From positions 1-64,000 of the forward strand of contig JANWWI010000005.1 of assembly GCA_025056355.1 (NCBI GenBank): 64,000 nucleotides of DNA, given 5' to 3'. Of this stretch, positions 1 through 64,000 are shown one piece after another. Position numbers and translations under genes: made by a program. Source of the DNA: Casimicrobiaceae bacterium. Its GTDB lineage: Bacteria; Pseudomonadota; Gammaproteobacteria; Burkholderiales; Casimicrobiaceae. Below the pieces are notes generated by a model. That model saw only the letters and a list, made by a program, of their open reading frames with translations, did no database searches and was not told where the DNA came from. Position 1 is the first letter of the stretch; each line of letters starts with the position of its first letter.

Positions 1-25
1 GGGCCGCTGGTGAGAACTTGTAGCT

Positions 26-301
26 TGTCCTCCCCTTCGCGATAGCGTTGGTGTGGTGGCGCGAAGCGCCGGAGGGGTTGGTCGCAGATGACGACCCCGA
101 TGTCAGTTGCGGAGACTTCTGTCCCATGCCGCACGGTCCGGACCCCTCTGTCGGCCCCGCCGACATCTCCCCTACGGCTTTTGCCGCAGGGGAGAACCCG
201 CAAACGCACTCTCGTTCCAACCGCGCCGCGGCGGAGAACCCAATCTGTCCTCCCCTTCGCGCACGCGAAGGGGAGGTGGCGCAAAGCGCCGGAGGGGTGG
301 G
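26..301. repeat. REP-like palindromic repeat cluster (gene-free 1-335)
   Basis: No convincing gene lies in the first 335 bases. Two direct copies of a 56-bp palindromic unit lie at 26-82 and 246-301. Both begin TGTCCTCCCCTTCGCG, contain a GGCGC-AA-GCGCC type hairpin, and end near GGAGGGGT. Between them, at about 142-196, is an inverted relative (ACCCCTCTGTCGGC, then GCCGAC, then a CTCCCC/GGGGAG pair). The alternation of the two orientations resembles clustered REP elements. Related units recur at 27350-27524 and inside ksgA at 63588-63940. Short open frames over this region are products of the repeat composition. Confidence 0.7.
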
Positions 302-335
302 TACTAAGGACGACCGATCTGCCTGACGCACCACG

Positions 336-1370
336 CTATCTCCCCTGGGCCCGAAGCCGCGCATCAAGCCGCGGATAGACACGGCGCGCATTGCCCTCGA
401 AGATCGCCCGCCGATCCGCCTCCGAAAGGTGCGGGCAAGCTTCGACGAAGCGCTTGGTGTCGTCGTAGTGACGACCGGTCTCCGGATCGATGCCGCGTAC
501 GGCGCCGATCATCTCGCTTGCAAAGAGCACATTGGCAACCGGAATCACCCGATGCAGGAGATCGATTCCGGCTTGGTGGTAGACGCAGGTGTCGAAAAAG
601 ACGTTGCCAAGCAGATGCTCGGGTAGCGGCGGCTTCTTCAATTCCTGCGCGAGGCCGCGGAAGCGTCCCCAGTGATAAGGCACCGCTCCGCCGCCGTGCG
701 GGATTACGAAGCGCAGCGTCGGAAAGTCGCGAAACAGATCGCCCTGCACAAGCTGCATGAAGGCCGTGGTATCGGCGTTCAGATAGTGCGCGCCCGTGGT
801 GTGAAAGCACGGGTTGCACGAGGTGGACACATGGATCATCGCCGGCAGGTCGTACTCCACCATCACCTCGTAAATCGGGTACCACCAGCGATCGGTAAGC
901 GGCGGCTCGCGCCAATGGCCACCCGAAGGGTCCGGATTCAAGTTGATGCCTACGGCGCCGTAGTCGCGCACGCAGCGTTCAATCTCCGGGATGCAGGTCT
1001 TCGGATCCACCCCCGGCGACTGCGGCAGCATCGCCACCGGCACGAAGTGCTCGGGATAGAGCTGGCTCACGCGATAGACCAGCTCGTTACAAATCGCCGC
1101 CCACGTCGCAGAGACCTCGAAGTCGCCAATGTGATGGGCCATGAACGAGGCCCGCGGCGAGAACAGCGTCACATCGTGCCCGCGCTCGCGCATCTGCCTG
1201 AGTTGGTTCGACTCGATCGATTCGCGGATCTCATCGTCCGAGATCTTGAGCTCGGAGGCCTTGGGCCGATTGGCCGGATCGTTGACCGCTGCGATCTGCC
1301 GCTCGCGCCAGTCGGCCAAGGCTTTGGGCGCGGTCGTGTAGTGGCCGTGACAGTCGATCACGAGACTCAT
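336..1370 (-). CDS. ligJ: 4-oxalomesaconate hydratase, amidohydrolase family (LigJ-like)
   Basis: This 344-residue protein matches the LigJ type of amidohydrolase-2 enzymes from end to end as I recall that family. LigJ hydrates 4-oxalomesaconate to 4-carboxy-4-hydroxy-2-oxoadipate in the protocatechuate 4,5-cleavage pathway. The N-terminal metal-binding HGH (His8 and His10) is present. So are the conserved stretches around NLNPDPSGG, MIHVSTSCNP, IPHGGGAVPYHWGR and ASEMIGAVRG, the last holding the conserved Glu. The start codon overlaps the stop of the upstream ModA-like gene by ATGA, so the two are translationally coupled. No other protocatechuate 4,5-pathway gene is in the window, but a ferulate-type cluster lies about 4 kb away. 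Confidence 0.88.
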   Translation of the reverse strand: MSLVIDCHGHYTTAPKALADWRERQIAAVNDPANRPKASELKISDDEIRESIESNQLRQMRERGHDVTLFSPRASFMAHHIGDFEVSATWAAICNELVYRVSQLYPEHFVPVAMLPQSPGVDPKTCIPEIERCVRDYGAVGINLNPDPSGGHWREPPLTDRWWYPIYEVMVEYDLPAMIHVSTSCNPCFHTTGAHYLNADTTAFMQLVQGDLFRDFPTLRFVIPHGGGAVPYHWGRFRGLAQELKKPPLPEHLLGNVFFDTCVYHQAGIDLLHRVIPVANVLFASEMIGAVRGIDPETGRHYDDTKRFVEACPHLSEADRRAIFEGNARRVYPRLDARLRAQGR

Positions 1371-2146
1371 GCGATGGGCTCCATGCCATGCTCACGTAGC
1401 AGGGGCGCGGCTTCGCTTGAGCGCACGAAGCAGAGATACGCAAGTGCCGCTTCCGGGTCTTTGGCACGCGCCCCGACCGCCCCGCCAAAGACCGTGTCGA
1501 TTTCGGCACCCGGCGGCAAAAGCCCGACGATGCGCACACCAGGCACACCCCGCAGTTCGCTCAACTGCTGAATGCCGAGCGCAACACGGCCTTCGGCGAT
1601 CAACTGCGCCACCGGCACCCCAGGCGGGGCTTCAACGAGCCGCTCGGCAAGCTGCTCGGCAAGACCCCACTGCGCAAGCCGCTGCCGCAGCGCCTTGCCG
1701 CTTGGCCCCGTCGAGTGCCCAACACTCGGTGCGGCCGAAAGCGCGGCTTTCAGCGCTTCGAGGCTCGAGATGTCCGGCGCCTCGGCCCCCTCGGCCACTG
1801 CAACTGCACTTTGCGAACGCATGAGCGGCGTCACACTGTCGGGCCGCACGTGGCCCTCCGCCGCGAGCCGCACGAGCGCATCCTGCGCGAGCAGCACAAG
1901 GTCGAAGGCTTCGCCGGATGCGACACGGTGCGCCGCATCCACGCCACCGACGGCCTCAAGCACCAGCCGCTGGTCGGTGGCCGCTTCAAACTGCGCCGCA
2001 AGCGCAGCATGCACGTGTCGCGTGGCCATGGAGCCGATGCCGGTGAGTGCGCTCGCCGGTCGCGGCGTGGCGGGCACATCAGAAGCTGGTTGCGGTGCAA
2101 GCGTGGCCATGTCGGCATTGTCGGGAGGGACCCTGGCCTTGGGCAT
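1367..2146 (-). CDS. ModA-like substrate-binding-fold protein
   Basis: A 259-residue protein with the layout of a molybdate-type (ModA-like) periplasmic binding fold. It has a central GHSTGPSGKALRQ region, a LGIQQLSEL segment and a C-terminal EAAPLLREHGMEPI ending typical of the family. It has no hydrophobic signal peptide from any plausible start, including the ATG at 2110 and the ATG at 2020, and there are no ModB or ModC genes nearby. It precedes and overlaps ligJ, so it is probably co-transcribed with it. It may be a cytosolic ligand-binding protein rather than a transporter part. The function is unknown. Confidence 0.65.
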   Translation of the reverse strand: MPKARVPPDNADMATLAPQPASDVPATPRPASALTGIGSMATRHVHAALAAQFEAATDQRLVLEAVGGVDAAHRVASGEAFDLVLLAQDALVRLAAEGHVRPDSVTPLMRSQSAVAVAEGAEAPDISSLEALKAALSAAPSVGHSTGPSGKALRQRLAQWGLAEQLAERLVEAPPGVPVAQLIAEGRVALGIQQLSELRGVPGVRIVGLLPPGAEIDTVFGGAVGARAKDPEAALAYLCFVRSSEAAPLLREHGMEPIA

Positions 2147-2236
2147 TACTTCTGCGGCCTACCAGATATGCTTTTTTGGAAGTGTCGGCCGTCCGTCATG
2201 GGCTCCTTGACCGTCAACCCGCATCAGCCTATAGTC

Positions 2237-2491
2237 ATGACCATGGTCACCAATCCCCGATGTCGCGTTATTCAAGCCTCCGAGTTCAAGGCGCGCTGCC
2301 TGGCCCTCATGGATGAGGCCGCGGCGACGGGCGAAGTCTTCGTGATCACCAAAAACGGCAAACCAGTGGCCGAGCTGCGCGCCTACCAGGGCGAGCGCGC
2401 ACCCTCGCCGTTTGGCCTGCATCCCGACACGAAAATTCTTGGCGACATCATCTCGCCGCTCGATCCCGCGGACTGGAACGTGCTCGCGTGA
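2237..2491 (+). CDS. Phd/YefM-family antitoxin
   Basis: This 84-residue protein carries the Phd/YefM pattern: an N-terminal ASEFKARCLALMDEA helix followed by VFVITKNGKPVAEL. That N-terminal domain binds the operator, while the acidic, Pro-rich C-terminus (from about residue 55) should wrap the toxin. The ATG at 2237 is chosen because homology begins there; the second ATG at 2243 is an alternative. The gene overlaps the PIN toxin by GTGA (stop 2489-2491, toxin GTG 2488), the usual antitoxin-first arrangement. Confidence 0.85.
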   Translation: MTMVTNPRCRVIQASEFKARCLALMDEAAATGEVFVITKNGKPVAELRAYQGERAPSPFGLHPDTKILGDIISPLDPADWNVLA

Positions 2492-2886
2492 TTCTCGACA
2501 CGCACGTCCTGATCTGGCTCGACTGCGACGATCCGACGCTCGGCCCAGCGGCGCGCGCGGCCGTACTCGCCGAGTGGCGCGCTGGACGCGTTGCGGTGAG
2601 TGCCATCACGTTCTGGGAGGTGGCGATGCTCGTTGACCGTGCGCGGCTACAACTCCCCCATACGCCCGCCGCGTGGCGCGCCCGGTGGCTCGCAGCCGGG
2701 CTTACGGAAATTCCGCTCGACGGCCGCATCGCGGTGGCCGCCACGCAGCTCAACGACTTTCATCGCGATCCGGCCGATCGCTTCATCCTCGCCACCGCCA
2801 ACGATCTCGCCCAGCCCTTACTGACAGCGGATCGCCAACTCCTCGCGTGGCGGGGCCCGGGCGAGCGGCTCGACGCCACGCGGTAA
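2488..2886 (+). CDS. VapC-type PIN-domain toxin
   Basis: A 132-residue PIN-domain protein, predicted to be a Mg-dependent ribonuclease toxin. The acidic residues expected of the family are visible: Asp in ILDTHVL at the N-terminus, Glu in ITFWEVAML (about residue 44), and Asp residues in HRDPADRFILATA (about residue 93). It starts with GTG inside the antitoxin stop codon. Length is normal for VapC proteins. The pairing of a Phd/YefM antitoxin with a PIN toxin is a common mixed arrangement. Confidence 0.87.
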   Translation: MILDTHVLIWLDCDDPTLGPAARAAVLAEWRAGRVAVSAITFWEVAMLVDRARLQLPHTPAAWRARWLAAGLTEIPLDGRIAVAATQLNDFHRDPADRFILATANDLAQPLLTADRQLLAWRGPGERLDATR

Positions 2887-2900
2887 TTTCGCCCCACCGC

Positions 2901-3812
2901 ATGGACTTGAAGCAAATCGAATACTTCGTGCGTGTGGCCGAAGTGGGCAGCTTCTCGGGCGCGGCACGCCTGCTGGGTATCGCGCAGCCGGCACTTTCGC
3001 GCCAGATTCGGCAGCTTGAGGTGGAGCTTCGCCAAACGCTCTTCGTCCGCGACGGTCGCGGCGCCAAGCCCACCGAGGCAGGCGAACTCCTGCTCGCCCA
3101 CGGCCGGGCGATCCTGCACCGCCTCGAGACCGCCCGCGAAGAGCTGGCCGGTGCCCGGGGGCGCCTCGCCGGACATGTCGCGATCGGCCTGCCACCCAGC
3201 GTGGCGCGTGTGGTGACGGTGCCGTTGACCCGCGCGTTTCGGATAGCGCTTCCCGAGGCCACGCTCTCAATTGGGGAAGGACTCTCAAGCGCCCTGCTCG
3301 AGGGCTTACGCCAAGGCCGCTTCGATCTTGCCGTGCTCTACGACGCCCAGCCAGCGCCCGAGATCGAACTCACCGACTTGTTCGAAGAGGAGCTCTGGCT
3401 GATCGAGGGACGGCTAAAGCGCGCGAGCCCACGGCGAGGCCCAGTGCCACTTTCCGAACTTGCGGGCACGCCGCTGATCATCCCCTCGCGGCCGAACGCG
3501 ATCCGGCTTCGCGTGGAGCGGGCGCTTGCCGAACTGGGCGCGCGGCCGAAGGTCGCTCTCGAAATCGACGGGGTTGCTGCGATCCTCGACCTCGTGGCCG
3601 AGGGCTTCGGCGCAGCGGTGCTGCCCCCCTATGCCCTTGCCGGACAGCGCGTGCCGCGCCGCTTCACGCTTCGCCGCTTCTCGCCCGCGCTTGGGCACCG
3701 GATCGGGCTTGCCACGAGTGCGCTCCGGCCGCTCACACGCACCCAGCAGGAAACGCAGCGAATGCTCGCCGAGGTGATCCGCCGCGAGCTCGCCGCGGCG
3801 GCAAAGCGGTGA
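2901..3812 (+). CDS. LysR-family transcriptional regulator
   Basis: This 303-residue protein has a LysR winged helix-turn-helix at residues 1-60 (MDLKQIEYFVRVAEVGSFSG, then AQPALSRQIRQLE). An effector domain fills the rest, with the usual LPPYAL segment near the end. The ATG at 2901 is used because the family begins with MDLKQ; the open frame extends further upstream but only over vapC. It lies 14 bp after vapC and ends 30 bp before a convergent TRAP binding-protein gene. It resembles NAC/CbbR-like aromatic-catabolism regulators only generally. The target cannot be told from sequence. Confidence 0.85.
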   Translation: MDLKQIEYFVRVAEVGSFSGAARLLGIAQPALSRQIRQLEVELRQTLFVRDGRGAKPTEAGELLLAHGRAILHRLETAREELAGARGRLAGHVAIGLPPSVARVVTVPLTRAFRIALPEATLSIGEGLSSALLEGLRQGRFDLAVLYDAQPAPEIELTDLFEEELWLIEGRLKRASPRRGPVPLSELAGTPLIIPSRPNAIRLRVERALAELGARPKVALEIDGVAAILDLVAEGFGAAVLPPYALAGQRVPRRFTLRRFSPALGHRIGLATSALRPLTRTQQETQRMLAEVIRRELAAAAKR

Positions 3813-3842
3813 GTCGCAACGTCCGGCAAGCGTCCTGCTTCT

Positions 3843-4880
3843 TCAGCCCTTCGCGTGCTTCTCAACGAGCGCCCGTGCTTCGCGGATGAGCGCCGCGCCA
3901 TCGATGTTTTTGCTCTTGACCTCGGCCACCCAGTCGTCGGCAACCGCCGAGGCCGCACGCTTCCAGCGCGCGGTCTCGTTTGCATCCAGCTCGATGATCC
4001 GGTTGCCCGCTCTGACTGCAAGCTCTCGACCCTCGCGGTCCCCCTCGTCCATCGCTCGACCGAAAAGGGCCGCAACCTCGATGCCCGAGTTGTCATCGAT
4101 CACTTTCTTCAGATCTGCCGGCAGCTTGTCATAGGCCGCCTTGTTCATCGCGAAGACGAAGGTCTGGGTGTAGAGCCCCTGCGGTCCGGTGAAGCCGGTG
4201 TGGTTCTTGACGAGCTGCTGCACTTTGACCGCAGGCACCACTTCCCACGGAATCGTCGTGCCGTCGATCACACCCTTCGAGAGCGCCTCGGTCACTGCCG
4301 GCACCGGCATGCCAACCGGGGTAGCGCCGAGCTTGGTGAGCATGTTGTTAATCACTCGGGAACCGCCGCGAATCTTCATGCCGCGAAGGCTTTCGAGACT
4401 GGTGACCGGATCCTTCGTGTGGAACAACCCAGGGCCGTGGATGTGATTGCAGATCACCTTGACGTCACGGAACTCTTCGGCGGCGAATCGGGCACAGAAC
4501 TCATGGAAGGCCCGCGAGCCGGGTTCGGCACGGCCGGTCGTAAACGGCAATTCGAAGGTCTCGGCCCGATTGAAGCGCCCCGGCGTATAGCCGAGCACGG
4601 TCCAGGTGATGTCGATCACACCGTCCTTGACCTGATCGAACAGCGACTGCGGCGTGCCGCCCAACTGCATGGAGGGAAAGATTTGCACCTTGATGCGGCC
4701 GCCGGAATCACGTTCCACCTTCTGCGCCCACGGCGTGATTGCTTTCGCCGGGATCGTGGCCTGCGCGGGCAGGAAATGCTGTAGACGCAGATTAACCGGA
4801 CTCTGCGCGCGGGCCAGGCAACCTGCCGCCAACACGGAAGCACCGGCTGTACCGAGCATGAGATCGCGACGAGTCAGCAT
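3843..4880 (-). CDS. TRAP transporter solute-binding protein DctP (solitary)
   Basis: A 345-residue DctP-family periplasmic binding protein for an organic acid or similar solute. The start at 4880 is set by a strong GGAGGA Shine-Dalgarno and by the leader. The leader has a twin-arginine-like TRRDLMLG at residues 3-10 and a possible lipobox, LAAGC, at about residue 19-23. The ligand-binding Arg region is SLRGMKIRGGSR, and the later DGTTIPWEVVPA segment is also typical. No DctQ or DctM gene is adjacent. The divergent neighbour is the enoyl-CoA hydratase/feruloyl-CoA synthase cluster, so an aromatic or phenylpropanoid acid is a plausible ligand; that is inference. Confidence 0.88.
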   Translation of the reverse strand: MLTRRDLMLGTAGASVLAAGCLARAQSPVNLRLQHFLPAQATIPAKAITPWAQKVERDSGGRIKVQIFPSMQLGGTPQSLFDQVKDGVIDITWTVLGYTPGRFNRAETFELPFTTGRAEPGSRAFHEFCARFAAEEFRDVKVICNHIHGPGLFHTKDPVTSLESLRGMKIRGGSRVINNMLTKLGATPVGMPVPAVTEALSKGVIDGTTIPWEVVPAVKVQQLVKNHTGFTGPQGLYTQTFVFAMNKAAYDKLPADLKKVIDDNSGIEVAALFGRAMDEGDREGRELAVRAGNRIIELDANETARWKRAASAVADDWVAEVKSKNIDGAALIREARALVEKHAKG

Positions 4881-5166
4881 GACATCCTCCTTCAACGTAA
4901 GAGATCCGTGCCGCTCTTTTGGGGGACAACCAAAAAGGCCACCGTTCAACCCGGGGCCCTGGGATACAGGCAAGCGGCTGATGTCGAGAGCGTACGCGCC
5001 GATGCGCTGGCCCCGATGCGGGAAACCGTCATCAAGGCCCGCCGTTGCGTTCTAACAGATAGATCGTTTTCGCATATAAAGTCCACGCGAATAAGGCATG
5101 CTGCCTGTTGGAATTGCGCCTCGCATCCCAGCCGACTGCTCTCCCACGGCAACGGTCTTACCCACG

Positions 5167-5949
5167 ATGCTGCATTGCCAACTTCGCGACCGGATCCTGC
5201 TCGTACGTCTGGATCGCCCTGAGAAACGCAACGCGCTGTCGGACACGCTGATGCGGGCCCTGGCTGAGACGCTGCGCACGGTGCCGAACGAGGCGGCCGC
5301 GGTCGTCATCCACGGCAGCGGCGAGCACTTCTGCGCGGGCTTGGATCTCGCAGAACTTCGCGAGCGGGATGCTGCGGAGGGGCTCGCGCATTCGCGCCTC
5401 TGGCATGAGGTCATGAATGCGATCGAGTTCGGCCGCGTGCCGGCCATTGCCGCCCTGCACGGTGCGGTCGTGGGCGGCGGACTGGAACTGGCCACTGCCT
5501 GCCACCTGCGCGTAGCCGATGCAAGCGCCTACTTCGCCCTGCCCGAGGGCTCGCGCGGCATCTTCGTCGGCGGTGGCGGCTCGGTGCGCATTGCGCGGCT
5601 CATTGGTGCCTCGCGCATGCTCGACATGATGATGACCGGCCGCGTGTACGACGCAGAGGCAGCCGAGCGCATCGGCCTCGTGCATTACCGCGTGGAGGCC
5701 GGCCAGGCGCTCGAAAGAGCGCTCGCACTCGCCGAACGTGTGGCGGCGAACGCGCCGCTCACCAACTACGCGCTCATGCATGCGCTGCCGCGAATCGCCG
5801 AACAGCCGGCAGACCATGGCCTCTTCACCGAGGCGCTCATGTCCGCGATCGCCCAGAGTGCACCGGAGGCCAAGGCCCGTCTGCGAGACTTCCTCGAGGG
5901 GCGCGCGGCCAAGGTTGAACGCCCGCAAGCCCCGCACAGCGACTCATGA
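5167..5949 (+). CDS. Enoyl-CoA hydratase/isomerase (crotonase) family protein
   Basis: A 260-residue crotonase. The oxyanion-hole segments HFCAGLDL and AVVGGGLELA are present, and the Glu in LPEGSRG is at the usual catalytic position. The ATG at 5167 fits the family N-terminus (LRDRILLVRLDRPEKRNA); the frame is open back to an ATG at 5098, giving a longer but atypical start. It is the first gene of a four-gene cluster with ATGA overlaps. By context it hydrates, and may cleave, a hydroxycinnamoyl-CoA made by the next gene product. I cannot tell a hydratase-lyase (vanillin-forming) from a plain beta-oxidation hydratase by eye. Confidence 0.85.
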   Translation: MLHCQLRDRILLVRLDRPEKRNALSDTLMRALAETLRTVPNEAAAVVIHGSGEHFCAGLDLAELRERDAAEGLAHSRLWHEVMNAIEFGRVPAIAALHGAVVGGGLELATACHLRVADASAYFALPEGSRGIFVGGGGSVRIARLIGASRMLDMMMTGRVYDAEAAERIGLVHYRVEAGQALERALALAERVAANAPLTNYALMHALPRIAEQPADHGLFTEALMSAIAQSAPEAKARLRDFLEGRAAKVERPQAPHSDS

Positions 5950-7850
5950 GCCGCTCCGACGCGATTGCCTACCGTGCATTCACCTTCGGTGTGACCGAGG
6001 TCGAGGTCACCACCCGCGGCGACAGCACGTATCTGCGTGCCCCGCAGCCGCTCGCCACGCACGCGACGAGCCTCGTCGATCGGCTGGAGCACTGGGCCCG
6101 CGTGGCCCCCGAGCGCACCTTCCTCGCCGAGCGCGAACGGCGACGCGATGGCTCGCGCGGAGACTGGCGCCGCCTCAGCTACGCTGACGCACTCGGAAAA
6201 GCGCGCGCGATCGCTGCGGCCCTGCTCGATCGCGAACTCTCGGCCGAGCGGCCGATCGCGATCCTCTCGGGCAATTCCCTCGAGCACGCGCTCCTTGCGC
6301 TCGGCGCAATGATCGCCGGGATCCCGTTTGCTCCGATCTCGCCGGCCTACGCGCTTGCGAGCCGCGATCACGCGCGGCTGCGGCACGTCCTCGACCTGCT
6401 CACGCCAGGCCTCGTCTTCGTGCAGGAAACTGGCCCCTTCGCTCGGGCGATCGCAGCGGCGGTCGCACCTGGCACCGAAGTCCTCGCCGTCACGGGCTCG
6501 CTGGACGATCGGCCGGTCACGCCGTTTGCGGCTTTGCTGAACACCCCGCCTTCGGCTCGCGTCGATGCCGCGCGCACCGCACTTGGCCCGGACACGATCG
6601 TGAAGTTTCTCTTCACGAGCGGATCGACCCAGGCCCCGAAGGCGGTCATCAACACCGCGCGGATGCTCTGTGCCAACCAGCAGCAGATCGCCCAGGCAAT
6701 GCCCGATCTTGGGCGAACGCCACCGGTGCTGCTCGACTGGCTGCCGTGGAACCATACCTTCGGTGGCAACCACAATTTCGGGCTCGTGCTCTGGCATGGC
6801 GGCACGCTCTACATCGATGAAGGCCGCCCGACGCGCGAGGAGTTTCCGCGCACACTCGCCAACCTGCGCGAGATCACCCCCACCCACTACTTCAACGTGC
6901 CGCTCGGCTGGACGCTGCTCGCCGAAGCCCTCGACGCTGACGCGGCCCTGCGCAAGCAATTCTTTTCGCGGCTTACGCTGTGTTTTTATGCCGGGGCAGC
7001 GCTCGCACAGCCGACTTGGGACGCGCTGCATCGTCTGGCCGAGGAGACCCTTGGCGAGCGCGTGGTCATCGCAACCGGCCTTGGCATGACCGAGACCGCA
7101 CCGTTTGCGCTCTTTCCCCCGGGGCCGGACATCCGCTCGGGCGACGTCGGACTGCCGGCGCCGGGCCTGGAAGTCAAGCTCACGCCGCACGAGGGCAAGC
7201 TCGCGCTCGCCTACCGCGGCCCGAACGTCACGCCGGGCTACTGGCGCATGCCGGAGGCTACGCGCGCTGCCTTCGACGAGGAAGGCTTCTTCATCTCGGG
7301 CGATGCCGTGGCCTGGATCGATCCGAGCACGCCGCGACGCGGCCTGCGCTTCGATGGTCGCACCGTGGAGGATTTCAAGCTCGCAAGCGGCACCTTCGTG
7401 AGCGTGGGGCCCTTGCGGCTCAGCCTGCTCGCCGCACTCGCCCCCTACGCCCAGGACGTGGTGCTCACCGGGTTGAACCGCGAGGACGTCGGGGCACTGG
7501 TCTTTCCCACGCCCGCGCTTAGCCAACTGGCCGAGGGCGCACCGCTGGCCGAGGCCATTCATCACCCAGCCGTGCGCGCGCACTTTGCCGCTGCGCTCGC
7601 ACGCCTCGCCGGGCAGGCCACGGGCAGCGCGAGCCGGGTGACGCGCCTCGCCATCCTCACCGAGCCGCCAAGCCTCGATGCGGGCGAAATCACCGACAAG
7701 GGCTCGATCAACCAGCGCGCGGTCCTCACGCGGCGGGCGGCGCTTGTGGATGCGTTACACGACGGAAGCCTGCCCGGGGCGATCGTGCTCGGGCAGGCTG
7801 CGTCTGCGACCCTTGAACACGCCACCAAGACGACCGGAGCGCAGCGATGA
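5946..7850 (+). CDS. fcs: Feruloyl-CoA synthase (ANL superfamily)
   Basis: This 634-residue acyl-CoA synthetase activates hydroxycinnamic acids such as ferulate with ATP and CoA. The adenylation P-loop is FTSGSTQAPKAVINT (around residue 220), where the usual GSTG-PKG reads GSTQAPKA. It is followed by MLCANQQQI, DWLPWNHTFGGNHN and GLGMTETAP. The C-terminal FDGRTVEDFKLASGTFVSVG is characteristic of feruloyl-CoA synthases. It overlaps the hydratase before it and the thiolase after it by ATGA. The substrate assignment rests on family resemblance and neighbours. Confidence 0.87.
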   Translation: MSRSDAIAYRAFTFGVTEVEVTTRGDSTYLRAPQPLATHATSLVDRLEHWARVAPERTFLAERERRRDGSRGDWRRLSYADALGKARAIAAALLDRELSAERPIAILSGNSLEHALLALGAMIAGIPFAPISPAYALASRDHARLRHVLDLLTPGLVFVQETGPFARAIAAAVAPGTEVLAVTGSLDDRPVTPFAALLNTPPSARVDAARTALGPDTIVKFLFTSGSTQAPKAVINTARMLCANQQQIAQAMPDLGRTPPVLLDWLPWNHTFGGNHNFGLVLWHGGTLYIDEGRPTREEFPRTLANLREITPTHYFNVPLGWTLLAEALDADAALRKQFFSRLTLCFYAGAALAQPTWDALHRLAEETLGERVVIATGLGMTETAPFALFPPGPDIRSGDVGLPAPGLEVKLTPHEGKLALAYRGPNVTPGYWRMPEATRAAFDEEGFFISGDAVAWIDPSTPRRGLRFDGRTVEDFKLASGTFVSVGPLRLSLLAALAPYAQDVVLTGLNREDVGALVFPTPALSQLAEGAPLAEAIHHPAVRAHFAAALARLAGQATGSASRVTRLAILTEPPSLDAGEITDKGSINQRAVLTRRAALVDALHDGSLPGAIVLGQAASATLEHATKTTGAQR

Positions 7851-9082
7851 GCGGCCTCGTGACCCACCATCGCCAAGCGTGGATCGCCGCCGGTGCCCGC
7901 ACCCCCTTCATCGACTATTGCGGGGCACTCGCAGGTGTCTCGCCCACCGACCTCGCGATCCACGCCGCGCGCGCCGCAATCGCCCGCACGGGCCTTGAGC
8001 CGGCTCAGATTGGCGCCACCCTGGCCGGCAACATGGCGCCTGGGGATTTCGACCAGTTCTTTCTGCCGCGTCACATCGGCCTCTACGCGGGGCTTCCGAT
8101 CGAGGCGCCCGCGCTCATGGCGCAACGCATCTGCGGCACCGGGTTCGAGCTGTTCCGTCAAGCGGCGCACTGCATCGACGACGGCGCCGGCGCCGTGCTT
8201 GTGGCCGCAGCCGAGAGCATGTCGCGCAACCCGATTGCCGCCTTCGAGCATCGTCAGGGCTTTCGCCTTGGGGCGCCGGTCGCATTCAAGGACTACCTCT
8301 GGGAAGCGCTCACCGATCCTGCGGTCGGGATCACGATGATTGAGACCGCCGAACGTCTAGCCAAGCGCTATGGCATCACGCGCGAGGCGGTCGACCGCTA
8401 CGCAAGCCGCTCCTTCGAGCGGGCGCTTGCAGCGCAGGCTGCTGGCTTCTTCGACGGCGAGATCGCGCCGGTGACTCCCACGCGCTTCGAGCGCACGGGT
8501 TTCGCCACCCGCCAACTCACGCTGCCGCGCGGCGTCGAACGGCTTGAGCGCGACAGCCACCCGCGGCCCTCGCCGCCGGAGGCACTCGCGCGGCTGCGTC
8601 CGGTCTATCCCGACGGCGTGCAGACGGCGGGCAACAGCTCGGCACTCGTCGATGGGGCGGCGGCCGCGGTTGTCACCGACGAAGCCACCCTCGGGCGACT
8701 CGCCGCGCCGCCACTCGCGCGGCTCGTCGCCACGGCGGTGGTTGGCGTGCCGCCGGAGATCATGGGCATCGGCCCGGCCCCGGCCGTTCGCGCCCTGCTC
8801 GCCGCGACTGGGCTCGCGCTCGATGACATCGACCTCTTCGAAATCAATGAGGCGCAGGGCGCGCAGATCCTTGCGGTGCTCGCCGAACTCGGGCTCGAGC
8901 CCGAGCGCGTCAACGTTCACGGCGGTGCGATCGCCCTTGGGCATCCGCTCGCGGCCACCGGCGTGCGACTCGTGCTCACGCTCGCGCGGGCGCTCGCCGC
9001 GCGCGGCGGGCGACGCGGTATCGCGAGCGCCTGTGTGGGCGGCGGTCAGGGGATTGCGGTGCTGATCGAACGACCGACATGA
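7847..9082 (+). CDS. Thiolase-family acetyl-CoA acyltransferase
   Basis: A 411-residue thiolase. The nucleophilic Cys96 sits in MAQRICGTGFELF. The C-terminal active site is present as VHGGAIALGHPLAATG (His) and ASACVGGGQGIAV (second Cys). It probably cleaves the 3-oxoacyl-CoA produced from a side chain shortened by beta-oxidation, releasing acetyl-CoA and an aromatic acyl-CoA. It overlaps fcs and the thioesterase by ATGA. Confidence 0.88.
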   Translation: MSGLVTHHRQAWIAAGARTPFIDYCGALAGVSPTDLAIHAARAAIARTGLEPAQIGATLAGNMAPGDFDQFFLPRHIGLYAGLPIEAPALMAQRICGTGFELFRQAAHCIDDGAGAVLVAAAESMSRNPIAAFEHRQGFRLGAPVAFKDYLWEALTDPAVGITMIETAERLAKRYGITREAVDRYASRSFERALAAQAAGFFDGEIAPVTPTRFERTGFATRQLTLPRGVERLERDSHPRPSPPEALARLRPVYPDGVQTAGNSSALVDGAAAAVVTDEATLGRLAAPPLARLVATAVVGVPPEIMGIGPAPAVRALLAATGLALDDIDLFEINEAQGAQILAVLAELGLEPERVNVHGGAIALGHPLAATGVRLVLTLARALAARGGRRGIASACVGGGQGIAVLIERPT

Positions 9083-9495
9083 AAACCACCCGCTACGAAG
9101 TCCGAGTGATGTTCGCCGACTGCGACCCGGCCGGCATCGTCTTTTTTGCCAACTTCAACAAGTGGATGGATGCGGCCTCGCTCGACTTCTTCCGGCAGTG
9201 CGGCATCCCGCCGTGGCGCGAACTGGAACGCACGCGCGGCATCATCGGCACGCCGCTCCTCGAAATCCATACGCGCTTCCTGCGCCCGGCCACCTACGGC
9301 GAGACGCTCATCATCACCACCCATGTAGCCGAATGGCGCGAGAAGGTCTTCATTCACGCGCATGAAGTCCACCGCGGCGAAACGCTGCTGGCCGTGGGCA
9401 CCGAGACGCGCGCGTTCTGCGTCCGCGACCCGCAAGATCCCAGCCAAATCCGCGCCATTCCGATTCCCGAGGACATCCGCGCGGCATGCTGTTGA
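9079..9495 (+). CDS. 4-hydroxybenzoyl-CoA-type acyl-CoA thioesterase
   Basis: A 138-residue single hot-dog domain. It has the 4HBT signature FADCDPAGIVFFANFNKW, with the catalytic Asp in CDPAG at about residue 16. As the last gene of the ferulate-type cluster it would hydrolyse a benzoyl-CoA product (for example vanilloyl- or 4-hydroxybenzoyl-CoA) to the free acid and CoA. It overlaps the thiolase by ATGA. The transcription unit meets the leftward reductase gene 13 bp downstream. Confidence 0.86.
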   Translation: MKTTRYEVRVMFADCDPAGIVFFANFNKWMDAASLDFFRQCGIPPWRELERTRGIIGTPLLEIHTRFLRPATYGETLIITTHVAEWREKVFIHAHEVHRGETLLAVGTETRAFCVRDPQDPSQIRAIPIPEDIRAACC

Positions 9496-9508
9496 ACGAT
9501 GCCCGCCG

Positions 9509-10480
9509 TCAGCGGCCCGGCCCAGCCACTCGGTTGATCGGCCGCCCAGCGAAAAACGACTCGATCACTTCGATCAACTGGTCTGCCAAGCGCTGCTGCG
9601 CCGACAGCGAGGCCCAAGCCACATGCGGCGTCAGCAGGACGTTCGGCCGTCTAGCCAAGGCCATGAGCGGATGATCGGGCGGCGGCGGTTCGACGCTGGC
9701 AACATCTAAGGCCGCACCGCGAATGAGACCACGATCGAGCGCCTCGATGAGCGCCGCTTCATCGATGAGTGCGCCGCGCGCCGTGTTGACGATCAGCGGC
9801 TGCCTGCGCATCGCGGCGAATTCTGCGCGACCAAGGAGTCCGCGCGTTTGTTCGGTCAGCGGGCAGTGCAGGCTGATCACATCGGCCCGTTCGAGCACCT
9901 CGGCAAACGGCGTGTAAGGCGCCTCTACGCGAGCCTCACCCTTGCGGCCCGCAAACAGCACTTGCATGCCAAGGGACTGCGCCAGCGTAGCCACCCTTCT
10001 GCCCAGCGCACCGCGGCCCACGATGCCGAGTGTGGCCCCGGCGAGCCCGCGGATCGGATGATCGAAGAAGCAAAACTGCCCGCTCTGCCACCAGCGCCCC
10101 TCGAGCACCGACTGTCGATACGGCACCAGACTGCGTTCAAGGGCAAGGATCAACGCAATCGTGTGCTCGGGCACCGAATCCCACGCGTAGTTGCGCACGT
10201 TTGCCACGGTGATTCCGCGTGCCTCGGCCGCTTCCAAATCGATGATGTCGGTTCCCGTTGCGGCGACGGCAATCAACCGTAAGTCGGGCAACTGGGCGAG
10301 CTGCTCGGCCCTGAGTGGGACTTTGTTCGTAATGGCGACCGTGGCCGAGGCAAGCCGCGGCGCGACCTCTTCGGGGCGACTTTGTCCATACGTCACCCAC
10401 TCGTGATCAAAGCTCGGCGCTTTTAGTAAGACCTGAGGCGCCAGCGTGTCCCGGTCGAGAAAGACAATGCGCGGTCGCAC
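9509..10480 (-). CDS. D-2-hydroxyacid dehydrogenase, glycerate dehydrogenase (hydroxypyruvate reductase)-like
   Basis: A 323-residue NAD(P)-dependent dehydrogenase. The nucleotide-binding motif is GIVGRGALGRR. The catalytic triad is seen as Arg in NTARGALID, Glu in DVASVEP and His in LTPHVAWAS. The ATGTDIIDLEAA and NVRNYAWDSVPEH segments resemble HprA glycerate dehydrogenases, which interconvert hydroxypyruvate and D-glycerate. The GTG at 10480 is chosen because family homology starts at VRPRIVFLD and it lies just after the transketolase stop (10491). It is the last gene of a leftward operon with two transketolases and a TRAP system. Hydroxypyruvate is a known transketolase donor, so a shared intermediate is plausible. 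Confidence 0.85.
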   Translation of the reverse strand: MRPRIVFLDRDTLAPQVLLKAPSFDHEWVTYGQSRPEEVAPRLASATVAITNKVPLRAEQLAQLPDLRLIAVAATGTDIIDLEAAEARGITVANVRNYAWDSVPEHTIALILALERSLVPYRQSVLEGRWWQSGQFCFFDHPIRGLAGATLGIVGRGALGRRVATLAQSLGMQVLFAGRKGEARVEAPYTPFAEVLERADVISLHCPLTEQTRGLLGRAEFAAMRRQPLIVNTARGALIDEAALIEALDRGLIRGAALDVASVEPPPPDHPLMALARRPNVLLTPHVAWASLSAQQRLADQLIEVIESFFAGRPINRVAGPGR

Positions 10481-10490
10481 GGCAGCCTCT

Positions 10491-12509
10491 TTATTCCTCG
10501 GCAGCCAGTAGCCGACGTGCCGCCTCCACGATCGCCTCGACGGTGATACCGAAGTGTTGGTAGAGCGCCTCCGGGGCTCCGCTCGCCCCAAAACCGCGCA
10601 TACCTACGAAAGCACCGCGGGCGCCAAGCCAACGCGACCATCCGAACTCAACGGCCGCTTCGCAGGCAACGCGCACTGTGCCATCGCCAAGGATGGCGCG
10701 CTGCACTTCGTTGGGCTGTTGAACAAACAGTTCCCAGCACGGCATTGAAACCACCGCCGTACCAATCCCCGCGTCTTCCAAAAGTTGCCGTGCCTTGAGC
10801 GCAAGTGCCACCTCTGAGCCTGTTGCAAGCAGGGTCACGCGGCGTTCGCCAACCTGAGCCTCTTCGAGGACATAGGCACCCATCGCGCAACGGTTTTCTT
10901 CACCCGCCTCGCGCCGAACATGGGGCAGCATCTGGCGCGCAAAGACGAGGCAGGAAGGCCCCTCGGTGTAGGCAAGAGCAACGGCCCAACACTCAGCGGC
11001 CTCCACGGCATCGGCCGGTCGCAAGACGAGCATCTTGGGCATCGCGCGCAAACTCGCCAGGGTTTCGACCGGTTGGTGCGTCGGCCCGTTGCGACCGATG
11101 CCGATCGAATCGTGGCTGAAGACAAATTTGACCGGCAGGCCCATCAAAGCCGCCATGCGCATGGCGGGTCGCGCGTAGTCGCTGAAGGCAAGATAGGTGA
11201 GCGCCAACGGCACAATGCCGCCGTGCGCGGCCATGCCCACGGCGAGGGCCGCCATGGCATGCTCGCGCACGCCGCAATGCAGATACCGACCGGATCGATC
11301 CTCTGCCGAAAAGGCGTTGAGTGAACGCTTGTGGTCCATCGGACCCTCGAGATCGGCACAGGCCACCATCCATTCGGGCATGACCTGCGCAAGCCGCTCG
11401 CTGATTTCGGCGGAAATGAATATGCCGCTTTTCAGAGGTTCACGAAGGAGCGCCTCGCGCTTGTAGCGCAAAAGCTCCTCGAAGGCTTCCTTTGGGACAC
11501 CTCCACGAATGACGCGCTCGAACTCAGAGCGTTGAGCTTCGGGTAGCGCAGCAACGCGCGCTTGCCATCGCATACGCTCTGGCTGCCCGCGCGCTCCCGC
11601 TGCCCTCCATGCTGCGGCGATGGCGGGCGGTACGTCGAACGGCGGATGGGGCCAGTCCAAATCCTTGCGCATCCGCACCACGTCTTGCGGCAGGATCTTG
11701 CCGCTATGACCGGCGCGCGTGCCTTGCAAGCGGGCAAGCCCCTTCGCGATCACCGTGCGGCAGGCGATGAGCGAAGGGCGCGGGTCCTCATAGACCGAGG
11801 CGATGGCCGCCTCGATGGCCGCACAATCGTGCCCATCGACACGCACCGTATGCCAACCCGCCACGCGGAAGCGCTCCACCACATCTTCGCTGATCGCAAG
11901 CGATGTGGGCCCGTCGTCTGTAATCGCGTTGTCGTCCCAAAGCAGCGTCAGTTTGCCGAGCCGCCAGTGCCCAGCGAGTTGGATCATCTCTTGACCCACC
12001 CCCTCCTGCAAACAGCCATCGCCGACAAACGCCCACGTGCGGTGGTTCACCAAGTCCGGACCGAAGCGTGCGTTGAGCCATGCCTCCGCGACCGCCATAC
12101 CCAATGCGTTCGCGATCCCCTGGCCGAGCGGACCGGTGGTGACTTCGATGCCATGGGCCACATCGCGTTCGGGATGCCCCTCACAGTGCGACCCCAACTC
12201 GCGAAAACGCTTGAGCTGCTCAATCGGAAAAGCCTCGTAACCGGTCAGATGCAACAGCGCATAAAGCAGCATCGAACCGTGGCCATTCGAGAGCACCACG
12301 CGATCACGATCGAACCAGGTCGGATCAGCGGCATCGAACCGGAGAAACCGGGTGTAGAGCACGGTAGCCACCTCGGCCAGACCGAGTGGTGCCCCCTGAT
12401 GCCCCTCCCCGGCCTGCACGATGGCATCGACGGTAAGCATCCGGATCGCCTGAGCGAGGCGTTCGGGCGGTGGCGGCGACTCGTCGCGGTCGGCGGACTG
12501 CGCACTCAC
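10491..12509 (-). CDS. Full-length transketolase
   Basis: This 672-residue protein has the complete transketolase layout. The N-terminal ThDP domain has HGSMLLYALLHLTGY, GHPE, GPLGQGIANALGMA, GDGCLQEGV and WDDN. It is followed by the pyrimidine domain (GVREHAMAALAVGMA, NGPTHQPVE, VFARQMLP) and the C-terminal domain. The His and Arg of THQ and FARQ, which contact the sugar phosphate in known enzymes, are kept. The GTG at 12509 is preferred. It overlaps the upstream stop as GTGA and has AGGAGG at the right distance, whereas the longer start at 12533 has no such signal. Having this next to a split transketolase is unusual. Confidence 0.9.
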   Translation of the reverse strand: MSAQSADRDESPPPPERLAQAIRMLTVDAIVQAGEGHQGAPLGLAEVATVLYTRFLRFDAADPTWFDRDRVVLSNGHGSMLLYALLHLTGYEAFPIEQLKRFRELGSHCEGHPERDVAHGIEVTTGPLGQGIANALGMAVAEAWLNARFGPDLVNHRTWAFVGDGCLQEGVGQEMIQLAGHWRLGKLTLLWDDNAITDDGPTSLAISEDVVERFRVAGWHTVRVDGHDCAAIEAAIASVYEDPRPSLIACRTVIAKGLARLQGTRAGHSGKILPQDVVRMRKDLDWPHPPFDVPPAIAAAWRAAGARGQPERMRWQARVAALPEAQRSEFERVIRGGVPKEAFEELLRYKREALLREPLKSGIFISAEISERLAQVMPEWMVACADLEGPMDHKRSLNAFSAEDRSGRYLHCGVREHAMAALAVGMAAHGGIVPLALTYLAFSDYARPAMRMAALMGLPVKFVFSHDSIGIGRNGPTHQPVETLASLRAMPKMLVLRPADAVEAAECWAVALAYTEGPSCLVFARQMLPHVRREAGEENRCAMGAYVLEEAQVGERRVTLLATGSEVALALKARQLLEDAGIGTAVVSMPCWELFVQQPNEVQRAILGDGTVRVACEAAVEFGWSRWLGARGAFVGMRGFGASGAPEALYQHFGITVEAIVEAARRLLAAEE

Positions 12510-13531
12510 GTTCGGTTGCCCTCCTGCAACCACCTCGTGATGCGTTCGGCCAAGGCCGCACGACTGATGCCATAGCGCGCGTGCAGGGTCGGCAAGGCTC
12601 CAGCATCGAGAAAGGCATCCGGCAACGCGGCCAGTCGAAACTTGCGCGGCTGGAGACCCGCTTCCAACACAAGCCGCGCAACGGCCTCGCCAAGCCCGCC
12701 GACCACCGAATGGTTTTCCGCAACGACAACGAGCTTGGGAGACTGCGCGACGGCCTCAAGCAACGTATCCTCATCGAGCGGTTTGATCGTCGGGCAATGC
12801 AACACGGCCAGCTCAATCCCCTGCTTGGCGAGGTCCTCGGCGGCTTCGAGCGCACGCATCGTGAGCAGGCCGCTTGCGATGACGAGCGCATCGCCGCCGC
12901 GACGCACCCACTTCGCTTTGCCGAGCTCGAAACGATAGCCGTCGATGCGATCGAGCACGAGCGGCACTTGACCGCGCAGCAGCCGCATATACACCGGCCC
13001 CTCGTACTCAGCAATCTGCCGAACCGCTTGCTCAATGTCGAGGGCGTCGCACGGATCGACGATGACGAGGCCCGGAACAGCACGCATCATCGCGAGGTCG
13101 TCGGTGGCTTGATGCGAGGGGCCGTAGCCAGTCGTCAGTCCCGGAAGCGCACAGCAAATCTTGACGTTGAGATGTTCTTCGGCGATGACCTGATGAATGA
13201 AGTCGTACCCTCGGCGCGTGGCGAAGACGGCATAACTCGTCACAAACGGCAGCAAACCCTCTTTGGCCATGCCTCCGGCAGCCGCCAACAGCAATTGCTC
13301 CGCCATGCCCATTTGGTAGTAGCGCTCGGGGTAGGCTTGCGCAAAGATGTGCAGGTCGGTGTATTTGGCCAAATCAGCGGTAAGTCCGACCAGCTCGGAA
13401 CGCTCGGCGGCCAGCTCGACTAAAGCATGCCCGAACGGCGCGGCACGCGTGGGTTGGCCCTCGGCTGCGATCGAGGCAATCATGGCCGACGTACGTAACG
13501 CGAGAGGCGCAGCAGCTTGCGTGGATGTCAT
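12506..13531 (-). CDS. Transketolase C-terminal subunit
   Basis: A 341-residue protein equal to the pyrimidine-binding and C-terminal domains of transketolase. It has YYQMGMAEQLLLAAAGGMA (with the Glu that activates ThDP), TGYGPSHQATDD, YMRLLRGQVP and a C-terminal VVVAENHSVVGGLGEAV. The ATG at 13531 follows AAGGAG and overlaps the stop of the N-terminal subunit as ATGA. The two halves should form one active ThDP enzyme. Split transketolases are known, for example in apulose-4-phosphate and sulfoquinovose pathways, but nothing here fixes the substrate. Confidence 0.9.
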   Translation of the reverse strand: MTSTQAAAPLALRTSAMIASIAAEGQPTRAAPFGHALVELAAERSELVGLTADLAKYTDLHIFAQAYPERYYQMGMAEQLLLAAAGGMAKEGLLPFVTSYAVFATRRGYDFIHQVIAEEHLNVKICCALPGLTTGYGPSHQATDDLAMMRAVPGLVIVDPCDALDIEQAVRQIAEYEGPVYMRLLRGQVPLVLDRIDGYRFELGKAKWVRRGGDALVIASGLLTMRALEAAEDLAKQGIELAVLHCPTIKPLDEDTLLEAVAQSPKLVVVAENHSVVGGLGEAVARLVLEAGLQPRKFRLAALPDAFLDAGALPTLHARYGISRAALAERITRWLQEGNRT

Positions 13532-14382
13532 GCCGGAACTCCTTGTGGGCAAGAGGCATCGAGCGCAGCGAGGGCACGTTCCCACTCGTCGGGCTCGACA
13601 CGGATGAAGTGCGTCTTTTCGCGCGCTTCGAGGAACGGCACCCCGCGTCCCATGACCGTGTCAAAAAGCAGTGCCCGCGGCACGGGTGCCGGGTGCGCAA
13701 GCGCTGCATCGAACGCCTCGACCACGGCCGCGAGATCGTTCCCGTTGGCCCTTCGCACCCACCAACCGAACGCTTGCCACTTCTCGATCAACGGTTCGAA
13801 GTCCATGACCGCGCGTGCGGGCGCGTCGGCCTGCTGATTGTTGATGTCGACAACGGCAATAAGTCGCTGCAAGCGATGATGCGCGGCACTCATGGCCGCT
13901 TCCCAAACGGCGCCTTCGTCGAGCTCGCCATCGCTCATCGAGACGACGACTCGCGCATCGATCTGCCGGTGCCGCAGGGCAAGCGCCATACCGACGCCAA
14001 TGGCCAGTCCTTGCCCGAGCGATCCGCCCGAAATCTCCATACCCGGCGTATACGTTGCCATCCCCGACATCGGCAACCGGCTGTCGTCGGCGCCATAGGT
14101 CGTCCACTCCTCTTCGGGCAAGATGCCCGCTTCGATCAACGCCGCATAAAGCGCAATCGCATAGTGCCCGTGCGACAGCAGCAGGCGATCGCGGTATGGC
14201 CACTTCGGATCGCGTGGGTCATAGCGCAACACGCGGCGATAAAGCACCGCAAGCACATCGGCCCAGCCGAGCGCCTGCCCAACATAGCCTTGTCCCTGCA
14301 GCGCCGCCATGCGAACCGCATAGCGGCGAATTCGCCAAGCCGCTGCGGCCAGTTCCGACATCGTCGATTGCGTTGCCTCCAT
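13528..14382 (-). CDS. Transketolase N-terminal subunit
   Basis: A 284-residue ThDP-binding half of a split transketolase. It has LLSHGHYAIALYAAL, MEISGGSLGQGLAIGVGMALA, the diphosphate-binding SDGELDEGAVWEA and VVDINNQQ. The ATG at 14382 is preferred to an upstream TTG at 14400, because AAGAGG lies 7 bp before it. A 169-bp gap separates it from the TRAP permease gene upstream, enough for an internal promoter or attenuator, but none was recognised. It is coupled to the C-terminal subunit by ATGA. Confidence 0.9.
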   Translation of the reverse strand: MEATQSTMSELAAAAWRIRRYAVRMAALQGQGYVGQALGWADVLAVLYRRVLRYDPRDPKWPYRDRLLLSHGHYAIALYAALIEAGILPEEEWTTYGADDSRLPMSGMATYTPGMEISGGSLGQGLAIGVGMALALRHRQIDARVVVSMSDGELDEGAVWEAAMSAAHHRLQRLIAVVDINNQQADAPARAVMDFEPLIEKWQAFGWWVRRANGNDLAAVVEAFDAALAHPAPVPRALLFDTVMGRGVPFLEAREKTHFIRVEPDEWERALAALDASCPQGVPA

Positions 14383-14551
14383 CGCACACCTCTTTGCCAA
14401 ACTCGAACCTCCGCCGCAACCGTCAAGGCTCGCGGCTCATCCTGCGCATGCCTCCGAACCCCGCACGGTATGCCCTTCCAGCGCGCCGATGCCACGGGAA
14501 CCTCGAACTCGCGACACTCGAAACCGTCGGCGACGGCACCGTGAGTTCAGG

Positions 14552-15811
14552 TCAGCGCACGATCACCGCAGGCACGAACGACACAAGCGCAAGCACGGCC
14601 ACAGCGACCGCGTAAAAGGGCAGCAGTTCGCGTACCGTCGCACCGATCGATACACGCGCCATGCTGCTTGCGATAAACAGGGTCGTGCCCATCGGTGGGG
14701 TGTAGAGGCCAATGGCCAGATTGACCACCATCATCACACCGAGCTGAATCGGATCCATGCCGATCGACTGCGCTAGCGGCAAAAACACCGGGGTCAGCAG
14801 CAAAACCGCCGCCGGCAGGTCGATAAACATGCCGAGAAACAGCATGAGCAGATTCATGAGCACAATCACGAGCCAGCCGCTCTGCACGTGCTCACTCACC
14901 CAGCGCACAACGCTTTGCGGCACTTGATCGAAGGTCAATAGCCAGCCGATCGCCGCCGAAGCCATGATCACGAAGAGCACGACCCCCGTTGTGATTCCCG
15001 CTTCGACGATGGCCTCGCGGAGCCGCTGCCACGTCAAATCCCGGTAGATCAGGGCCGAAGCAAGCAGCGCATAGAGCGTCGACAACACGGCGACCTCGGT
15101 CGGGGTCGCGATGCCAAAGCGCAGCAACAACACGATGAGCAAGGGCAACACCAGCGCCGGCAGCGACAAGAGGAGATCGCGGCGAAGCGATGGGTGCTCG
15201 CCTTCAAGCGTCGCGCGGGGAAAGCCTCGCACACGTCCCGCCCAGGCGCATACCACCATGAGTCCCGCGGCGAGCATGAGCCCGGGAACGACACCCGCGA
15301 GGAACAAGGAAGCGATCGAGGCATTGGCCGTCACGGCGTAGAGGATCATCGGAATCGACGGCGGGATCAGGATGCTGATCGTGGATGCCGAGGCAAGGGT
15401 TGCCGCCGAAAACGCGGGCGGATAGCCCAGCCGTCGATGCCACGGAAACAGCATGGATCCGATCGCGGAGGCATCCGCCACGGCCGAACCGGAAACGCCG
15501 CCAAAGACTGTTGAAGAGAGCACCCCCACTTGCGCCGGCCCACCCGACCAGCGGCCAACCAGTCGGGTCAGCAGGCCAACGAGCGCTTCGCCAAGCTTGC
15601 CGCTCATCATGAGCGCCCCCGTCAGCATGAAAAACGGAATCGCAATAAGCGGAAAGCTCTGTACTTGCGCAACCATCTGCTGCACGAGTACATCGACCGG
15701 GACGCGGTCCGAGGCGGCCGCAGCCGCGAGCGCCGCCGCAAGCATGGCATGCCCAATCGGCATCGCAACGGCGATCGCGGCTAAAAACACGACGAGAATC
15801 AGCCAGCTCAT
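14552..15811 (-). CDS. TRAP transporter large permease DctM
   Basis: A 419-residue integral membrane protein of the DctM family, with about 12 hydrophobic segments. Family features include FFMLTGALM, the VFGGVSGSAVADASAIGSM region, and the STISILIPPSIPMILYAV and NLAIGLYTPPMGTTLFI loops. It forms the Na+-coupled membrane unit with DctQ, which lies 8 bp upstream, and is fed by the DctP at 16489-17481. It sits between the binding protein and the split transketolase, so the imported solute is expected to be the transketolase-pathway precursor. Confidence 0.9.
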   Translation of the reverse strand: MSWLILVVFLAAIAVAMPIGHAMLAAALAAAAASDRVPVDVLVQQMVAQVQSFPLIAIPFFMLTGALMMSGKLGEALVGLLTRLVGRWSGGPAQVGVLSSTVFGGVSGSAVADASAIGSMLFPWHRRLGYPPAFSAATLASASTISILIPPSIPMILYAVTANASIASLFLAGVVPGLMLAAGLMVVCAWAGRVRGFPRATLEGEHPSLRRDLLLSLPALVLPLLIVLLLRFGIATPTEVAVLSTLYALLASALIYRDLTWQRLREAIVEAGITTGVVLFVIMASAAIGWLLTFDQVPQSVVRWVSEHVQSGWLVIVLMNLLMLFLGMFIDLPAAVLLLTPVFLPLAQSIGMDPIQLGVMMVVNLAIGLYTPPMGTTLFIASSMARVSIGATVRELLPFYAVAVAVLALVSFVPAVIVR

Positions 15812-15819
15812 CGTTCTAC

Positions 15820-16425
15820 TCAGGACCGCCCCGGCCCGTCCCCCTCGCGTCCCGCGGCATTGGGCGAGGTATCGGCGCCCGACGCGATGGTTGGCGCCGA
15901 CTCCCGCTCGTGACGTGCGAGGCGCAGCGCCGTGCGCAGCGCAAGCAGCGCGAGCAACACGAGACCGAGCAGCACACAGCCATACGTGACCGATCCCGGT
16001 ACACGCAGGATTGGCGACTTCTCGTCATGCACGAGCGGCAACAGCTGCGCCGTGGCCACCGCCAAAACTCCATGCACGCCCGCCACGGCCAACCACACGC
16101 TCACGAGGATGGGCCGCCGCAGCGCCGACGGCAACACCGCCACAAGGAAGGTCGTCGCGAGGTGCCCTCCGCGTCGCGCGGCGAGCACAATTCCAGCCAT
16201 TACCATCCACGGAAACAAGAGCTCCGGAACTTCGCTCGCCCAACGCAGACTCGTCCCCGAGACATAGCGCAGCACCGTGTTGCCGCACAAAATCGCGAAA
16301 ATCGTTGCGGTCGCTGCGATCAGCAAGCCTTGCGCGAGCGCCTCGACCGCCCGATCGAACGCGTTCGACGGCTCGCCGAAAACGAGCGGATCCATGGCGC
16401 CCTGAGGCTGACGACCGTGGCTCAC
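15820..16425 (-). CDS. TRAP transporter small permease DctQ
   Basis: A 201-residue small TRAP subunit with four predicted membrane segments between about residues 25 and 165. It has the typical NTVLRYVSGTSLRWASEVPELLF pattern around membrane segment 1-2, spread over more than 20 residues. The start is uncertain: GTG at 16425 or ATG at 16395, neither with a clear Shine-Dalgarno. The hydrophilic C-terminus (about 30 residues) is probably disordered. Confidence 0.87.
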   Translation of the reverse strand: MSHGRQPQGAMDPLVFGEPSNAFDRAVEALAQGLLIAATATIFAILCGNTVLRYVSGTSLRWASEVPELLFPWMVMAGIVLAARRGGHLATTFLVAVLPSALRRPILVSVWLAVAGVHGVLAVATAQLLPLVHDEKSPILRVPGSVTYGCVLLGLVLLALLALRTALRLARHERESAPTIASGADTSPNAAGREGDGPGRS

Positions 16426-16488
16426 GTTGCCGATGATCGATTAACGAAACGCCGGCATCTCCCGAAATCGAGCCGAGAAGGGGCCTGC

Positions 16489-17481
16489 TCAGCGACCGCG
16501 CGCTGCGGCGATGACCTTGCGCACAAACGGCCCGATCGGGCCCGCCATCCACTGGTCGTCGACGTTAGCTGTTGCCCGCTCGAAGGCCGCTTTGTCCGCC
16601 ACCGTGACTTGCATGCCGCGTGCCTTGAGCTCGTCGAGCAATTTCGCATCGGCCTCCGCCGAGAGTCGCCGTTGCAACTGGGTGGCCTCGTTGGCCGCTT
16701 CCTGAATGATGCGTCGATCGGCCTCGCTCAAGCGATCCCAGGTGCGCTTGCTCATCAGAAACGGCGTCATCTCGTACTTGTGCCCAGTCAGCGCGAGGTG
16801 CTTTTGCACTTCGTAGAGTTTGGCCGAGTGGATGTTCATGAGTGGGTTTTCCTGACCATCGACGACACCCTGCTGCAAAGCGACGTAGAGTTCGCTGAAG
16901 CGAATCTGCTGCGGCTCTGCCCCGAGCGCCTTCATGATGTCCACCGTGACCGGATCCGGGGGCGTGCGCATCTTGAGGCCACGCAGGTCCTCGGGCTTGA
17001 CGATGGGACGCTTGCTGTTCGTCATGTGCCGGATGCCGTTATCCCAATAGCCAAGCACGATCAGACCCTTTTCGGCGCTTTTTTCTGCCAGTTCTTTGCC
17101 CAACGGCCCGTCGAGGACGCGCCACGCCGAACGAAGATCCGAGAACAAAAACGGCATCCCAAAGGCCGCATACTCGGGCACCGCATTTGAAACCGCCCCC
17201 TGAGAGTTGGCGCTCATGTCGAGGGCACCGCTGCGCAACGCGGTCACCATCGCTGCATCGTCGCCGAGTTGGGCTGAGGGGGCGACCTGCACTTCGATCC
17301 GCCCGCCGGATTTCGCTTTGACGATTTCGGCAAAGCGCACCGCTGCCTCGTGTCTGGGGTTACCAGGTGCTGCGCCGTGGCCAAGCGTCAGCTTCAACGT
17401 TTGTGCGTGTGCGACCGCCGCGCAGAAGGACACAACGGCAAAGACCGCAACGGTTCTGCCTTTCAACAGTCGATGCAACAT
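16489..17481 (-). CDS. TRAP transporter solute-binding protein DctP
   Basis: A 330-residue periplasmic binding protein. It has a cleavable signal peptide ending near CAAVAHAQ (about residue 26), a DctP-type GLKMRTPPDPV segment with the ligand-carboxylate Arg, and VVDGQENPLMNI. The ATG at 17481 follows AAGGAGGA. It completes a DctP-Q-M set with the two genes downstream. The conserved Arg suggests a carboxylate or sulfonate ligand, such as a sugar acid; the exact compound is unknown. Confidence 0.9.
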   Translation of the reverse strand: MLHRLLKGRTVAVFAVVSFCAAVAHAQTLKLTLGHGAAPGNPRHEAAVRFAEIVKAKSGGRIEVQVAPSAQLGDDAAMVTALRSGALDMSANSQGAVSNAVPEYAAFGMPFLFSDLRSAWRVLDGPLGKELAEKSAEKGLIVLGYWDNGIRHMTNSKRPIVKPEDLRGLKMRTPPDPVTVDIMKALGAEPQQIRFSELYVALQQGVVDGQENPLMNIHSAKLYEVQKHLALTGHKYEMTPFLMSKRTWDRLSEADRRIIQEAANEATQLQRRLSAEADAKLLDELKARGMQVTVADKAAFERATANVDDQWMAGPIGPFVRKVIAAARGR

Positions 17482-17550
17482 GGTTTGACTTCCTCCTTAG
17501 CTCGTCGTGGGTCAAGAACCGGGCGCGCCGCTCGCGTCGCGCGGCCCGTC

Positions 17551-18300
17551 TCAATGAATCAACATGCCGCCGTTGACATCCAGCGTCACCCCGGTCACAT
17601 AGCGCGCCAAATCGCTTGCCAGAAAGAGCACGCAGCCCGCAACATCGAGCGGTTCACCGATGCGGCCGAGCGGAATCGCAGCACGGATCTCCGCGAGCTT
17701 CGCTTCCGGAATCAGACCGCGGTTGATGTCGGTGGCAATCAAGCCGGGTGTCACACTGTTGACGCGAATGTTGTCGGGGCCGAACTCGCGCGCCATCGCC
17801 CGCGCAAGTCCCAAGATGCCGGCTTTCGCGGCCGAGTAGTGCGGGCCGCCGAGAATGCCGCCGCCGCGCTGCGCACTCACCGAAGAAATGCACACGATCG
17901 AGCCACTGCGCTGCGCACGCATGATCGGAAGCACGGCCTGCGACATATAGAGCGTTCCGCGCAAGTTGACATCAAGCACGGCCTCGTAATCGGCCGGTTC
18001 GATCTCCAGCGTTTTCTTCGGCTGCGTGATCCCGGCGTTGTTGACCAGGATGTCCACGCGGCCCCAAGCCGTCCGCACCGCTTCGACCACCTCGACACAG
18101 CGCGCGCGATTCGTGACATCGCCGACCAAGCCCATGGCGTTAGAACCGAGTTGCTCGGCGGCGCGCCCCGGATGAGCCGCCGGCAAATCCACGATCGCCA
18201 CACGTGCGCCGTGACTGACCATGAGCTGTGCTGTGGCAAACCCGAGTCCATTCCGACCCGCAGCGCCCGTGACGATTGCGACCTTGTCGGCCAACAACAT
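17551..18300 (-). CDS. Short-chain dehydrogenase/reductase
   Basis: A 249-residue classical SDR. The cofactor loop reads TGAAGRNGLG instead of the usual TG-GIG form, and the NNAG motif is present in VNNAGITQ. The active site is SISS-region Ser with YSAAKAG (Tyr and Lys). The ATG at 18300 has GGAGGAGG 9 bp upstream; the open frame extends further but without support. It is the first gene of the TRAP-transketolase operon, so it probably oxidises the imported substrate before the transketolase step. Substrate unknown. Confidence 0.88.
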   Translation of the reverse strand: MLLADKVAIVTGAAGRNGLGFATAQLMVSHGARVAIVDLPAAHPGRAAEQLGSNAMGLVGDVTNRARCVEVVEAVRTAWGRVDILVNNAGITQPKKTLEIEPADYEAVLDVNLRGTLYMSQAVLPIMRAQRSGSIVCISSVSAQRGGGILGGPHYSAAKAGILGLARAMAREFGPDNIRVNSVTPGLIATDINRGLIPEAKLAEIRAAIPLGRIGEPLDVAGCVLFLASDLARYVTGVTLDVNGGMLIH

Positions 18301-18528
18301 TCGTGTGCTCCTCCTCCGATCTGTCCCTAGCAACGACCGCATCCCGCCTCGGCTGGGCCCGCGCGTCTTGGCCGACACCGGCGGCTATCCGAGCTGCGGG
18401 CACGCGCGCGCCGTCGCCAACCTGCTTGGATCGATACCCGAGCTCGCAGAAGCGGTCATCCGACGAAAGATTCGTTCAGCGCGATCTTGACAGAGATGAA
18501 GCATGAAGCCAAGAGATTTTTTTGCACG

Positions 18529-18553
18529 CTAACATGCATCTTTTGCATGTTAG
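18529..18553. promoter_or_regulatory. Perfect 10-bp dyad, probable LysR operator
   Basis: The arms CTAACATGCA (18529-18538) and TGCATGTTAG (18544-18553) are exact inverted repeats with a 5-bp spacer. They lie in the 339-bp gap between the divergent SDR operon (start 18300) and the lysR gene (start 18640). This is the usual site for a LysR-type regulator that controls a divergent operon and itself. The rest of the gap shows no gene. The binding protein is inferred from position only. Confidence 0.6.
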
Positions 18554-18639
18554 GCGCAATCGGCTCGCTCGCGTGACGAGCGCCGCTTACGCGGCGGAGC
18601 CGATATGAAGGAGCGCAGCGATCCTCGGAGGGAAAAGCG

Positions 18640-19539
18640 ATGTCGTCTTTGCCGCCGTTTGGGCTTCTTGTGGCCTTCGAAGCGGTTGCTCGACGGGGGA
18701 GTTTTCTCCTCGCCGCAAAAGAGCTCAGTCTGTCGCCGTCGGCGGTGAGTCATCGCCTCGCACGGCTCGAGGCGCTCCTCGGGGCACGCCTGCTCGACCG
18801 CAACGCCCACGGCATCCGCCTGACAGCGCTTGGCCGTCACTACCTGATGCGACTCTCGGCGCCGCTCAGCGCCCTTCGCGCCGCGACCGACGACATCAAG
18901 CGCGGCAGCGCGAGCACGCTGCATGTGCACAGCGCACCGAGCATCGCTATCCTTTGGCTCATGCCGCGGCTACCAAGCTTCGCCCGCGCCCACCCGGAAG
19001 TGAGCCTCAGCCTGTCGGCTTCCCACTCGCACAGCGACTTCGCGCTCGGTGAGGCGGATGTCGACATCCGTTACGGCGTGCCGAATTGGCCCGGACTCCA
19101 CGTCGAACCGCTCTTTCGGGAGCCGATTTTGCCGCTGGCGAGCCCCGCTTTCGTACGCACCCACCGGCTTCGTACAGCCCGTCAGTTGCGCGGCTTACCG
19201 CTCATCCAAAGTACGGTCAACGTCGTGCAATGGAGCGACTGGTTTGCTGCGTACGAATCGATTCCCCCGCCAGAGCGCTTCGCGCTACGCTTCGATCGCG
19301 CGCAGATCGCTATGGAGGCGGCGATCCACGGGCTCGGTGTGGCGCTAGAGAGCGCCGTGCTTGCCGAAGAGCACCTGCGGAAGCGTCGGCTCGTGGCACC
19401 TTTTGGTGCGGAGAAAGCGGTCTGGGTTGAGGCGCATTTTCTGGTCTATCCGGCCGCCCATGCCGAGCGACCAGCGGTCGCGCGGTTCTTGCAATGGCTG
19501 CGCCGCGAGGCGAATCTGACCCCTCTACGCTCAGCCTGA
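18640..19539 (+). CDS. LysR-family regulator, GcvA-like
   Basis: A 299-residue LysR protein. Its N-terminal winged helix has LPPFGLLVAFEAVARRGSF and LSPSAVSHRLARLE, the wording typical of the GcvA subgroup. The effector domain includes DVDIRYGVPNWPG and a GLGVALES segment. A GGAGGG sequence precedes the ATG at 18640. It is divergent from the TRAP-transketolase operon and is its likely regulator through the dyad at 18529-18553. Its 3' end overlaps the convergent LysR gene by 9 bp. Confidence 0.88.
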   Translation: MSSLPPFGLLVAFEAVARRGSFLLAAKELSLSPSAVSHRLARLEALLGARLLDRNAHGIRLTALGRHYLMRLSAPLSALRAATDDIKRGSASTLHVHSAPSIAILWLMPRLPSFARAHPEVSLSLSASHSHSDFALGEADVDIRYGVPNWPGLHVEPLFREPILPLASPAFVRTHRLRTARQLRGLPLIQSTVNVVQWSDWFAAYESIPPPERFALRFDRAQIAMEAAIHGLGVALESAVLAEEHLRKRRLVAPFGAEKAVWVEAHFLVYPAAHAERPAVARFLQWLRREANLTPLRSA

Positions 19540-20526
19540 CACGGGAGATTCGGCCGCCTGTTCGGGCCGTGTGCTCGCCCCGTCGGCTTCGACCGCGCCC
19601 AAACTGACTGCCCAGAGCGCCTCCGCCGCGGCATTCAAGCGATGTCGTCCACGGTAGAGACGGATATCAAGTGGAACCGCGTCGGCCAAGGCCGTACAAC
19701 GAACCAAGCGCCCCGCTGCGAGATCCGCGCTGACCAGCCGCTCGGGCAGCCAAGCAAACCCGCGCCCTGCCAAAGCCAAGTGGCGCAGTAGCGGTGCATG
19801 TGGAGCCTCAAACGCGACTTTGATGGCCCAGTCGCGTTCAAGAAACGGCCGCATCCGCGGCTCGACAGCGCGAGCAAGAAATGAGGCGCGGCTGTAGGCA
19901 AGCCAAGACGCCGGCCCGACGCCGCGATGCGGATCATGCCGCGGCCGCCCCGCATCGTCGGGCGCCGATACCGCAACAAGACGCTCTCGGCCAAGACAGA
20001 CATGGGCATAGCCGCGCTCATCGAGCGTATTGGCGATCTCTGGATGCCCATAACAGAGGACAAATTGCACTCGCCGCTGCTCGAGGTGCAAACAACACGA
20101 CTCAAAACCGTCGGTAAAGGTCACGATCGAGCCAAACCGCGAGTCCCGTTCGATCTGGCCGAGCCAGCCCGGAAAAAACTCAAGCGCGAGCGTATGCGTC
20201 ACGGCCAAGCGCAGGCTCACCGCGTCCTCATCCGCCGCCGCGCAAGCCTTGATCCGCGCCGCTTCCAGCCCGGCAAGCGTCTCCTCGACCAAGGGCAACA
20301 GACGCTGCCCCGCGGCCGTGAGCTCCACCGGGTGACTGCCACGATCGACAAGATCCACGCCCACCCATTCCTCGAGCGCCCGGATGTGCCGACTGAAGGC
20401 CGGCTGCGCAATGAAACGCGCCTCGGCCGCACGCGAAAAGCTGCGTAGCTTCGCCAACGCGACGAAATCTTCAAGCCAGTCTAGGTCCAGCGGACGGTTG
20501 TGTGGTCCCATGGCGCGAAAACGCAT
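19531..20526 (-). CDS. LysR-family transcriptional regulator
   Basis: A LysR protein of 331 residues from the ATG at 20526, or 326 from 20511. The helix-turn-helix region includes DWLEDFVALAKLRSFSRAAE and IAQPAFSRHIRALEEW. The effector-domain segment GFAWLPERLV is typical. It is divergent from the DapA-like/Bug/SDR/TarD operon (first gene at 20617) and is its likely regulator. The much longer open frame upstream is only antisense to the DapA-like gene. Confidence 0.87.
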   Translation of the reverse strand: MRFRAMGPHNRPLDLDWLEDFVALAKLRSFSRAAEARFIAQPAFSRHIRALEEWVGVDLVDRGSHPVELTAAGQRLLPLVEETLAGLEAARIKACAAADEDAVSLRLAVTHTLALEFFPGWLGQIERDSRFGSIVTFTDGFESCCLHLEQRRVQFVLCYGHPEIANTLDERGYAHVCLGRERLVAVSAPDDAGRPRHDPHRGVGPASWLAYSRASFLARAVEPRMRPFLERDWAIKVAFEAPHAPLLRHLALAGRGFAWLPERLVSADLAAGRLVRCTALADAVPLDIRLYRGRHRLNAAAEALWAVSLGAVEADGASTRPEQAAESPVSG

Positions 20527-20528
20527 AG

Positions 20529-20562
20529 TTGCATGCAAATCGGGTATTGGACGCCAATCCCG
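20529..20562. promoter_or_regulatory. Palindromes in the LysR/DapA divergent promoter
   Basis: The 90-bp gap between the divergent genes contains the perfect palindrome TTGCATGCAA (20529-20538). Next to it is an imperfect dyad, CGGGTATTGG-ACG-CCAATCCCG (20541-20562), with one unpaired base in the left arm. These are candidate operator sites for the LysR protein encoded at 19531-20526. They overlap where its own promoter must lie. Position is the main argument. Confidence 0.4.
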
Positions 20563-20616
20563 AGCACGCGCGATCATGCCGTTGTCGATTCGTCCTTGAG
20601 AAAACACCCGACCCGT

Positions 20617-21555
20617 ATGCCCAGGATCTCCGATTATGGCGGCATCATTCCCGCCATTGCCTGCCCCTTCACGAGCGACGGCCGGATCGATGAACCGGCC
20701 CTTGCGCGCCTCGCCGGGTGGCTCGCCGAACATCGCGGCATCGTCGCCGTGATGACCAACGGTCACACGGGCGAGGTGTTCGCGCTGACCCCTGAGGAGC
20801 GCGCACGAGTCACCCGCGTTGTGAGTCAGGCGCTCGCCGGGCGCCTGCCGGTCATCTCCTCGGTCGTCTGCGAAGGCATCGCCGATGCCCAGGTGCACAC
20901 GCGCGCGGCGGCGGAAGCCGGCGCAGTGGCCATCGACGTCATGCCGCCGCATCACTGGCTGCGCTTCGGCTTCAAGCCAAAGCATGCGCTCGACTACTTC
21001 GCCGCCATCCACGAAGCCGCCCCCGATCTCGATCTCGTCTGCCATGTCTACCCAGCCTGGACGCGGGCCGCGTATGGCTCCGACCTCCTCGCCGAGCTGG
21101 CCCGTCTGCCCTACGTGCGTGCCTTCAAGGTTGGACAACGCGAGATGAACAAGTACGCCCGCGACATCGCCGCTATCCGTGCGGCTGACCCATCGAAGGC
21201 CATTCTCACCTGCCACGACGAGTACCTGCTCGCCTCGATGGTGCAGGGCGTGGATGGCGCGCTCGTCGGCTTCGCCACGTTCATCCCGCAACTCATCATC
21301 GATCTGTGGGAAGCCGTGAAAGCCGGTGACTTGAGGCGCGCAATGGCGGTGCAGGCGCGCATCACGCCGCTCAAGGACGCGGTGTATGGCGGCGGCGAAC
21401 CCACCGGTGAAGCGCACGCTCGGATGAAGTACGGCATGTATCTGGCCGGCATTCTGGAGTCGCCCGCCGTACGTCCGCCCACCGAATCCCCGTCCGCTCC
21501 GGAGATTGACACCCTGCGCGCTGCGCTCGCGCAGGCGGGACTGCTCAAACGCTGA
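20617..21555 (+). CDS. DapA/NanA-family lyase or synthase
   Basis: A 312-residue member of the dihydrodipicolinate synthase/N-acetylneuraminate lyase family. It has GGIIPAIACPFTSDG, TNGHTGEVFALT (the G-x-T/S-G-E substrate loop), a Tyr in HVYPAW and a Lys in VRAFKVGQ, at about the place of the Schiff-base lysine. Members act on 2-oxo acids by aldol chemistry or dehydration. The ATG at 20617 starts at the family N-terminus. It leads an operon with a Bug protein, an SDR and D-tartrate dehydratase. Its role there is not clear, since D-tartrate needs only one dehydration to reach oxaloacetate. Confidence 0.83.
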   Translation: MPRISDYGGIIPAIACPFTSDGRIDEPALARLAGWLAEHRGIVAVMTNGHTGEVFALTPEERARVTRVVSQALAGRLPVISSVVCEGIADAQVHTRAAAEAGAVAIDVMPPHHWLRFGFKPKHALDYFAAIHEAAPDLDLVCHVYPAWTRAAYGSDLLAELARLPYVRAFKVGQREMNKYARDIAAIRAADPSKAILTCHDEYLLASMVQGVDGALVGFATFIPQLIIDLWEAVKAGDLRRAMAVQARITPLKDAVYGGGEPTGEAHARMKYGMYLAGILESPAVRPPTESPSAPEIDTLRAALAQAGLLKR

Positions 21556-21575
21556 AAACCAAGGAGGCTTATCCC

Positions 21576-22544
21576 ATGAATCGTCGCTCCATCCTCATGC
21601 TCGCCAGTGCGGGCCTGCTCGCCTTCAACGCCTCCGTCGAGGTCCTGGCCCAACCCTGGCCAACCAAGACGGTCCGCATGATCATTCCGTTCCCGCCCGG
21701 CGGAACACTCGATGCGGTGGGTCGTTTGCTCGCGCAGAAACTGTCCGAGCAAACCGGACAGCAATTCGTCGTCGACAACCGCGCCGGTGGCAACGGCATC
21801 ATCGGCGCCGATGCTGTAGCCAAGGCAGCCCCTGACGGTTACACGGTGCTCTTCAACGCTTCGACCTTTGTCACGACCCCGATGACGATGAAGAGCGTGC
21901 CTTACTCGGTCGAACGCGACTTCATTCCGGTCGTGCTTGTGGCCAAAGCCCCGCTGTCGGTGGCGGTCGCCAAGCAGCTTCCGGTGACCGACATTACCTC
22001 GCTCATCCGCTATGCCAGAGAGCAACAAGGCAAGGCGACTTTCGCAGTCGGCTCGATTGCCTCGGCCGGTCACTTGGCCACCGAGCGCCTGCGCCGTGCA
22101 GCAGGATTTGATCTGACAATCGTTCCCTACAAAGGCACGGCCCCGGCCATGCAAGACCTGCTCGGCGGCCGCATCGATGTCTTCATCGATCCGGTGCTTG
22201 GCTCTCTGCAACATCACCGAAGCGGTGCCTTGCGCGTGATTGCTGTGACCGCGGCGCAGCGCGTTCCGACGCTGCCCGAGGTGCCCACCGTGGCCGAGAC
22301 GCTGCGCGGCTTCACAGCCTACACCTGGTACGGCATTTGGGTACCCGCGCGAACGCCCACGGAGGTCGTGCAGCGGCTCAACGCCGAGGTCAACAAGGCC
22401 CTGTCCGGCGAGCTGCGTGAACGACTCGCGCAGCAAGGCATCATCCCCGCCGGAGGAAGCCCGGAGGATTTCGCGCGTTTTCAGCGAGAAGACATAACGC
22501 AGTCACAAAAAATCATCACGGAGGCCAACATCCGTGTCGAGTGA
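21576..22544 (+). CDS. Bug/TctC-family tricarboxylate-type binding protein
   Basis: A 322-residue periplasmic binding protein of the Bug (TctC) family. A signal peptide ends near EVLAQPWP. It is followed by the hallmark VRMIIPFPPGGTLDAVGR, the NRAGGNGIIGADAVAKAAPDG region, and VPYKGTAPAMQDLLGG. AAGGAGG precedes the ATG. No TctA or TctB membrane genes are nearby, as is common for Bug proteins in Burkholderiales. The tarD context points to tartrate or a similar dicarboxylate as ligand, by inference. Confidence 0.9.
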   Translation: MNRRSILMLASAGLLAFNASVEVLAQPWPTKTVRMIIPFPPGGTLDAVGRLLAQKLSEQTGQQFVVDNRAGGNGIIGADAVAKAAPDGYTVLFNASTFVTTPMTMKSVPYSVERDFIPVVLVAKAPLSVAVAKQLPVTDITSLIRYAREQQGKATFAVGSIASAGHLATERLRRAAGFDLTIVPYKGTAPAMQDLLGGRIDVFIDPVLGSLQHHRSGALRVIAVTAAQRVPTLPEVPTVAETLRGFTAYTWYGIWVPARTPTEVVQRLNAEVNKALSGELRERLAQQGIIPAGGSPEDFARFQREDITQSQKIITEANIRVE

Positions 22545-23247
22545 GCCAAGCAGCGCGCCCGGGACGGCACTTGTGACTGGAACATCAAGCGGTATCGGGC
22601 GTGCGGTCGCACTCGAGCTGATCCGGGGAGGCTGGCGCGTGATCGGCGCCGATCGCGCCGCCCCGACGATCTCGGCCGAAGGCTTCAGTGCGGTCGAACT
22701 GGATTTGCTCAACACGCACGAGCTGGCCGCCTGGACTTGCCGCGAAGGGCACGATATCGATGGCCTGGTTCATGCCGCAGGCACCCTGACGGCGGCACCG
22801 CTCGGGCAGCTCGATCACGAGGCCGGAGAACGCATGTGGCGGCTGCACGTCGCAGCCGCCGCGGTGCTCGCCGACGCATTGATCCCGCGCATGGCGGCAC
22901 GGCGTTTCGGTCGCGTCGTATTGATCGGCAGCCGAATCGCTGACGGCATGCCGGGACGCAGCCAGTATGCGGCAACGAAAGCGGCCTTGGTTGCCCTCGC
23001 GCGCAGTTGGGCGGCCGAAGTGGCTGCGCAGGGCGTCACGGTCAACGTCATCGCGCCCGCAGCCACACGCACCGCCATGCTCGGCGATCCGGCGCGCGCC
23101 ACCTCCGCGCCCCGAATCCCGCCGATCGGCAGACTCATCGAACCCGAAGAGGTGGCAAGCCTCGTCGGCTATCTCTTCTCGCCCTCCGCCGCGGCGATCA
23201 CCGGTCAGTCGATCGCGATCTGCGGAGGCGCATCCCTTTCGCGTTGA
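22534..23247 (+). CDS. Short-chain dehydrogenase/reductase
   Basis: A 237-residue SDR with the cofactor motif TGTSSGIG (residues 15-22), HAAG in place of NNAG, and the active-site YAATKAA. It starts with GTG at 22534, overlapping the end of the Bug gene by 11 bp, with GGAGG placed upstream inside that gene. It may oxidise a hydroxy acid or sugar acid related to tartrate. The exact reaction is not apparent. Confidence 0.87.
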   Translation: MSSEPSSAPGTALVTGTSSGIGRAVALELIRGGWRVIGADRAAPTISAEGFSAVELDLLNTHELAAWTCREGHDIDGLVHAAGTLTAAPLGQLDHEAGERMWRLHVAAAAVLADALIPRMAARRFGRVVLIGSRIADGMPGRSQYAATKAALVALARSWAAEVAAQGVTVNVIAPAATRTAMLGDPARATSAPRIPPIGRLIEPEEVASLVGYLFSPSAAAITGQSIAICGGASLSR

Positions 23248-23277
23248 ACCTCGCCCGCACCGCGGGCCGCTCCCCGT

Positions 23278-24444
23278 ATGAAGATCACCCAGATTCTCGA
23301 GTCCACCCGACCGATCGCCTCGCCGATCCGCAATGCCTACATCGACTTCTCGAAGATGACGCTGAGTGTGGTCGCCGTGGTGACCGACGTCATCCGCGAC
23401 GGCCGCCCGGTCGTCGGCTACGGCTTCAACTCCAACGGCCGTTATGGCCAAGGCGCGCTGATCCGCGAGCGTTTCGCGCCGCGGATCCTTGAAGCCGACC
23501 CGCGCAGCCTGCTCGACGCCACGGGCGAGAACCTCGACCCGCACAAGGTCTGGGCCACCATGATGACCAACGAGAAGCCCGGCGGCCACGGCGAGCGTTC
23601 GGTGGCCGTTGGCACGATCGATATGGCCGTCTGGGACGCGGTGGCGAAGATCGCCGAGAAACCCCTCTACGAGCTGCTTGCGGAACGCTTCGGCCAAGGG
23701 CCAGCCAACCCGCGTGTCTTCGTTTACGCGGCCGGCGGGTACTACTATCCCGGCCAAAGTCTCGACGACCTGCGGCGAGAAATGGGTAGCTACCTCGAGC
23801 GCGGCTACACCGTCGTGAAGATGAAAATCGGCGGTGCCACGCTGGCTGAGGATTGCCGGCGCATCGAGGCCGTGTTGGCGATGCTCGGTCCGGGGCAGCA
23901 ACTCGCGGTGGACGCCAACGGCCGGTTCGACCTTGCCACTGCGCTCGACTACGCACGGGTCTTGCGCGACTATCCGCTCTTCTGGTTCGAGGAGCCAGGT
24001 GACCCGCTCGACTACGAGCTCAACGCTCGCATCGCCGAGGTCTACGACCGACCGCTCGCCACCGGGGAAAATCTCTTCTCGATGCAGGATGCGCGAAATT
24101 TGATTCGGTATGGCGGCATGCGCCCCGACCGCGACTGGCTACAGTTTGACTGTGCGCTCAGCTACGGCTTGGTCGAGTATTTGCGAACGCTCGACATGCT
24201 GCGCACACATGGCTGGTCACCCCGTCGTTGCATCCCGCACGGCGGGCATCAGATGTCGCTTGCGATTGCGGCCGGTCTCGGCCTGGGCGGCAACGAAAGC
24301 TATCCCGACCTGTTCCAGCCTTACGGCGGGTTTCCCGACGGCGTGACCGTCGACAACGGCTACGTCACGCTGCCGCCCTTGCCGGGCATCGGGTTCGAAG
24401 GCAAGTCCGATCTGCGCGAGGCCCTCCTGAGCCTGCACGCCTGA
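23278..24444 (+). CDS. tarD: D(-)-tartrate dehydratase
   Basis: This 388-residue enolase-superfamily enzyme matches the characterised Bradyrhizobium D-tartrate dehydratase closely as I remember it. It has the N-terminal PIRNAYIDFSKMT and YGFNSNGRYGQGALIRERF (in parts). It also has NEKPGGHGERSVAVGTIDMA, the KMKIGG lysine (VVKMKIGG, about residue 182), metal ligands in VDANG and WFEEPGDP and TGENLF, and the catalytic His in CIPHGGHQM (about residue 320). It dehydrates D-tartrate to oxaloacetate. It is the last gene of the LysR-linked operon. Confidence 0.94.
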   Translation: MKITQILESTRPIASPIRNAYIDFSKMTLSVVAVVTDVIRDGRPVVGYGFNSNGRYGQGALIRERFAPRILEADPRSLLDATGENLDPHKVWATMMTNEKPGGHGERSVAVGTIDMAVWDAVAKIAEKPLYELLAERFGQGPANPRVFVYAAGGYYYPGQSLDDLRREMGSYLERGYTVVKMKIGGATLAEDCRRIEAVLAMLGPGQQLAVDANGRFDLATALDYARVLRDYPLFWFEEPGDPLDYELNARIAEVYDRPLATGENLFSMQDARNLIRYGGMRPDRDWLQFDCALSYGLVEYLRTLDMLRTHGWSPRRCIPHGGHQMSLAIAAGLGLGGNESYPDLFQPYGGFPDGVTVDNGYVTLPPLPGIGFEGKSDLREALLSLHA

Positions 24445-24493
24445 GGCGCGCGGGCGCCCGGCTCCTTCAAAGCCTCTTCTCTGTGTTGACCGC

Positions 24494-24793
24494 TCAGACG
24501 GGCTGTGCCTTGAATTTGACGCCCAGTGCTCGCGCCACCTTGAGGACGGTGTCGAATCGCGGCTTCGCTCCAGGTGCAAGGGCCTTGTAAAGGCTCTCGC
24601 GCCCCAAGCCGGCGACCCGGGCTACCTCGGCCATTCCGCGCGCACGCGCGATATCCCCGAGCGCGAGCAGCAACAAGTCCGGATCGTCGGACTCGAGCAC
24701 AGCGGTCAGGTATTCGGCGACGGCGTCGTCGGTGTCGAGATAGCGAACCGCATCGAAAGGGATGAGTCTGTGCTGATTACGTGAAGCCGTCAT
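24494..24793 (-). CDS. HigA-like antitoxin (addiction module antidote)
   Basis: A 99-residue helix-turn-helix antitoxin. It has the family opening FDAVRYLDTDDAVAEYL, then ALGDIARARGMAEVARVAG and GRESLYKALAPGAKPRFDTVLKVA (spread over the recognition helix and beyond). The start overlaps the end of the toxin gene by 4 bp (24790-24793). It should neutralise the upstream toxin and repress the operon through the dyad at 25106-25123. Confidence 0.88.
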   Translation of the reverse strand: MTASRNQHRLIPFDAVRYLDTDDAVAEYLTAVLESDDPDLLLLALGDIARARGMAEVARVAGLGRESLYKALAPGAKPRFDTVLKVARALGVKFKAQPV

Positions 24794-25095
24794 AGATCAT
24801 CTTCTCCGATTTCCGAGGCCAACTTCAGGGCACGTCGGATATCGCGCCCCTGCGTCGACTTGTCGCCACCGTTGAGCAGCAGCACGATCACTCGACCGCG
24901 ACGCACGAAGTAGAGCCTGTAGCCCGGGCCGTAGTGCACCCGCAACTCCGAGACCTCGCCTTCAACGGGGCCCCAATCACCGAGGTTTCCAGCCTCCACC
25001 TGCCGCAGTCGCGCGGCGATCCGAACCTGAGCGCGTTTGTCCTTCAACCCGTCAAGCCACGCGACGAACTGGCGGGTTTGAAGGACCGTGAACAT
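24790..25095 (-). CDS. RelE/ParE-superfamily (HigB-like) toxin
   Basis: A 101-residue toxin from the ATG at 25095. It has FVAWLDGLKDKRAQVRIAARL, then GDWGPVEGEVSELRVHYGPGYRLYF and VIVLLLNGGDKSTQGRDI (described in pieces). This is the pattern of addiction-module killer proteins of the RelE superfamily, which cleave mRNA on the ribosome. The longer frame back to 25185 crosses the operator palindrome and is not used. Toxin-before-antitoxin order is typical of higBA-like modules. Confidence 0.87.
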   Translation of the reverse strand: MFTVLQTRQFVAWLDGLKDKRAQVRIAARLRQVEAGNLGDWGPVEGEVSELRVHYGPGYRLYFVRRGRVIVLLLNGGDKSTQGRDIRRALKLASEIGEDDL

Positions 25096-25105
25096 GACCC
25101 CCGAA

Positions 25106-25123
25106 TGTATCCTATCGGATACA
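25106..25123. promoter_or_regulatory. HigBA-like operator dyad
   Basis: TGTATCCTATCGGATACA is an 18-bp dyad with perfect 7-bp arms, placed 11 bp upstream of the toxin ATG. This is where the antitoxin or toxin-antitoxin complex would bind to repress its own promoter. Repeats of this type are common upstream of such modules. Confidence 0.65.
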
Positions 25124-25255
25124 AGTGCGGCTATACCGTGTGCAACGGTGACAGCGCCGCCTGCTTCGGCCACCGCGCTCAACACACGCTCGCGAGCGGT
25201 TGCAACCCGGTCCCGATCGACCCGCGCGGCAGGTCGAACAGCACGTTGCCCGCCT

Positions 25256-26590
25256 TTACAAACGCAGCACGAACAGCGTGATCGCCGGAAACGCGGCTAG
25301 GATCGTGATGCGGACGAGGTCGCTCGCCACAAAGGGCAGCACACCGCGGAAGGTCTCGGCCATCGGCACCTCGCGCGCAATCGAGTGGATGATGAAAAGG
25401 TTCATCCCCACCGGAGGTGTGATGAGCCCGACCTCCACGGTGACCAGCACAAGAATCCCGAACCAGATCGCAAGCGCCTCTGGCTTGAGCCCGAAATCAA
25501 GCCCCATCACGATCGGAAAGAAAATCGGCACGGTCAGCAGAATCATCGAAAGCGAGTCCATCACGCAGCCGAGCACGAGGTAGAAGAGGAGGATGGCCGC
25601 AAGCACAAGCCACGGCGAAAGTCCAAGCCCAGCCACGTAGGCCGCCGCCTGCTGCGGCAACTGCGACAGCGCCAAAAAGGTGTTGAAGAGACCCGCCCCG
25701 AGCAAGATCAGGTAGATCATGCCGGTGGCCACCGCCGTGGCCTTGAGCGAAGTCTTGAGCTCCTGCCAACCGAGCGCGCCGTTCCACCAGGCGATCAGTC
25801 CCGTGCCCACAGCGCCCACGGCCGCGCCTTCGGTTGGCGTGAACACCCCGCCGTAGATGCCGCCAATTACCGCCAAAAAGATGACTAGCACCGGCCAGAC
25901 GGCGCGGGTGGCCTGCCAGCGCTCTTGCGCGCTTGCCTTGGGCAGCGACTGCGCGCTGCCCGGGACGAAGCGAACATACAGGGCCACCACGATCATGTAG
26001 CCGATCATCGCAAGGATGCCCGGCACGAACGCGGCCAGAAAGAGCTTGGCGATGTTTTGCTCGGTAAGCACCGCGTAGATGACCAGGATGATCGAGGGCG
26101 GGATCAGGATGCCAAGCGTGCCGCCCGCGGCAAGCACACCGGTTGCGAGTGCACCCGAGTAGCCATTGCGACGAAGTTCGGGCAAGGCGACCTGGCCCAT
26201 GGTGGCTGCAGTTGCAACCGACGAGCCGCAGATCGCACCGAAGCCCGCGCAGGCGCCAACGGCCGCAAGCGCAATCCCGCCGCGGCGATGCCCGAGCCAG
26301 ACCTCGGCGGCCTTGAACAGCGCTCTCGAGAGCCCACCGACCATCGCAAACTGGCCCATGAGCAAAAACAGCGGTACCACCGAGAGCGAATGGTTCGAGA
26401 AGGTCGCGTAGGTGAAGTGTTTGAGTTGGTTGAGGATCGGGGCCACGTTGCCATACATGAGCCACGCACCGACGAGCCCGCAAAGCCCCATGGCAAGGCC
26501 AATCGGCAGGCGCAAAAAGATGAGCGCAAGCAGCACCGCGAAGCCCCAGAGGGCAAGCGCCACACCGGAGATGCCAAGCATCGTGCTCAT
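25256..26590 (-). CDS. TRAP transporter large permease DctM (no adjacent DctP)
   Basis: A 444-residue DctM-family permease with about 12 membrane segments, FLRLPIGLAMG near the N-terminus, FGAICGSSVATAATMG, GILIPPSIILVIYAVL and VGLITPPVGMNLFI. The ATG at 26590 overlaps the DctQ stop as ATGA, which fixes the start; the earlier frame only covers dctQ in another reading. No binding-protein gene is in this operon. The solitary DctP at 3843-4880, or one outside the window, may serve it. Confidence 0.9.
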   Translation of the reverse strand: MSTMLGISGVALALWGFAVLLALIFLRLPIGLAMGLCGLVGAWLMYGNVAPILNQLKHFTYATFSNHSLSVVPLFLLMGQFAMVGGLSRALFKAAEVWLGHRRGGIALAAVGACAGFGAICGSSVATAATMGQVALPELRRNGYSGALATGVLAAGGTLGILIPPSIILVIYAVLTEQNIAKLFLAAFVPGILAMIGYMIVVALYVRFVPGSAQSLPKASAQERWQATRAVWPVLVIFLAVIGGIYGGVFTPTEGAAVGAVGTGLIAWWNGALGWQELKTSLKATAVATGMIYLILLGAGLFNTFLALSQLPQQAAAYVAGLGLSPWLVLAAILLFYLVLGCVMDSLSMILLTVPIFFPIVMGLDFGLKPEALAIWFGILVLVTVEVGLITPPVGMNLFIIHSIAREVPMAETFRGVLPFVASDLVRITILAAFPAITLFVLRL

Positions 26591-27099
26591 GCGTGCGCTC
26601 CCGCGGTTGAGGCCACCGCCCCGCCTGCGCGGGAGACGACCCAGGCTTTGCTGGCATAGACGACGCAGCCAGCCACAGCGGCCGCCATGCAAAGGGCATA
26701 ACCCCACCAAAGGGGCCATTGCAGGATGAAGGTGGTTTCGCCGGCCCGGTATTTCTCGATGAGTCCCACGCCGAGCCGCCAGGTGAGCAAAAGCCACAAA
26801 ATGAGCATCAGCCACTCCGAGACGACGGTCACCGCACGTTGGAGCGGAAGCGGGAAACGGCTATAGAAAAGATCGACCGTGGCATGGCCGCCCCGCAGGT
26901 GACACCACGGCAGGAAAAAGAACACGCAGATGGCTGCCCCGACCTCCACGAGCTCGAAATCCCCCGGAATGGGCCCCAGCCCGACGCGCACGAAAGCGCG
27001 GCCCGTCACACTCACCACGATCATGAGGGCAAGCGCGCACAGCAGCAGCCCCCCGGCGACCGCAAGCCCCGCAGCCAGACGTTCGATTGTTTTTGACAT
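26587..27099 (-). CDS. TRAP transporter small permease DctQ
   Basis: A 170-residue small TRAP subunit with four membrane segments and the typical VSVTGRAFVRVGLGP and FFLPWCHLRGGHATVDLF features. The ATG at 27099 lies just after AAAGGAGGA, so this start is preferred to 27117. It is coupled to DctM by an ATGA overlap. Confidence 0.9.
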   Translation of the reverse strand: MSKTIERLAAGLAVAGGLLLCALALMIVVSVTGRAFVRVGLGPIPGDFELVEVGAAICVFFFLPWCHLRGGHATVDLFYSRFPLPLQRAVTVVSEWLMLILWLLLTWRLGVGLIEKYRAGETTFILQWPLWWGYALCMAAAVAGCVVYASKAWVVSRAGGAVASTAGAHA

Positions 27100-27349
27100 G
27101 GTCCTCCTTTCGTGCACAGACCGCTTTTCTTATCGCCCCACCGGCACCATCGTGCCGCGCAGCGTGTGATGTTAGTCAAGCGGCGGGGTGAGCCCGTCGT
27201 GTGATTTCCTCAAGTGGCGGTGCTTTAGCCCTTGAGACTGCCCGCAGTGCCTCCCACGATTGGAAGTCCCGACCGACATCGAGACTCTTGTCTGCTTGAG
27301 TCCTTGAGGCCGCGCAGTGCGTCCCTGCCGGAGAGCGCAAGCCCCGAAT

Positions 27350-27524
27350 CGTTCCTCCCCTTCGCGTGCGAAGGGGAGGTGCCGCGAAGCGGCGGAGGGG
27401 TTGCGGAGGCGACATCGCGCCGAGTGCAAGGGAGACAAATTCGAGCGCTCGAGCGGTTGTGCGCGATCACCCCTTGGTCGGCTTCGCCGACCTCCCCCTC
27501 GCCGAGCGGCGCAGGTGAGAAAAA
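27350..27524. repeat. REP-like palindromic repeat pair in the 27100-27650 gap
   Basis: The 551-bp gap between dctQ and the TonB receptor gene has no convincing coding sequence. At 27350-27405 is a copy of the CCTCCCCTTCGCG hairpin unit found at 26-301. At about 27469-27524 is the inverted form (CACCCCTTGGTCGGC, GCCGACCTCCCC, GCAGGTGAGAA). The two lie between the 5' end of dctQ and the 3' end of the TonB receptor gene. Confidence 0.65.
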
Positions 27525-27650
27525 CGTGCGTCTTCTTGCCCCAACCTGACAGCCAACCCCGGCTGCCTGCGCGAGCAATCTGAACACTCCATCACGCGTG
27601 ATCGCACCGAGGCCAAACGATGCCCGAACGTGTCGCACCGCCTAATCCGC

Positions 27651-29984
27651 CTAGAGCCGCATCTCGAGCCGAAGCGCAACACTCGTATCGGTGCGCCCGC
27701 GGGTCTGGGTGAGCTGGCGTAAGCCCTCCTCAATAAGCGTCGAGGTCGTGATTTGCTCAAGCGGCAACAGGTTCGAGGCCGAAAGCCGCAGCCGCGTGCG
27801 TGCATCGATGTTCCAAAGCACATAGGCATCAAACACCCGCCGTGTCGAGACCCGCTGCCGCAGCGTCTCGGTGAGCTGCGTCTCATAGGCGGGGGTGAGA
27901 GCAAGCGTGCCGCCCAGCGCCAGGGCAGTGCCGGGGATGCGGTAGTCGAGTCCGAGGTTGGCGGTGAACTTCGGCTGTTCGTTGATGCGGTTGTCCGGGC
28001 CGGGCACGCCGCTGACGCGTGAGCTGTAAACGGCCGCATTAGCCTTCACCGCCAGCCGCCCGAGAGCGCCGAGACCGTCGAACAGCTCAGCGAGTTGAAA
28101 GCGCCCGTCGAACTCAAGGCCTACGGTGGTCGCTTTGGTGAAGTTGACCGGGCGGTTCACATAGCGCGGCACCTCCGCCCACGGCACCGACTCGAGCGTG
28201 GTCACGTTTCGCGCCAGGTCGCGAATCTGGCGTGCGAAAAGATTGACCGAGAGGATGCCGCCTGCGCGCAGGTACTGCTCATAGGCCAGATCGAGCCCGT
28301 TGGCCCGCTCGGGCTTCAGATTCGGGTTGCCGACGCGATCCGGCTGAGTGAACAGATTGGGTCCCGGCACCGGATAGTTGGCCGAAAGCTGCGGCCGCGT
28401 GGTCAGTTGCTGGATCGTCGGCGGCCGGTAGCTCTGGGTAAGCGAGAGCCGGATCTGATCGCGCCGCGGCGCGGCAAAACGCCAGACAAGATGCCCGAGC
28501 GGGGTGAGCACGCGCGAGACGTTCTCAAAACGGTCCGCGGCATCGGCGCTACGGTTGCGGATTTCCTCGTAGCGAAGGCCGAGATTGGCCGAGAGGTTGT
28601 CCAGCGGGTCCCACTCGTCCTGCACATAAAGCGCCCAGCGTAACGACGAGGCCGTAAAGACGCTGCCGAGATCGGCAAGCTGAGGCCTGCCGTTGACGAG
28701 CGTGACCGCATCCTCGCGCCGGCGCACGCGCTCAAGCTCCCACCCGAAGGTGAGCGCATGCGAGGGCTCGCCAGCGGTGTTTTGCACAAGCTTGCCGGCG
28801 AGGCGCTGCCCGCGGTCGCGGGTGGCGGCCTCGGTGGTCTGCACGAGCAGCCGTCGGCCGTCGCCGGCGAAGTTTTCCGCCAGCGAGGACTGATCGCTGT
28901 CAAAGCCCCCTGCCCCACCCTGAAGCTCAAGCCGCAAGCCCTCGCCCAGGCGGGTGTTCCACATGAGGTTCAGGCGCCGAAAGTAGTTCTCGGTATCCGA
29001 ACTGCCGCGCCGGGTCGCATAGGGCGGCGCGGTTGCGCCCAAGCGCTGCGTGAGCGACCCACGGCTGAGCGCCTCGATCGAATTGGTGCCGCCAAGCAGC
29101 TGGACTGAGGCCATCTCCCCCGGCCCGAAGCGCCACTGCAGCCGCCCCTGCGCAAAGACGTGCAGGTTTTCGTTTTCAGTCGAACCGAAGCCGCTTTGAT
29201 CGAGCACTGGGCGGCCGGTGGCGAGTTCGAAGTGTTCGCTGATCGTGGCGGTGTCGGTGATCTGCCGCGGTGCGCGCACCGAGGCGCTCAGGTTGTAGCT
29301 GCCGGCAGCCGAAAACACTGCCTGATGCGTCCACCCCGCCTCGGGCGAAAACCGCCCGCGCTCCAGCGAGACGGCCGCACGCAGATCGTGCGTGGTCTGC
29401 CGCAGCGGCTCGCGCAGGACGATGTTGATCGTGCCGGCGATCGCCCGTGCGCCGGTCTCCGCCGTCGGCGCGCGAAGAATTTCGATGCGTTCGATCTGAT
29501 CCGGAGCGAGCTGTTCGATGGCGAAACCCGGCGGCACCCGCTGTCCATCGATCAAAAGCTGCGTGAAGCCACCGCCCATCCCGCGCATCTGCGGCGGGCC
29601 GGGCCGCCCGGGGCGTCCACTCATCGTGACCCCGGGTAGACGCCGCAACACATCTCCCAGGTTAGAGTCACCGTACTGCTCGATGTCCTCGCGGGTGATG
29701 ACGATCTTGGCCACGCTTGCATTGCGCCGTTCCTCGGTGCCGCTGTTGCGGCCGGTCACTTCAACCGGAGCCACGCGCTGCGGACTCTCGGGCAGGCGAT
29801 TTGAGGAGGCAGCCTCTGGGCTGGCCGGCGCCTCCGCCGGTGCGGCCGAAGCGGGTGCTTGTGGGACGGGCGTTGCCGGGTCCGCGGACCTTTGGGCAAC
29901 GCTTGGCGTCAGGCTAAAGGCGAAGCTAGAAGCGATGGCCAGCGCAAGCGTCGAAGGCCGCGGGCGCCGCTGAAAACGGGTCAT
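27651..29984 (-). CDS. TonB-dependent outer-membrane receptor
   Basis: A 777-residue receptor. It has a signal peptide (residues 1 to about 30, ending SVAQ) and a Pro/Ala-rich linker with a TonB-box-like VAPVEVTG. A plug domain (about residues 95-200) has NLGDVLRRLPGVT, GRPGRPG and QLLIDGQRVPPGF, and a beta-barrel fills the rest. It would import a siderophore, haem or other large solute with TonB-ExbBD energy. No siderophore gene, haem gene or regulator adjoins it, so the ligand is unknown. Confidence 0.92.
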   Translation of the reverse strand: MTRFQRRPRPSTLALAIASSFAFSLTPSVAQRSADPATPVPQAPASAAPAEAPASPEAASSNRLPESPQRVAPVEVTGRNSGTEERRNASVAKIVITREDIEQYGDSNLGDVLRRLPGVTMSGRPGRPGPPQMRGMGGGFTQLLIDGQRVPPGFAIEQLAPDQIERIEILRAPTAETGARAIAGTINIVLREPLRQTTHDLRAAVSLERGRFSPEAGWTHQAVFSAAGSYNLSASVRAPRQITDTATISEHFELATGRPVLDQSGFGSTENENLHVFAQGRLQWRFGPGEMASVQLLGGTNSIEALSRGSLTQRLGATAPPYATRRGSSDTENYFRRLNLMWNTRLGEGLRLELQGGAGGFDSDQSSLAENFAGDGRRLLVQTTEAATRDRGQRLAGKLVQNTAGEPSHALTFGWELERVRRREDAVTLVNGRPQLADLGSVFTASSLRWALYVQDEWDPLDNLSANLGLRYEEIRNRSADAADRFENVSRVLTPLGHLVWRFAAPRRDQIRLSLTQSYRPPTIQQLTTRPQLSANYPVPGPNLFTQPDRVGNPNLKPERANGLDLAYEQYLRAGGILSVNLFARQIRDLARNVTTLESVPWAEVPRYVNRPVNFTKATTVGLEFDGRFQLAELFDGLGALGRLAVKANAAVYSSRVSGVPGPDNRINEQPKFTANLGLDYRIPGTALALGGTLALTPAYETQLTETLRQRVSTRRVFDAYVLWNIDARTRLRLSASNLLPLEQITTSTLIEEGLRQLTQTRGRTDTSVALRLEMRL

Positions 29985-30161
29985 GGGGAAAGAAAACTGG
30001 TGGATGACTCTCTATTGTCCGAAAAGGCTGCCAAGGGTTCCCGCAAACACCATCGCGCCGAAACATTTGCTGACAACTGCGGCTTGACCGCCAGGCGCCG
30101 CCGTGACTGGCCCGCGATCGCAGAATTGGGGGCGCTCCTTGAGGGAGCGCTTGAAACTCGC

Positions 30162-30386
30162 TCAATCCGGCGCCCCAAGCACAAAGCTCACGGTCACGGG
30201 CGAGGTCGTGAAGTCGTAGGCACGCTGGATCACTTTTAGATACACCGGCGGCTCATCGAGCGTCACCCGCATCAAATCCCCTACGGCCGGCATCGCCATG
30301 CCCGCCGGGGCGTCGGTCGAAAACTTGAACTCGGTGGCGCGAATCAGGCGCTGTGCGGTCGGCGTAAGCGTGATCTTGATTTCCAT
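30162..30386 (-). CDS. Small hypothetical protein
   Basis: A 74-residue protein of mixed composition with a regular beta-strand-like pattern (MEIKITLTPTAQRLIRATEF, VGDLMRVTLDEPPVYLKVI, VTVSFVLGAP). I recognise no family. The codon use looks like that of its neighbours and there are no internal stops in a GC-biased pattern, so it is probably real. It lies 177 bp upstream of the TonB receptor gene on the same strand. A short hairpin (arms 30132-30138 and 30144-30150) lies between them. Confidence 0.5.
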   Translation of the reverse strand: MEIKITLTPTAQRLIRATEFKFSTDAPAGMAMPAVGDLMRVTLDEPPVYLKVIQRAYDFTTSPVTVSFVLGAPD

Positions 30387-30513
30387 GACACGACTGCCTC
30401 GTCAGGACCTCATCGAACGAGCGTAACAAAGCCCTGCGCGCCTGCCCAAGGTTGCCGGCAGCAAATGGCCGGATTGATAGATTCGGAGCCCATCGAAACC
30501 TCTCGATCGCTCA

Positions 30514-31122
30514 ATGTCTGACCCGCGAACACCTGTTGCGCCGGAACACGTCTACCGGCTGCTCAATCACGGCCCGACCGTCCTTGTGACCAGCGCCCAC
30601 GCGGGTCGCCGCAACGTGATGGCGGCCTCATGGAACATGGCGCTTGATTTCACGCCACCCAAGGTCGCCGTGGTCATCGACAAATCCACCCGCACGCGGG
30701 AGCTCGTCGAAGCCTCAGGGCGTTTCGGCTTGGCAGTCCCGTCGCGTGCGATTGCGCCGCTCGTGCTTGCGATCGGGCGCATGAGCGCGCGCGAGCTGCC
30801 GGATGGGATGGACAAATTCACCCACTTGAGCATCGAGACCCTGCCGGGCGCTCAAGATGCGCTGCCGCATCCGGTCGGCTGCCTCGCCTGGCTCGACTGC
30901 CGCGTGCTCAGCGAGCCCGCGATCGAGGCTCGCTACGACCTCTTCCTCGGCGAAGTCGAAGCCGCCTGGGCCGATCCGCGCGTCTTCTCAAACGGCCGCT
31001 GGCGCTACGGCCCCGACACCCCAGCCGAACTGCAAACCCTGCACTACGTCGCAGGCGGCACGTTCCTCACCGTAGGCGCGCCGATCGAAGTTGAAGCCGC
31101 GAACCTGGTGCGATCGAGTTGA
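30514..31122 (+). CDS. Flavin reductase-like (FMN-binding split barrel) protein
   Basis: A 202-residue protein of the flavin reductase/DIM6-NTAB family. The N-terminal TVLVTSAHAGRRNVMAASWNMALDFTPPKVAV stretch (given here across residues 21-52) is the FMN-binding core. SRTRELVEASGRFGLAVPS-like and HPVGCLAWLDCRVL segments follow. It may reduce flavin with NAD(P)H for an oxygenase, or act alone. Its stop abuts that of the convergent molybdenum hydroxylase gene (31122/31123). Confidence 0.82.
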   Translation: MSDPRTPVAPEHVYRLLNHGPTVLVTSAHAGRRNVMAASWNMALDFTPPKVAVVIDKSTRTRELVEASGRFGLAVPSRAIAPLVLAIGRMSARELPDGMDKFTHLSIETLPGAQDALPHPVGCLAWLDCRVLSEPAIEARYDLFLGEVEAAWADPRVFSNGRWRYGPDTPAELQTLHYVAGGTFLTVGAPIEVEAANLVRSS

Positions 31123-33390
31123 TCACGCGAGCTTGAAGGGCAAGCTCCTGAGCCGCTGCCCGGTCGCGGCGAAGATGGCGTTGCCCAGCGCGGGGGCGGC
31201 CGGGGGCACGCCGATCTCGCCCACGCCGCCGAGGGCCGCGCCGCTGTCGATGATCACGGTCTCAAACGTGGGCGTCTCGGCAAGCGTCATGAGCGCATAG
31301 TCGTTGAAGTTCGACTGTACGACGCGGCCCTCCTCGAGCGTGATCGCGGGCTTGAGCGCGGCGGTAAAGCCCATGATCGCAGCCCCTGCGATCTGCGCCC
31401 TGACGTTGGCCGGATCGAGCGCCCGCCCGCAATCGACCGCCGTGTAGACGCGCCGCAGATGCACCGTGCGCCCGATCACCTCGACATCGACCACCATCGC
31501 GACGATGCTCTTGAACGATTCGGCCAGCGCAAGCCCACGCCCCCAGCGCGGGCCGGGCAGCGGCGCGTTCCAGCGCGAGGCAGCAGCGACCGCTTCGAGC
31601 ACCGCACGGTGGCGCGGGCTCTCCGCGAGCAATTCAAGCCGCAGTTGCAGCGGATCGCGCTTCAAGTGCGCTGCGATTTCGTCGAGGAAGGTTTCGACGA
31701 AAAACGTGTTGTAGCTGTAGCCAACACTGCGCCAAAACCCGACCGGCACCGGCACATCGACCTGTGCATGCCGGCAGCGAAAATGCCGAAAGCGGTACGC
31801 AAGCTTGATCGCGCCTTCGGCGTTGGTGCGATCAGGCCGCATATCGCCGCCCAAGCCGAGGCTGCTCCTCCCCATGACGCTTTTCATGACACTCGGGCCG
31901 ACCATCTCGTGCTGCCAGAGCTCGATCTTGCCCTGTGCATCGAAGGTGGCCGTCAGACGCGCGGCCACGGCCGGGCGGTAGGCATCATGCTGAAGGTCCT
32001 CGCGCCGCGACCAGATGAGCTGCACCGGACGCCCACCGGTCACCTTCGCGCAGGCAAGCGCCTGGCGCACGACCTCGAGTTCCATCCGACCGCCGAAGCC
32101 GCCGCCCAGCCACGGGGTGTGCACGCTCACGGCCTCGCGGGGCACCCCGCAGATACGCGCGGCAAGCCACTGCACGAGGGTAGGTGCCTGATTGCCCACC
32201 CAGACTTCGACCTGCCCATCGCGAATGCGCGCGGTGCAGTTGGGCGGCTCCATCGCAGCGTGCGCAACGAACGGCACCGAGTAATCGGCACTCAAGCGTG
32301 CTGAGGCCGGCGCCCGGGCCAGCACGGCGTCCGGGTCGCCATACTCTTCAAACACACGACGAACCGGCCTGGAAAGATCAGGCAGCTTGGCCGGATCGTC
32401 TTCGCCCTCAAGCACCGCGCGGTACTGCGCGGCAAGCCCCGCCGAGGACACCTGGGTAGCCGTCGGGCCGCCGGCCACCAGCTCAACCTGCTCGAGCGCA
32501 CGCTCGGCCTCCCACCAGCTTTTGGCCACCACCGCGAGCCAACGATCGCCACGAACCTGATGCAGCACGCTTTCAGGCGGCCGACCTTCGCGCCAGCGCA
32601 CCTCGATGAGTTCGCCTCGAACCTGCGGAATGTGCCGGATTGCGGCATAGAGCATGCCTTCGAGCCGAACGTCGATGGCAAAGCGCGCAGTGCCGAGAGT
32701 CTTTTCAACCACATCGAGCCGTGGGGGTGACTTGCCGAGAAGCTTCCAGGCCTCCGGCGGCTTCGGTGAGGCATGCTCGGGCAGCGGCCGCACCGCCGCT
32801 TCGGCCGCGAAGTCGGCAAGCGGCGCGCGACGAGCGCTTGCGGCATGGGTAACAACACCCTGCTCGATCGCAAGTTCGCGCACAGGCACCGACCAGCGGG
32901 AGGCTGCGGCCTCCAGCAGTGCCGCACGCGCCGAGGCGGCCGCCTGTCGCATCGCCCCCCAGGCATCGCGCACCGAGGTCGAGCCCCCGGTCATCTGCAC
33001 ACCGATCAGCCGGGCCAAGTGTTCGGCCAGGCCTTGCAACGCGGCAGGCGCGTTGCCGGTCAAGAGCGCGGTGTTTGCGTAGATGGGCTCAATCGGCGCC
33101 TGCTCGGCCTGCACCCGCGACCAATCGAAATCGAGCTCTTCGGCCACGATCATGGCCAGCATGGAGAACACCCCCTGGCCCATGTCCTGCCGTGGCACAA
33201 AGACCACCAAGCGGTTGTCAGGGGTAAGCTTGAACCAGGGCGAAAGCGCCACCTCGCCCGGCGCGGCCGGCGGACGGTAGCGCGCAGCCTTCGAAAGACG
33301 ATGAACCGCAACGGTGCCTCCAACCAGGAGCGCCCCACCCACGAGGGCACTGCCCACCAAAAAGACCCGGCGAGTCATCGAGCGCGGCAT
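31123..33390 (-). CDS. Molybdopterin-binding subunit of an isoquinoline 1-oxidoreductase-like hydroxylase
   Basis: A 755-residue large subunit of the xanthine dehydrogenase/aldehyde oxidoreductase family. An N-terminal twin-arginine-like MTRRVFLVG plus hydrophobic segment (residues 5-28) suggests periplasmic export, as in the IorB/membrane-anchored subgroup. Family segments include WFKLTPDNRLVVFVPRQDMGQG, AAMEPPNCTA, LGGGFGGRMELE and, at the C-terminus, GGVGEIGVPPAAPALGNA with the catalytic Glu. It hydroxylates an N-heterocycle or oxidises an aldehyde with water as the oxygen source. The [2Fe-2S] partner is directly upstream. Confidence 0.88.
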   Translation of the reverse strand: MPRSMTRRVFLVGSALVGGALLVGGTVAVHRLSKAARYRPPAAPGEVALSPWFKLTPDNRLVVFVPRQDMGQGVFSMLAMIVAEELDFDWSRVQAEQAPIEPIYANTALLTGNAPAALQGLAEHLARLIGVQMTGGSTSVRDAWGAMRQAAASARAALLEAAASRWSVPVRELAIEQGVVTHAASARRAPLADFAAEAAVRPLPEHASPKPPEAWKLLGKSPPRLDVVEKTLGTARFAIDVRLEGMLYAAIRHIPQVRGELIEVRWREGRPPESVLHQVRGDRWLAVVAKSWWEAERALEQVELVAGGPTATQVSSAGLAAQYRAVLEGEDDPAKLPDLSRPVRRVFEEYGDPDAVLARAPASARLSADYSVPFVAHAAMEPPNCTARIRDGQVEVWVGNQAPTLVQWLAARICGVPREAVSVHTPWLGGGFGGRMELEVVRQALACAKVTGGRPVQLIWSRREDLQHDAYRPAVAARLTATFDAQGKIELWQHEMVGPSVMKSVMGRSSLGLGGDMRPDRTNAEGAIKLAYRFRHFRCRHAQVDVPVPVGFWRSVGYSYNTFFVETFLDEIAAHLKRDPLQLRLELLAESPRHRAVLEAVAAASRWNAPLPGPRWGRGLALAESFKSIVAMVVDVEVIGRTVHLRRVYTAVDCGRALDPANVRAQIAGAAIMGFTAALKPAITLEEGRVVQSNFNDYALMTLAETPTFETVIIDSGAALGGVGEIGVPPAAPALGNAIFAATGQRLRSLPFKLA

Positions 33391-33396
33391 GGCAAC

Positions 33397-33873
33397 TTAT
33401 CTGGGCCGCGTGCCCTCGTTCGCGAGGTCGCGCACCCGCGTGAGCGCCTCGCGAACCGCAGGGTAGCTGCCGCATCGGCACAGGTTGTTGAGCGCGGCGT
33501 TGAGTTCGGCTTCGCTACGCCCTGAACCTTGGCCCATGAGCGCGGTTGCAGCGAGAATGAAGCCGGGCTGACAGTAGCCGCATTGCGCTACCTGATGCTC
33601 AATCCAGGCCCGCTGGATGGCGTTTGGACCGCTTGCCGACAGGCCCTCGATGGTGGTCACCGATTGGCCTGCCACCGCCTGAAGCGGTGTGACGCAACTG
33701 CGTACCGGCTTGCCATTGACGAGCACCGTGCAGGCGCCGCAGGCCGCAATTCCGCAGCCGTACTTGGTGCCCACGAGGTTCAAATCCTCGCGCAGCACCC
33801 ACAGAAGGGGTTTTTCAGCTGGAGCGTCGATGCGTTCGAGTCGCTCGTTGATCGTGATCGAAATCGTTTGCAT
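33397..33873 (-). CDS. [2Fe-2S] subunit of the molybdenum hydroxylase
   Basis: A 158-residue small subunit. The plant-type [2Fe-2S] cluster ligands are in YGCGIAACGACTVLVNG and the second cluster ligands in CGYCQPGFI and NLCRCGSYPA. The ATG at 33873 matches the usual MQTISITIN start. It transfers electrons from the Mo site. It is 6 bp upstream of the large subunit. No third (FAD) subunit is present, so electrons likely go to a cytochrome or other carrier. Confidence 0.92.
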   Translation of the reverse strand: MQTISITINERLERIDAPAEKPLLWVLREDLNLVGTKYGCGIAACGACTVLVNGKPVRSCVTPLQAVAGQSVTTIEGLSASGPNAIQRAWIEHQVAQCGYCQPGFILAATALMGQGSGRSEAELNAALNNLCRCGSYPAVREALTRVRDLANEGTRPR

Positions 33874-33956
33874 GAAGATGCCCGCCACGCTTTCGGAACC
33901 GTTATTCTGAGCCCGGCTCAACGTGCGATCATGATTCAGCTGTTTCATCCATCCCT

Positions 33957-35270
33957 ATGGACGCCCCCTTTTTTTCGGTGTTCACCCCCACGCACCGTCC
34001 GCTCTACATCGAAGACGCCTACCGCAGCCTCTGCCAGCAAACCGATACCGATTGGGAATGGGTTCTTTTGCTCAACGGTGGCGTTCGAACCGCCGATCTA
34101 CCATCGGCTTTGATTAGCGATCCGCGCGTTCGCATCGAGGTCGCCCCGGACTGGCTTAGCAACCAGGGCGTCGGAGCGCTCAAACGTCTCGCCTGCGAGC
34201 GAGCGCGAGGCCAGTGGCTGGTCGAGCTGGACCACGACGACTTCCTGATGCCCCAAGCGCTGAGCTGCATTCGCGAGGCCGCCGGGCGTGGCGCCGAGTT
34301 CGTCTATTCGGACTTCGCCAACTTCCGGCACGATGGGACGTGCGAGGTCTACGATCACCGCTACGGCTGGCAGCACTACTCGATCGAATTTGCAGGGCGC
34401 AACTACACCGCGATGCGTGCCTTTGAGCCGACGCCTTCCTCACTGCACTTGATCTTTTATGCGCCAAACCACGTGCGCGCCTGGGCGCGCGAAACCTACC
34501 TCCGCGCCGGGGGGCACGATCCTCTGCTGCCTGTGGCAGACGACCATGATTTGATCTGTCGAACCTACCTCACCGGTGCGCGCTTTCATCACATCCCCGA
34601 GTGTCTCTACCTCTACCGCTTGCAGCCGGATGGATCGAACACCTACCTGCAACGCAATGCAGAGATTCAAGCTCGGCAGCAAGCGGTCTCAAACCGCTAC
34701 GTCTATGCCTTGATTCAAGAGTGGTGTCGACGCGAGGGCCTACTGATGCTCGACTTGGGGGCGGCCCATAATCCGGCCCGTGGCTTCTTGAGCCTGGATC
34801 TTCAAAACGCCCAGGTACGGTGCGACCTTTTGCGCGGTTTGCCCTTTGCTGATTCGAGCATCGGGTGTGTGCGCGCGTACGACTTTCTTGAACACATCCC
34901 GCACTGCCATAACTCTCGCTGTTCCCACGACCCCGCGCCAGGTCGAGACCTCTGCACCGTGGGCCTAATGAACGAGATCTACCGAGTACTCGTGCCGGGC
35001 GGATGGTTCATCTCACGCACCCCTTCGACCGACGGCCGGGGTGCCTACCAGGATCCGACCCACTGTTCGTTCTGGAACCCGAATTCCTTTTGGTATTACA
35101 CGCGAGCCGAACAGGCCCGCTTTGTTCCGGGTATTCGCGCGCGTTTCCAGTCCGCGCGGATCTGGCAGGATTACCCGACCGACTGGCATCGGCAGCACAA
35201 CATCCTGTATGTCTACGCAGACTTGGTGGCCTTGAAGGGCCAACGGCAACCCGGCCTCATCGAGTGGTAG
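33957..35270 (+). CDS. Glycosyltransferase family 2 / methyltransferase fusion protein
   Basis: A 437-residue two-domain protein. Residues 1 to about 240 form a GT-A glycosyltransferase (FFSVFTPTHRPLYIEDAYRS, LNGG, the metal-binding ELDHDDFL, and a late DDHDLICR). Residues from about 260 form a class I methyltransferase-like domain (LLMLDLGAAHNPARGFLSLD, VRAYDFLEHIPH, LMNEIYRVLVPGGWFISRTPS). It probably transfers a sugar to a surface glycan or polypeptide and methylates a product. It stands alone 83 bp from the divergent iron-sulfur gene and 118 bp before the VPTL-CTERM gene. No other polysaccharide genes are near. Confidence 0.85.
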   Translation: MDAPFFSVFTPTHRPLYIEDAYRSLCQQTDTDWEWVLLLNGGVRTADLPSALISDPRVRIEVAPDWLSNQGVGALKRLACERARGQWLVELDHDDFLMPQALSCIREAAGRGAEFVYSDFANFRHDGTCEVYDHRYGWQHYSIEFAGRNYTAMRAFEPTPSSLHLIFYAPNHVRAWARETYLRAGGHDPLLPVADDHDLICRTYLTGARFHHIPECLYLYRLQPDGSNTYLQRNAEIQARQQAVSNRYVYALIQEWCRREGLLMLDLGAAHNPARGFLSLDLQNAQVRCDLLRGLPFADSSIGCVRAYDFLEHIPHCHNSRCSHDPAPGRDLCTVGLMNEIYRVLVPGGWFISRTPSTDGRGAYQDPTHCSFWNPNSFWYYTRAEQARFVPGIRARFQSARIWQDYPTDWHRQHNILYVYADLVALKGQRQPGLIEW

Positions 35271-35388
35271 TCGCATCGCCAACGGCCCAAAGCGCACCAG
35301 ACGGCGCCGCGAACCCCGCGTATAAGATTTTGCGGAGCAGAAAGCCTGATCTTTGGTAAATTGCGGCGCGTCGTAGGGGAGCCGCGCG

Positions 35389-36219
35389 ATGCCCGTCCGC
35401 GAACGGCGTTTTACAGACAGGCCACAGTTCGTCCTCACCTTGCCCGCATCACCGGTCACAGGGGTGGGACGAACGCTTTCAGCGCTGGTGAGCCTCGCGT
35501 TTTTTCTACTCGCATCGCCAAGTGTCCCAGGCCAGGTCAACGAAGTGCGACTCGGGCCCGGAACGCAACTCACGCTCAGCTCCGGCACCACGCACGACGG
35601 CTCCTGCGCCGACGTCTTCGTCGAAGGGCAACTTCGCGTCGAAGGCGGTCAACTGCTACGCGTGCGAAATCTCACCCTGCAGCCGGGCGGCCTGATCGTG
35701 CTCGCAGGCGGAGCGATCGAGCTCTCGGGCCGTTGGCACAACGCGGGCGGTACGTTCCAGGCCTCAGCAGGGGTCGTACGGTTCCGAGTCGATCCCGCCT
35801 GTCCGGCGCTACCCCGTATCGACGGGAGCAACACCTTCTTTGATCTTGAGTTCATCGCGACCACGCCAGCCCGCCTCGAACTCGAAGCAGGCAACACCCA
35901 GCGAGTACTCGGTCAGCTCACGCTCCTCGGGCCGGGAAGCGGAGGATTTTTGGCCGTCGAGAGCACTCTGCCGGGCAGCTTTGCCAACCTCGATCTTGCG
36001 CCCGGCGGCTCGCAGAACATCAACCACGTTGCAGTGAGCCATGTGGCTGCGACGGGTCAATGGCTTGCGCCGAATAGCCAGAACGCACCCGGCGCAGGGC
36101 CTGCGCCACGGTGGTTCCAAATGCCAGTCCCGACGCTCGCCTGGCCGAGCGTACTCCTACTCGGCCTATTGCTCGTTGCCCTCGCCGCGGTCGCGAAGCC
36201 ACGTCACGGCGTCGGATGA
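35389..36219 (+). CDS. Exported protein with VPTL-CTERM sorting signal
   Basis: A 276-residue protein with an N-terminal hydrophobic signal (about residues 25-47). A beta-rich middle part contains [15 protein letters not shown] and repeated LEGG/LEAG strand-turn units. The C-terminus has the tripartite pattern of IPTL-CTERM proteins: VPTLAWPS, a hydrophobic helix, then a basic end (KPRH). Such tails direct proteins to a dedicated processing system. No sorting enzyme is in the window. A GGGGAG lies 8 bp before the ATG. It is 22 bp upstream of the collagen-like gene and probably co-expressed. Confidence 0.75.
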
Positions 36220-36241
36220 ACCCGCCAGAAGAGGATCTCAT

Positions 36242-36991
36242 ATGAAGCAGTGCAGCCGCTTCCGTCTTCGCCCCTTGGTCGTTGCTTTGACGATGGCCAG
36301 TCTCGTCGAACTCCCTCAGGCGGTCACCATCGATCAATGCATCCAGCCGACGGGCCAGTTCATCGTCCGTCAATGCGCTCTACCGCCCAGTCAGCCGCTG
36401 ATGCGGCTTGATGCGGCCTCCGGCGCCTTGTTTCTTCCGGCGCTGCCGTCATTACCGACTCAATCGAGCCCCCTCTGCTTCGGCCCGGGCGGGATCGTTG
36501 GGCCTTGCACAAGCTTGCCGATTGGCCCCCAAGGTCCCCAAGGCCCCCAAGGCGCAACCGGCGCGGCTGGGCCTCAGGGTCCGCAGGGGGCGCAGGGAAC
36601 CGCCGGCGCTCAAGGTCCCCAAGGCGCTCAAGGCGCCACTGGCGCAGCCGGTCCGCAAGGCGCTCCAGGTCCCCAAGGCGCAACCGGCGCGGCTGGGCCT
36701 CAGGGTCCGCAGGGAGCCCAAGGCCCGCAAGGTCCAAGTTTTCTCAACTATCAGATCGTTTCTGCGACGAGCGTTAGCGACGCATCCGATCAGAAAACCG
36801 CAGTTGCGGTCTGCCCGAGCGGGCAGTTGCTCCTCGGCGGCGGTGCACAAATCAACTCAACCAACCTCAACATCGCGATTGCCGACAGTCACCCGCTACC
36901 GGGTGCCCAGTGGCGCGTCAGAGCAGTGGAAACGGATGCGGTTGCTGTGGCGTGGTCGGTCACGGCTTACGCGATTTGCGTCACACCCTAA
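36242..36991 (+). CDS. Collagen-like (Gly-X-Y) exported protein
   Basis: A 249-residue protein from the ATG at 36242, which has GAGGA 9 bp upstream. A signal peptide (to about residue 27) precedes a Cys-containing N-domain. Residues 95-166 are 24 uninterrupted Gly-X-Y triplets, mainly GPQ, GAQ, GAT and GAA. Residues 167-249 form a compact C-terminal domain with two Cys. The triplet run should form a trimeric triple helix without hydroxyproline, with the C-domain as a trimerisation or adhesion head. The DNA of the repeat holds a 44-bp exact direct repeat. Confidence 0.85.
36545..36714 (+). repeat. 44-bp direct repeat within the collagen-like gene
   Basis: The same 44 bases occur at 36545-36588 and 36671-36714, 126 bp (42 codons) apart, both starting CCCCAAGGCGCAACCGGCGC. 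The units encode identical Gly-X-Y blocks. Since the spacing is a multiple of nine bases, recombination between them would delete or add whole triplets and keep the frame, so the helix length may vary between strains. Confidence 0.85.
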
Positions 36992-37003
36992 GAGGCTCAG
37001 AAA

Positions 37004-38380
37004 TCACGATGGAAGCGCTTTGCTCGGGGCGGTCGCGCCGCGCACAGGTGCATAACGCCCGGCAAGGTAGATCAGCGCAAGCACCGGCAGCCCGAGCAGT
37101 GCCGTGCCGATGAAGAAGCTCGTATAGCCCACGGCGTTCACGGCCACGCCGGAAAAGCCCGCGAGCCACTTGGGCAAGAGCAACATCATCGAGCTCATGA
37201 GCGCGTACTGGGTGGCCGAATAAGCGATGTTGACGAGGCTCGACATGTAGGCAATAAAGGCTGTGGCCGCGATGCCAGCCGCAAGGTTGTCGAGCGAAAT
37301 CGCGAAGGTGAGCGCGGTCAAGTCGCGGCCGATCATGGCGAGCCAGGCAAAGAGCAGATTGGTTGCCGCCGAAAGAAGCGCCCCGAGCGCAAGCGTGCGC
37401 AGGAGGCCAATCCGCATCGCAAGCACGCCGCCCACAAAGGCGCCCACGAGCGTCATGGCGACGCCGTAGACCTTGGCGATGGCGGCCACTTCGTCCTTCG
37501 TGTAGCCCATGTCGACGTAGAAGGGGTTGGCCATCACGCCCATCACGATGTCGCTCACGCGGTAGGTGGCGATGAGCGCAAGCAGCAGGAGCGCCTGCCA
37601 GCGGTAGCGGCGAAAGAAATCGGCGAAGGGCTCGACCACGGTCGTGCGCAGGAATTCGAGCACGCCACGCGGGTGTGCGAGCGGCGCCCGGGCCGGTTCG
37701 CGCGAGAAGAGCACCGTGGCCACGCCCACAAGCATCGAGGCGGCCATGATGAGGTAGGCCGTACGCCAGGCAAGCGGATCGTAGTTTTGCGGGTTGGCCA
37801 CCTCCGCCCGTGCGGCGATCCAGAGCACCCCCGCCCCAGCCCAGATCATCGCGAGCCGATAGCCGGTTTGGTACATCGCAGAAAGCGCCGCTTGCCGCTC
37901 CTCCCCCGCCGATTCGATGCGGTAGGCATCGAGCGCAATGTCCTGAGTGGCTGAGGCGAAAGCCACAAGAAGCGCAAACCAGACGGTGGGCATGACGCTT
38001 ACTTTCGGATCCGTCAACGCCATACCGACCAGCCCCACGATGATGGCCAGCTGCGCTGCAAGTAGCCAACTGCGCCGCCTGCCGAGCCGCGCGGTCAGCC
38101 ACGGAATCGGCACCCGATCCACGAGCGGCGCCCAGGCCCACTTGAAGGCGTAGGCGAGCGTCACCCAGCTGATAAAGCCGATCGTGGCACGGTTCACCCC
38201 CGCTTCGCGAAGCCAGAAGGACAAAGTGCCAAAGACAAGAAGCAGCGGCAGTCCGGCCGCAAAACCGAGGGCAAGCATGCGAAGCGATGCAGTCTCGGTG
38301 TAGACGGCAAAAGCCTCGCGCCAAGTGCGCTTGGCAACAGGCACTTCCGCGTTGGATGCGGCGGAATCGGAAACAGGCAT
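37004..38380 (-). CDS. ampG: AmpG-like muropeptide permease (MFS)
   Basis: A 458-residue membrane protein of the AmpG family, with 12-14 membrane segments. Family features are LGFAAGLPLLLVFGTLSFWLREAG near the start (in parts), YAFKWAWAPLVDRVP, SATQDIALDAYRIE, MYQTGYRLAMI, and late ATAFIAYMSSL and ATQYALMSS. It takes up anhydromuropeptides released in cell-wall recycling. The ATG at 38380 is set by homology. It is divergent from the gumN-like gene, with only about 10-20 bp between starts. Confidence 0.88.
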   Translation of the reverse strand: MPVSDSAASNAEVPVAKRTWREAFAVYTETASLRMLALGFAAGLPLLLVFGTLSFWLREAGVNRATIGFISWVTLAYAFKWAWAPLVDRVPIPWLTARLGRRRSWLLAAQLAIIVGLVGMALTDPKVSVMPTVWFALLVAFASATQDIALDAYRIESAGEERQAALSAMYQTGYRLAMIWAGAGVLWIAARAEVANPQNYDPLAWRTAYLIMAASMLVGVATVLFSREPARAPLAHPRGVLEFLRTTVVEPFADFFRRYRWQALLLLALIATYRVSDIVMGVMANPFYVDMGYTKDEVAAIAKVYGVAMTLVGAFVGGVLAMRIGLLRTLALGALLSAATNLLFAWLAMIGRDLTALTFAISLDNLAAGIAATAFIAYMSSLVNIAYSATQYALMSSMMLLLPKWLAGFSGVAVNAVGYTSFFIGTALLGLPVLALIYLAGRYAPVRGATAPSKALPS

Positions 38381-38389
38381 CGGGCTATT

Positions 38390-39310
38390 ATGGCGAGCAT
38401 GATGCGGATGTTGTTCGTGCCCCTCCTGCGATCCCTCGCCCTGTTCGGCGGTTTCGTTGGCCTTTCCGGTCTTGCGCATGCGCAGCTGTCCAATCCGTTT
38501 CTCTGGGAATTGAGCAAACCGGGCGCGCGCTCCACGGTCACGCTGTTTGGTTCGCTCCATGTGGGCCGAAGCGACTTCTACCCGCTCCCTGAGGCGGTCC
38601 AAAAGCGCTTCGAGGCGGCCAAAGTGCTTGCGGTGGAAGCTGATGTGCTCTTGCCGACCACCCAGCAGACCTGCGACCGCTTGGCGCGGACCGACCAGCC
38701 CCTGGAGAAGCAACTCCCGCCGGAAGACTTCGCGGCGCTTCAGGCCTATGTCCGCGCGGCCAACGTCCCGGCGCGCGCGATCGAAGGCAAAAAGCTCTGG
38801 ATGGTCAACCTCGTGCTCACAGCCATCGAGCTCGCCCAACTCGGCGTCGATTTCAGCCGCGGGCTCGACATCTTCCTGCTCAACGCCGCACGCAACGCCG
38901 GCAAGCGGATTGTCGAAATCGAGGGCGCAGCCAGGCAGTGCGGTTCGCTCGCGCAAGCGAGCCAGGCCGAGGCGGTCGCAACCTTCCAGCGCTTTGTCGC
39001 TACTGTGCGCGAAAACCGCATGGAATCCCGCCTCAACGCCCTCATGGAACACTACCGTGCGGGCGATGCGGCCAAGCTCGCCGAGGTCATCGCGGAAGAG
39101 TTCGGCACAAGTCCGCTGGGCCGCCAAGCACGGCAGCGCCTGTTTGAGGACCGCCACCCGCATATGGCCGAGGCGATCGACGCCCTGTTTGCCAAATCAG
39201 AACCGCATTTCGTCGTCGTCGGCGTCGGCCACCTGATCGGGCCCCGTTCCCTGTTCGACGAACTGGCCAAGCGCGGCATCACGGCGCGACGCGTGTCGAG
39301 TCAACCCTAG
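38390..39310 (+). CDS. TraB/GumN-family protein
   Basis: A 306-residue exported protein of the TraB/GumN family. It has a signal peptide ending near GLAHAQ (about residue 32), an N-terminal TLFGSLHVGRSDFYPLP motif and a C-terminal HFVVVGVGHLIGPRSLFDEL motif. These are the conserved histidine-containing ends of the family, thought to be metal-dependent peptidase-like. The start could be 38390, 38399, 38402 or 38408; the later ones give a more normal signal peptide. Biological role unclear. Confidence 0.82.
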   Translation: MASMMRMLFVPLLRSLALFGGFVGLSGLAHAQLSNPFLWELSKPGARSTVTLFGSLHVGRSDFYPLPEAVQKRFEAAKVLAVEADVLLPTTQQTCDRLARTDQPLEKQLPPEDFAALQAYVRAANVPARAIEGKKLWMVNLVLTAIELAQLGVDFSRGLDIFLLNAARNAGKRIVEIEGAARQCGSLAQASQAEAVATFQRFVATVRENRMESRLNALMEHYRAGDAAKLAEVIAEEFGTSPLGRQARQRLFEDRHPHMAEAIDALFAKSEPHFVVVGVGHLIGPRSLFDELAKRGITARRVSSQP

Positions 39311-39348
39311 CCATCCTCCACGCCAGGGCGCGGAATCGCCCGCACGGG

Positions 39349-40749
39349 CTACCGAGCCAGCAAGGAGTTCGCCCCGCGAATGTCGGCCTCTCCAAGCGCG
39401 CCGACCGCTGCCCGCAGCCGCAGCTCGGCAAGGATCGCGTTGTAGCGTGCCGCGGCCAAATCCCGCTGTACCGCTGTTAGCTGTTGCTGCGCGTTGAGCA
39501 CGTCGAGGTTAGTGCGCACGCCGACCTCGAGCCCGAGTTTCGTCGAAGCAAGCAAGGTCTCGGCACTCTTGAGCGCCTGCTGTTGGGCAGCCACCGACGC
39601 AATCCCGTTCACCACCCCCAAATAGGCCTGACGCGCAGCCAGTGCCGCGGTGCGCCTTGCGCTCTCCAGGTCGTTGCGAGCGCGTTCGACATTGGCCAGC
39701 GCCTCACGGATGCGGGATTCGACCGCGCCCGACAGATCCAGGGGCAAGCTGAATTGCACGCCGATCTGACCCGAAGTCCCCCAACTGCCTCGGCTTGAGG
39801 TCGCGCTGCCGGTGTTTTGATAGTGCGTGGCCGAGGCCACCGCATCGAGCGTCCAGTCCTTACCCGCCTGCGCGCGCCGCACCTCGTATTCGGTCACGGC
39901 CAACGCCTGCTGGGCGAGCCGGACAGGATAGGCGTCACGCTCAGCACGCGTGACCCAAGGCTCCATGTTGTCGGGGCTCGGACGAGCAAGCGAAATATCA
40001 TCGCGCAAGGGTCGCAGGGACGTTTCGTAACGCCCCACGACGTTGCGTAGCGCCCAGCGGGCCCGCTCGAGTTCATTGCTTGCCGCAATTTCCTGCGCTT
40101 GCACTTGATCGAAACGGGCTTGTGCCTCGTTGGTGTCCACGATCGTGGCTGTGCCGACTTCGAAATTGCGCTTGGCAAAGGCCAGCTGCTCACTGACCGC
40201 TGCTTTCTGGGCCCGGACGAGGCGCAGGTTGTCCTCAGCCAGTAGCACGTCGAAGTACGCCTGGGCCGTGCGCAGCGCCACCTCTTGCTCCGCGGCCGCG
40301 ACGGAGAGCTCGCCTAGACGGACAGAGGCCTCGGCCTGTTCGATGTTGACGCGCAGCGCCGTTCGTACGAGCGGTTTGGTGAGCTGCGCCGTGACGCTTC
40401 CGGAAAGGAACCCCCGATCGAACTGCCCGCCAAGCGCGGAGGGCAATCCGCGCAGATGCGTATCGGCGTAGTTGATGCTCGCCCCGGCGGTGACAGTGGC
40501 CGTAAAGCCCTCGGCGGCCCGCGCTTGAACGAGCCGTTCGCGTGACGCAGCAAGTGAAGCACGCGCGGCGGCAAGGGCCGGGTCCTGCTCGAGCGCCAGG
40601 CGGTAAAGCGTGAGCAAGTCGGCCGCTCGAAGCGGCATCACAGCGAATGCGGCCGCAGCGACGGCAAATGCACATGCACCCACGACGGACGTCCACCCGG
40701 CGCGCGGTCGGCATGTTCGCGCCCATCGCTGTGCTCTGACTGCGCGCAT
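39349..40749 (-). CDS. tolC: TolC-family outer-membrane efflux protein
   Basis: A 466-residue TolC-type channel. A signal peptide ends near MPLRAAD (about residue 42). Two repeats of the outer-membrane efflux domain follow, with the coiled-coil pattern DLLTLYRLALEQDPALAAAR at the start and GVRTNLDVLNAQQQLTAVQRDL near the end. It trimerises to export drugs or proteins with an inner-membrane partner not in this window. The ATG at 40749 overlaps the pcm stop by one base (TGATG). Confidence 0.9.
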   Translation of the reverse strand: MRAVRAQRWARTCRPRAGWTSVVGACAFAVAAAAFAVMPLRAADLLTLYRLALEQDPALAAARASLAASRERLVQARAAEGFTATVTAGASINYADTHLRGLPSALGGQFDRGFLSGSVTAQLTKPLVRTALRVNIEQAEASVRLGELSVAAAEQEVALRTAQAYFDVLLAEDNLRLVRAQKAAVSEQLAFAKRNFEVGTATIVDTNEAQARFDQVQAQEIAASNELERARWALRNVVGRYETSLRPLRDDISLARPSPDNMEPWVTRAERDAYPVRLAQQALAVTEYEVRRAQAGKDWTLDAVASATHYQNTGSATSSRGSWGTSGQIGVQFSLPLDLSGAVESRIREALANVERARNDLESARRTAALAARQAYLGVVNGIASVAAQQQALKSAETLLASTKLGLEVGVRTNLDVLNAQQQLTAVQRDLAAARYNAILAELRLRAAVGALGEADIRGANSLLAR

Positions 40750-41426
40750 CAGAAGACGAACGTTTGCGCGCGCGGCGCATTGACAAGCGGTGCCACCCAC
40801 GTCTCGAAGAGCCCCACCGAGTGGAGCGTTCCCGTCGATGTGCGCGTAAAGAGCGTGGCCGTCATCATGGGTGCTTTTCCGAGAATGGCAAACAGCTTGC
40901 CCTGCGCCGTGAGCTGTTGCTCGATCGCCTCGGGCAGCACTTCCATTGAGCCTGTGAAGACGATGACATCAAACGGCGCATGGCTCGAAAGGCCGCGTGA
41001 ACCATCGCCCGTCAACAGCTCGACGTTCGAGACGCCCGCCCGCTTCAGGTTGGCCGCGGCAAACGCCGCCAGCGCGGGGTCGATCTCCACGCTAATCACT
41101 TGCGCACTGCGGGCTGCCAGCAGCGCCGTGAAGTATCCGCTGCCGGTGCCAACCTCGAGCACGCGTTCCGAACCGCGCAGCCGCAGCTCCTGAAGCACGC
41201 GCGCTTCAAGCTTCGGCGGCCACATGCGCTCGGTGGCCGAAACCGGCGCTAGCGGGGTTTCCATGTCGACGAAGGCCAAAGCGCGCTGCTCCGGCGGAAC
41301 GAACTGCTCGCGCTTGACTCGATAGAGCAAATCAAGCACGTCGGTATCGAGCACGTTCCAGGGGCGGATTTGCTGCTCGACCATCTTGAAACGGCGCTCT
41401 TCGATGGTCTCGGGCGTTGCGGTCAT
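40749..41426 (-). CDS. pcm: Protein-L-isoaspartate O-methyltransferase
   Basis: A 225-residue SAM-dependent methyltransferase that repairs isoaspartyl residues. It has MVEQQIRPWNVLD at the N-terminus, ERMWPPKLEARVLQEL, motif I in VLEVGTGSGYFTALLA, and PFDVIVFTGSMEVLPEAI. Its position before tolC, with overlapping codons, is the arrangement usual in betaproteobacteria. In those genomes the protein is sometimes annotated only as a methyltransferase. Confidence 0.88.
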   Translation of the reverse strand: MTATPETIEERRFKMVEQQIRPWNVLDTDVLDLLYRVKREQFVPPEQRALAFVDMETPLAPVSATERMWPPKLEARVLQELRLRGSERVLEVGTGSGYFTALLAARSAQVISVEIDPALAAFAAANLKRAGVSNVELLTGDGSRGLSSHAPFDVIVFTGSMEVLPEAIEQQLTAQGKLFAILGKAPMMTATLFTRTSTGTLHSVGLFETWVAPLVNAPRAQTFVF

Positions 41427-41732
41427 GGGAGAAAAACGCGAAAGCCGTCGTGACGCGACGGCACGCGATGATTGTAGAGAGTCGCCCGTCCATCCGCGTC
41501 ACAGGGCGCAAACGAGCGCGTGAGGCAGCGCATCGGCCAGCAAGCTTTGGCGCCAGAGCCAGACCCACACGCAGTGGCCAGATAAAATATGAGGTTTGCT
41601 TAGCAAGCCCCTCGCATCGCGATCGCGGCCGATGCCGCTTCGGCGCGAAGCCTCGACGTCGGTCATCGCGTCTTGCCGCGCGCCGCGGGAGAGTTCTCGA
41701 CGGTCTTTTCGCAACTTCAAGGAAGCGTTCGC
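41427..41732. other. Divergent pcm/rpoD intergenic region
   Basis: This 306-bp gap must hold the promoters of pcm-tolC (leftward) and rpoD (rightward). A GATAAAATAT at 41581-41590 could be an A/T-rich -10 region for rpoD, with about 140 bp of leader after it, but no convincing -35 was found. Open frames crossing it on either strand are not supported. Confidence 0.35.
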
Positions 41733-44105
41733 ATGGCCACCAGCAAGTCGAAGAATACGAGTCCGGCCAAAACCTCTTCTCGCCGCAAACCGACGGGAAA
41801 ATCGACTGAACGTTCGGCACCCAAACACCAACGCCGCTCGACCAAGACGACTTCCAGCACTGGCACACGCAACCGCTCGGCAGCGGCCGCCAAGACGCAA
41901 CAATCGAAGGCGACGCCCACGCCGAAAGCTCAGTCCACGACGCGGCCGTTAGCGTCGAAGACGCCGGAAAACACGCGCAGCACAAGCAGCGGGGAGTCGA
42001 ATGCTCGACCTCGCGCTGAAACGTCGGCCGCGCGGTCAGGCGCGAAGCAACGAGCGGCGGACAAAGCGTCGGCGGCGCCAGCGCGCTCTCAGGAAAACGC
42101 GACGGTTCCTCGCTCCGAGCAGTCGGCTGAGATGACTGTGGCACCGGCGCCCGCGCGGAAGGCGGAGATCGATCCGCAAACGGGCAAACCGAAAACACGC
42201 AAGCAGCTGCTTCTGGAGAAAAAACAACAACAGCTTCTTGAGTCACTTGCGCCACTGCCGACCGTGGACGCTGAAACGCGACGCCTGCGTCTCAAGCAGC
42301 TCATCACGCTTGGCAAGGATCGCGGCTATCTGACCTACGCCGAGATCAATGACCACTTACCGGACGATCTGGTCGACGCAGACGCCATCGAAAGCGTCGT
42401 TGCGATGATCAACGACATGGGCATCAAGGTCTACGATGAGGCGCCGCCGGCCGAAGAGATGATCATCACGGAGACGGCCGTCCCCGTAGCCGATGATGTG
42501 GCCGAGGAGGCCGAGCAAGCGATCTCGCAACTCGACAACGAATTCGGCCGCACCACGGATCCCGTGCGCATGTACATGCGCGAAATGGGCAGTGTTGAGC
42601 TGCTCACGCGCGAGGGCGAGATCGAAATCGCCAAGCGCATCGAAGAGGGTCTCAAACACATGGTGCAGGCGATCTCGGCGTGCCCCATGACGATTTCAGA
42701 GATCCTTGCCCTGGCCGACAAGATCGAACGCGACGAGATCCCGGTCGATGACGTCGTCGATGGCATCGCTGGGCTTGAGGAGCCGACCCCGCAGGTCGCG
42801 GTGCCTGCCGGCTCCGACGAGGAGGGAGGCGACGATGTGCCCGAAGACGACGCCGAGGACGAAGCGGCTTCAGCCGCTTTGTCTGCGGAAATGCTGGCCA
42901 AGCTCAAGGCGTTGTCTCTCGAAAAATTTGCCCGGATCCGTCGCCTCCACGAGCGGCTTCTCGCTCAGATCGCGGCGGGCGGTTACAAGTCGGATGCTTA
43001 CAACCGCACGCAGAAGAAGCTCTCGCAAGAGATGATGGACATCCGCTTTTCGGCCAAGATCGTCGAGCAGCTGTGCGACTCCGTGCGCAGCGAAATCGAG
43101 GCCATCCGCAAGCATGAGGGGCAAATCCAGGAGCTCATGGTGCAGAAGTGCGGCATGCCGCGCGAGCACTTTTTGAAGCTCTTCCCGCAGAAAGCGCTCG
43201 ACCTTCGTTGGGTGGATCGAGAGATTGCGGCCGAGCGACCCTACAGCGCGGCACTTGCCAAGCATCGCCAGGCCATCGTCGAACAGCAGGAAGCCTTGAT
43301 TGGGCGTCAGAATAAAGTCGGCGTGCCAATCCCCGACTTCAAGGAAATCTACAAACAGATGTCCTCGGGGGAAGCCAAAGCACGCAAGGCCAAGAAGGAG
43401 ATGACAGCGGCGAATTTGCGCTTGGTGATCTCCATTGCCAAGAAGTACACGAACCGCGGGTTGCAATTCCTCGACCTGATCCAGGAAGGCAACATCGGCC
43501 TCATGAAGGCGGTCGACAAATTCGAGTTCCGGCGCGGTTTCAAGTTTTCGACCTATGCGACCTGGTGGATTCGACAGGCTATCACGCGCTCGATCGCCGA
43601 TCAGGCGCGCACTATCCGTATTCCGGTGCACATGATCGAGACGATCAACAAGATGAACCGCATCTCGCGGCAAATCTTGCAAGAAACCGGTCAAGAGCCT
43701 GACGCTCCGACGCTCGCCGCGGCGATGGACATGCCGGAAGACAAGATCCGGAAGATCATGAAGATCAGCAAAGAGCCGATCTCCATGGAAACCCCGATTG
43801 GCGACGACGAGGATTCGCACCTCGGAGATTTCATCGAAGACACGACGACCATCTCGCCCGTCGATGCCGCGGTTCAACAAAGCCTACGCGAAGTTTGCAA
43901 GGAAGTGCTCGATACGCTCACGCCGCGCGAAGCGAAAGTGTTGCGGATGCGCTTCGGGATCGAAATGAACACAGACCACACGCTCGAGGAAGTCGGCAAG
44001 CAGTTCGACGTGACGCGCGAGCGAATCCGACAGATCGAAGCCAAGGCGCTACGCAAACTGCGTCATCCGAGCCGCGCGGAGCGCCTCAAGGGCTTCGTGG
44101 TCTGA
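41733..44105 (+). CDS. rpoD: RNA polymerase primary sigma factor RpoD (sigma-70)
   Basis: A 790-residue housekeeping sigma factor from the ATG at 41733, with AAGGA upstream; the frame is open back to 41673. Residues 1-145 are a low-complexity Lys/Ser/Thr/Ala-rich extension. Region 1.1 lies at about 180-245 and region 1.2 at about 276-305 ([20 protein letters not shown]). A long acidic non-conserved insert follows. Region 2 is at about 560-625 ([32 protein letters not shown]) and region 4 at about 745-785 ([20 protein letters not shown]). dnaG, often next to rpoD, is not here. Confidence 0.97.
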
Positions 44106-44131
44106 TCGCTCGACGGCCCGCTGCCCGCGCG

Positions 44132-44217
44132 CCTGTGCGGGTTCAGGCGAGGCGACGCGCGAGGACGTGTATGGAAATACACGACGAGTGCGGCAACGAA
44201 GCATCAACCCGCACAGG
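44132..44217. other. Structured element between rpoD and the tRNA gene
   Basis: CCTGTGCGGGTT (44132-44143) and AACCCGCACAGG (44206-44217) are perfect 12-bp inverted repeats that bracket a 62-nt region. Inside is a second hairpin, CGTGTAT-GGAA-ATACACG (44166-44183). The right arm ends at the base before the tRNA. In RNA this would be an 86-nt two-level stem structure. There is no U-tract, so it is not a normal terminator. It may serve processing of an rpoD-tRNA transcript or be a mobile palindrome. Confidence 0.5.
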
Positions 44218-44513
<296 letters not shown>

Positions 44514-44523
<10 letters not shown>

Positions 44524-45794
44524 TTTGGCCGGTCCGGGCTCGCCTCTGAGTGCCCCAACGAGCCATCGCCCGGGGCGGGTTTGAGCGGACAAGCCGGTTC
44601 GGACTTCGATGCAGCAACGCTGAATTGCCGTTTTTCGAAGTAGAGGATGACCGGCACCGAAAGCGCGAGCGGAATCAGCAGGTAGAGGAGTCGCCAGACG
44701 AACAGAGCCGCCACAACGGCGGTTGGCGCCATTCCCGGCATGACGGCGAGAAAGACCGCCTCCATGACCCCGACCCCGCCAGGCACCTGCGAGAGCAACC
44801 CCGCAGAAAACGAAAGGAGAAAGGCGCCCAGAACGATGAAATAACCGGGGTTGCCCTGCTCGGGCAGGGCGAAGTAGATGATGCCCGCAGCCCCGAGAAT
44901 TTCCAGCGGAGCCGCCACCACCTGGCGCAACGTCACGGGCAGGCGCGGGTACATCAGCTCGACCCGCCCGATGTGAACCGGCCGAAAGTGCAACCACGAA
45001 CCGAGCACGTAGAGCACGCAGAGCACGAGCAGCGTCACGCCGATGGCTCGAATGACCCAGCTCGGCCAGGCAAGCGGCGGGAATAGCTCCCCTAGCGGCC
45101 CCACCACGTGCGGCGCCAGCGTGAACACAAGCCCGAGCAACAGCATCGAGCCGTAGACAAACGTGTAGGTACAGATCGCCACCAGGATGGCCACCTCCGC
45201 CGCTGTGAGGCCTTTGGCCATGTAAGCTCGCAAACGCACCATCCCACCCGAAAGCACCGAAGCGCCAATGTTGTGCCCCAAGGCATACGTGACAAACGAG
45301 CTCGCGGCGATGTAGAGCCAAGAGATGCCCTTTTCTTTGCGCAGGTGGATCAGTGCGATGCGGTCGTACCAAGCAAGCGCCGCATAGGCCACCAGGGTTG
45401 ACAACCCCGCCATGACATAGCCTGAGGCAGGGATTTCGCCGAGGCGCTCGGCAATCGCCAGCGCGATCACCCGCAGATCGCTCCAGAGGTTGCCCGCATC
45501 GAGTAAGGCGCGCACGGTTGCGTCGCCTGAGACCTCCTGCTCGAGCTTGCGATAAAGCAAATCGAGCGACCAGACGACGGCAATCAGCCCGAGCAACGGC
45601 CAAAACGCGGCGGAGAGACGACGCCGCCACGTCACGCTCGGAGAAACGTCGGGATTGGAACGGATAGCGACCTCCACGAGAAAGCTGTCGCGGCCTCCTC
45701 TGTCGGGCGCCAACGGACGAGCTTGGCACGCCAAAAGCGGCGGGGGCTGCGGACCATGGCGCGATCCCGTACCGCTTCGCTCATGACGGATCAC
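44514..45794 (-). CDS. YbhN/UPF0104-family flippase-like membrane protein
   Basis: A 426-residue integral membrane protein with eight or so membrane segments and the features of the LPG-synthase transmembrane/UPF0104 family: NIGASVLSGGMVRLRAY, TYTFVYGSMLLLG, SFSAGLLSQVPGGVGVMEAVFL, and ALFVWRLLYLLIPL. The soluble acyl/aminoacyl-transferase domain of MprF is absent. Members of this group are thought to move lipids or lipid-linked compounds. The start is uncertain: the GTG at 45794 has no Shine-Dalgarno, and the GTG at 45677 is a shorter option. Its C-terminal end lies in the tRNA-remnant repeat. Confidence 0.82.
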
Positions 45795-45870
45795 AGGCTA
45801 GTATAGGCAGCGCCTTCTCTTCTATCTATCCAAGGCGGCCATCCAAGGGCCCCAGCGCCAGGATCGTTGC

Positions 45871-46947
45871 ATGCCCCGACCGATTGTGGCCACGATTGAT
45901 CGATCCGCGCTCACGGCAAATCTGCTGCGCGTGCGGAGATTGTGCAAAAAAGCGCGTATCTACGCCGTGGTCAAGGCCGATGCCTACGGACACGGTCTGG
46001 CCACAGCCCTCGAGGCCTTCGCTTCAGCAGACGGGATTGCACTCGTCGAAATCGAGCGCGCAATCGAAGCGCGTGAGCGCGGTTGGCGGGGCCCGATACT
46101 GTTGCTTGAAGGCTGCTTTTCGCCCCTCGACTGGCAGGCCGCCTCGGAACACCGCCTGGAGGTCGTGGTGCATTGCGAGGAACAACTGGCGATGCTTGAA
46201 GCCACGGCGCTGTCACGGCGCATCGGCGTTCACGTGAAAGTGAATTCCGGAATGAACCGACTCGGGTTTCCTTGCGCTCGCGTTCGTGACGTGGTCAGGC
46301 AACTCACGGTCAATGCCGCAGTCAGCGATATCGTGCTCATGACGCACTTTGCTCGCGCCGACGAGCCGGACGGTTACGTCGAACAGCTCCGGCGCTTTCG
46401 CGAAGCCACTGCGGGACTGCCCTACCCGTGTAGCTTGGCAAACTCGGCCGCGTGCTTCGATTTCGATCGCGTCGGCGGGGAGTTCGTTCGCCCGGGCATC
46501 ATGCTCTATGGCGCAACCCCGTTTGCGCAGCCTGAGCGCAGCGCCGCCGCGCTCGGACTCCGGCCCGCGATGCGTTTGACCACGCAGGTGATCGCCATCC
46601 AGTCGATCGGCCCTGGCGATGCCGTCGGGTATGGGGGCACCTATGTGGCCAAACGCGCCGAGCGCATCGCCATCATCGCCGCTGGATACGCCGACGGCTA
46701 TCCGCGCCACGCCCCAACGGGCACGCCCGTGCTGGTCGGCGGAGCGCGAGCCAGACTCGTCGGGCGCGTCTCGATGGACAAGATCGCTGCGGATGTCACC
46801 GACCTGCCGCTTGTCACAGTGGGCAGCGAGGTCGAGCTCTTCGGACCCAACCTGCCGGTCGATGAGGTGGCACAGGCGGCCGGAACCATTGGCTACCAAC
46901 TGCTCACCGCTGTGGCTGCCCGCGTGCCGCGGCGCGTGCTAGGCTAA
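45871..46947 (+). CDS. alr: Alanine racemase
   Basis: A 358-residue PLP enzyme that makes D-alanine for peptidoglycan. The PLP lysine is Lys35 in AVVKADAYGHG, and the catalytic Tyr from the other subunit is in AVGYGGTYVAKR. KVNSGMNRLG, RPGIMLYGATP and GRVSMDKIAADVT are also conserved. The length is normal. The gene faces away from the flippase-like gene and converges with the glk gene, with 16 bp between. Confidence 0.95.
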   Translation: MPRPIVATIDRSALTANLLRVRRLCKKARIYAVVKADAYGHGLATALEAFASADGIALVEIERAIEARERGWRGPILLLEGCFSPLDWQAASEHRLEVVVHCEEQLAMLEATALSRRIGVHVKVNSGMNRLGFPCARVRDVVRQLTVNAAVSDIVLMTHFARADEPDGYVEQLRRFREATAGLPYPCSLANSAACFDFDRVGGEFVRPGIMLYGATPFAQPERSAAALGLRPAMRLTTQVIAIQSIGPGDAVGYGGTYVAKRAERIAIIAAGYADGYPRHAPTGTPVLVGGARARLVGRVSMDKIAADVTDLPLVTVGSEVELFGPNLPVDEVAQAAGTIGYQLLTAVAARVPRRVLG

Positions 46948-46963
46948 AACGAACCGTTGAGCT

Positions 46964-47979
46964 TCAAGCCTCCGCGGTCGAGAGCAAACCGTCCAGCGCG
47001 CGCGCCGCCCCCTGCAACGCGGCCAGTTCGTCGAGGATCCAGTAGGTGGGAATTGCAACCAGCCATGGGCTCAGCCGCCCTTTGGCCTCAAAGCCCTCGC
47101 GAAAGCGCCCCCAGTCAAAAAGCGATCCCAAGCGATGAAAGACGCCCCCACCCACGTACACACCCCCCCGCGCGCGCCAAGCGTCAAGGCTGCGTTGCCC
47201 GCCACAACGCCGAGAAAAAATGCAAACAGTGCCACGGCCTCCGTACAAATCGGATCGCCCTGTCGCGCTCCTTCGGTGACCTCGCTCGGCTCGGCATATT
47301 CAGGCGCGGGACGTCCGTCGATCAAGGCGAGGGCTTGCGCCGTGTTGAGCAAACCGGCGCCACTGAGAACCCGCTCCGCGGACACGTGGCCGAAGCGTCG
47401 TTGCAGGCAGGCAATCAGCGCCCACTGACGGTCGCTGGTTGCGGGCAAGGTCACATGGCCACCCTGCCCCGGCACCACGATCCAGCTTCCAGCTCCCGTG
47501 GGCACGAGCGAAGCAAGCCCGAGCCCCGTGCCGGGACCTAGCACCACGATCGGCCGTGTCAGATCGGGCGTGCTTCCGCCCATGAGCTTGCGCTGCCGCT
47601 CATCGAGCAGTGGAACGGCATTGGCCAGCGCCGCGAAATCGTTGATCGCCCAGATCCGATCGACGCCGAGCGCTCGCCCGAGTGCGCGCAGCGAGAAACG
47701 CCACTGCGCGTTGGTCAGCTGGACTTCATCACCCTCGAGGGCGCTGGCCACGCCGAGGCAAATCGCCGCCGGCGCTGGCAGGCCGTGCTCGGCCAGATAG
47801 TGCCGAAGGAGCGCAAGCGGCGTTGGAAAGTCGCAGAGCCGATACGTGCTGATGGCGCGAAGCGCCGCACCCCGAGCATCCTGCCAGGCCAGGCGCGCTC
47901 GCGTCCCGCCGATGTCGCCCACTAACCGCGCCTCGGCATTCATCGCGATCCGAGGCTGTTTCGCGCTTGTTTGATTCAT
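46964..47979 (-). pseudogene. glk: Glucokinase with a C-terminal frameshift
   Basis: The frame from 47979 (or ATG 47943) encodes glucokinase: GDIGGTRARLAW, AINDFAAL, GPGTGLGLASLV and VPGQGGHVTLPA, through GNAALTLGARGGV. At about 47157-47169 the frame is lost in a GGGGGGGTGTGTAC tract, giving a short wrong end and a stop at 47071. The correct C-terminus continues in another frame to 46964: GGVYVGGGVFHRLGSLFD and FEAKGRLSPWLVAIPTYWI. Two bases too many in the GT run, or one too few in the G run, would explain it. A sequencing error or a phase-variable or real mutation are all possible. Confidence 0.8.
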
Positions 47980-48429
47980 CGCATGGCAAAAGTCGTGACC
48001 CGAGGAGCTCAGCAGCGATCGGGCAGTCACGGAGCGTACGGGAAAGCCCGTCGTTGCGCGAGTGCTGCCGGCCACACGGACACGTCGACACGAAGCAGCA
48101 GCGCCCGCGGTTGCGCACGGGGCCGGCCGAGCTCGCCTGGAAGCGCTTCAGAACCGAGTCGCCTCATGGCGCGCCAAGCGGCGCTCCGAGCACGTCGCTC
48201 TCGTTCGAGCGAAACGCTTTGCGCACTCGGTCGACAAACCGGTGCCCCGGCCCCGAAAGCTCGCCGCGAGGCGTGGCGCGCCGTCCTCACGAAGATAATC
48301 CGGCCAATTCCTCGCTCCTCGGGATCGCGCGCGCCGCAACGCCTCCTCGGGTCGACCTTCGACCGTGTCGGCCCCTCGGGCATGCGTCGTGCGAGGCGAT
48401 CACGGATGCCCGCTCGCTGAGCCTCACTC
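47980..48429. other. Intergenic region without a recognised gene
   Basis: The 450 bp between glk and the cation antiporter gene has open frames on both strands. Their products are Arg/Ala/Ser-rich with no recognisable motif, for example the frame 47971-48420. No RNA gene was recognised. Either it is a non-coding promoter region, or a decayed gene, or a rapidly evolving basic protein. Confidence 0.4.
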
Positions 48430-49548
48430 ATGTTGAACGTGCTGTTGTTTTTCGCGGGTCTGGCAGCGCTCGCGCTCGGCGCCGAGGCGCTCGTGCGCGG
48501 TGCCTCGCGCCTTGCTCTCACCCTTGGGCTTTCGCCGCTTGTTGTAGGCCTCACGGTCGTGGCCTTCGGCACAAGCGCGCCTGAGGCCGCCGTAACCATC
48601 GGCGCGGCCTACACGGGCGAGGCCGCGGTGGCGATCGGCAACGTCGTCGGCAGCAATATCCTCAATGTTCTCGTGATCCTGGGGGTGGCGGCGCTGTTGA
48701 GTCCGCTGGTGGTGCACATCCAGCTCATCCGGCAGGAGGTACCCATCATGATTGCGGCATCGGTCGGCGTTGCAATCATGGCCGCCGATGCGCGTCTTTC
48801 AGCGCTCGAAGGTGCATTGCTCACGCTGGCTTTGGTGACCTATACGGCGTTTTTGGTCGTGAAGGCTCGCCGCGAACGCGCGGCCGAGATCGAGCAATAC
48901 CGCGCAGAGATTGGGCCGCGCAGCCCGGAGGATCGACACGACCTTCTGGCTCTCCCGCTCGTGCAGGTATTGCTCATCGGCTTTGGCCTCGCGTTCCTTG
49001 TGCTCGGAGCGCGGTGGCTCGTGACCGCGGCGGTCGCCCTTGCTCAATGGTTCGGCGTCAGCGACGTCGTCATCGGTTTGACGATCGTTGCCCTCGGAAC
49101 CTCGCTGCCCGAGATCGCTACGAGCGTGCTGGCTGTCTGGAAGGGGGAGCGGGATCTCGCCGCGGGCAACGTCGTTGGCAGCAACATCTTCAACCTGCTC
49201 GCCTGTCTGGGTTTGGCCGCGCTCGTTGCCCCAGAGGGCCTGCCTGTTCCGCAGTCCGTCTTGCGCTTCGATCTATGGGTGATGCTTGCGGTCGCCGTGG
49301 CCTGCTTGCCCGTGTTTCTGTCGGGCCAGGGGATTGCCCGCTGGGAAGGCGGGTTGTTCCTGTTCTACTACGCCGCATACGTGAGCTACCAAATCCTCGC
49401 CCACGAACACCACGCCGCTGTTCAGGTCTTCTCCACGGTGATGCTTGCTTTCGTCGTTCCGCTCACCGCGGTCACGTTGGCGGTCAGCGTTTTGCCCCTC
49501 CGCCGCGCCCGTCGGCAGGCCGCGGATAGCCGAGACCCTGTCCGCTAG
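48430..49548 (+). CDS. Ca2+/cation antiporter, CaCA family (YrbG-like)
   Basis: A 372-residue membrane exchanger with ten segments and the two inverted alpha-repeats of the family: GLSPLVVGLTVVAFGTSAPE (about residues 36-55) and GVSDVVIGLTIVALGTSLPE (about residues 212-231). Each is followed by GNVVGSNI. These hold the ion-binding Glu residues. It would exchange Ca2+ for Na+ or H+. It stands between two gaps and is not clearly in an operon. Confidence 0.9.
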   Translation: MLNVLLFFAGLAALALGAEALVRGASRLALTLGLSPLVVGLTVVAFGTSAPEAAVTIGAAYTGEAAVAIGNVVGSNILNVLVILGVAALLSPLVVHIQLIRQEVPIMIAASVGVAIMAADARLSALEGALLTLALVTYTAFLVVKARRERAAEIEQYRAEIGPRSPEDRHDLLALPLVQVLLIGFGLAFLVLGARWLVTAAVALAQWFGVSDVVIGLTIVALGTSLPEIATSVLAVWKGERDLAAGNVVGSNIFNLLACLGLAALVAPEGLPVPQSVLRFDLWVMLAVAVACLPVFLSGQGIARWEGGLFLFYYAAYVSYQILAHEHHAAVQVFSTVMLAFVVPLTAVTLAVSVLPLRRARRQAADSRDPVR

Positions 49549-49694
49549 CGTCGATCCATCGCATGAGACTTCTGTCAACGGCCCTACAATTCATGCGTTT
49601 TTTCCTAGCGTCGCGGCCGAAAAAAGGTCGTGGCATTGGCTGTCAAACCAAATCAACAACCGGTCAAGAGCCGGCTCAACCACGAGGAAACACC

Positions 49695-50345
49695 ATGAAA
49701 AAACTGCTTGCCCTGTTCGTGGCTTACGTGTTCTCGGCGGTCTCGCTCGCCACCGTCAATATCAACACCGCCACCAAGGACGAACTGGACAAACTGCCGG
49801 GAATCGGCCCGGCGAAGGCCCAGGCCATCATCGACTACCGGACTAAGCATGGGCCCTTCAAGTCGCTCGAAGACATCCAGAAGGTCAGCGGCATCGGCCC
49901 GGAAACCTTCAAAGACATCAAGGACAAGATCAGCCTCACGGGCCCGACCAAAATCACGTGGGACGTGAAGAAGGAGACGGGTGCAGCGCCCAAGGCCGAC
50001 GCCGGCAAGAAGGACGCCCCCAAGGCCGATGCAGGCAAGACAGCGGCACCGGCTGCCACGGCGGCGGCCAAAGATACCCCGAAGAAAGACGAGGCTAAGA
50101 AGGAAGAGGGCAAGAAGGAGGCCCCGAAGAAAGAGGAAGCCAAGAAAGACGAACCCAAGAAGTCCGAGGCGAAGAAAGACGACGGCAAGAAAGACGCCGT
50201 GAAGAAGGACGAGCCGAAGAAGGACGAACCGAAGAAGGACGCCGCGAAGAAAGACGACGGCAAGAAAGAAGCGCCCAAGAAAGAAGCCGGCAAGAGCGAC
50301 GCTCCCGGCAAAGAGGGTGCGAAGAAGGACGAAGCCAAAAAGTAA
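49695..50345 (+). CDS. ComEA-like helix-hairpin-helix protein with Lys/Asp/Glu-rich tail
   Basis: A 216-residue exported protein. A signal peptide (MKKLLALFVAYVFSAVSLA) is followed by a ComEA helix-hairpin-helix DNA-binding domain at about residues 20-80: VNINTATKDELDKLPGIGPA and FKSLEDIQKVSGIGPETF. Residues from about 95 to 216 are a low-complexity tail of KKDE, KKEE and KKDDG repeats with Ala and Pro, like histone-H1-type tails. The domain is that of a periplasmic DNA receptor for uptake. The ATG at 49695 is set by the signal peptide and a GAGGA. A strong terminator follows at 50369. Confidence 0.85.
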   Translation: MKKLLALFVAYVFSAVSLATVNINTATKDELDKLPGIGPAKAQAIIDYRTKHGPFKSLEDIQKVSGIGPETFKDIKDKISLTGPTKITWDVKKETGAAPKADAGKKDAPKADAGKTAAPAATAAAKDTPKKDEAKKEEGKKEAPKKEEAKKDEPKKSEAKKDDGKKDAVKKDEPKKDEPKKDAAKKDDGKKEAPKKEAGKSDAPGKEGAKKDEAKK

Positions 50346-50368
50346 GCCTCTTGCTCGTGCGTGACCTG

Positions 50369-50393
50369 AAAACCCCGCTACGGCGGGGTTTTT
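50369..50393 (+). terminator. Rho-independent terminator after the ComEA-like gene
   Basis: AAAACCCCGC (50369-50378) pairs perfectly with GCGGGGTTTT (50383-50392) around a TACG tetraloop, giving a 10-bp stem that ends in a T-run (TTTTT to 50393). It lies 24 bp after the stop codon of the ComEA-like gene. Confidence 0.9.
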
Positions 50394-50658
50394 CGTTTCC
50401 GGGAGTCCTTCTGCACGAAATCGTCTCTCGCGGATCGATGGCCCCCGGTCGCCGGAGCCGCGCACCGGCGATCGCTCTGAGAGGCGACATCGCCCGTGCC
50501 TGCAACAGGATTGCAGTCGATGCTGCCTGCCACACCCGCGACTCCTTCGCGCAAGCGTTCAAGGTGAGGCTTGCGCAACCGTTTTGCGTATCGCGCGTGG
50601 ACTGGCAACCGCCAATGACGCTACCATAGGCAAATCGCGACATCTCGGAGGATCGTCG
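50394..50658. other. Leader region of the family-5 binding-protein gene
   Basis: The stretch between the terminator and the next start contains no convincing gene on either strand. It should hold the promoter of the binding-protein gene. No clear -10/-35 pair or operator dyad was seen. Confidence 0.3.
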
Positions 50659-52263
50659 ATGAGCATGACTCGATTCTGTCGGTGGATCGGACAGGCCGGT
50701 GCCCTTGCGCTTGCCGCGCTCGTGCTCGGCGCGGGAAGCAGTCCCGTGCTCGCCCAAGGCAAAGTGCTTCGCATCGCGCCGCACGCCTTCCCCGCCAATC
50801 TCGACCCGATCAACGTGACGGCCTACATCACCCGCAATCACGGCTACATGATCTACGACACCCTGTTCGGCACCGACGAAAAGGGGCAGATCAAGCCGCA
50901 GATGGTGGACCGATGGACGACCTCACCGGACGGGAAGGTCTGGACCTTCACGCTTCGAAACGGCCTTGAATTCCACGACGGCAAGCCGGTCACGGGAGAA
51001 GATGTGGTCGCCTCGATCCGGCGTTGGGGCGCACGGGATGCCTTCGGTCAGAAGCTCATGAGCTTCGTCGATCGGATGGAAGCGCCCGATCCCAAGACCT
51101 TCCGCATCATCCTCAAAGAGCCCACCGGCATCGTCCTCGATGCGCTTGGCAAGCCCTCATCAAATGTGCCCTTCATCATGCCCAAGCGGGTAGCCGAGAC
51201 CGATCCGTTCAAGGTGATCGATGACTACACCGGCTCTGGGCCCTACATCTTCAAGCGCGATGAGTACCAGCCGGGCGTCAAGGCGGTCTACGTCAAAAAC
51301 CCGAAGTACGTGCCGCGTAACGAGCCGCCTTCGGGCACCGCCGGGGGCAAGCGCGTCTACGTCGACCGGGTCGAGTGGATTTCGCTCAAGGACCCGCAGA
51401 CACAACTCAATGCCCTGCTCGCCGGGGAAATCGACATCCTTGAGTCGCCCGCCTTCGAACACTACCCGGTTTTGCGCAAAGACCCTCGGGTGCAAATCGT
51501 CGACACGGCCTCCTTCAATTCGCAGTTCATCATGCGTTTCAACCACCTCGTGCCGCCGTTCAACAATCCAAAGGTGCGTGAGGCAGCCATGTGGGCCGTG
51601 AATCAAAACGCTTTCCTTCGCGCGCAGGTCGGCCCCGAAAACGAGGGCATGTTCTTCACCTGCCCAAGTATGTATCCATGCGGCACCCCGCTTGCCACGC
51701 CCAAGGGCAGCGAATTCATGGTCAACGGCAACATGGCCAAGGCACAGCAACTGCTCAAAGAATCGGGCTATGACGGCAAGCCCATCGTGATTCTGCGCCC
51801 CACCGATCTGCAGACGATTCACAAGCTGCCGCTGGTGGCGACCCAACTGCTGCGGCAGGCAGGCTTCAAGGTCGATCTCATCACCATGGACTGGGGCTCG
51901 CTCGTAGCGCGCCGCGCCAAGAAGGAGCCTGCCGATCAAGGAGGCTGGAACATCTTTTTGACGGCTTGGGTCGGTGCAGACATCTTGAATCCCCTCACGA
52001 GCGCACCGCTTGTGGCAGCGGGGGAGAAAAGCTGGCCGGGATGGCCGACCGACGCCGAGCTCGAGCGGCTGCGCGATCAGTACGCCCGCGCAACCACCGA
52101 GGCCGAGAAAAAACGCCTTGCCGAGGCGGTGCAGGTGCGCGCGGTCGAAGTCGGCACCCATGCCATTCTTGGCGAATACAAAAATCCGGCGGCCGTGCGC
52201 AAGGGCGTAACCGGTCTGCTCAAGGCAGGCGCGCAGGTCTACTGGAACGTGCAAAAGAATTGA
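50659..52263 (+). CDS. ABC transporter family-5 solute-binding protein (solitary)
   Basis: A 534-residue DppA/OppA-type periplasmic binding protein. A signal peptide ends near SPVLAQ (about residue 33). Family segments are LDPINVTAYITRNHGYMIYDTLFG (in parts), WTTSPDGKVWTFTLRNGLEFHDGKPVT and KVREAAMWAVNQ. GGAGG at 50647-50651 sets the ATG at 50659. No permease or ATPase genes are next to it. It is followed 3 bp later by the gntR-family gene, so the ligand may be a sugar acid or related compound; this is inference. Confidence 0.87.
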   Translation: MSMTRFCRWIGQAGALALAALVLGAGSSPVLAQGKVLRIAPHAFPANLDPINVTAYITRNHGYMIYDTLFGTDEKGQIKPQMVDRWTTSPDGKVWTFTLRNGLEFHDGKPVTGEDVVASIRRWGARDAFGQKLMSFVDRMEAPDPKTFRIILKEPTGIVLDALGKPSSNVPFIMPKRVAETDPFKVIDDYTGSGPYIFKRDEYQPGVKAVYVKNPKYVPRNEPPSGTAGGKRVYVDRVEWISLKDPQTQLNALLAGEIDILESPAFEHYPVLRKDPRVQIVDTASFNSQFIMRFNHLVPPFNNPKVREAAMWAVNQNAFLRAQVGPENEGMFFTCPSMYPCGTPLATPKGSEFMVNGNMAKAQQLLKESGYDGKPIVILRPTDLQTIHKLPLVATQLLRQAGFKVDLITMDWGSLVARRAKKEPADQGGWNIFLTAWVGADILNPLTSAPLVAAGEKSWPGWPTDAELERLRDQYARATTEAEKKRLAEAVQVRAVEVGTHAILGEYKNPAAVRKGVTGLLKAGAQVYWNVQKN

Positions 52264-52266
52264 GGC

Positions 52267-53043
52267 TTGGACAGCCCAAATCGCCCCGAACCGTCAACCG
52301 CGCACGGCGTCTCCCCTCGCGTGCGGCTGCGGCGCGGCCGCACGCTGGCGCTTGAGCTCGTGGATCTGCTCTGCGAGCGCATCCGAGACAACACCTACGC
52401 CCCAGGCAGCCGTTTGCCGAGCGAGGCCGCGCTCGCCCAGGAATTCGGCGTGAGCCGCACAGTGGTTCGTGAAACCATCTCGAAGTTACAAGCCGCGGGC
52501 CTCGTCGAGACACGCCACGGAATCGGCACTTTCGTGATTGGGCTCGGCGAAGCCCCCACGGCCATGGCCGCCTTGGTACCGCCCCAAACCATCGAGGAGG
52601 TGCTTGCGGTGCTCGAGCTTCGGCTCGCCGTCGAGACCGAGGCAGCGGCGCTTGCAGCCAAACGTCGCACAGCAGCCGACCTCGAACAGATGGCAGCTGC
52701 TTTAGCGGAATTCCATCGGGCGCTCGAAACGGATGCCGACACCGTGCGCCACGACCTCGCGTTCCACGAGGCCATCGCCCGCGCAACGCAAAACACCCAC
52801 TTTTTGGATGCGCTCAAGACCTTGGGCCCGGGCGCCATCCCACGCGCGCGGCTCGACGGTGGAACGCAGCCCACCGGAGCACGCTACCGCGCCTACCTGC
52901 GCAGCATCCACGCCGAACACGAAAACATTTACGAAGCGATCCGAAGCGGCGACGCCTCGGCCGCGCGCGCCGCGATGCGCACCCATCTGGCCAACAGCCG
53001 TGAGCGCCGACGACGGGCAGCCTATCCGACGGAATCGACCTAG
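52267..53043 (+). CDS. GntR/FadR-family regulator
   Basis: A 258-residue GntR regulator of the FadR subgroup. The winged helix has LPSEAALAQEFGVSRTVVRE and the FCD effector domain spans about residues 95-235, with its metal-site His in HDLAFHEAIARA and a late Asp/His region. It starts with TTG at 52267 or GTG at 52321; neither has a good Shine-Dalgarno. It sits between the binding-protein gene and the glucarate/galactarate operon, and is the probable repressor of the latter through the dyad at 53129-53146. Confidence 0.87.
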   Translation: MDSPNRPEPSTAHGVSPRVRLRRGRTLALELVDLLCERIRDNTYAPGSRLPSEAALAQEFGVSRTVVRETISKLQAAGLVETRHGIGTFVIGLGEAPTAMAALVPPQTIEEVLAVLELRLAVETEAAALAAKRRTAADLEQMAAALAEFHRALETDADTVRHDLAFHEAIARATQNTHFLDALKTLGPGAIPRARLDGGTQPTGARYRAYLRSIHAEHENIYEAIRSGDASAARAAMRTHLANSRERRRRAAYPTEST

Positions 53044-53128
53044 ACCCAACGCGCGCGCCCGCACGTGAGCGTAGGTGCACAGGCGAGGGCAAGTACCGGG
53101 CGTTTGAACGAAACAAGTATTTCGGCAG

Positions 53129-53146
53129 TTGTATGATGTCTTACAA
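53129..53146. promoter_or_regulatory. Probable FadR-family operator upstream of the glucarate operon
   Basis: TTGTATGATGTCTTACAA is an 18-bp dyad with the symmetric form TTGTAnGAnnTCnTACAA, 14 of 18 positions matching. It is 70 bp upstream of the Bug gene start, in the gap after gntR. FadR-subgroup regulators bind short palindromes of this kind. Whether the local gntR product is the binder is inferred from position. Confidence 0.6.
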
Positions 53147-53216
53147 TTATGCGGTAAGGGCCCAGGTTCTTGCCGAGCCCTGTGTCGATGTCAGCCAAAG
53201 GACCAAAGGAGGAGTG

Positions 53217-54170
53217 ATGAGTATCAAGCATTGGCTTGCTGCAGCTGCGCTTGCCGTGGCGCTGCCAGTCGCAGCCTACCCCGAAAAACCCGTCACGCTT
53301 GTCGTGCCTTTCCCGCCTGGTGGCTCAACGGATCTGATCGCCCGCGCCATTCAACCGAAGCTTCAAGAGCGCTTGGGAGGTACCTGGATCGTGGAGAACC
53401 GAGCCGGCGCGACGGGCACGGTGGGCGCTGCCGCGGTTGCCCGCGCCGCCCCCGATGGGCATACGCTGCTGGTTTCCTCGCTTGGCCCCTTTGTTATTGC
53501 ACCGCACCTGATCAAGACCAACTACGATGCGCTCAAGGATCTCGATCCGATCAGCATCATCGTACAGGCGCCAAACGTGCTGGTCGTTCCCGCCAACAGC
53601 CCGCACCGCACGCTTGCGGAGCTGATCGCCTACATGCGTGCAAATCCCGGAAAGATGACCTTCGCCTCTTCGGGCAACGGCTCGAGCGATCACCTGTCTG
53701 CGGAACTGTTCTGGCAGCAGACCGGCACGAGCGGCGTACACGTTCCCTACAAAGGGGGCGGGCCGGCAATGACCGACCTGCTCGGCGGCCAGGTCAACGC
53801 CGCTTTCGTCAACATCAACACCGCTTTGCCGCACATTCGGGCAGGCAAGCTCAGGGCGCTTGCCACAGCGAGCGCCTCCCGCTCGCCGCTGCTGCCGGAC
53901 GTGCCAACGCTCGAAGAGCAAGGCGTGCGCGAGGCCAACGTCCAATCCTGGCAAGCAATCGCCGGACCGCGCGGCCTGCCCCCGGCGATCAAGGCACGCA
54001 TCCGCGAGGCGGTTGTCTACGCCGTCAACGACCCGACGATCAAGGCGCGTCTGCTCGATCTGGGCTTTGAGATCGTCGCAAGCACGCCCGAGCAGTTCGC
54101 CGCCTTCCAAGCCTCCGAGTATGCGCGCTGGCAGAGGCTGATCACCACTCGCAACATCAAGGCGGACTAA
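53217..54170 (+). CDS. Bug/TctC-family binding protein
   Basis: A 317-residue Bug-family periplasmic protein. A signal peptide ends near PVAAYPEK (about residue 20). It is followed by LVVPFPPGGSTDLIARAIQP, ENRAGATGTVGAAAVARAAPDG and HVPYKGGGPAMTDLLGG. AAAGGAGG sets the ATG at 53217. It is the first gene of the glucarate/galactarate operon, so it may bind one of these aldarates. No TctAB membrane genes are present. Confidence 0.9.
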   Translation: MSIKHWLAAAALAVALPVAAYPEKPVTLVVPFPPGGSTDLIARAIQPKLQERLGGTWIVENRAGATGTVGAAAVARAAPDGHTLLVSSLGPFVIAPHLIKTNYDALKDLDPISIIVQAPNVLVVPANSPHRTLAELIAYMRANPGKMTFASSGNGSSDHLSAELFWQQTGTSGVHVPYKGGGPAMTDLLGGQVNAAFVNINTALPHIRAGKLRALATASASRSPLLPDVPTLEEQGVREANVQSWQAIAGPRGLPPAIKARIREAVVYAVNDPTIKARLLDLGFEIVASTPEQFAAFQASEYARWQRLITTRNIKAD

Positions 54171-54191
54171 AGCCTGGGCTCGACGCGATCC

Positions 54192-55520
54192 GTGACCTCC
54201 ACGCCTCGCATCCGGAGCATCGAGGTCGTGCCCGTGGCGGGCCACGACAGCATGCTGCTCAACCTCTCGGGCGCGCATGCCCCATGCTTTACCCGAAATG
54301 TGTTGATCCTGCGCGATGATGCCGGACGCATCGGCCTCGGCGAGGTGCCTGGCGGCGAGAGCATCCGGCGCACCCTTGAAGAGGCGGGACCGCTCGTCGT
54401 GGGCCGACCCATTGGTCGCTGGCAAGAGATTGTGCGGGCGGTGCAGGTCGCCTTCGCAGCGCGCGACGCCACCGGCCGAGGACAACAAACCTTCGACCAG
54501 CGCACGACCATCCACGCTGCCACGGCCATCGAGGCCGCGCTACTCGATCTGCTCGGCCAGCATCTCGAGGTGCCGGTGGCCGCCCTCCTGGGCGAAGGAC
54601 AGCAGCGTGATCGGGTGCCGGTGCTTGGCTACCTCTTCTTTATCGGCGACCGTCGTCGCACAGGCCTGCCATACCGCGCCCCGCCCGCGCGCGGCGACGA
54701 TTGGCTCATCCTGCGTGACGAACCGGCGCTCACGACCGACGCGATCGTTCGCCTGGCCGAGGCGGCGCAGGCACGCTACGGCTTCAGCGACTTCAAACTC
54801 AAAGGCGGTGTTTTTGCACCCGAGCAGGAAGTGGAGACGGTCATCGCGCTGCACGAACGCTTTCCCGAAGCCCGCATGACGCTGGACCCGAACGGCTGCT
54901 GGTCGCTTGCGGAAGCGATTCGCCTCGGCCAGCTGCTGCGCGGCGTCATCGCGTACGCAGAGGACCCGTGCGGCGCCGAAGGCGATCTGAGCGGACGCGA
55001 GGTGCTGGCCGAGTTCAGGCGCGCAACCGGCCTGCCTACGGCCACGAACATGGTGGCCACCGACTGGCGGCAGCTCATGCACTCGCTCCTGCTGCAAAGC
55101 GTGGACATCCCGCTTGCCGATCCGCATTTTTGGACGCTCTCCGGAAGCGTCCGTGTGGCCCAGCTCTGCCGTGACTTCGGTATGACCTGGGGCTCGCATT
55201 CGAACAATCACTTCGACATCTCGCTGGCGATGTTCACGCATGTTGCGGCGGCTGCCCCGGGGCGTATCACCGCGATCGACACGCACTGGATCTGGCAAGA
55301 CGGGCAACGCCTCACCCGCGAGCCGCTCGCAATCCGAGGCGGTGAAATCCGTGTGCCGGACCGGCCGGGCCTCGGCATCGAACTCGACCGCGAGCGGCTC
55401 GATGCCGCGCACGCGCTCTACCGGAGCTTGCAGGGCGGCGAGCGTGACGATGCAGCTGCGATGCAATCGCTGATTCCTGGCTGGCGCTTCGATCCGAAGC
55501 GTCCGTGCCTCGTACGATGA
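54192..55520 (+). CDS. gudD: Glucarate dehydratase
   Basis: A 442-residue enolase-superfamily dehydratase, the normal length for GudD. It has the catalytic Lys of SDFKLKGGV, metal ligands in LDPNG and [21 protein letters not shown], and [16 protein letters not shown] with the catalytic His. [11 protein letters not shown] is also diagnostic. It converts D-glucarate to 5-keto-4-deoxy-D-glucarate. It starts with GTG, 21 bp after the Bug gene. Confidence 0.93.
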
Positions 55521-55545
55521 TGGAAGCGCTGAGCGCAACTGACGC

Positions 55546-57093
55546 ATGCCCACCGCACAACCGCACCTGATCCGCATCGATCCGCGCGACAACGTGGCCG
55601 TCGTCGCCAATGAGGGCGGTCTCGCGGCCGGCACCGAGATCGCCGCGCTGGGCCTGCGGCTTGTCGAGGCGATCCCGCAAGGGCACAAGGTAGCGCTCGC
55701 GCACCTTGCCGCCGGCGACCCCGTCATCCGCTATGGCGTCACCATCGGCTACGCGGCGCAAGCGTTGAGCGCGGGCAGTTGGGTCAACGAGGCACGGCTC
55801 AGACTGCCGCCGGCGCCCCGGCTCGATCAACTGCCGCCCCCCGAGCCGGTTACCTCGCCGCCACCAGCGCTCGAGGGCTACAGCTTTGAAGGCTATCGAA
55901 ACCCCGATGGCTCGGTGGGCACGCGAAACGTCCTGGCCGTCACGACCACCGTGCAGTGCGTGGCCGGTGTCGTCAGCCACGCGGTCGAGCGCATCCGGCG
56001 CGAACTGCTACCGCACTTTCCGAATGTCGACGGTGTGGTTGCGCTCGAGCACAGCTACGGCTGCGGGGTTGCGATCGATGCGCCGAATGCCTCGATTCCC
56101 ATCCGGACGCTGCGCAATCTCGCCCGCAACCCCAACTTCGGCGGCCAGACGCTGGTGGTGTCACTCGGCTGCGAGAAGCTCACCACGGAGCGGCTTTTCC
56201 CCGCCGGCACGATCGCGATCATGGATGAGCGCGATATCGTGCGGCTTCAAGATCGCAGGCATGTGGGCTTCGAAAGCATGATCGCCTCGATCCTCGCCGC
56301 GGCGGAGCGTCATCTCGACCGACTCAACCGGCGCCGTCGCGAAAGGCTACCCGCAAGCGAGCTCGTGGTTGGCATGCAGTGCGGCGGCAGCGACGCCTTC
56401 TCGGGCCTGACCGCCAATCCCGCCGTAGGCGTGGCCGCAGACCTGCTCGTCCGTGCCGGCGCCACGGTCATCGTGAGCGAAATCACCGAGGTGCGCGATG
56501 CAGCCGGGGAGCTCACGCGCCGTGCGGCAAGCCCGGAAGTCGCTTCGGCCATCGTGCGCGAGCTGGCCGCCTATGACGCCTACCTCGCAGGCGGCGGCGC
56601 GGACCGCAGCGCCAACACGACGCCGGGCAACAAGGCCGGTGGCTTGTCCAACATCGTCGAGAAGGCCATGGGCTCGATCATCAAAAGCGGCAGCACTCCG
56701 ATCCGCCATGTGCTCGCCGCCGGCGAACGGCTCACCCTTGACCAGCGGGGTCTTGTATTCCTGGCCGGTCCAGCTTCGGACTTCATCTGCGGTACGTTGG
56801 AAATGGCCGCGGGGATGAACGTGCACGTCTTCACCACCGGCCGCGGAACCCCCTACGGGCTGCCCGCCGTGCCGGTCATCAAGGTCGCCACCCGCAGCGA
56901 ACTTGCGCGCCGCTGGCACGATCTGATCGACCTCGACGCAGGACCGATCGCCACCGGCGAGGCCACGGTCGAGGAGATCGGCTCTCAGCTCTTCGAGCTA
57001 ATCCTCGAAACCGCAAGCGGAAAGCCGACCTGGTCCGAGCGCTGGCGACTCGAAAACGCCCTCACCCTTTTCAACCCTGCTCCGATCACCTGA
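55546..57093 (+). CDS. garD: Galactarate dehydratase
   Basis: A 515-residue GarD/UxaA-family dehydratase. The N-terminal SAF-like part (residues 1-100) is followed by the catalytic part, with [60 protein letters not shown] and [15 protein letters not shown]. It converts galactarate to 5-keto-4-deoxyglucarate, the same product as GudD. It is 25 bp after gudD. Confidence 0.94.
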
Positions 57094-57119
57094 TCCACCT
57101 GCCCACAAGAAGCCTCACC

Positions 57120-57881
57120 GTGCGCCCCAACCCTTTGCGTCAGCTCTGGCAACAAGACCGCGCCGCCCTCAACGGCTGGCTTGCGATCCCGAACTCCTTC
57201 ACTGCCGAGACCATGGCCCATCAGGGTTGGGACTCGCTCACGATCGACCTCCAGCACGGCCTGATCGACTACCAGGCGATGGTGGGCATGCTGCAAGCGA
57301 TCTCGACCACGTCGACCGTGCCGATCGTTCGCGTGCCCTGGCTCGATCCTGGGGCGATCATGAAAGCGCTTGATGCTGGCGCCTACGGGGTGATCTGCCC
57401 GATGGTGAACACGCGCGAAGATGCGCAGAAACTGGTCGCCTGGACCTCCTACGCTCCGCGCGGAACACGCAGCTTCGGTCCGGTTCGGGCCACCCTCTAC
57501 GCGGGGCCAGACTACGCCCAGGCAGCCAATGACACGATTGTGCGCTTTGCCATGATCGAAACCGTCCAGGCCCTCGATCAGCTCGATGCCATTCTCTCGG
57601 TCGAGGGACTCGATGCGATCTACATCGGCCCGTCCGATCTGTCGCTCTCCATGGGCTGCCGCCCGGTCTTCGATGAGGTGGACCCGCCGGTCGTGGAAGC
57701 GATTGCCTACATCCTCGAGCGTGCACGGGCCCACGGCGTCGTCGCCGGCATCCATAACGGCGAGCCGCGCATCGCACGCGCACGCATCGCCCAGGGCTTT
57801 CGCTTCGTCTCGGTCGGCTCTGATGTCCGTTTCATGGCGGCGGCGGCACGCCAGACGGTCGATGCGATGCGTGCGCCCTGA
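57120..57881 (+). CDS. garL: 5-keto-4-deoxy-D-glucarate aldolase (HpcH/HpaI family)
   Basis: A 253-residue class II aldolase. The active-site His is in DLQHGLIDY, the metal Glu in FAMIETVQAL and the metal Asp in IYIGPSDLSLSMG; Arg in VPIVRVPW is also conserved. It cleaves 5-keto-4-deoxyglucarate to pyruvate and tartronate semialdehyde. It starts with GTG, 26 bp after garD. HpaI-family enzymes are promiscuous, so the precise substrate rests on the operon. Confidence 0.88.
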   Translation: MRPNPLRQLWQQDRAALNGWLAIPNSFTAETMAHQGWDSLTIDLQHGLIDYQAMVGMLQAISTTSTVPIVRVPWLDPGAIMKALDAGAYGVICPMVNTREDAQKLVAWTSYAPRGTRSFGPVRATLYAGPDYAQAANDTIVRFAMIETVQALDQLDAILSVEGLDAIYIGPSDLSLSMGCRPVFDEVDPPVVEAIAYILERARAHGVVAGIHNGEPRIARARIAQGFRFVSVGSDVRFMAAAARQTVDAMRAP

Positions 57882-57920
57882 TTCCCACTCCTGCCTTTGT
57901 TTTGTCACCACAGCAACGCC

Positions 57921-58823
57921 ATGCCCTCACATCCCCTCGGTTTCATCGGACTCGGCATCATGGGTCGGCCCATGTGCCTGCACCTACTCAAGGCGGGACA
58001 CACCGTGTCTGTGCATTCCCGCAGCGGCCCTGGTCAGGAGGTGCTCGATGCGGGTGCTCGCCCGTGCTCCTCGCCGCGCGAAGTGATCGAACGCGCCGAC
58101 ATCGTGTTCCTGATGTTGCCCGACACACCGGATGTCGAGCGCGTTCTTTTTGCCGAAAACGGCCTCGCCACGGGACCGCTCGGGGGCAAAACGATCGTGG
58201 ACATGAGCTCGATCAGCCCCCTCGCGACGAAGTCGTTCGCGGAGCGTGTTCGCGGCTTGGGGGGCGACTACGTCGATGCGCCGGTTTCTGGCGGTGAGGT
58301 CGGGGCACGCCAGGCGACGCTCTCCATCATGGTCGGCGCAAGCGATACCGCGTTCGAGCGGGTGAAGCCCTACTTCGAATGCATGGGCAAGAACATTACG
58401 CGGGTCGGCGAGGTCGGTGCGGGGCAGATCGCCAAGGTTGCCAACCAAATCATTGTGGCACTGACCATTGCCGCGGTCGGGGAAGCACTCGTCTTTGCCA
58501 GCAAGGCTGGCGCCGACCCGGCGCGCGTCCGCCAGGCGCTCATGGGCGGCTTTGCCTCGAGCCGCGTCTTGGAAGTGCACGGCGAGCGCATGATCCGCCG
58601 CAGCTTCGAGCCGGGTTTTCGCATCGAGCTGCACCAGAAGGACCTCAACCTTGCCCTCCAAGGCGCCCGCGAGTTGGGGATCGCACTGCCCAACACAGCG
58701 ACCGTCGCGCAGCTTATGCAAGCCTGTGCCGCGCTCGGACTTGCCAAAAAGGACCACTGCGCGCTCGTGCAGGCGTTGGAACTGCTTGCGCAACACCCCG
58801 TCGCACCCGCCGAGGCGTCGTAA
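57921..58823 (+). CDS. garR: Tartronate semialdehyde reductase (2-hydroxy-3-oxopropionate reductase)
   Basis: A 300-residue beta-hydroxyacid dehydrogenase. The cofactor motif is GFIGLGIMGRPM, the substrate loop VDAPVSGGEVGA, and the catalytic Lys is in GAGQIAKVANQ. HQKDLNLAL is also typical. It reduces tartronate semialdehyde to D-glycerate and completes the E. coli-type aldarate route. The ATG at 57921 is chosen because homology begins there; the frame extends to 57897. It converges with mltF, with only 4 bp between stop codons. No glycerate kinase gene is in the window. Confidence 0.9.
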   Translation: MPSHPLGFIGLGIMGRPMCLHLLKAGHTVSVHSRSGPGQEVLDAGARPCSSPREVIERADIVFLMLPDTPDVERVLFAENGLATGPLGGKTIVDMSSISPLATKSFAERVRGLGGDYVDAPVSGGEVGARQATLSIMVGASDTAFERVKPYFECMGKNITRVGEVGAGQIAKVANQIIVALTIAAVGEALVFASKAGADPARVRQALMGGFASSRVLEVHGERMIRRSFEPGFRIELHQKDLNLALQGARELGIALPNTATVAQLMQACAALGLAKKDHCALVQALELLAQHPVAPAEAS

Positions 58824-58827
58824 AGAG

Positions 58828-60240
58828 TCACGTCCGACGGACCTGAAGCTTCGGTCGGTGCGGCGCCTCCATCCGAAGCAAGATGTCGTAGTAAGAGCGC
58901 ACCGCCTCAACCAGCTCGATCGGCATCAGACAGCGGCAGGGGCCAAGATTGAACTGCGCCGCTTCCTCCGGCCGTGCCAGACGCACAAGACCACGCCGGA
59001 CATCGACCCAGCGATCAGGATTTCGCCCCATGCGTGCAGTCAGAATGCGGGCATTTTCCAGGTGCCCCGGGCCGATGTTGTAGGCCGCCAGTGCCAGAAA
59101 GGTCTTGTCCGGCTCCTCGATCCGTGCGGGGATCTGCTCGCGTTTGATCATGGCCAGGTAACGCGCGCCCCCCATGATGGACTGATAAGGGTCGCGCCGG
59201 TCGCTCACCCCGAGCCTACGCGCGGTGTCTTCGGTAAGCTGCATGAAGCCTTGAACCCCGGTCTCGGAAACCGCATCGGCGTTCCAGTGCGACTCCTGGT
59301 AGGCCAGCGCGGCAAGCAGTCGCCACTCGATCCCGGTTTTCTCTTGCGCCTCTTGGAACCAGCGCTTGAAGCGCGGCAGCACGGTGTTGACTCGCTCGAT
59401 GAAGACCTCCAAATCGGCAGCGCGGACCTTTTTGGAAAAGCCGAGGTAGCGATCAAGCAGGACCTCCAGTCGCCCATCGGCCGAGAGCTTCTTGAGGAAA
59501 CTGTCAGCCTGGTCGCGCAGCGCCACCGCATCGCTGCGAAAGAGCCAAGCGCGGGGGATCGACGGGGTTGCCGCAAACGCCACTTCGACGTCATAGTGCA
59601 TGTGACGCGCCGCGTCGTAGGTGACCTGCTCGATGAGTGCATAGGGCACATCGCCACTGCCGACAGCCGCCATGAGCAGCTCATCGTCGTTGTGCGGATC
59701 GCCGGCGAATTCGACCGAGGGGTGCTGCCGTTTGAGCTGTTCAAGCGCCGGCTCCTGTGCGAGCCGCGCGCTCACGATCACGCGCTTAGGGTCGAGCTCA
59801 GCAAACGAGCGTGGCCGAACCGTGTACGGCGTATGCACGAGAATCCACGGCGAGGCGAGATAGGTGGCCCGGGTCGCCACCTCATGGCTTCGTGTGTGGT
59901 TGGTGGTGCCCGCGGCCACCATATCCACCTCACCGCGCACAAGCGCCGCCCGCGCCTCCTCCACCGAGGTAAAGACCCGAATTTCGACCGCCCGACCGAT
60001 CGTACGCGCGAAGGCATGCACCAAATCGTGCTCGAGGCCACGCGAATGCCCAGCGCGATCTTGCAGATAGACGGTCGGATGACTCACCATCGCCACCTGG
60101 AGGGCTTGCAAGCGAAGACTCGGCGGCCCAGGGCGCCCCGTCGGCTCAGCCGCCGGCGCGGTGATACGGTCGAGCAGCAAAGTCGGTAGGGTCGCAAGCG
60201 CAACAAACAGCGCGCTTGCCGCCAGAGGACGAGCAAACAA
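58828..60240 (-). CDS. mltF: Membrane-bound lytic murein transglycosylase F
   Basis: A 470-residue protein with an N-terminal hydrophobic anchor or signal, an amino-acid-binding-like domain (about residues 45-280), and a C-terminal lytic transglycosylase domain. The catalytic Glu is in ALAYQESHWNADA, followed by GVQGFMQLTEDTA and MGGARYLAMI, and AAYNIGPGHLENA. It cleaves peptidoglycan with formation of anhydromuropeptides, the compounds that AmpG imports. The start is probably the TTG at 60240 but is not certain. Confidence 0.9.
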   Translation of the reverse strand: MFARPLAASALFVALATLPTLLLDRITAPAAEPTGRPGPPSLRLQALQVAMVSHPTVYLQDRAGHSRGLEHDLVHAFARTIGRAVEIRVFTSVEEARAALVRGEVDMVAAGTTNHTRSHEVATRATYLASPWILVHTPYTVRPRSFAELDPKRVIVSARLAQEPALEQLKRQHPSVEFAGDPHNDDELLMAAVGSGDVPYALIEQVTYDAARHMHYDVEVAFAATPSIPRAWLFRSDAVALRDQADSFLKKLSADGRLEVLLDRYLGFSKKVRAADLEVFIERVNTVLPRFKRWFQEAQEKTGIEWRLLAALAYQESHWNADAVSETGVQGFMQLTEDTARRLGVSDRRDPYQSIMGGARYLAMIKREQIPARIEEPDKTFLALAAYNIGPGHLENARILTARMGRNPDRWVDVRRGLVRLARPEEAAQFNLGPCRCLMPIELVEAVRSYYDILLRMEAPHRPKLQVRRT

Positions 60241-60287
60241 GCGAATCGACTGACAAGGCAGATGGGATGCGGGCAGTATAGGCTCCC

Positions 60288-60293
60288 TATAAT
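60288..60293 (+). promoter_or_regulatory. -10 box of the 4.5S RNA promoter
   Basis: A consensus TATAAT lies 8 bp before the first base of the SRP RNA, the expected distance to a start site. A matching -35 is not clear. Confidence 0.5.
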
Positions 60294-60300
60294 CGGATAC

Positions 60301-60394
60301 GGTGGGTCGCCCCGCATGTGGATGCCGTGAACCTGGTCAGGTGCGGAAGCAAGCAGCCATAGCGGTTGAAGCAGTGCCGGGGGAACGGCTCACC
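60301..60394 (+). ncRNA. ffs: 4.5S (signal recognition particle) RNA
   Basis: The bacterial small SRP RNA, recognised by its apical core: ATGCCGTGAACCTGGTCAGG, then GCGGAAGCAAGCAGCC. The ends GGTGGG (60301) and GGCTCACC (to 60394) pair to close the long hairpin. The RNA binds Ffh to target membrane proteins. Its place just upstream of dnaX is the usual one in proteobacteria. Confidence 0.95.
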
Positions 60395-60432
60395 ACTTTT
60401 CTTCTGCCCAGCCCCGCGTCGCGGCACGCCTC

Positions 60433-62061
60433 GTGAGCGCTTCTCTCGCCCTTGCTCGAAAGTACAGGCCCCGGGACTTCTCTGAGCTTGTCGGCCAAGA
60501 GCACGTCGTGCGGGCCCTTACCCATGCGCTCGAAACCGGCCGCCTGCATCAGGCCTATCTGCTGACGGGCACGCGCGGGATCGGCAAGACCACCATCGCC
60601 CGGATCCTCGCCAAGACGCTCAACTGCGAAACCGGCGTTACCGCCAAGCCCTGCGGAATTTGCGCGGCGTGCACCGAGATCGACAGCGGCCGCTTTCCCG
60701 ATTTGATCGAGCTCGACGCCGCCTCCAACACCGGCGTCGATCATATGCGCGAAATCATCGAAAACGCGCGTTATGCGCCGACGGCGGGCCGTTATAAGGT
60801 TTATCTGATCGACGAAGTGCACATGCTCTCGAAGAGCGCCTTCAACGCGATGCTCAAGACGCTCGAAGAGCCGCCCGAGCACGTCAAATTCGTGCTCGCG
60901 ACCACCGATCCGCAGAAGGTTCCCGCCACGGTGCTGTCGCGCTGCCTGCAATTCAACTTGAAGGCGTTTCCACCAGAGCGAATCGCCGCGCAGCTCGAGC
61001 GGGTGCTGCACGCCGAAGGCGTGAACTACGAACGCTCCGCGCTTGACCTGCTTGCTGAGGCCGCCGAAGGGTCCATGCGTGACGCGCTCTCGCTCACGGA
61101 TCAAGCAATTGCCTTCGGTCACGGGCAGGTGCGCGAGGCAGAGGTGCGCCAGATGCTCGGCAACGTCGATCGGGACTTTGCCTGGCGCATTCTCGATGCC
61201 CTGGCTTCGGGCGATGCGCGCTCGCTGGTCGTCGAAGCCGAGCGAGCCGCTGAACATGCACTGTCGGCCGATCAAGCGCTCGCGCAACTCGCGCGAACCT
61301 TCCATCGTCTTGCGCTATTTCAAGTCGTCCCGGCAAGCGTGCCCGAAGCGGATCCGGATCGGGCAAGGATCGAGCGCCTTGCCGCGGCCTTTTCACCCGA
61401 AGTGCTGCAGCTCGGCTACCAAATCTGCCTGCACGGGCGAGACGACTTGCGGCTCGCACCCGATGAGGGAACCGCGCTCATGATGACGCTGCTTCGGTTG
61501 CACGCCTTTGCCCCGTTGACGGCCGAGGCGGTTGCCGTACACGGCAAGGCGATCCAGCCTGAGGCCGCACCGACATCGGCACCGCCCGATGGGCGCTCTG
61601 CGACGTCTCCGTCGGCCTCATCGCCGAGCGATCTCGAACGATCGACCAGTTCAGCGGCAGCTGCCGAACGCGGCGCTATGCCGGGCCGCTTCGACGGCGA
61701 CTGGAAGCGCCTGGTGGCGGCGCTGCCCCTTGCGGCCATGGCGCGTGAGCTGGCGCGCCATAGCACGCTGCTTGAATTCGAGGAAGGGCGCTTCCGGCTT
61801 GCACTGCCCAGCGAGAAACGGCCCCTTGCCACACAGCGGGATCGTTTGGCCAAGACGCTTGCGGATTATTTCGGCCGTCCGATCCGCGTCGAGATCGAAT
61901 TCTCCGATGCGAGCGGCGACACGGTAGCCGCCGCCGAACAGCGAGTGCTCGATGAGCGACAGCGCGCCGCTGAGGCCGCTTTTATGGCCGATCCGGCTGT
62001 GCAGGCCCTGCTTGCGCAGCCTGGCGCGCAAGTCGTTCCCGGTAGCATTCGTCCCCTCTGA
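60433..62061 (+). CDS. dnaX: DNA polymerase III gamma/tau subunit
   Basis: A 542-residue clamp-loader ATPase. It has ARKYRPRDFSELVGQEHVV at the start, Walker A in GTRGIGKTT, the zinc ligands in CETG...CGICAAC, Walker B in VYLIDEVHML, and the sensor/arginine-finger SRCLQF. The tau part (from about residue 365) has a low-complexity Ser/Ala/Pro linker and a C-terminal domain. It starts with GTG at 60433, 38 bp after ffs. Confidence 0.96.
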   Translation: MSASLALARKYRPRDFSELVGQEHVVRALTHALETGRLHQAYLLTGTRGIGKTTIARILAKTLNCETGVTAKPCGICAACTEIDSGRFPDLIELDAASNTGVDHMREIIENARYAPTAGRYKVYLIDEVHMLSKSAFNAMLKTLEEPPEHVKFVLATTDPQKVPATVLSRCLQFNLKAFPPERIAAQLERVLHAEGVNYERSALDLLAEAAEGSMRDALSLTDQAIAFGHGQVREAEVRQMLGNVDRDFAWRILDALASGDARSLVVEAERAAEHALSADQALAQLARTFHRLALFQVVPASVPEADPDRARIERLAAAFSPEVLQLGYQICLHGRDDLRLAPDEGTALMMTLLRLHAFAPLTAEAVAVHGKAIQPEAAPTSAPPDGRSATSPSASSPSDLERSTSSAAAAERGAMPGRFDGDWKRLVAALPLAAMARELARHSTLLEFEEGRFRLALPSEKRPLATQRDRLAKTLADYFGRPIRVEIEFSDASGDTVAAAEQRVLDERQRAAEAAFMADPAVQALLAQPGAQVVPGSIRPL

Positions 62062-62085
62062 CCTCAGCCCTGGAGCGAATGTCCG

Positions 62086-62412
62086 ATGTTTGGCAAAGGC
62101 GGAATGGCTGGCCTCCTGCAGCAGGCCCAGCGCATGCAGGAAAACTTCAAAAAGGCACAAGAGGAAATCGCGCGCATGGAGATCGAGGGCGAAGCGGGCG
62201 CGGGCCTGGTCAAAGTCGTTCTGACCGGAAAGCACGAGTGCCGCAGAGTCTCGATCGACCCGTCGGTGCTCGATGATCGCGAAATGCTCGAAGATTTGCT
62301 CACCGCCGCGATCAACGACGCCGCGCGAAAGTTGGAAGCCATTACAAGCGAAAAATTGGGTGCACTGGCCGGCGGCTTGGGGCTTCCCCCTGGCCTGAAG
62401 CTTCCGCTGTGA
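62086..62412 (+). CDS. ybaB: YbaB/EbfC nucleoid-associated protein
   Basis: A 108-residue DNA-binding protein of the YbaB/EbfC family: the N-terminal [20 protein letters not shown] helix, [18 protein letters not shown], and the [11 protein letters not shown] tail. It lies between dnaX and recR, the conserved order, and is probably co-transcribed with them. Confidence 0.95.
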
Positions 62413-62449
62413 CGAACTGCCTGGCTTGCTCGGCTGCTTCGTTGGTGTG

Positions 62450-63037
62450 GTGACCCCGCTTGCCCTGCGCAACCTGACGGAGGCCCTCAAAGCGCTGCCG
62501 GGGATTGGCCCACGCGCAGCGCAACGGATCGCCTTCGAACTGGTTGAACGGCGTCGCGAGGCCGCCGCCTCGCTCGCCCGCGCAATCGATGCCGCGCTTG
62601 AAAAACTCGGCCGCTGTGAGCGATGCAACACGCTCTCGGAGACCCCCATCTGTCCGCTCTGCGCCTCGCCGAGACGCGATGCCTCCCTGCTCTGTGTGGT
62701 CGAGACACCGGCCGATCAGATGATGATCGAAGCCTGCGGCGCCTACCAGGGCCTCTACTATGTGCTCATGGGCCGCATCTCCCCGCTCGATGGCCTTGGC
62801 CCCGATGAACTGCACCTCGACCGGCTCGTCGAGCGCGCCTGCGACGGCCAGGTCCGCGAGGTCATCCTGGCAACGAACTTCACCACCGAAGGCGAGGTCA
62901 CTGCGCACGTGATCGGTGAGCTGCTCAGCGGACGCGGGCTCGCCGTCACTCGGCTTGCCCGCGGCATTCCGATCGGCTCGGAGCTTGAGTACGTCGATCC
63001 GGCCACTGTCGCCCAGGCGGTGCGGGAGCGGCGCTAG
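62450..63037 (+). CDS. recR: Recombination mediator RecR
   Basis: A 195-residue protein from the GTG at 62450 (203 residues from a TTG at 62426; the GTG at 62447 is also possible). It has a helix-hairpin-helix [17 protein letters not shown], a zinc finger [16 protein letters not shown] and a TOPRIM domain ([12 protein letters not shown] and the later ATNFTTEGE). It acts with RecO and RecF to load RecA at gaps. The last four bases CTAG provide stop codons for both recR and the convergent ksgA. Confidence 0.94.
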
Positions 63038-64000
63038 CCGGGCGTGAGTGCATCGGCAAGCGCCACGAAATCGGCACACGAAAGCGTCTCGGCGCGTGCC
63101 TCCGGATCAAGGCCAAGCGCCTCGATCTGTGCCGGCGACAGATGGGCCGCGAGCGCCTTTCGGATCATCTTGCGGCGCTGGGTGAAGGCAAGCATCACCA
63201 CCTCGGCAAAGCGCGCCTCATCGCGCGGACGAAGACGCAGGGGTCCGAGCGGCTCCAAGCGCACCACCGAGGAGTCCACTTTCGGAGCAGGCCGGAAGGC
63301 TCCCGGGGGCACCTCGAACAAGCGCTCGACCCGGAAACGGTATTGCAGCATCACCGAAAGCCGGCCTCGCGCAGGCTCGCCCTCACGAGCCACGATTCGA
63401 TCGACCACCTCTTTTTGCAACATGAAGATCATGTCGCGTATGAGCGGCTCGAACCGGCTCAGGTGAAAAAGGATCGGGGTCGAGATGTTGTAGGGCAGAT
63501 TGCCAACCACGCGCAGCATCGGTGAAGCTATGGCCGCATCCGCTTGCGGCCCAGCTCCGGCCGGCAGCCTGTGAGCGCAGGCAGTCCGCCCCCTCACCCG
63601 GCCCTTCGGGCCACCCTCTCCCGACGGGAGAGGGTCAACACCTCCTGCCTCTGCCCTTGGAAAAGGATCACGCCGCCCTTCCTCTCGCTCTGCCGGGGGG
63701 GCAACCCCTCCTGCCTCCGCCCTTGGAAAACGATCAAGCCGCCTTGCCTTAGAAAGAGCGTCAAGCCGTTCCTCCCCTGCCTCTGCGAGAGGGTCAACCC
63801 CTCCTGCCTCTGCCCTTGGAAAAGGATCACGCCGCCCTTCCTCTCGCTCTGCGGGGGGGTCAACCCCTCCTGCCTCCGCCCTTGCGAGGGGAACAAGCCG
63901 TTCCCCCTCTCCCTCCGGGAGAGGGTCGGGGTGAGGGCACGCCCACACCGAGTCATGGTGAGCGCGCTGCCACACCTTCGCCCATCGCAGGAAGTCGACG
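63034..64000 (-). CDS. ksgA: 16S rRNA dimethyladenosine transferase KsgA, partial, with in-frame repeat insertion
   Basis: The C-terminal part is Ksg[20 protein letters not shown] (the N-L-P-Y motif), [27 protein letters not shown] (in parts), [16 protein letters not shown] and [13 protein letters not shown]. The N-terminal part lies beyond the window, and at 64000 the frame reads [13 protein letters not shown]. Between these, roughly 63545-63945, is about 130 codons of repeats. They read as [16 protein letters not shown] and four RAEAGGV units and have no homology to KsgA. The reading frame stays open throughout, so the enzyme may carry a long disordered loop before its active site. It dimethylates A1518/A1519 of 16S rRNA. 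Confidence 0.85.
63588..63940. repeat. Palindromic repeat element inside ksgA
   Basis: This 350-bp segment begins with CCCCCTCACCC, a GGCCC/GGGCC hairpin and ACCCTCTCCC-GA-CGGGAGAGGGT. It ends with CCCTCTCCC-TC-CGGGAGAGGGTC and GGGGTGAGGG, an inverted version of the beginning. In the middle an 84-bp block is present twice almost exactly (63641-63724 and 63800-63884), each with TGCCTCTGCCCTTGGAAAAG. The hairpin pattern is related to the REP-like units at 26-301 and 27350-27524. Confidence 0.8.

Follow-up and report, generated by a model that had tools for sequence, protein, structure and literature searches.

A BoxC-ended palindromic insert lying in-frame within ksgA of a Casimicrobiaceae bacterium points to DUF559 as a candidate mobility nuclease

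How can a conserved enzyme gene carry several hundred nucleotides of palindromic repeats and still be open from end to end, and where do such repeats come from? The question is raised by the ribosomal RNA methylase gene ksgA of a Casimicrobiaceae bacterium, which lies at the end of the 64,000-nucleotide stretch analysed here (the window), corresponding to positions 1–64000 of a 93-kb contig (C126) in a draft genome that is 98% complete and comprises 2.62 Mb in 170 contigs (G000, the home genome). The gene is on the minus strand, with its stop at window position 63034 and its start codon at contig position 64293, 293 bases outside the window. An initial annotation had described an in-frame palindromic insertion between the SAM-binding half and the NLPY motif. 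Our analysis bears this out: a single 557-aa open frame, without stops, spans both PF00398 pieces of ksgA in a profile search of the genome, and with the flanking sequence included the frame is open throughout. The C-terminal part of the 419-aa protein, from a conserved strand of 10 residues to the stop codon, occupies 63034–63537 (minus strand; upper edge approximate, placed by alignment to 43 relatives) and matches PF00398 positions 101–260 at 63049–63516 with 120.5 bits, while the N-terminal half takes up 63991–64000 of the window and continues on the same strand to contig position 64293, with PF00398 positions 2–92 at contig positions 63985–64275. Between them lies an expanded loop (63538–63990, minus strand, edges approximate), all in the host frame, which runs from 'DVL' (DVL or DAL in relatives) to 'VVG' and has 170 residues, compared with 18–36 in the 43 aligned relatives and 22 in the closest of them, G009, a difference of 148 residues. 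The loop is made up of a palindrome-bounded insert of 347 nt (63591–63937, minus strand, delimited by repeat analysis), to which non-palindromic edges add about 53 nt at either end; the insert is absent from 43 out of the 43 aligned relatives. At ksgA alone, the open frame proves little by itself and is no proof of selection for openness, because the host frame also stays open in 26% of dinucleotide shuffles of the insert; the whole insert is open in only two of the six frames. Elsewhere in the window, a bacterial small SRP RNA (RF00169, 61.9 bits) is found at 60301–60397 on the plus strand, just upstream of dnaX.

What, then, are the repeats? Exact hairpin cores of the form CCCTCTCCC-N-GGGAGAGGG occur twice in the window, both times inside the ksgA insert, and 0 times in 100 shuffles of the window. 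The right terminal motif (63905–63938, core 63905–63925) reads CCCTCTCCC-TCC-GGGAGAGGG-TCG-GGGTGAGGG-C and is identical at 32 of its 34 bases to TMECO no. 20 of Escherichia coli K-12 (PMC4666352, Table 1), the two mismatches being loop bases; it has the BoxC/PIT/TM layout of CCCTCNCCC, loop, GGGNGAGGG, loop, GGGTGAGGG. The left terminal hairpin (63591–63635), also of BoxC/TM type, forms an inverted pair with it and differs in the second loop, which has a GGCCCTTCGGGCC stem. The interior (63636–63904) consists of diverged units of about 33 nt (11 codons) at a spacing of 33 or 93 nt, a family of direct repeats (D2) with seven copies of 62–100% identity, the last of which overlaps the right hairpin. 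The insert has 43 blast matches in its own genome, itself counted, its left end has 26 further matches, and the home genome holds 42 exact BoxC hairpin cores versus 0 for a reversed control pattern. By their sequence, the ends of the insert belong to the BoxC, PIT or 'triplex motif' repeat first found in E. coli. BoxC was already known in the 1990s, and no means by which it spreads has been described.

According to the published description of this motif, strain MG1655 carries 23 copies, always intergenic, and the repeat has been reported in more than 260 genomes, often as inverted pairs of two types; mobility genes are described there as never found near the K-12 sites, and the mechanism and evolutionary origin are left unanswered (Holder et al. 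2015, PMC4666352). The ksgA insert shares the terminal sequence, the three-block layout, the inverted pairing of two motifs and the presence of many copies per genome. However, whereas the MG1655 copies are intergenic in that description, those of the home genome also lie within coding genes, in-frame and linked to DUF559: besides ksgA and an HODM-like gene, in-frame BoxC arrays are present in aceF, lpd and fmt, those of aceF and lpd following the lipoyl domain. The likeness to the palindromic elements of Rickettsia proposed in the initial annotation is functional only. In both cases palindromic repeats lie in-frame in protein genes and are tolerated by enzymes, a trait that the ksgA and HODM-like inserts display, but the likeness to the BoxC inserts is one of description, no nuclease is mentioned in the relevant parts of the Rickettsia accounts (PMC6649704, PMC5656822), and we rejected a Rickettsia element as the identity of the insert because its ends match BoxC.

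BoxC sequence seems well suited to being read through. Five of six frames are free of stops in the type B motifs and in four translated motifs of the home genome, and three in type A motifs with a TTA loop; the encoded peptides, such as PLPxGEG and PSPxGRG, suit linkers. We also observed an aconitase-like frame (L118, C83:22888-23009) that stops 14 codons past a BoxC array, with an acylphosphatase-like gene coming next; both genes were named by eye. The aconitase-like gene was possibly truncated by recombination at the array, and its end so soon after the array means that not every copy is harmless; at least one may have harmed a gene.

What the initial annotation, drawn from the letters of the window alone, could not show is that palindromes of this kind also surround DUF559 in the gene next door and in many others elsewhere. 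The HODM-like gene (PF11927) that adjoins ksgA is interrupted in-frame by a DUF559 domain (PF04480) lying between palindromes of this kind. DUF559 is absent from the ksgA insert, which is therefore tied to it through its ends and its neighbour gene only. Copies with and without the domain can occupy the same site: at least 6 of the 12 same-genus HODM loops listed have palindrome-coded peptides without DUF559 at that loop, as judged by eye, and the lipB site of G015, a member of the same genus, holds a palindrome-like insert only. Both lipB matches of G015 (L187, L195) carry a palindrome-like peptide of their own, and the loop concerned is the same in the two.

DUF559 has the marks of a nuclease. 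In 39 sequences the invariant residues include E14, D47, E58, D60, H64 and D71. A PDB profile search returned 3hrl (E 1.2e-40) and the homing endonuclease I-Bth0305I (3r3p, E 3.2e-4), and the same two structures were again the top matches of the predicted fold (3r3p E 9.9e-4); matches of the profile to toxin B chains (E 0.036 and above) were treated as noise. I-Bth0305I is described as a member of the EDxHD homing family (PMC3943268). From fold and invariants we infer that DUF559 is an EDxHD/Vsr-like nuclease, its E, D, H and D presumably being those of the family name. It resembles I-Bth0305I in nuclease fold and in its acidic and histidine invariants, but I-Bth0305I is intron-encoded and multi-domain, whereas DUF559 consists of the catalytic domain alone, either within the reading frame of its host or as a separate gene next to BoxC. 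It is also conserved as a protein: in the two host genes tested, DnaG and MnmG, the DUF559 inserts have a dN of 0.06–0.16 and a dS of 1.4 or more (partly saturated) and are under purifying selection; the row for the free-standing domains of G004 and G006 was left out, being out of register.

The two components are found together well beyond the home genome. With a BoxC core defined after the sequences had been seen and one mismatch allowed, a core lay within 400 bp of DUF559 in 23 out of 30 loci of the class, versus 4 of 58 windows further out in these loci, 2 of 30 ksgA loci and none of 600 shuffles. The same held for 17 of the 26 placed DUF559 loci of relatives (9 had none and 3 of the 29 were not placed), and for 58 out of 80 named DUF559 loci from many phyla versus 3 of 144 windows further out, these 80 being the best of 577 and therefore biased to close relatives of the query alignment. 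No core was found within 400 bp in 22 of the 80 named and 7 of the 30 class loci. At the level of genomes, cores are present in 112 of 369 members of the class, namely in 60 of the 84 with strong DUF559 (E to about 1e-15, a threshold set in this analysis) and in 52 of the 285 others (Fisher p 2.6e-19), and co-occurrence persisted when labels were shuffled within 41 families comprising 113 genomes (p 5e-5). G184 has two DUF559 genes and only two cores, which lie on either side of one of these genes. E. coli itself offers a case, BoxC no. 9 of MG1655 (1,351,204-1,351,239), which lies between fabI and the DUF559 gene ycjD. DNA matching ycjD was found in 3365 of 5426 genomes; two ycjD-negative E. 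coli strains do not serve as an empty site for comparison, since efflux genes come after sapF in them. Our search of the open-access literature returned no work linking DUF559 with BoxC or with in-frame insertion. The DUF559 query matched 3 of 50,697 phage records, and phages are therefore not an evident carrier.

Association does not by itself make DUF559 the agent of spread. BoxC could move by another route, either through Y1/RAYT transposases acting in trans or through template switching at hairpins, with DUF559 as cargo or as a BoxC binder and the ksgA insert as a coding BoxC array. Several observations favour this: BoxC-rich genomes are found among the 52 with cores but without strong DUF559 (78 cores in G321, 69 in G148 and 56 in G104), mobility genes were never found near the K-12 sites in the account cited above (PMC4666352), and Y1 transposases are themselves associated with BoxC, with an odds ratio of 3.1 overall and 4.5 in DUF559-negative genomes. 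The Y1 association is weaker than that of DUF559 but, since it holds in DUF559-negative genomes too, it speaks against an exclusive role of the latter. Nevertheless, we consider another route rather unlikely. The 98% complete draft of the home genome contains 0 matches to Y1_Tnp (PF01797), and mobilisation by RAYT/Y1 was rejected there despite the weak association across the class; among Y1-negative genomes, BoxC still occurs in 13 of 20 with DUF559 versus 7 of 103 without; and K-12 does have one BoxC copy, no. 9, between a DUF559 gene, ycjD, and fabI.

The position of DUF559 within other genes provides a second line of evidence. In 30 relatives, DUF559 was found in 17 genomes with 29 matches, 11 of which are in-frame in host genes: DnaG (3), LipB (3), MnmG (2), HyuB (2) and HODM (1). 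Across the 369 class genomes, open frames longer than 300 aa contain 17 of the 111 best-scoring DUF559 rows (one of them the home gene), whereas the roughly 150 matches listed for ParE in the same genomes include none in such a frame (longest, 166 aa). For Y1_Tnp, seven of the matches listed exceed 300 aa, so that long frames alone are not specific to DUF559, but none of the seven is over 378 aa, against 15 DUF559 rows above 380 aa. Pfam identified a host in 12 of the 16 such long-frame class loci examined, namely DNA methylases, HsdM, HsdS, an aminotransferase, MetH and a CoA-transferase; L163 and L172 (locus numbers of this analysis) have HsdR-like hosts by eye only, and no host was seen in the scan of L165 and L175. 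Among the 80 named loci, 15 have a host: MetG (2), HsdM (3), Mfd, ValS or a related synthetase (2), Mur ligase (2), a BioA-looking class III aminotransferase, a DUF3418 helicase, an Eco57I methylase, a PAD-type deiminase and MetH. The MetH locus (L246) was unscanned and is counted as the same gene as L169, and the deiminase (L300) may be a fusion rather than an insert because DUF559 stands at the N-terminus of the frame. The type I restriction genes hsdM and hsdS recur as hosts of in-frame DUF559 in unrelated families (L166, L173, L176, L249, L256, L278, L167, L170, L171).

By Pfam, host domains lie on both sides of DUF559 in eight proteins (L093, L095, L169, L244, L247, L254, L257, L260), and in six more (L089, L102, L096, L110, L164, L268) one family is matched in two stretches, taken as one per side. 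By comparison, for the free-standing domains, 15 of 29 listed named loci were checked by their neighbours, and the same family was found on both sides in 0 of the 15; eight are clearly intergenic, lying between two different families, four have one side identified and three have none. In a tree of 139 DUF559 domains, which is poorly resolved, the in-frame label needs 14 changes, at least six of which are forced by supported branches, and related domains are found in unrelated genes, such as the HODM of G000 with the HyuB of G004 (100/93) and a DNA methylase with an aminotransferase. The Rickettsiales isolate AM-377-L16 carries DUF559 in-frame in mfd and in the gene for a class I tRNA synthetase (L254, L260), and a link between these elements and the origin of the coding palindromes of Rickettsia is possible.

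It would also be conceivable that the insert is transcribed but kept out of KsgA, by RNA splicing, by protein splicing or by ribosomes bypassing the hairpins, as bypassing over palindromic elements is reported, in the account of them, for mitochondria of Magnusiomyces (PMC6649704). We regard this as very improbable. Ten element-bearing loci, ksgA included, yielded no intron family at Rfam gathering scores and only SRP RNA, the Pfam scans of hosts yielded no intein or Hint family at the thresholds used, and group I or II introns and inteins were rejected on these grounds. Moreover, these routes would need neither frames that stay open nor a nuclease encoded in-frame with its host, and both are observed.

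As a host, KsgA seems to have kept its core. All residues invariant over 40 aligned KsgA rows are present, although this holds by construction, since the row set includes this KsgA. Compared with G009, dN is 0.21 before and 0.22 after the insert and dS is 1.27 and 0.94 (dN/dS about 0.16 and about 0.23, averaged over a long branch). In the AlphaFold2 model, the core has a pLDDT mostly of 94–98, falling below 50 at residues 128–169 and 185–255, and Foldseek ranks KsgA structures first (E. coli 1qyr, TMt 0.93). This outcome fits a predicted disordered loop that is tolerated while the core is kept, and lends support to the initial annotation's suggestion that the site is a plausibly tolerant loop. 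We infer that the insert is translated and that KsgA activity is retained. The accompanying term 'essential-type' may overstate the case, as ksgA is dispensable in E. coli. That ksgA is decaying, or that the insert is an artefact of a 170-contig draft whose interior repeats are easily misassembled, is very improbable: no stop or frameshift occurs over 419 codons and the invariant residues are present, dN is well below dS on either side of the insert (though averaged over a long branch), the contig measures 93 kb and similar inserts recur in other genes and species, and no second full ksgA or pseudogene was found by the PF00398 profile search of the genome, its only third match being partial (36 bits, profile positions 16–84).

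We therefore favor, with reasonable but incomplete confidence, the explanation that the ksgA insert is a nuclease-less BoxC-ended element, non-autonomous or decayed, read in-frame as a tolerated, disordered loop rich in proline, glycine and charged residues, and that the fuller form of its family carries the DUF559 nuclease. DUF559 is likely the mobility nuclease of the family and would both cut the DNA and move the element. In such a mechanism, DUF559 would nick or cut the target, after which the element would be copied in by repair that uses an element-bearing template or hairpin ends. Gene-breaking insertions would mostly be lost, and those seen in genes would consequently be in-frame, in loops or linkers, where BoxC sequence would help survival because its type B and home-genome motifs are stop-free in five of six frames. 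In the fuller element, DUF559 would often sit inside the host protein as one of its domains; the HODM-like gene beside ksgA is an example. No clean target duplication was visible by eye in ksgA, HODM or lipB compared with same-genus relatives, or at two E. coli BoxC pairs (hrpB-mrcB and alx-sstT), and several differences at the insertion sites compared resemble the products of recombination from one hairpin to another. Strains of E. coli vary in the BoxC pair at hrpB-mrcB, which is absent in C7 and E66, where the flanking bases also differ, and partly deleted in DEC9B and RM9467-C1 (L324, L326-L328, L331).

A broader hypothesis, which we put forward tentatively and at slightly less than even confidence, is that BoxC and DUF559 constitute one mobile family across bacterial phyla, in which the nuclease is translated inside the host protein, the hairpins serve both as DNA ends and as peptide linkers, and solo copies, among them the ksgA insert and the intergenic E. 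coli BoxC, are non-autonomous remains. By entering tolerant loops in-frame, such a family would have no need of splicing to spread. REP/RAYT systems likewise have palindromes that flank the gene of a small DNA enzyme, a Y1 transposase, with many solo copies elsewhere. They are alike in this arrangement but differ in the enzyme, which is DUF559 for BoxC, in a home genome without a Y1 match. The nearest analogue is the ShiLan domain, described as inserted in host genes whose frame stays stop-free, with no splicing domain found and with an endonuclease gene thought to home; however, its HNH nuclease lies in a frame other than that of the host, its hosts are phage methylases, and the relevant parts of its description mention no BoxC ends (PMC11855218).

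Taken together, BoxC repeats that flank a small nuclease gene, often in-frame inside other genes, suggest an unrecognised kind of mobile DNA. BoxC/PIT had no known agent of spread, and the adjoining conserved nuclease-like gene gives a candidate; as such a gene lies beside BoxC in E. coli too, in the form of ycjD, the question can be put to the test in a laboratory strain. Copies lying in-frame within dnaG, metG, valS, mfd and lipB point to a nuclease-bearing element that lives in conserved genes with no sign of splicing, and in-frame BoxC/DUF559 copies might give rise to new loops and inserted domains in proteins. If true, the reading of BoxC and DUF559 as one family would settle the origin of BoxC.
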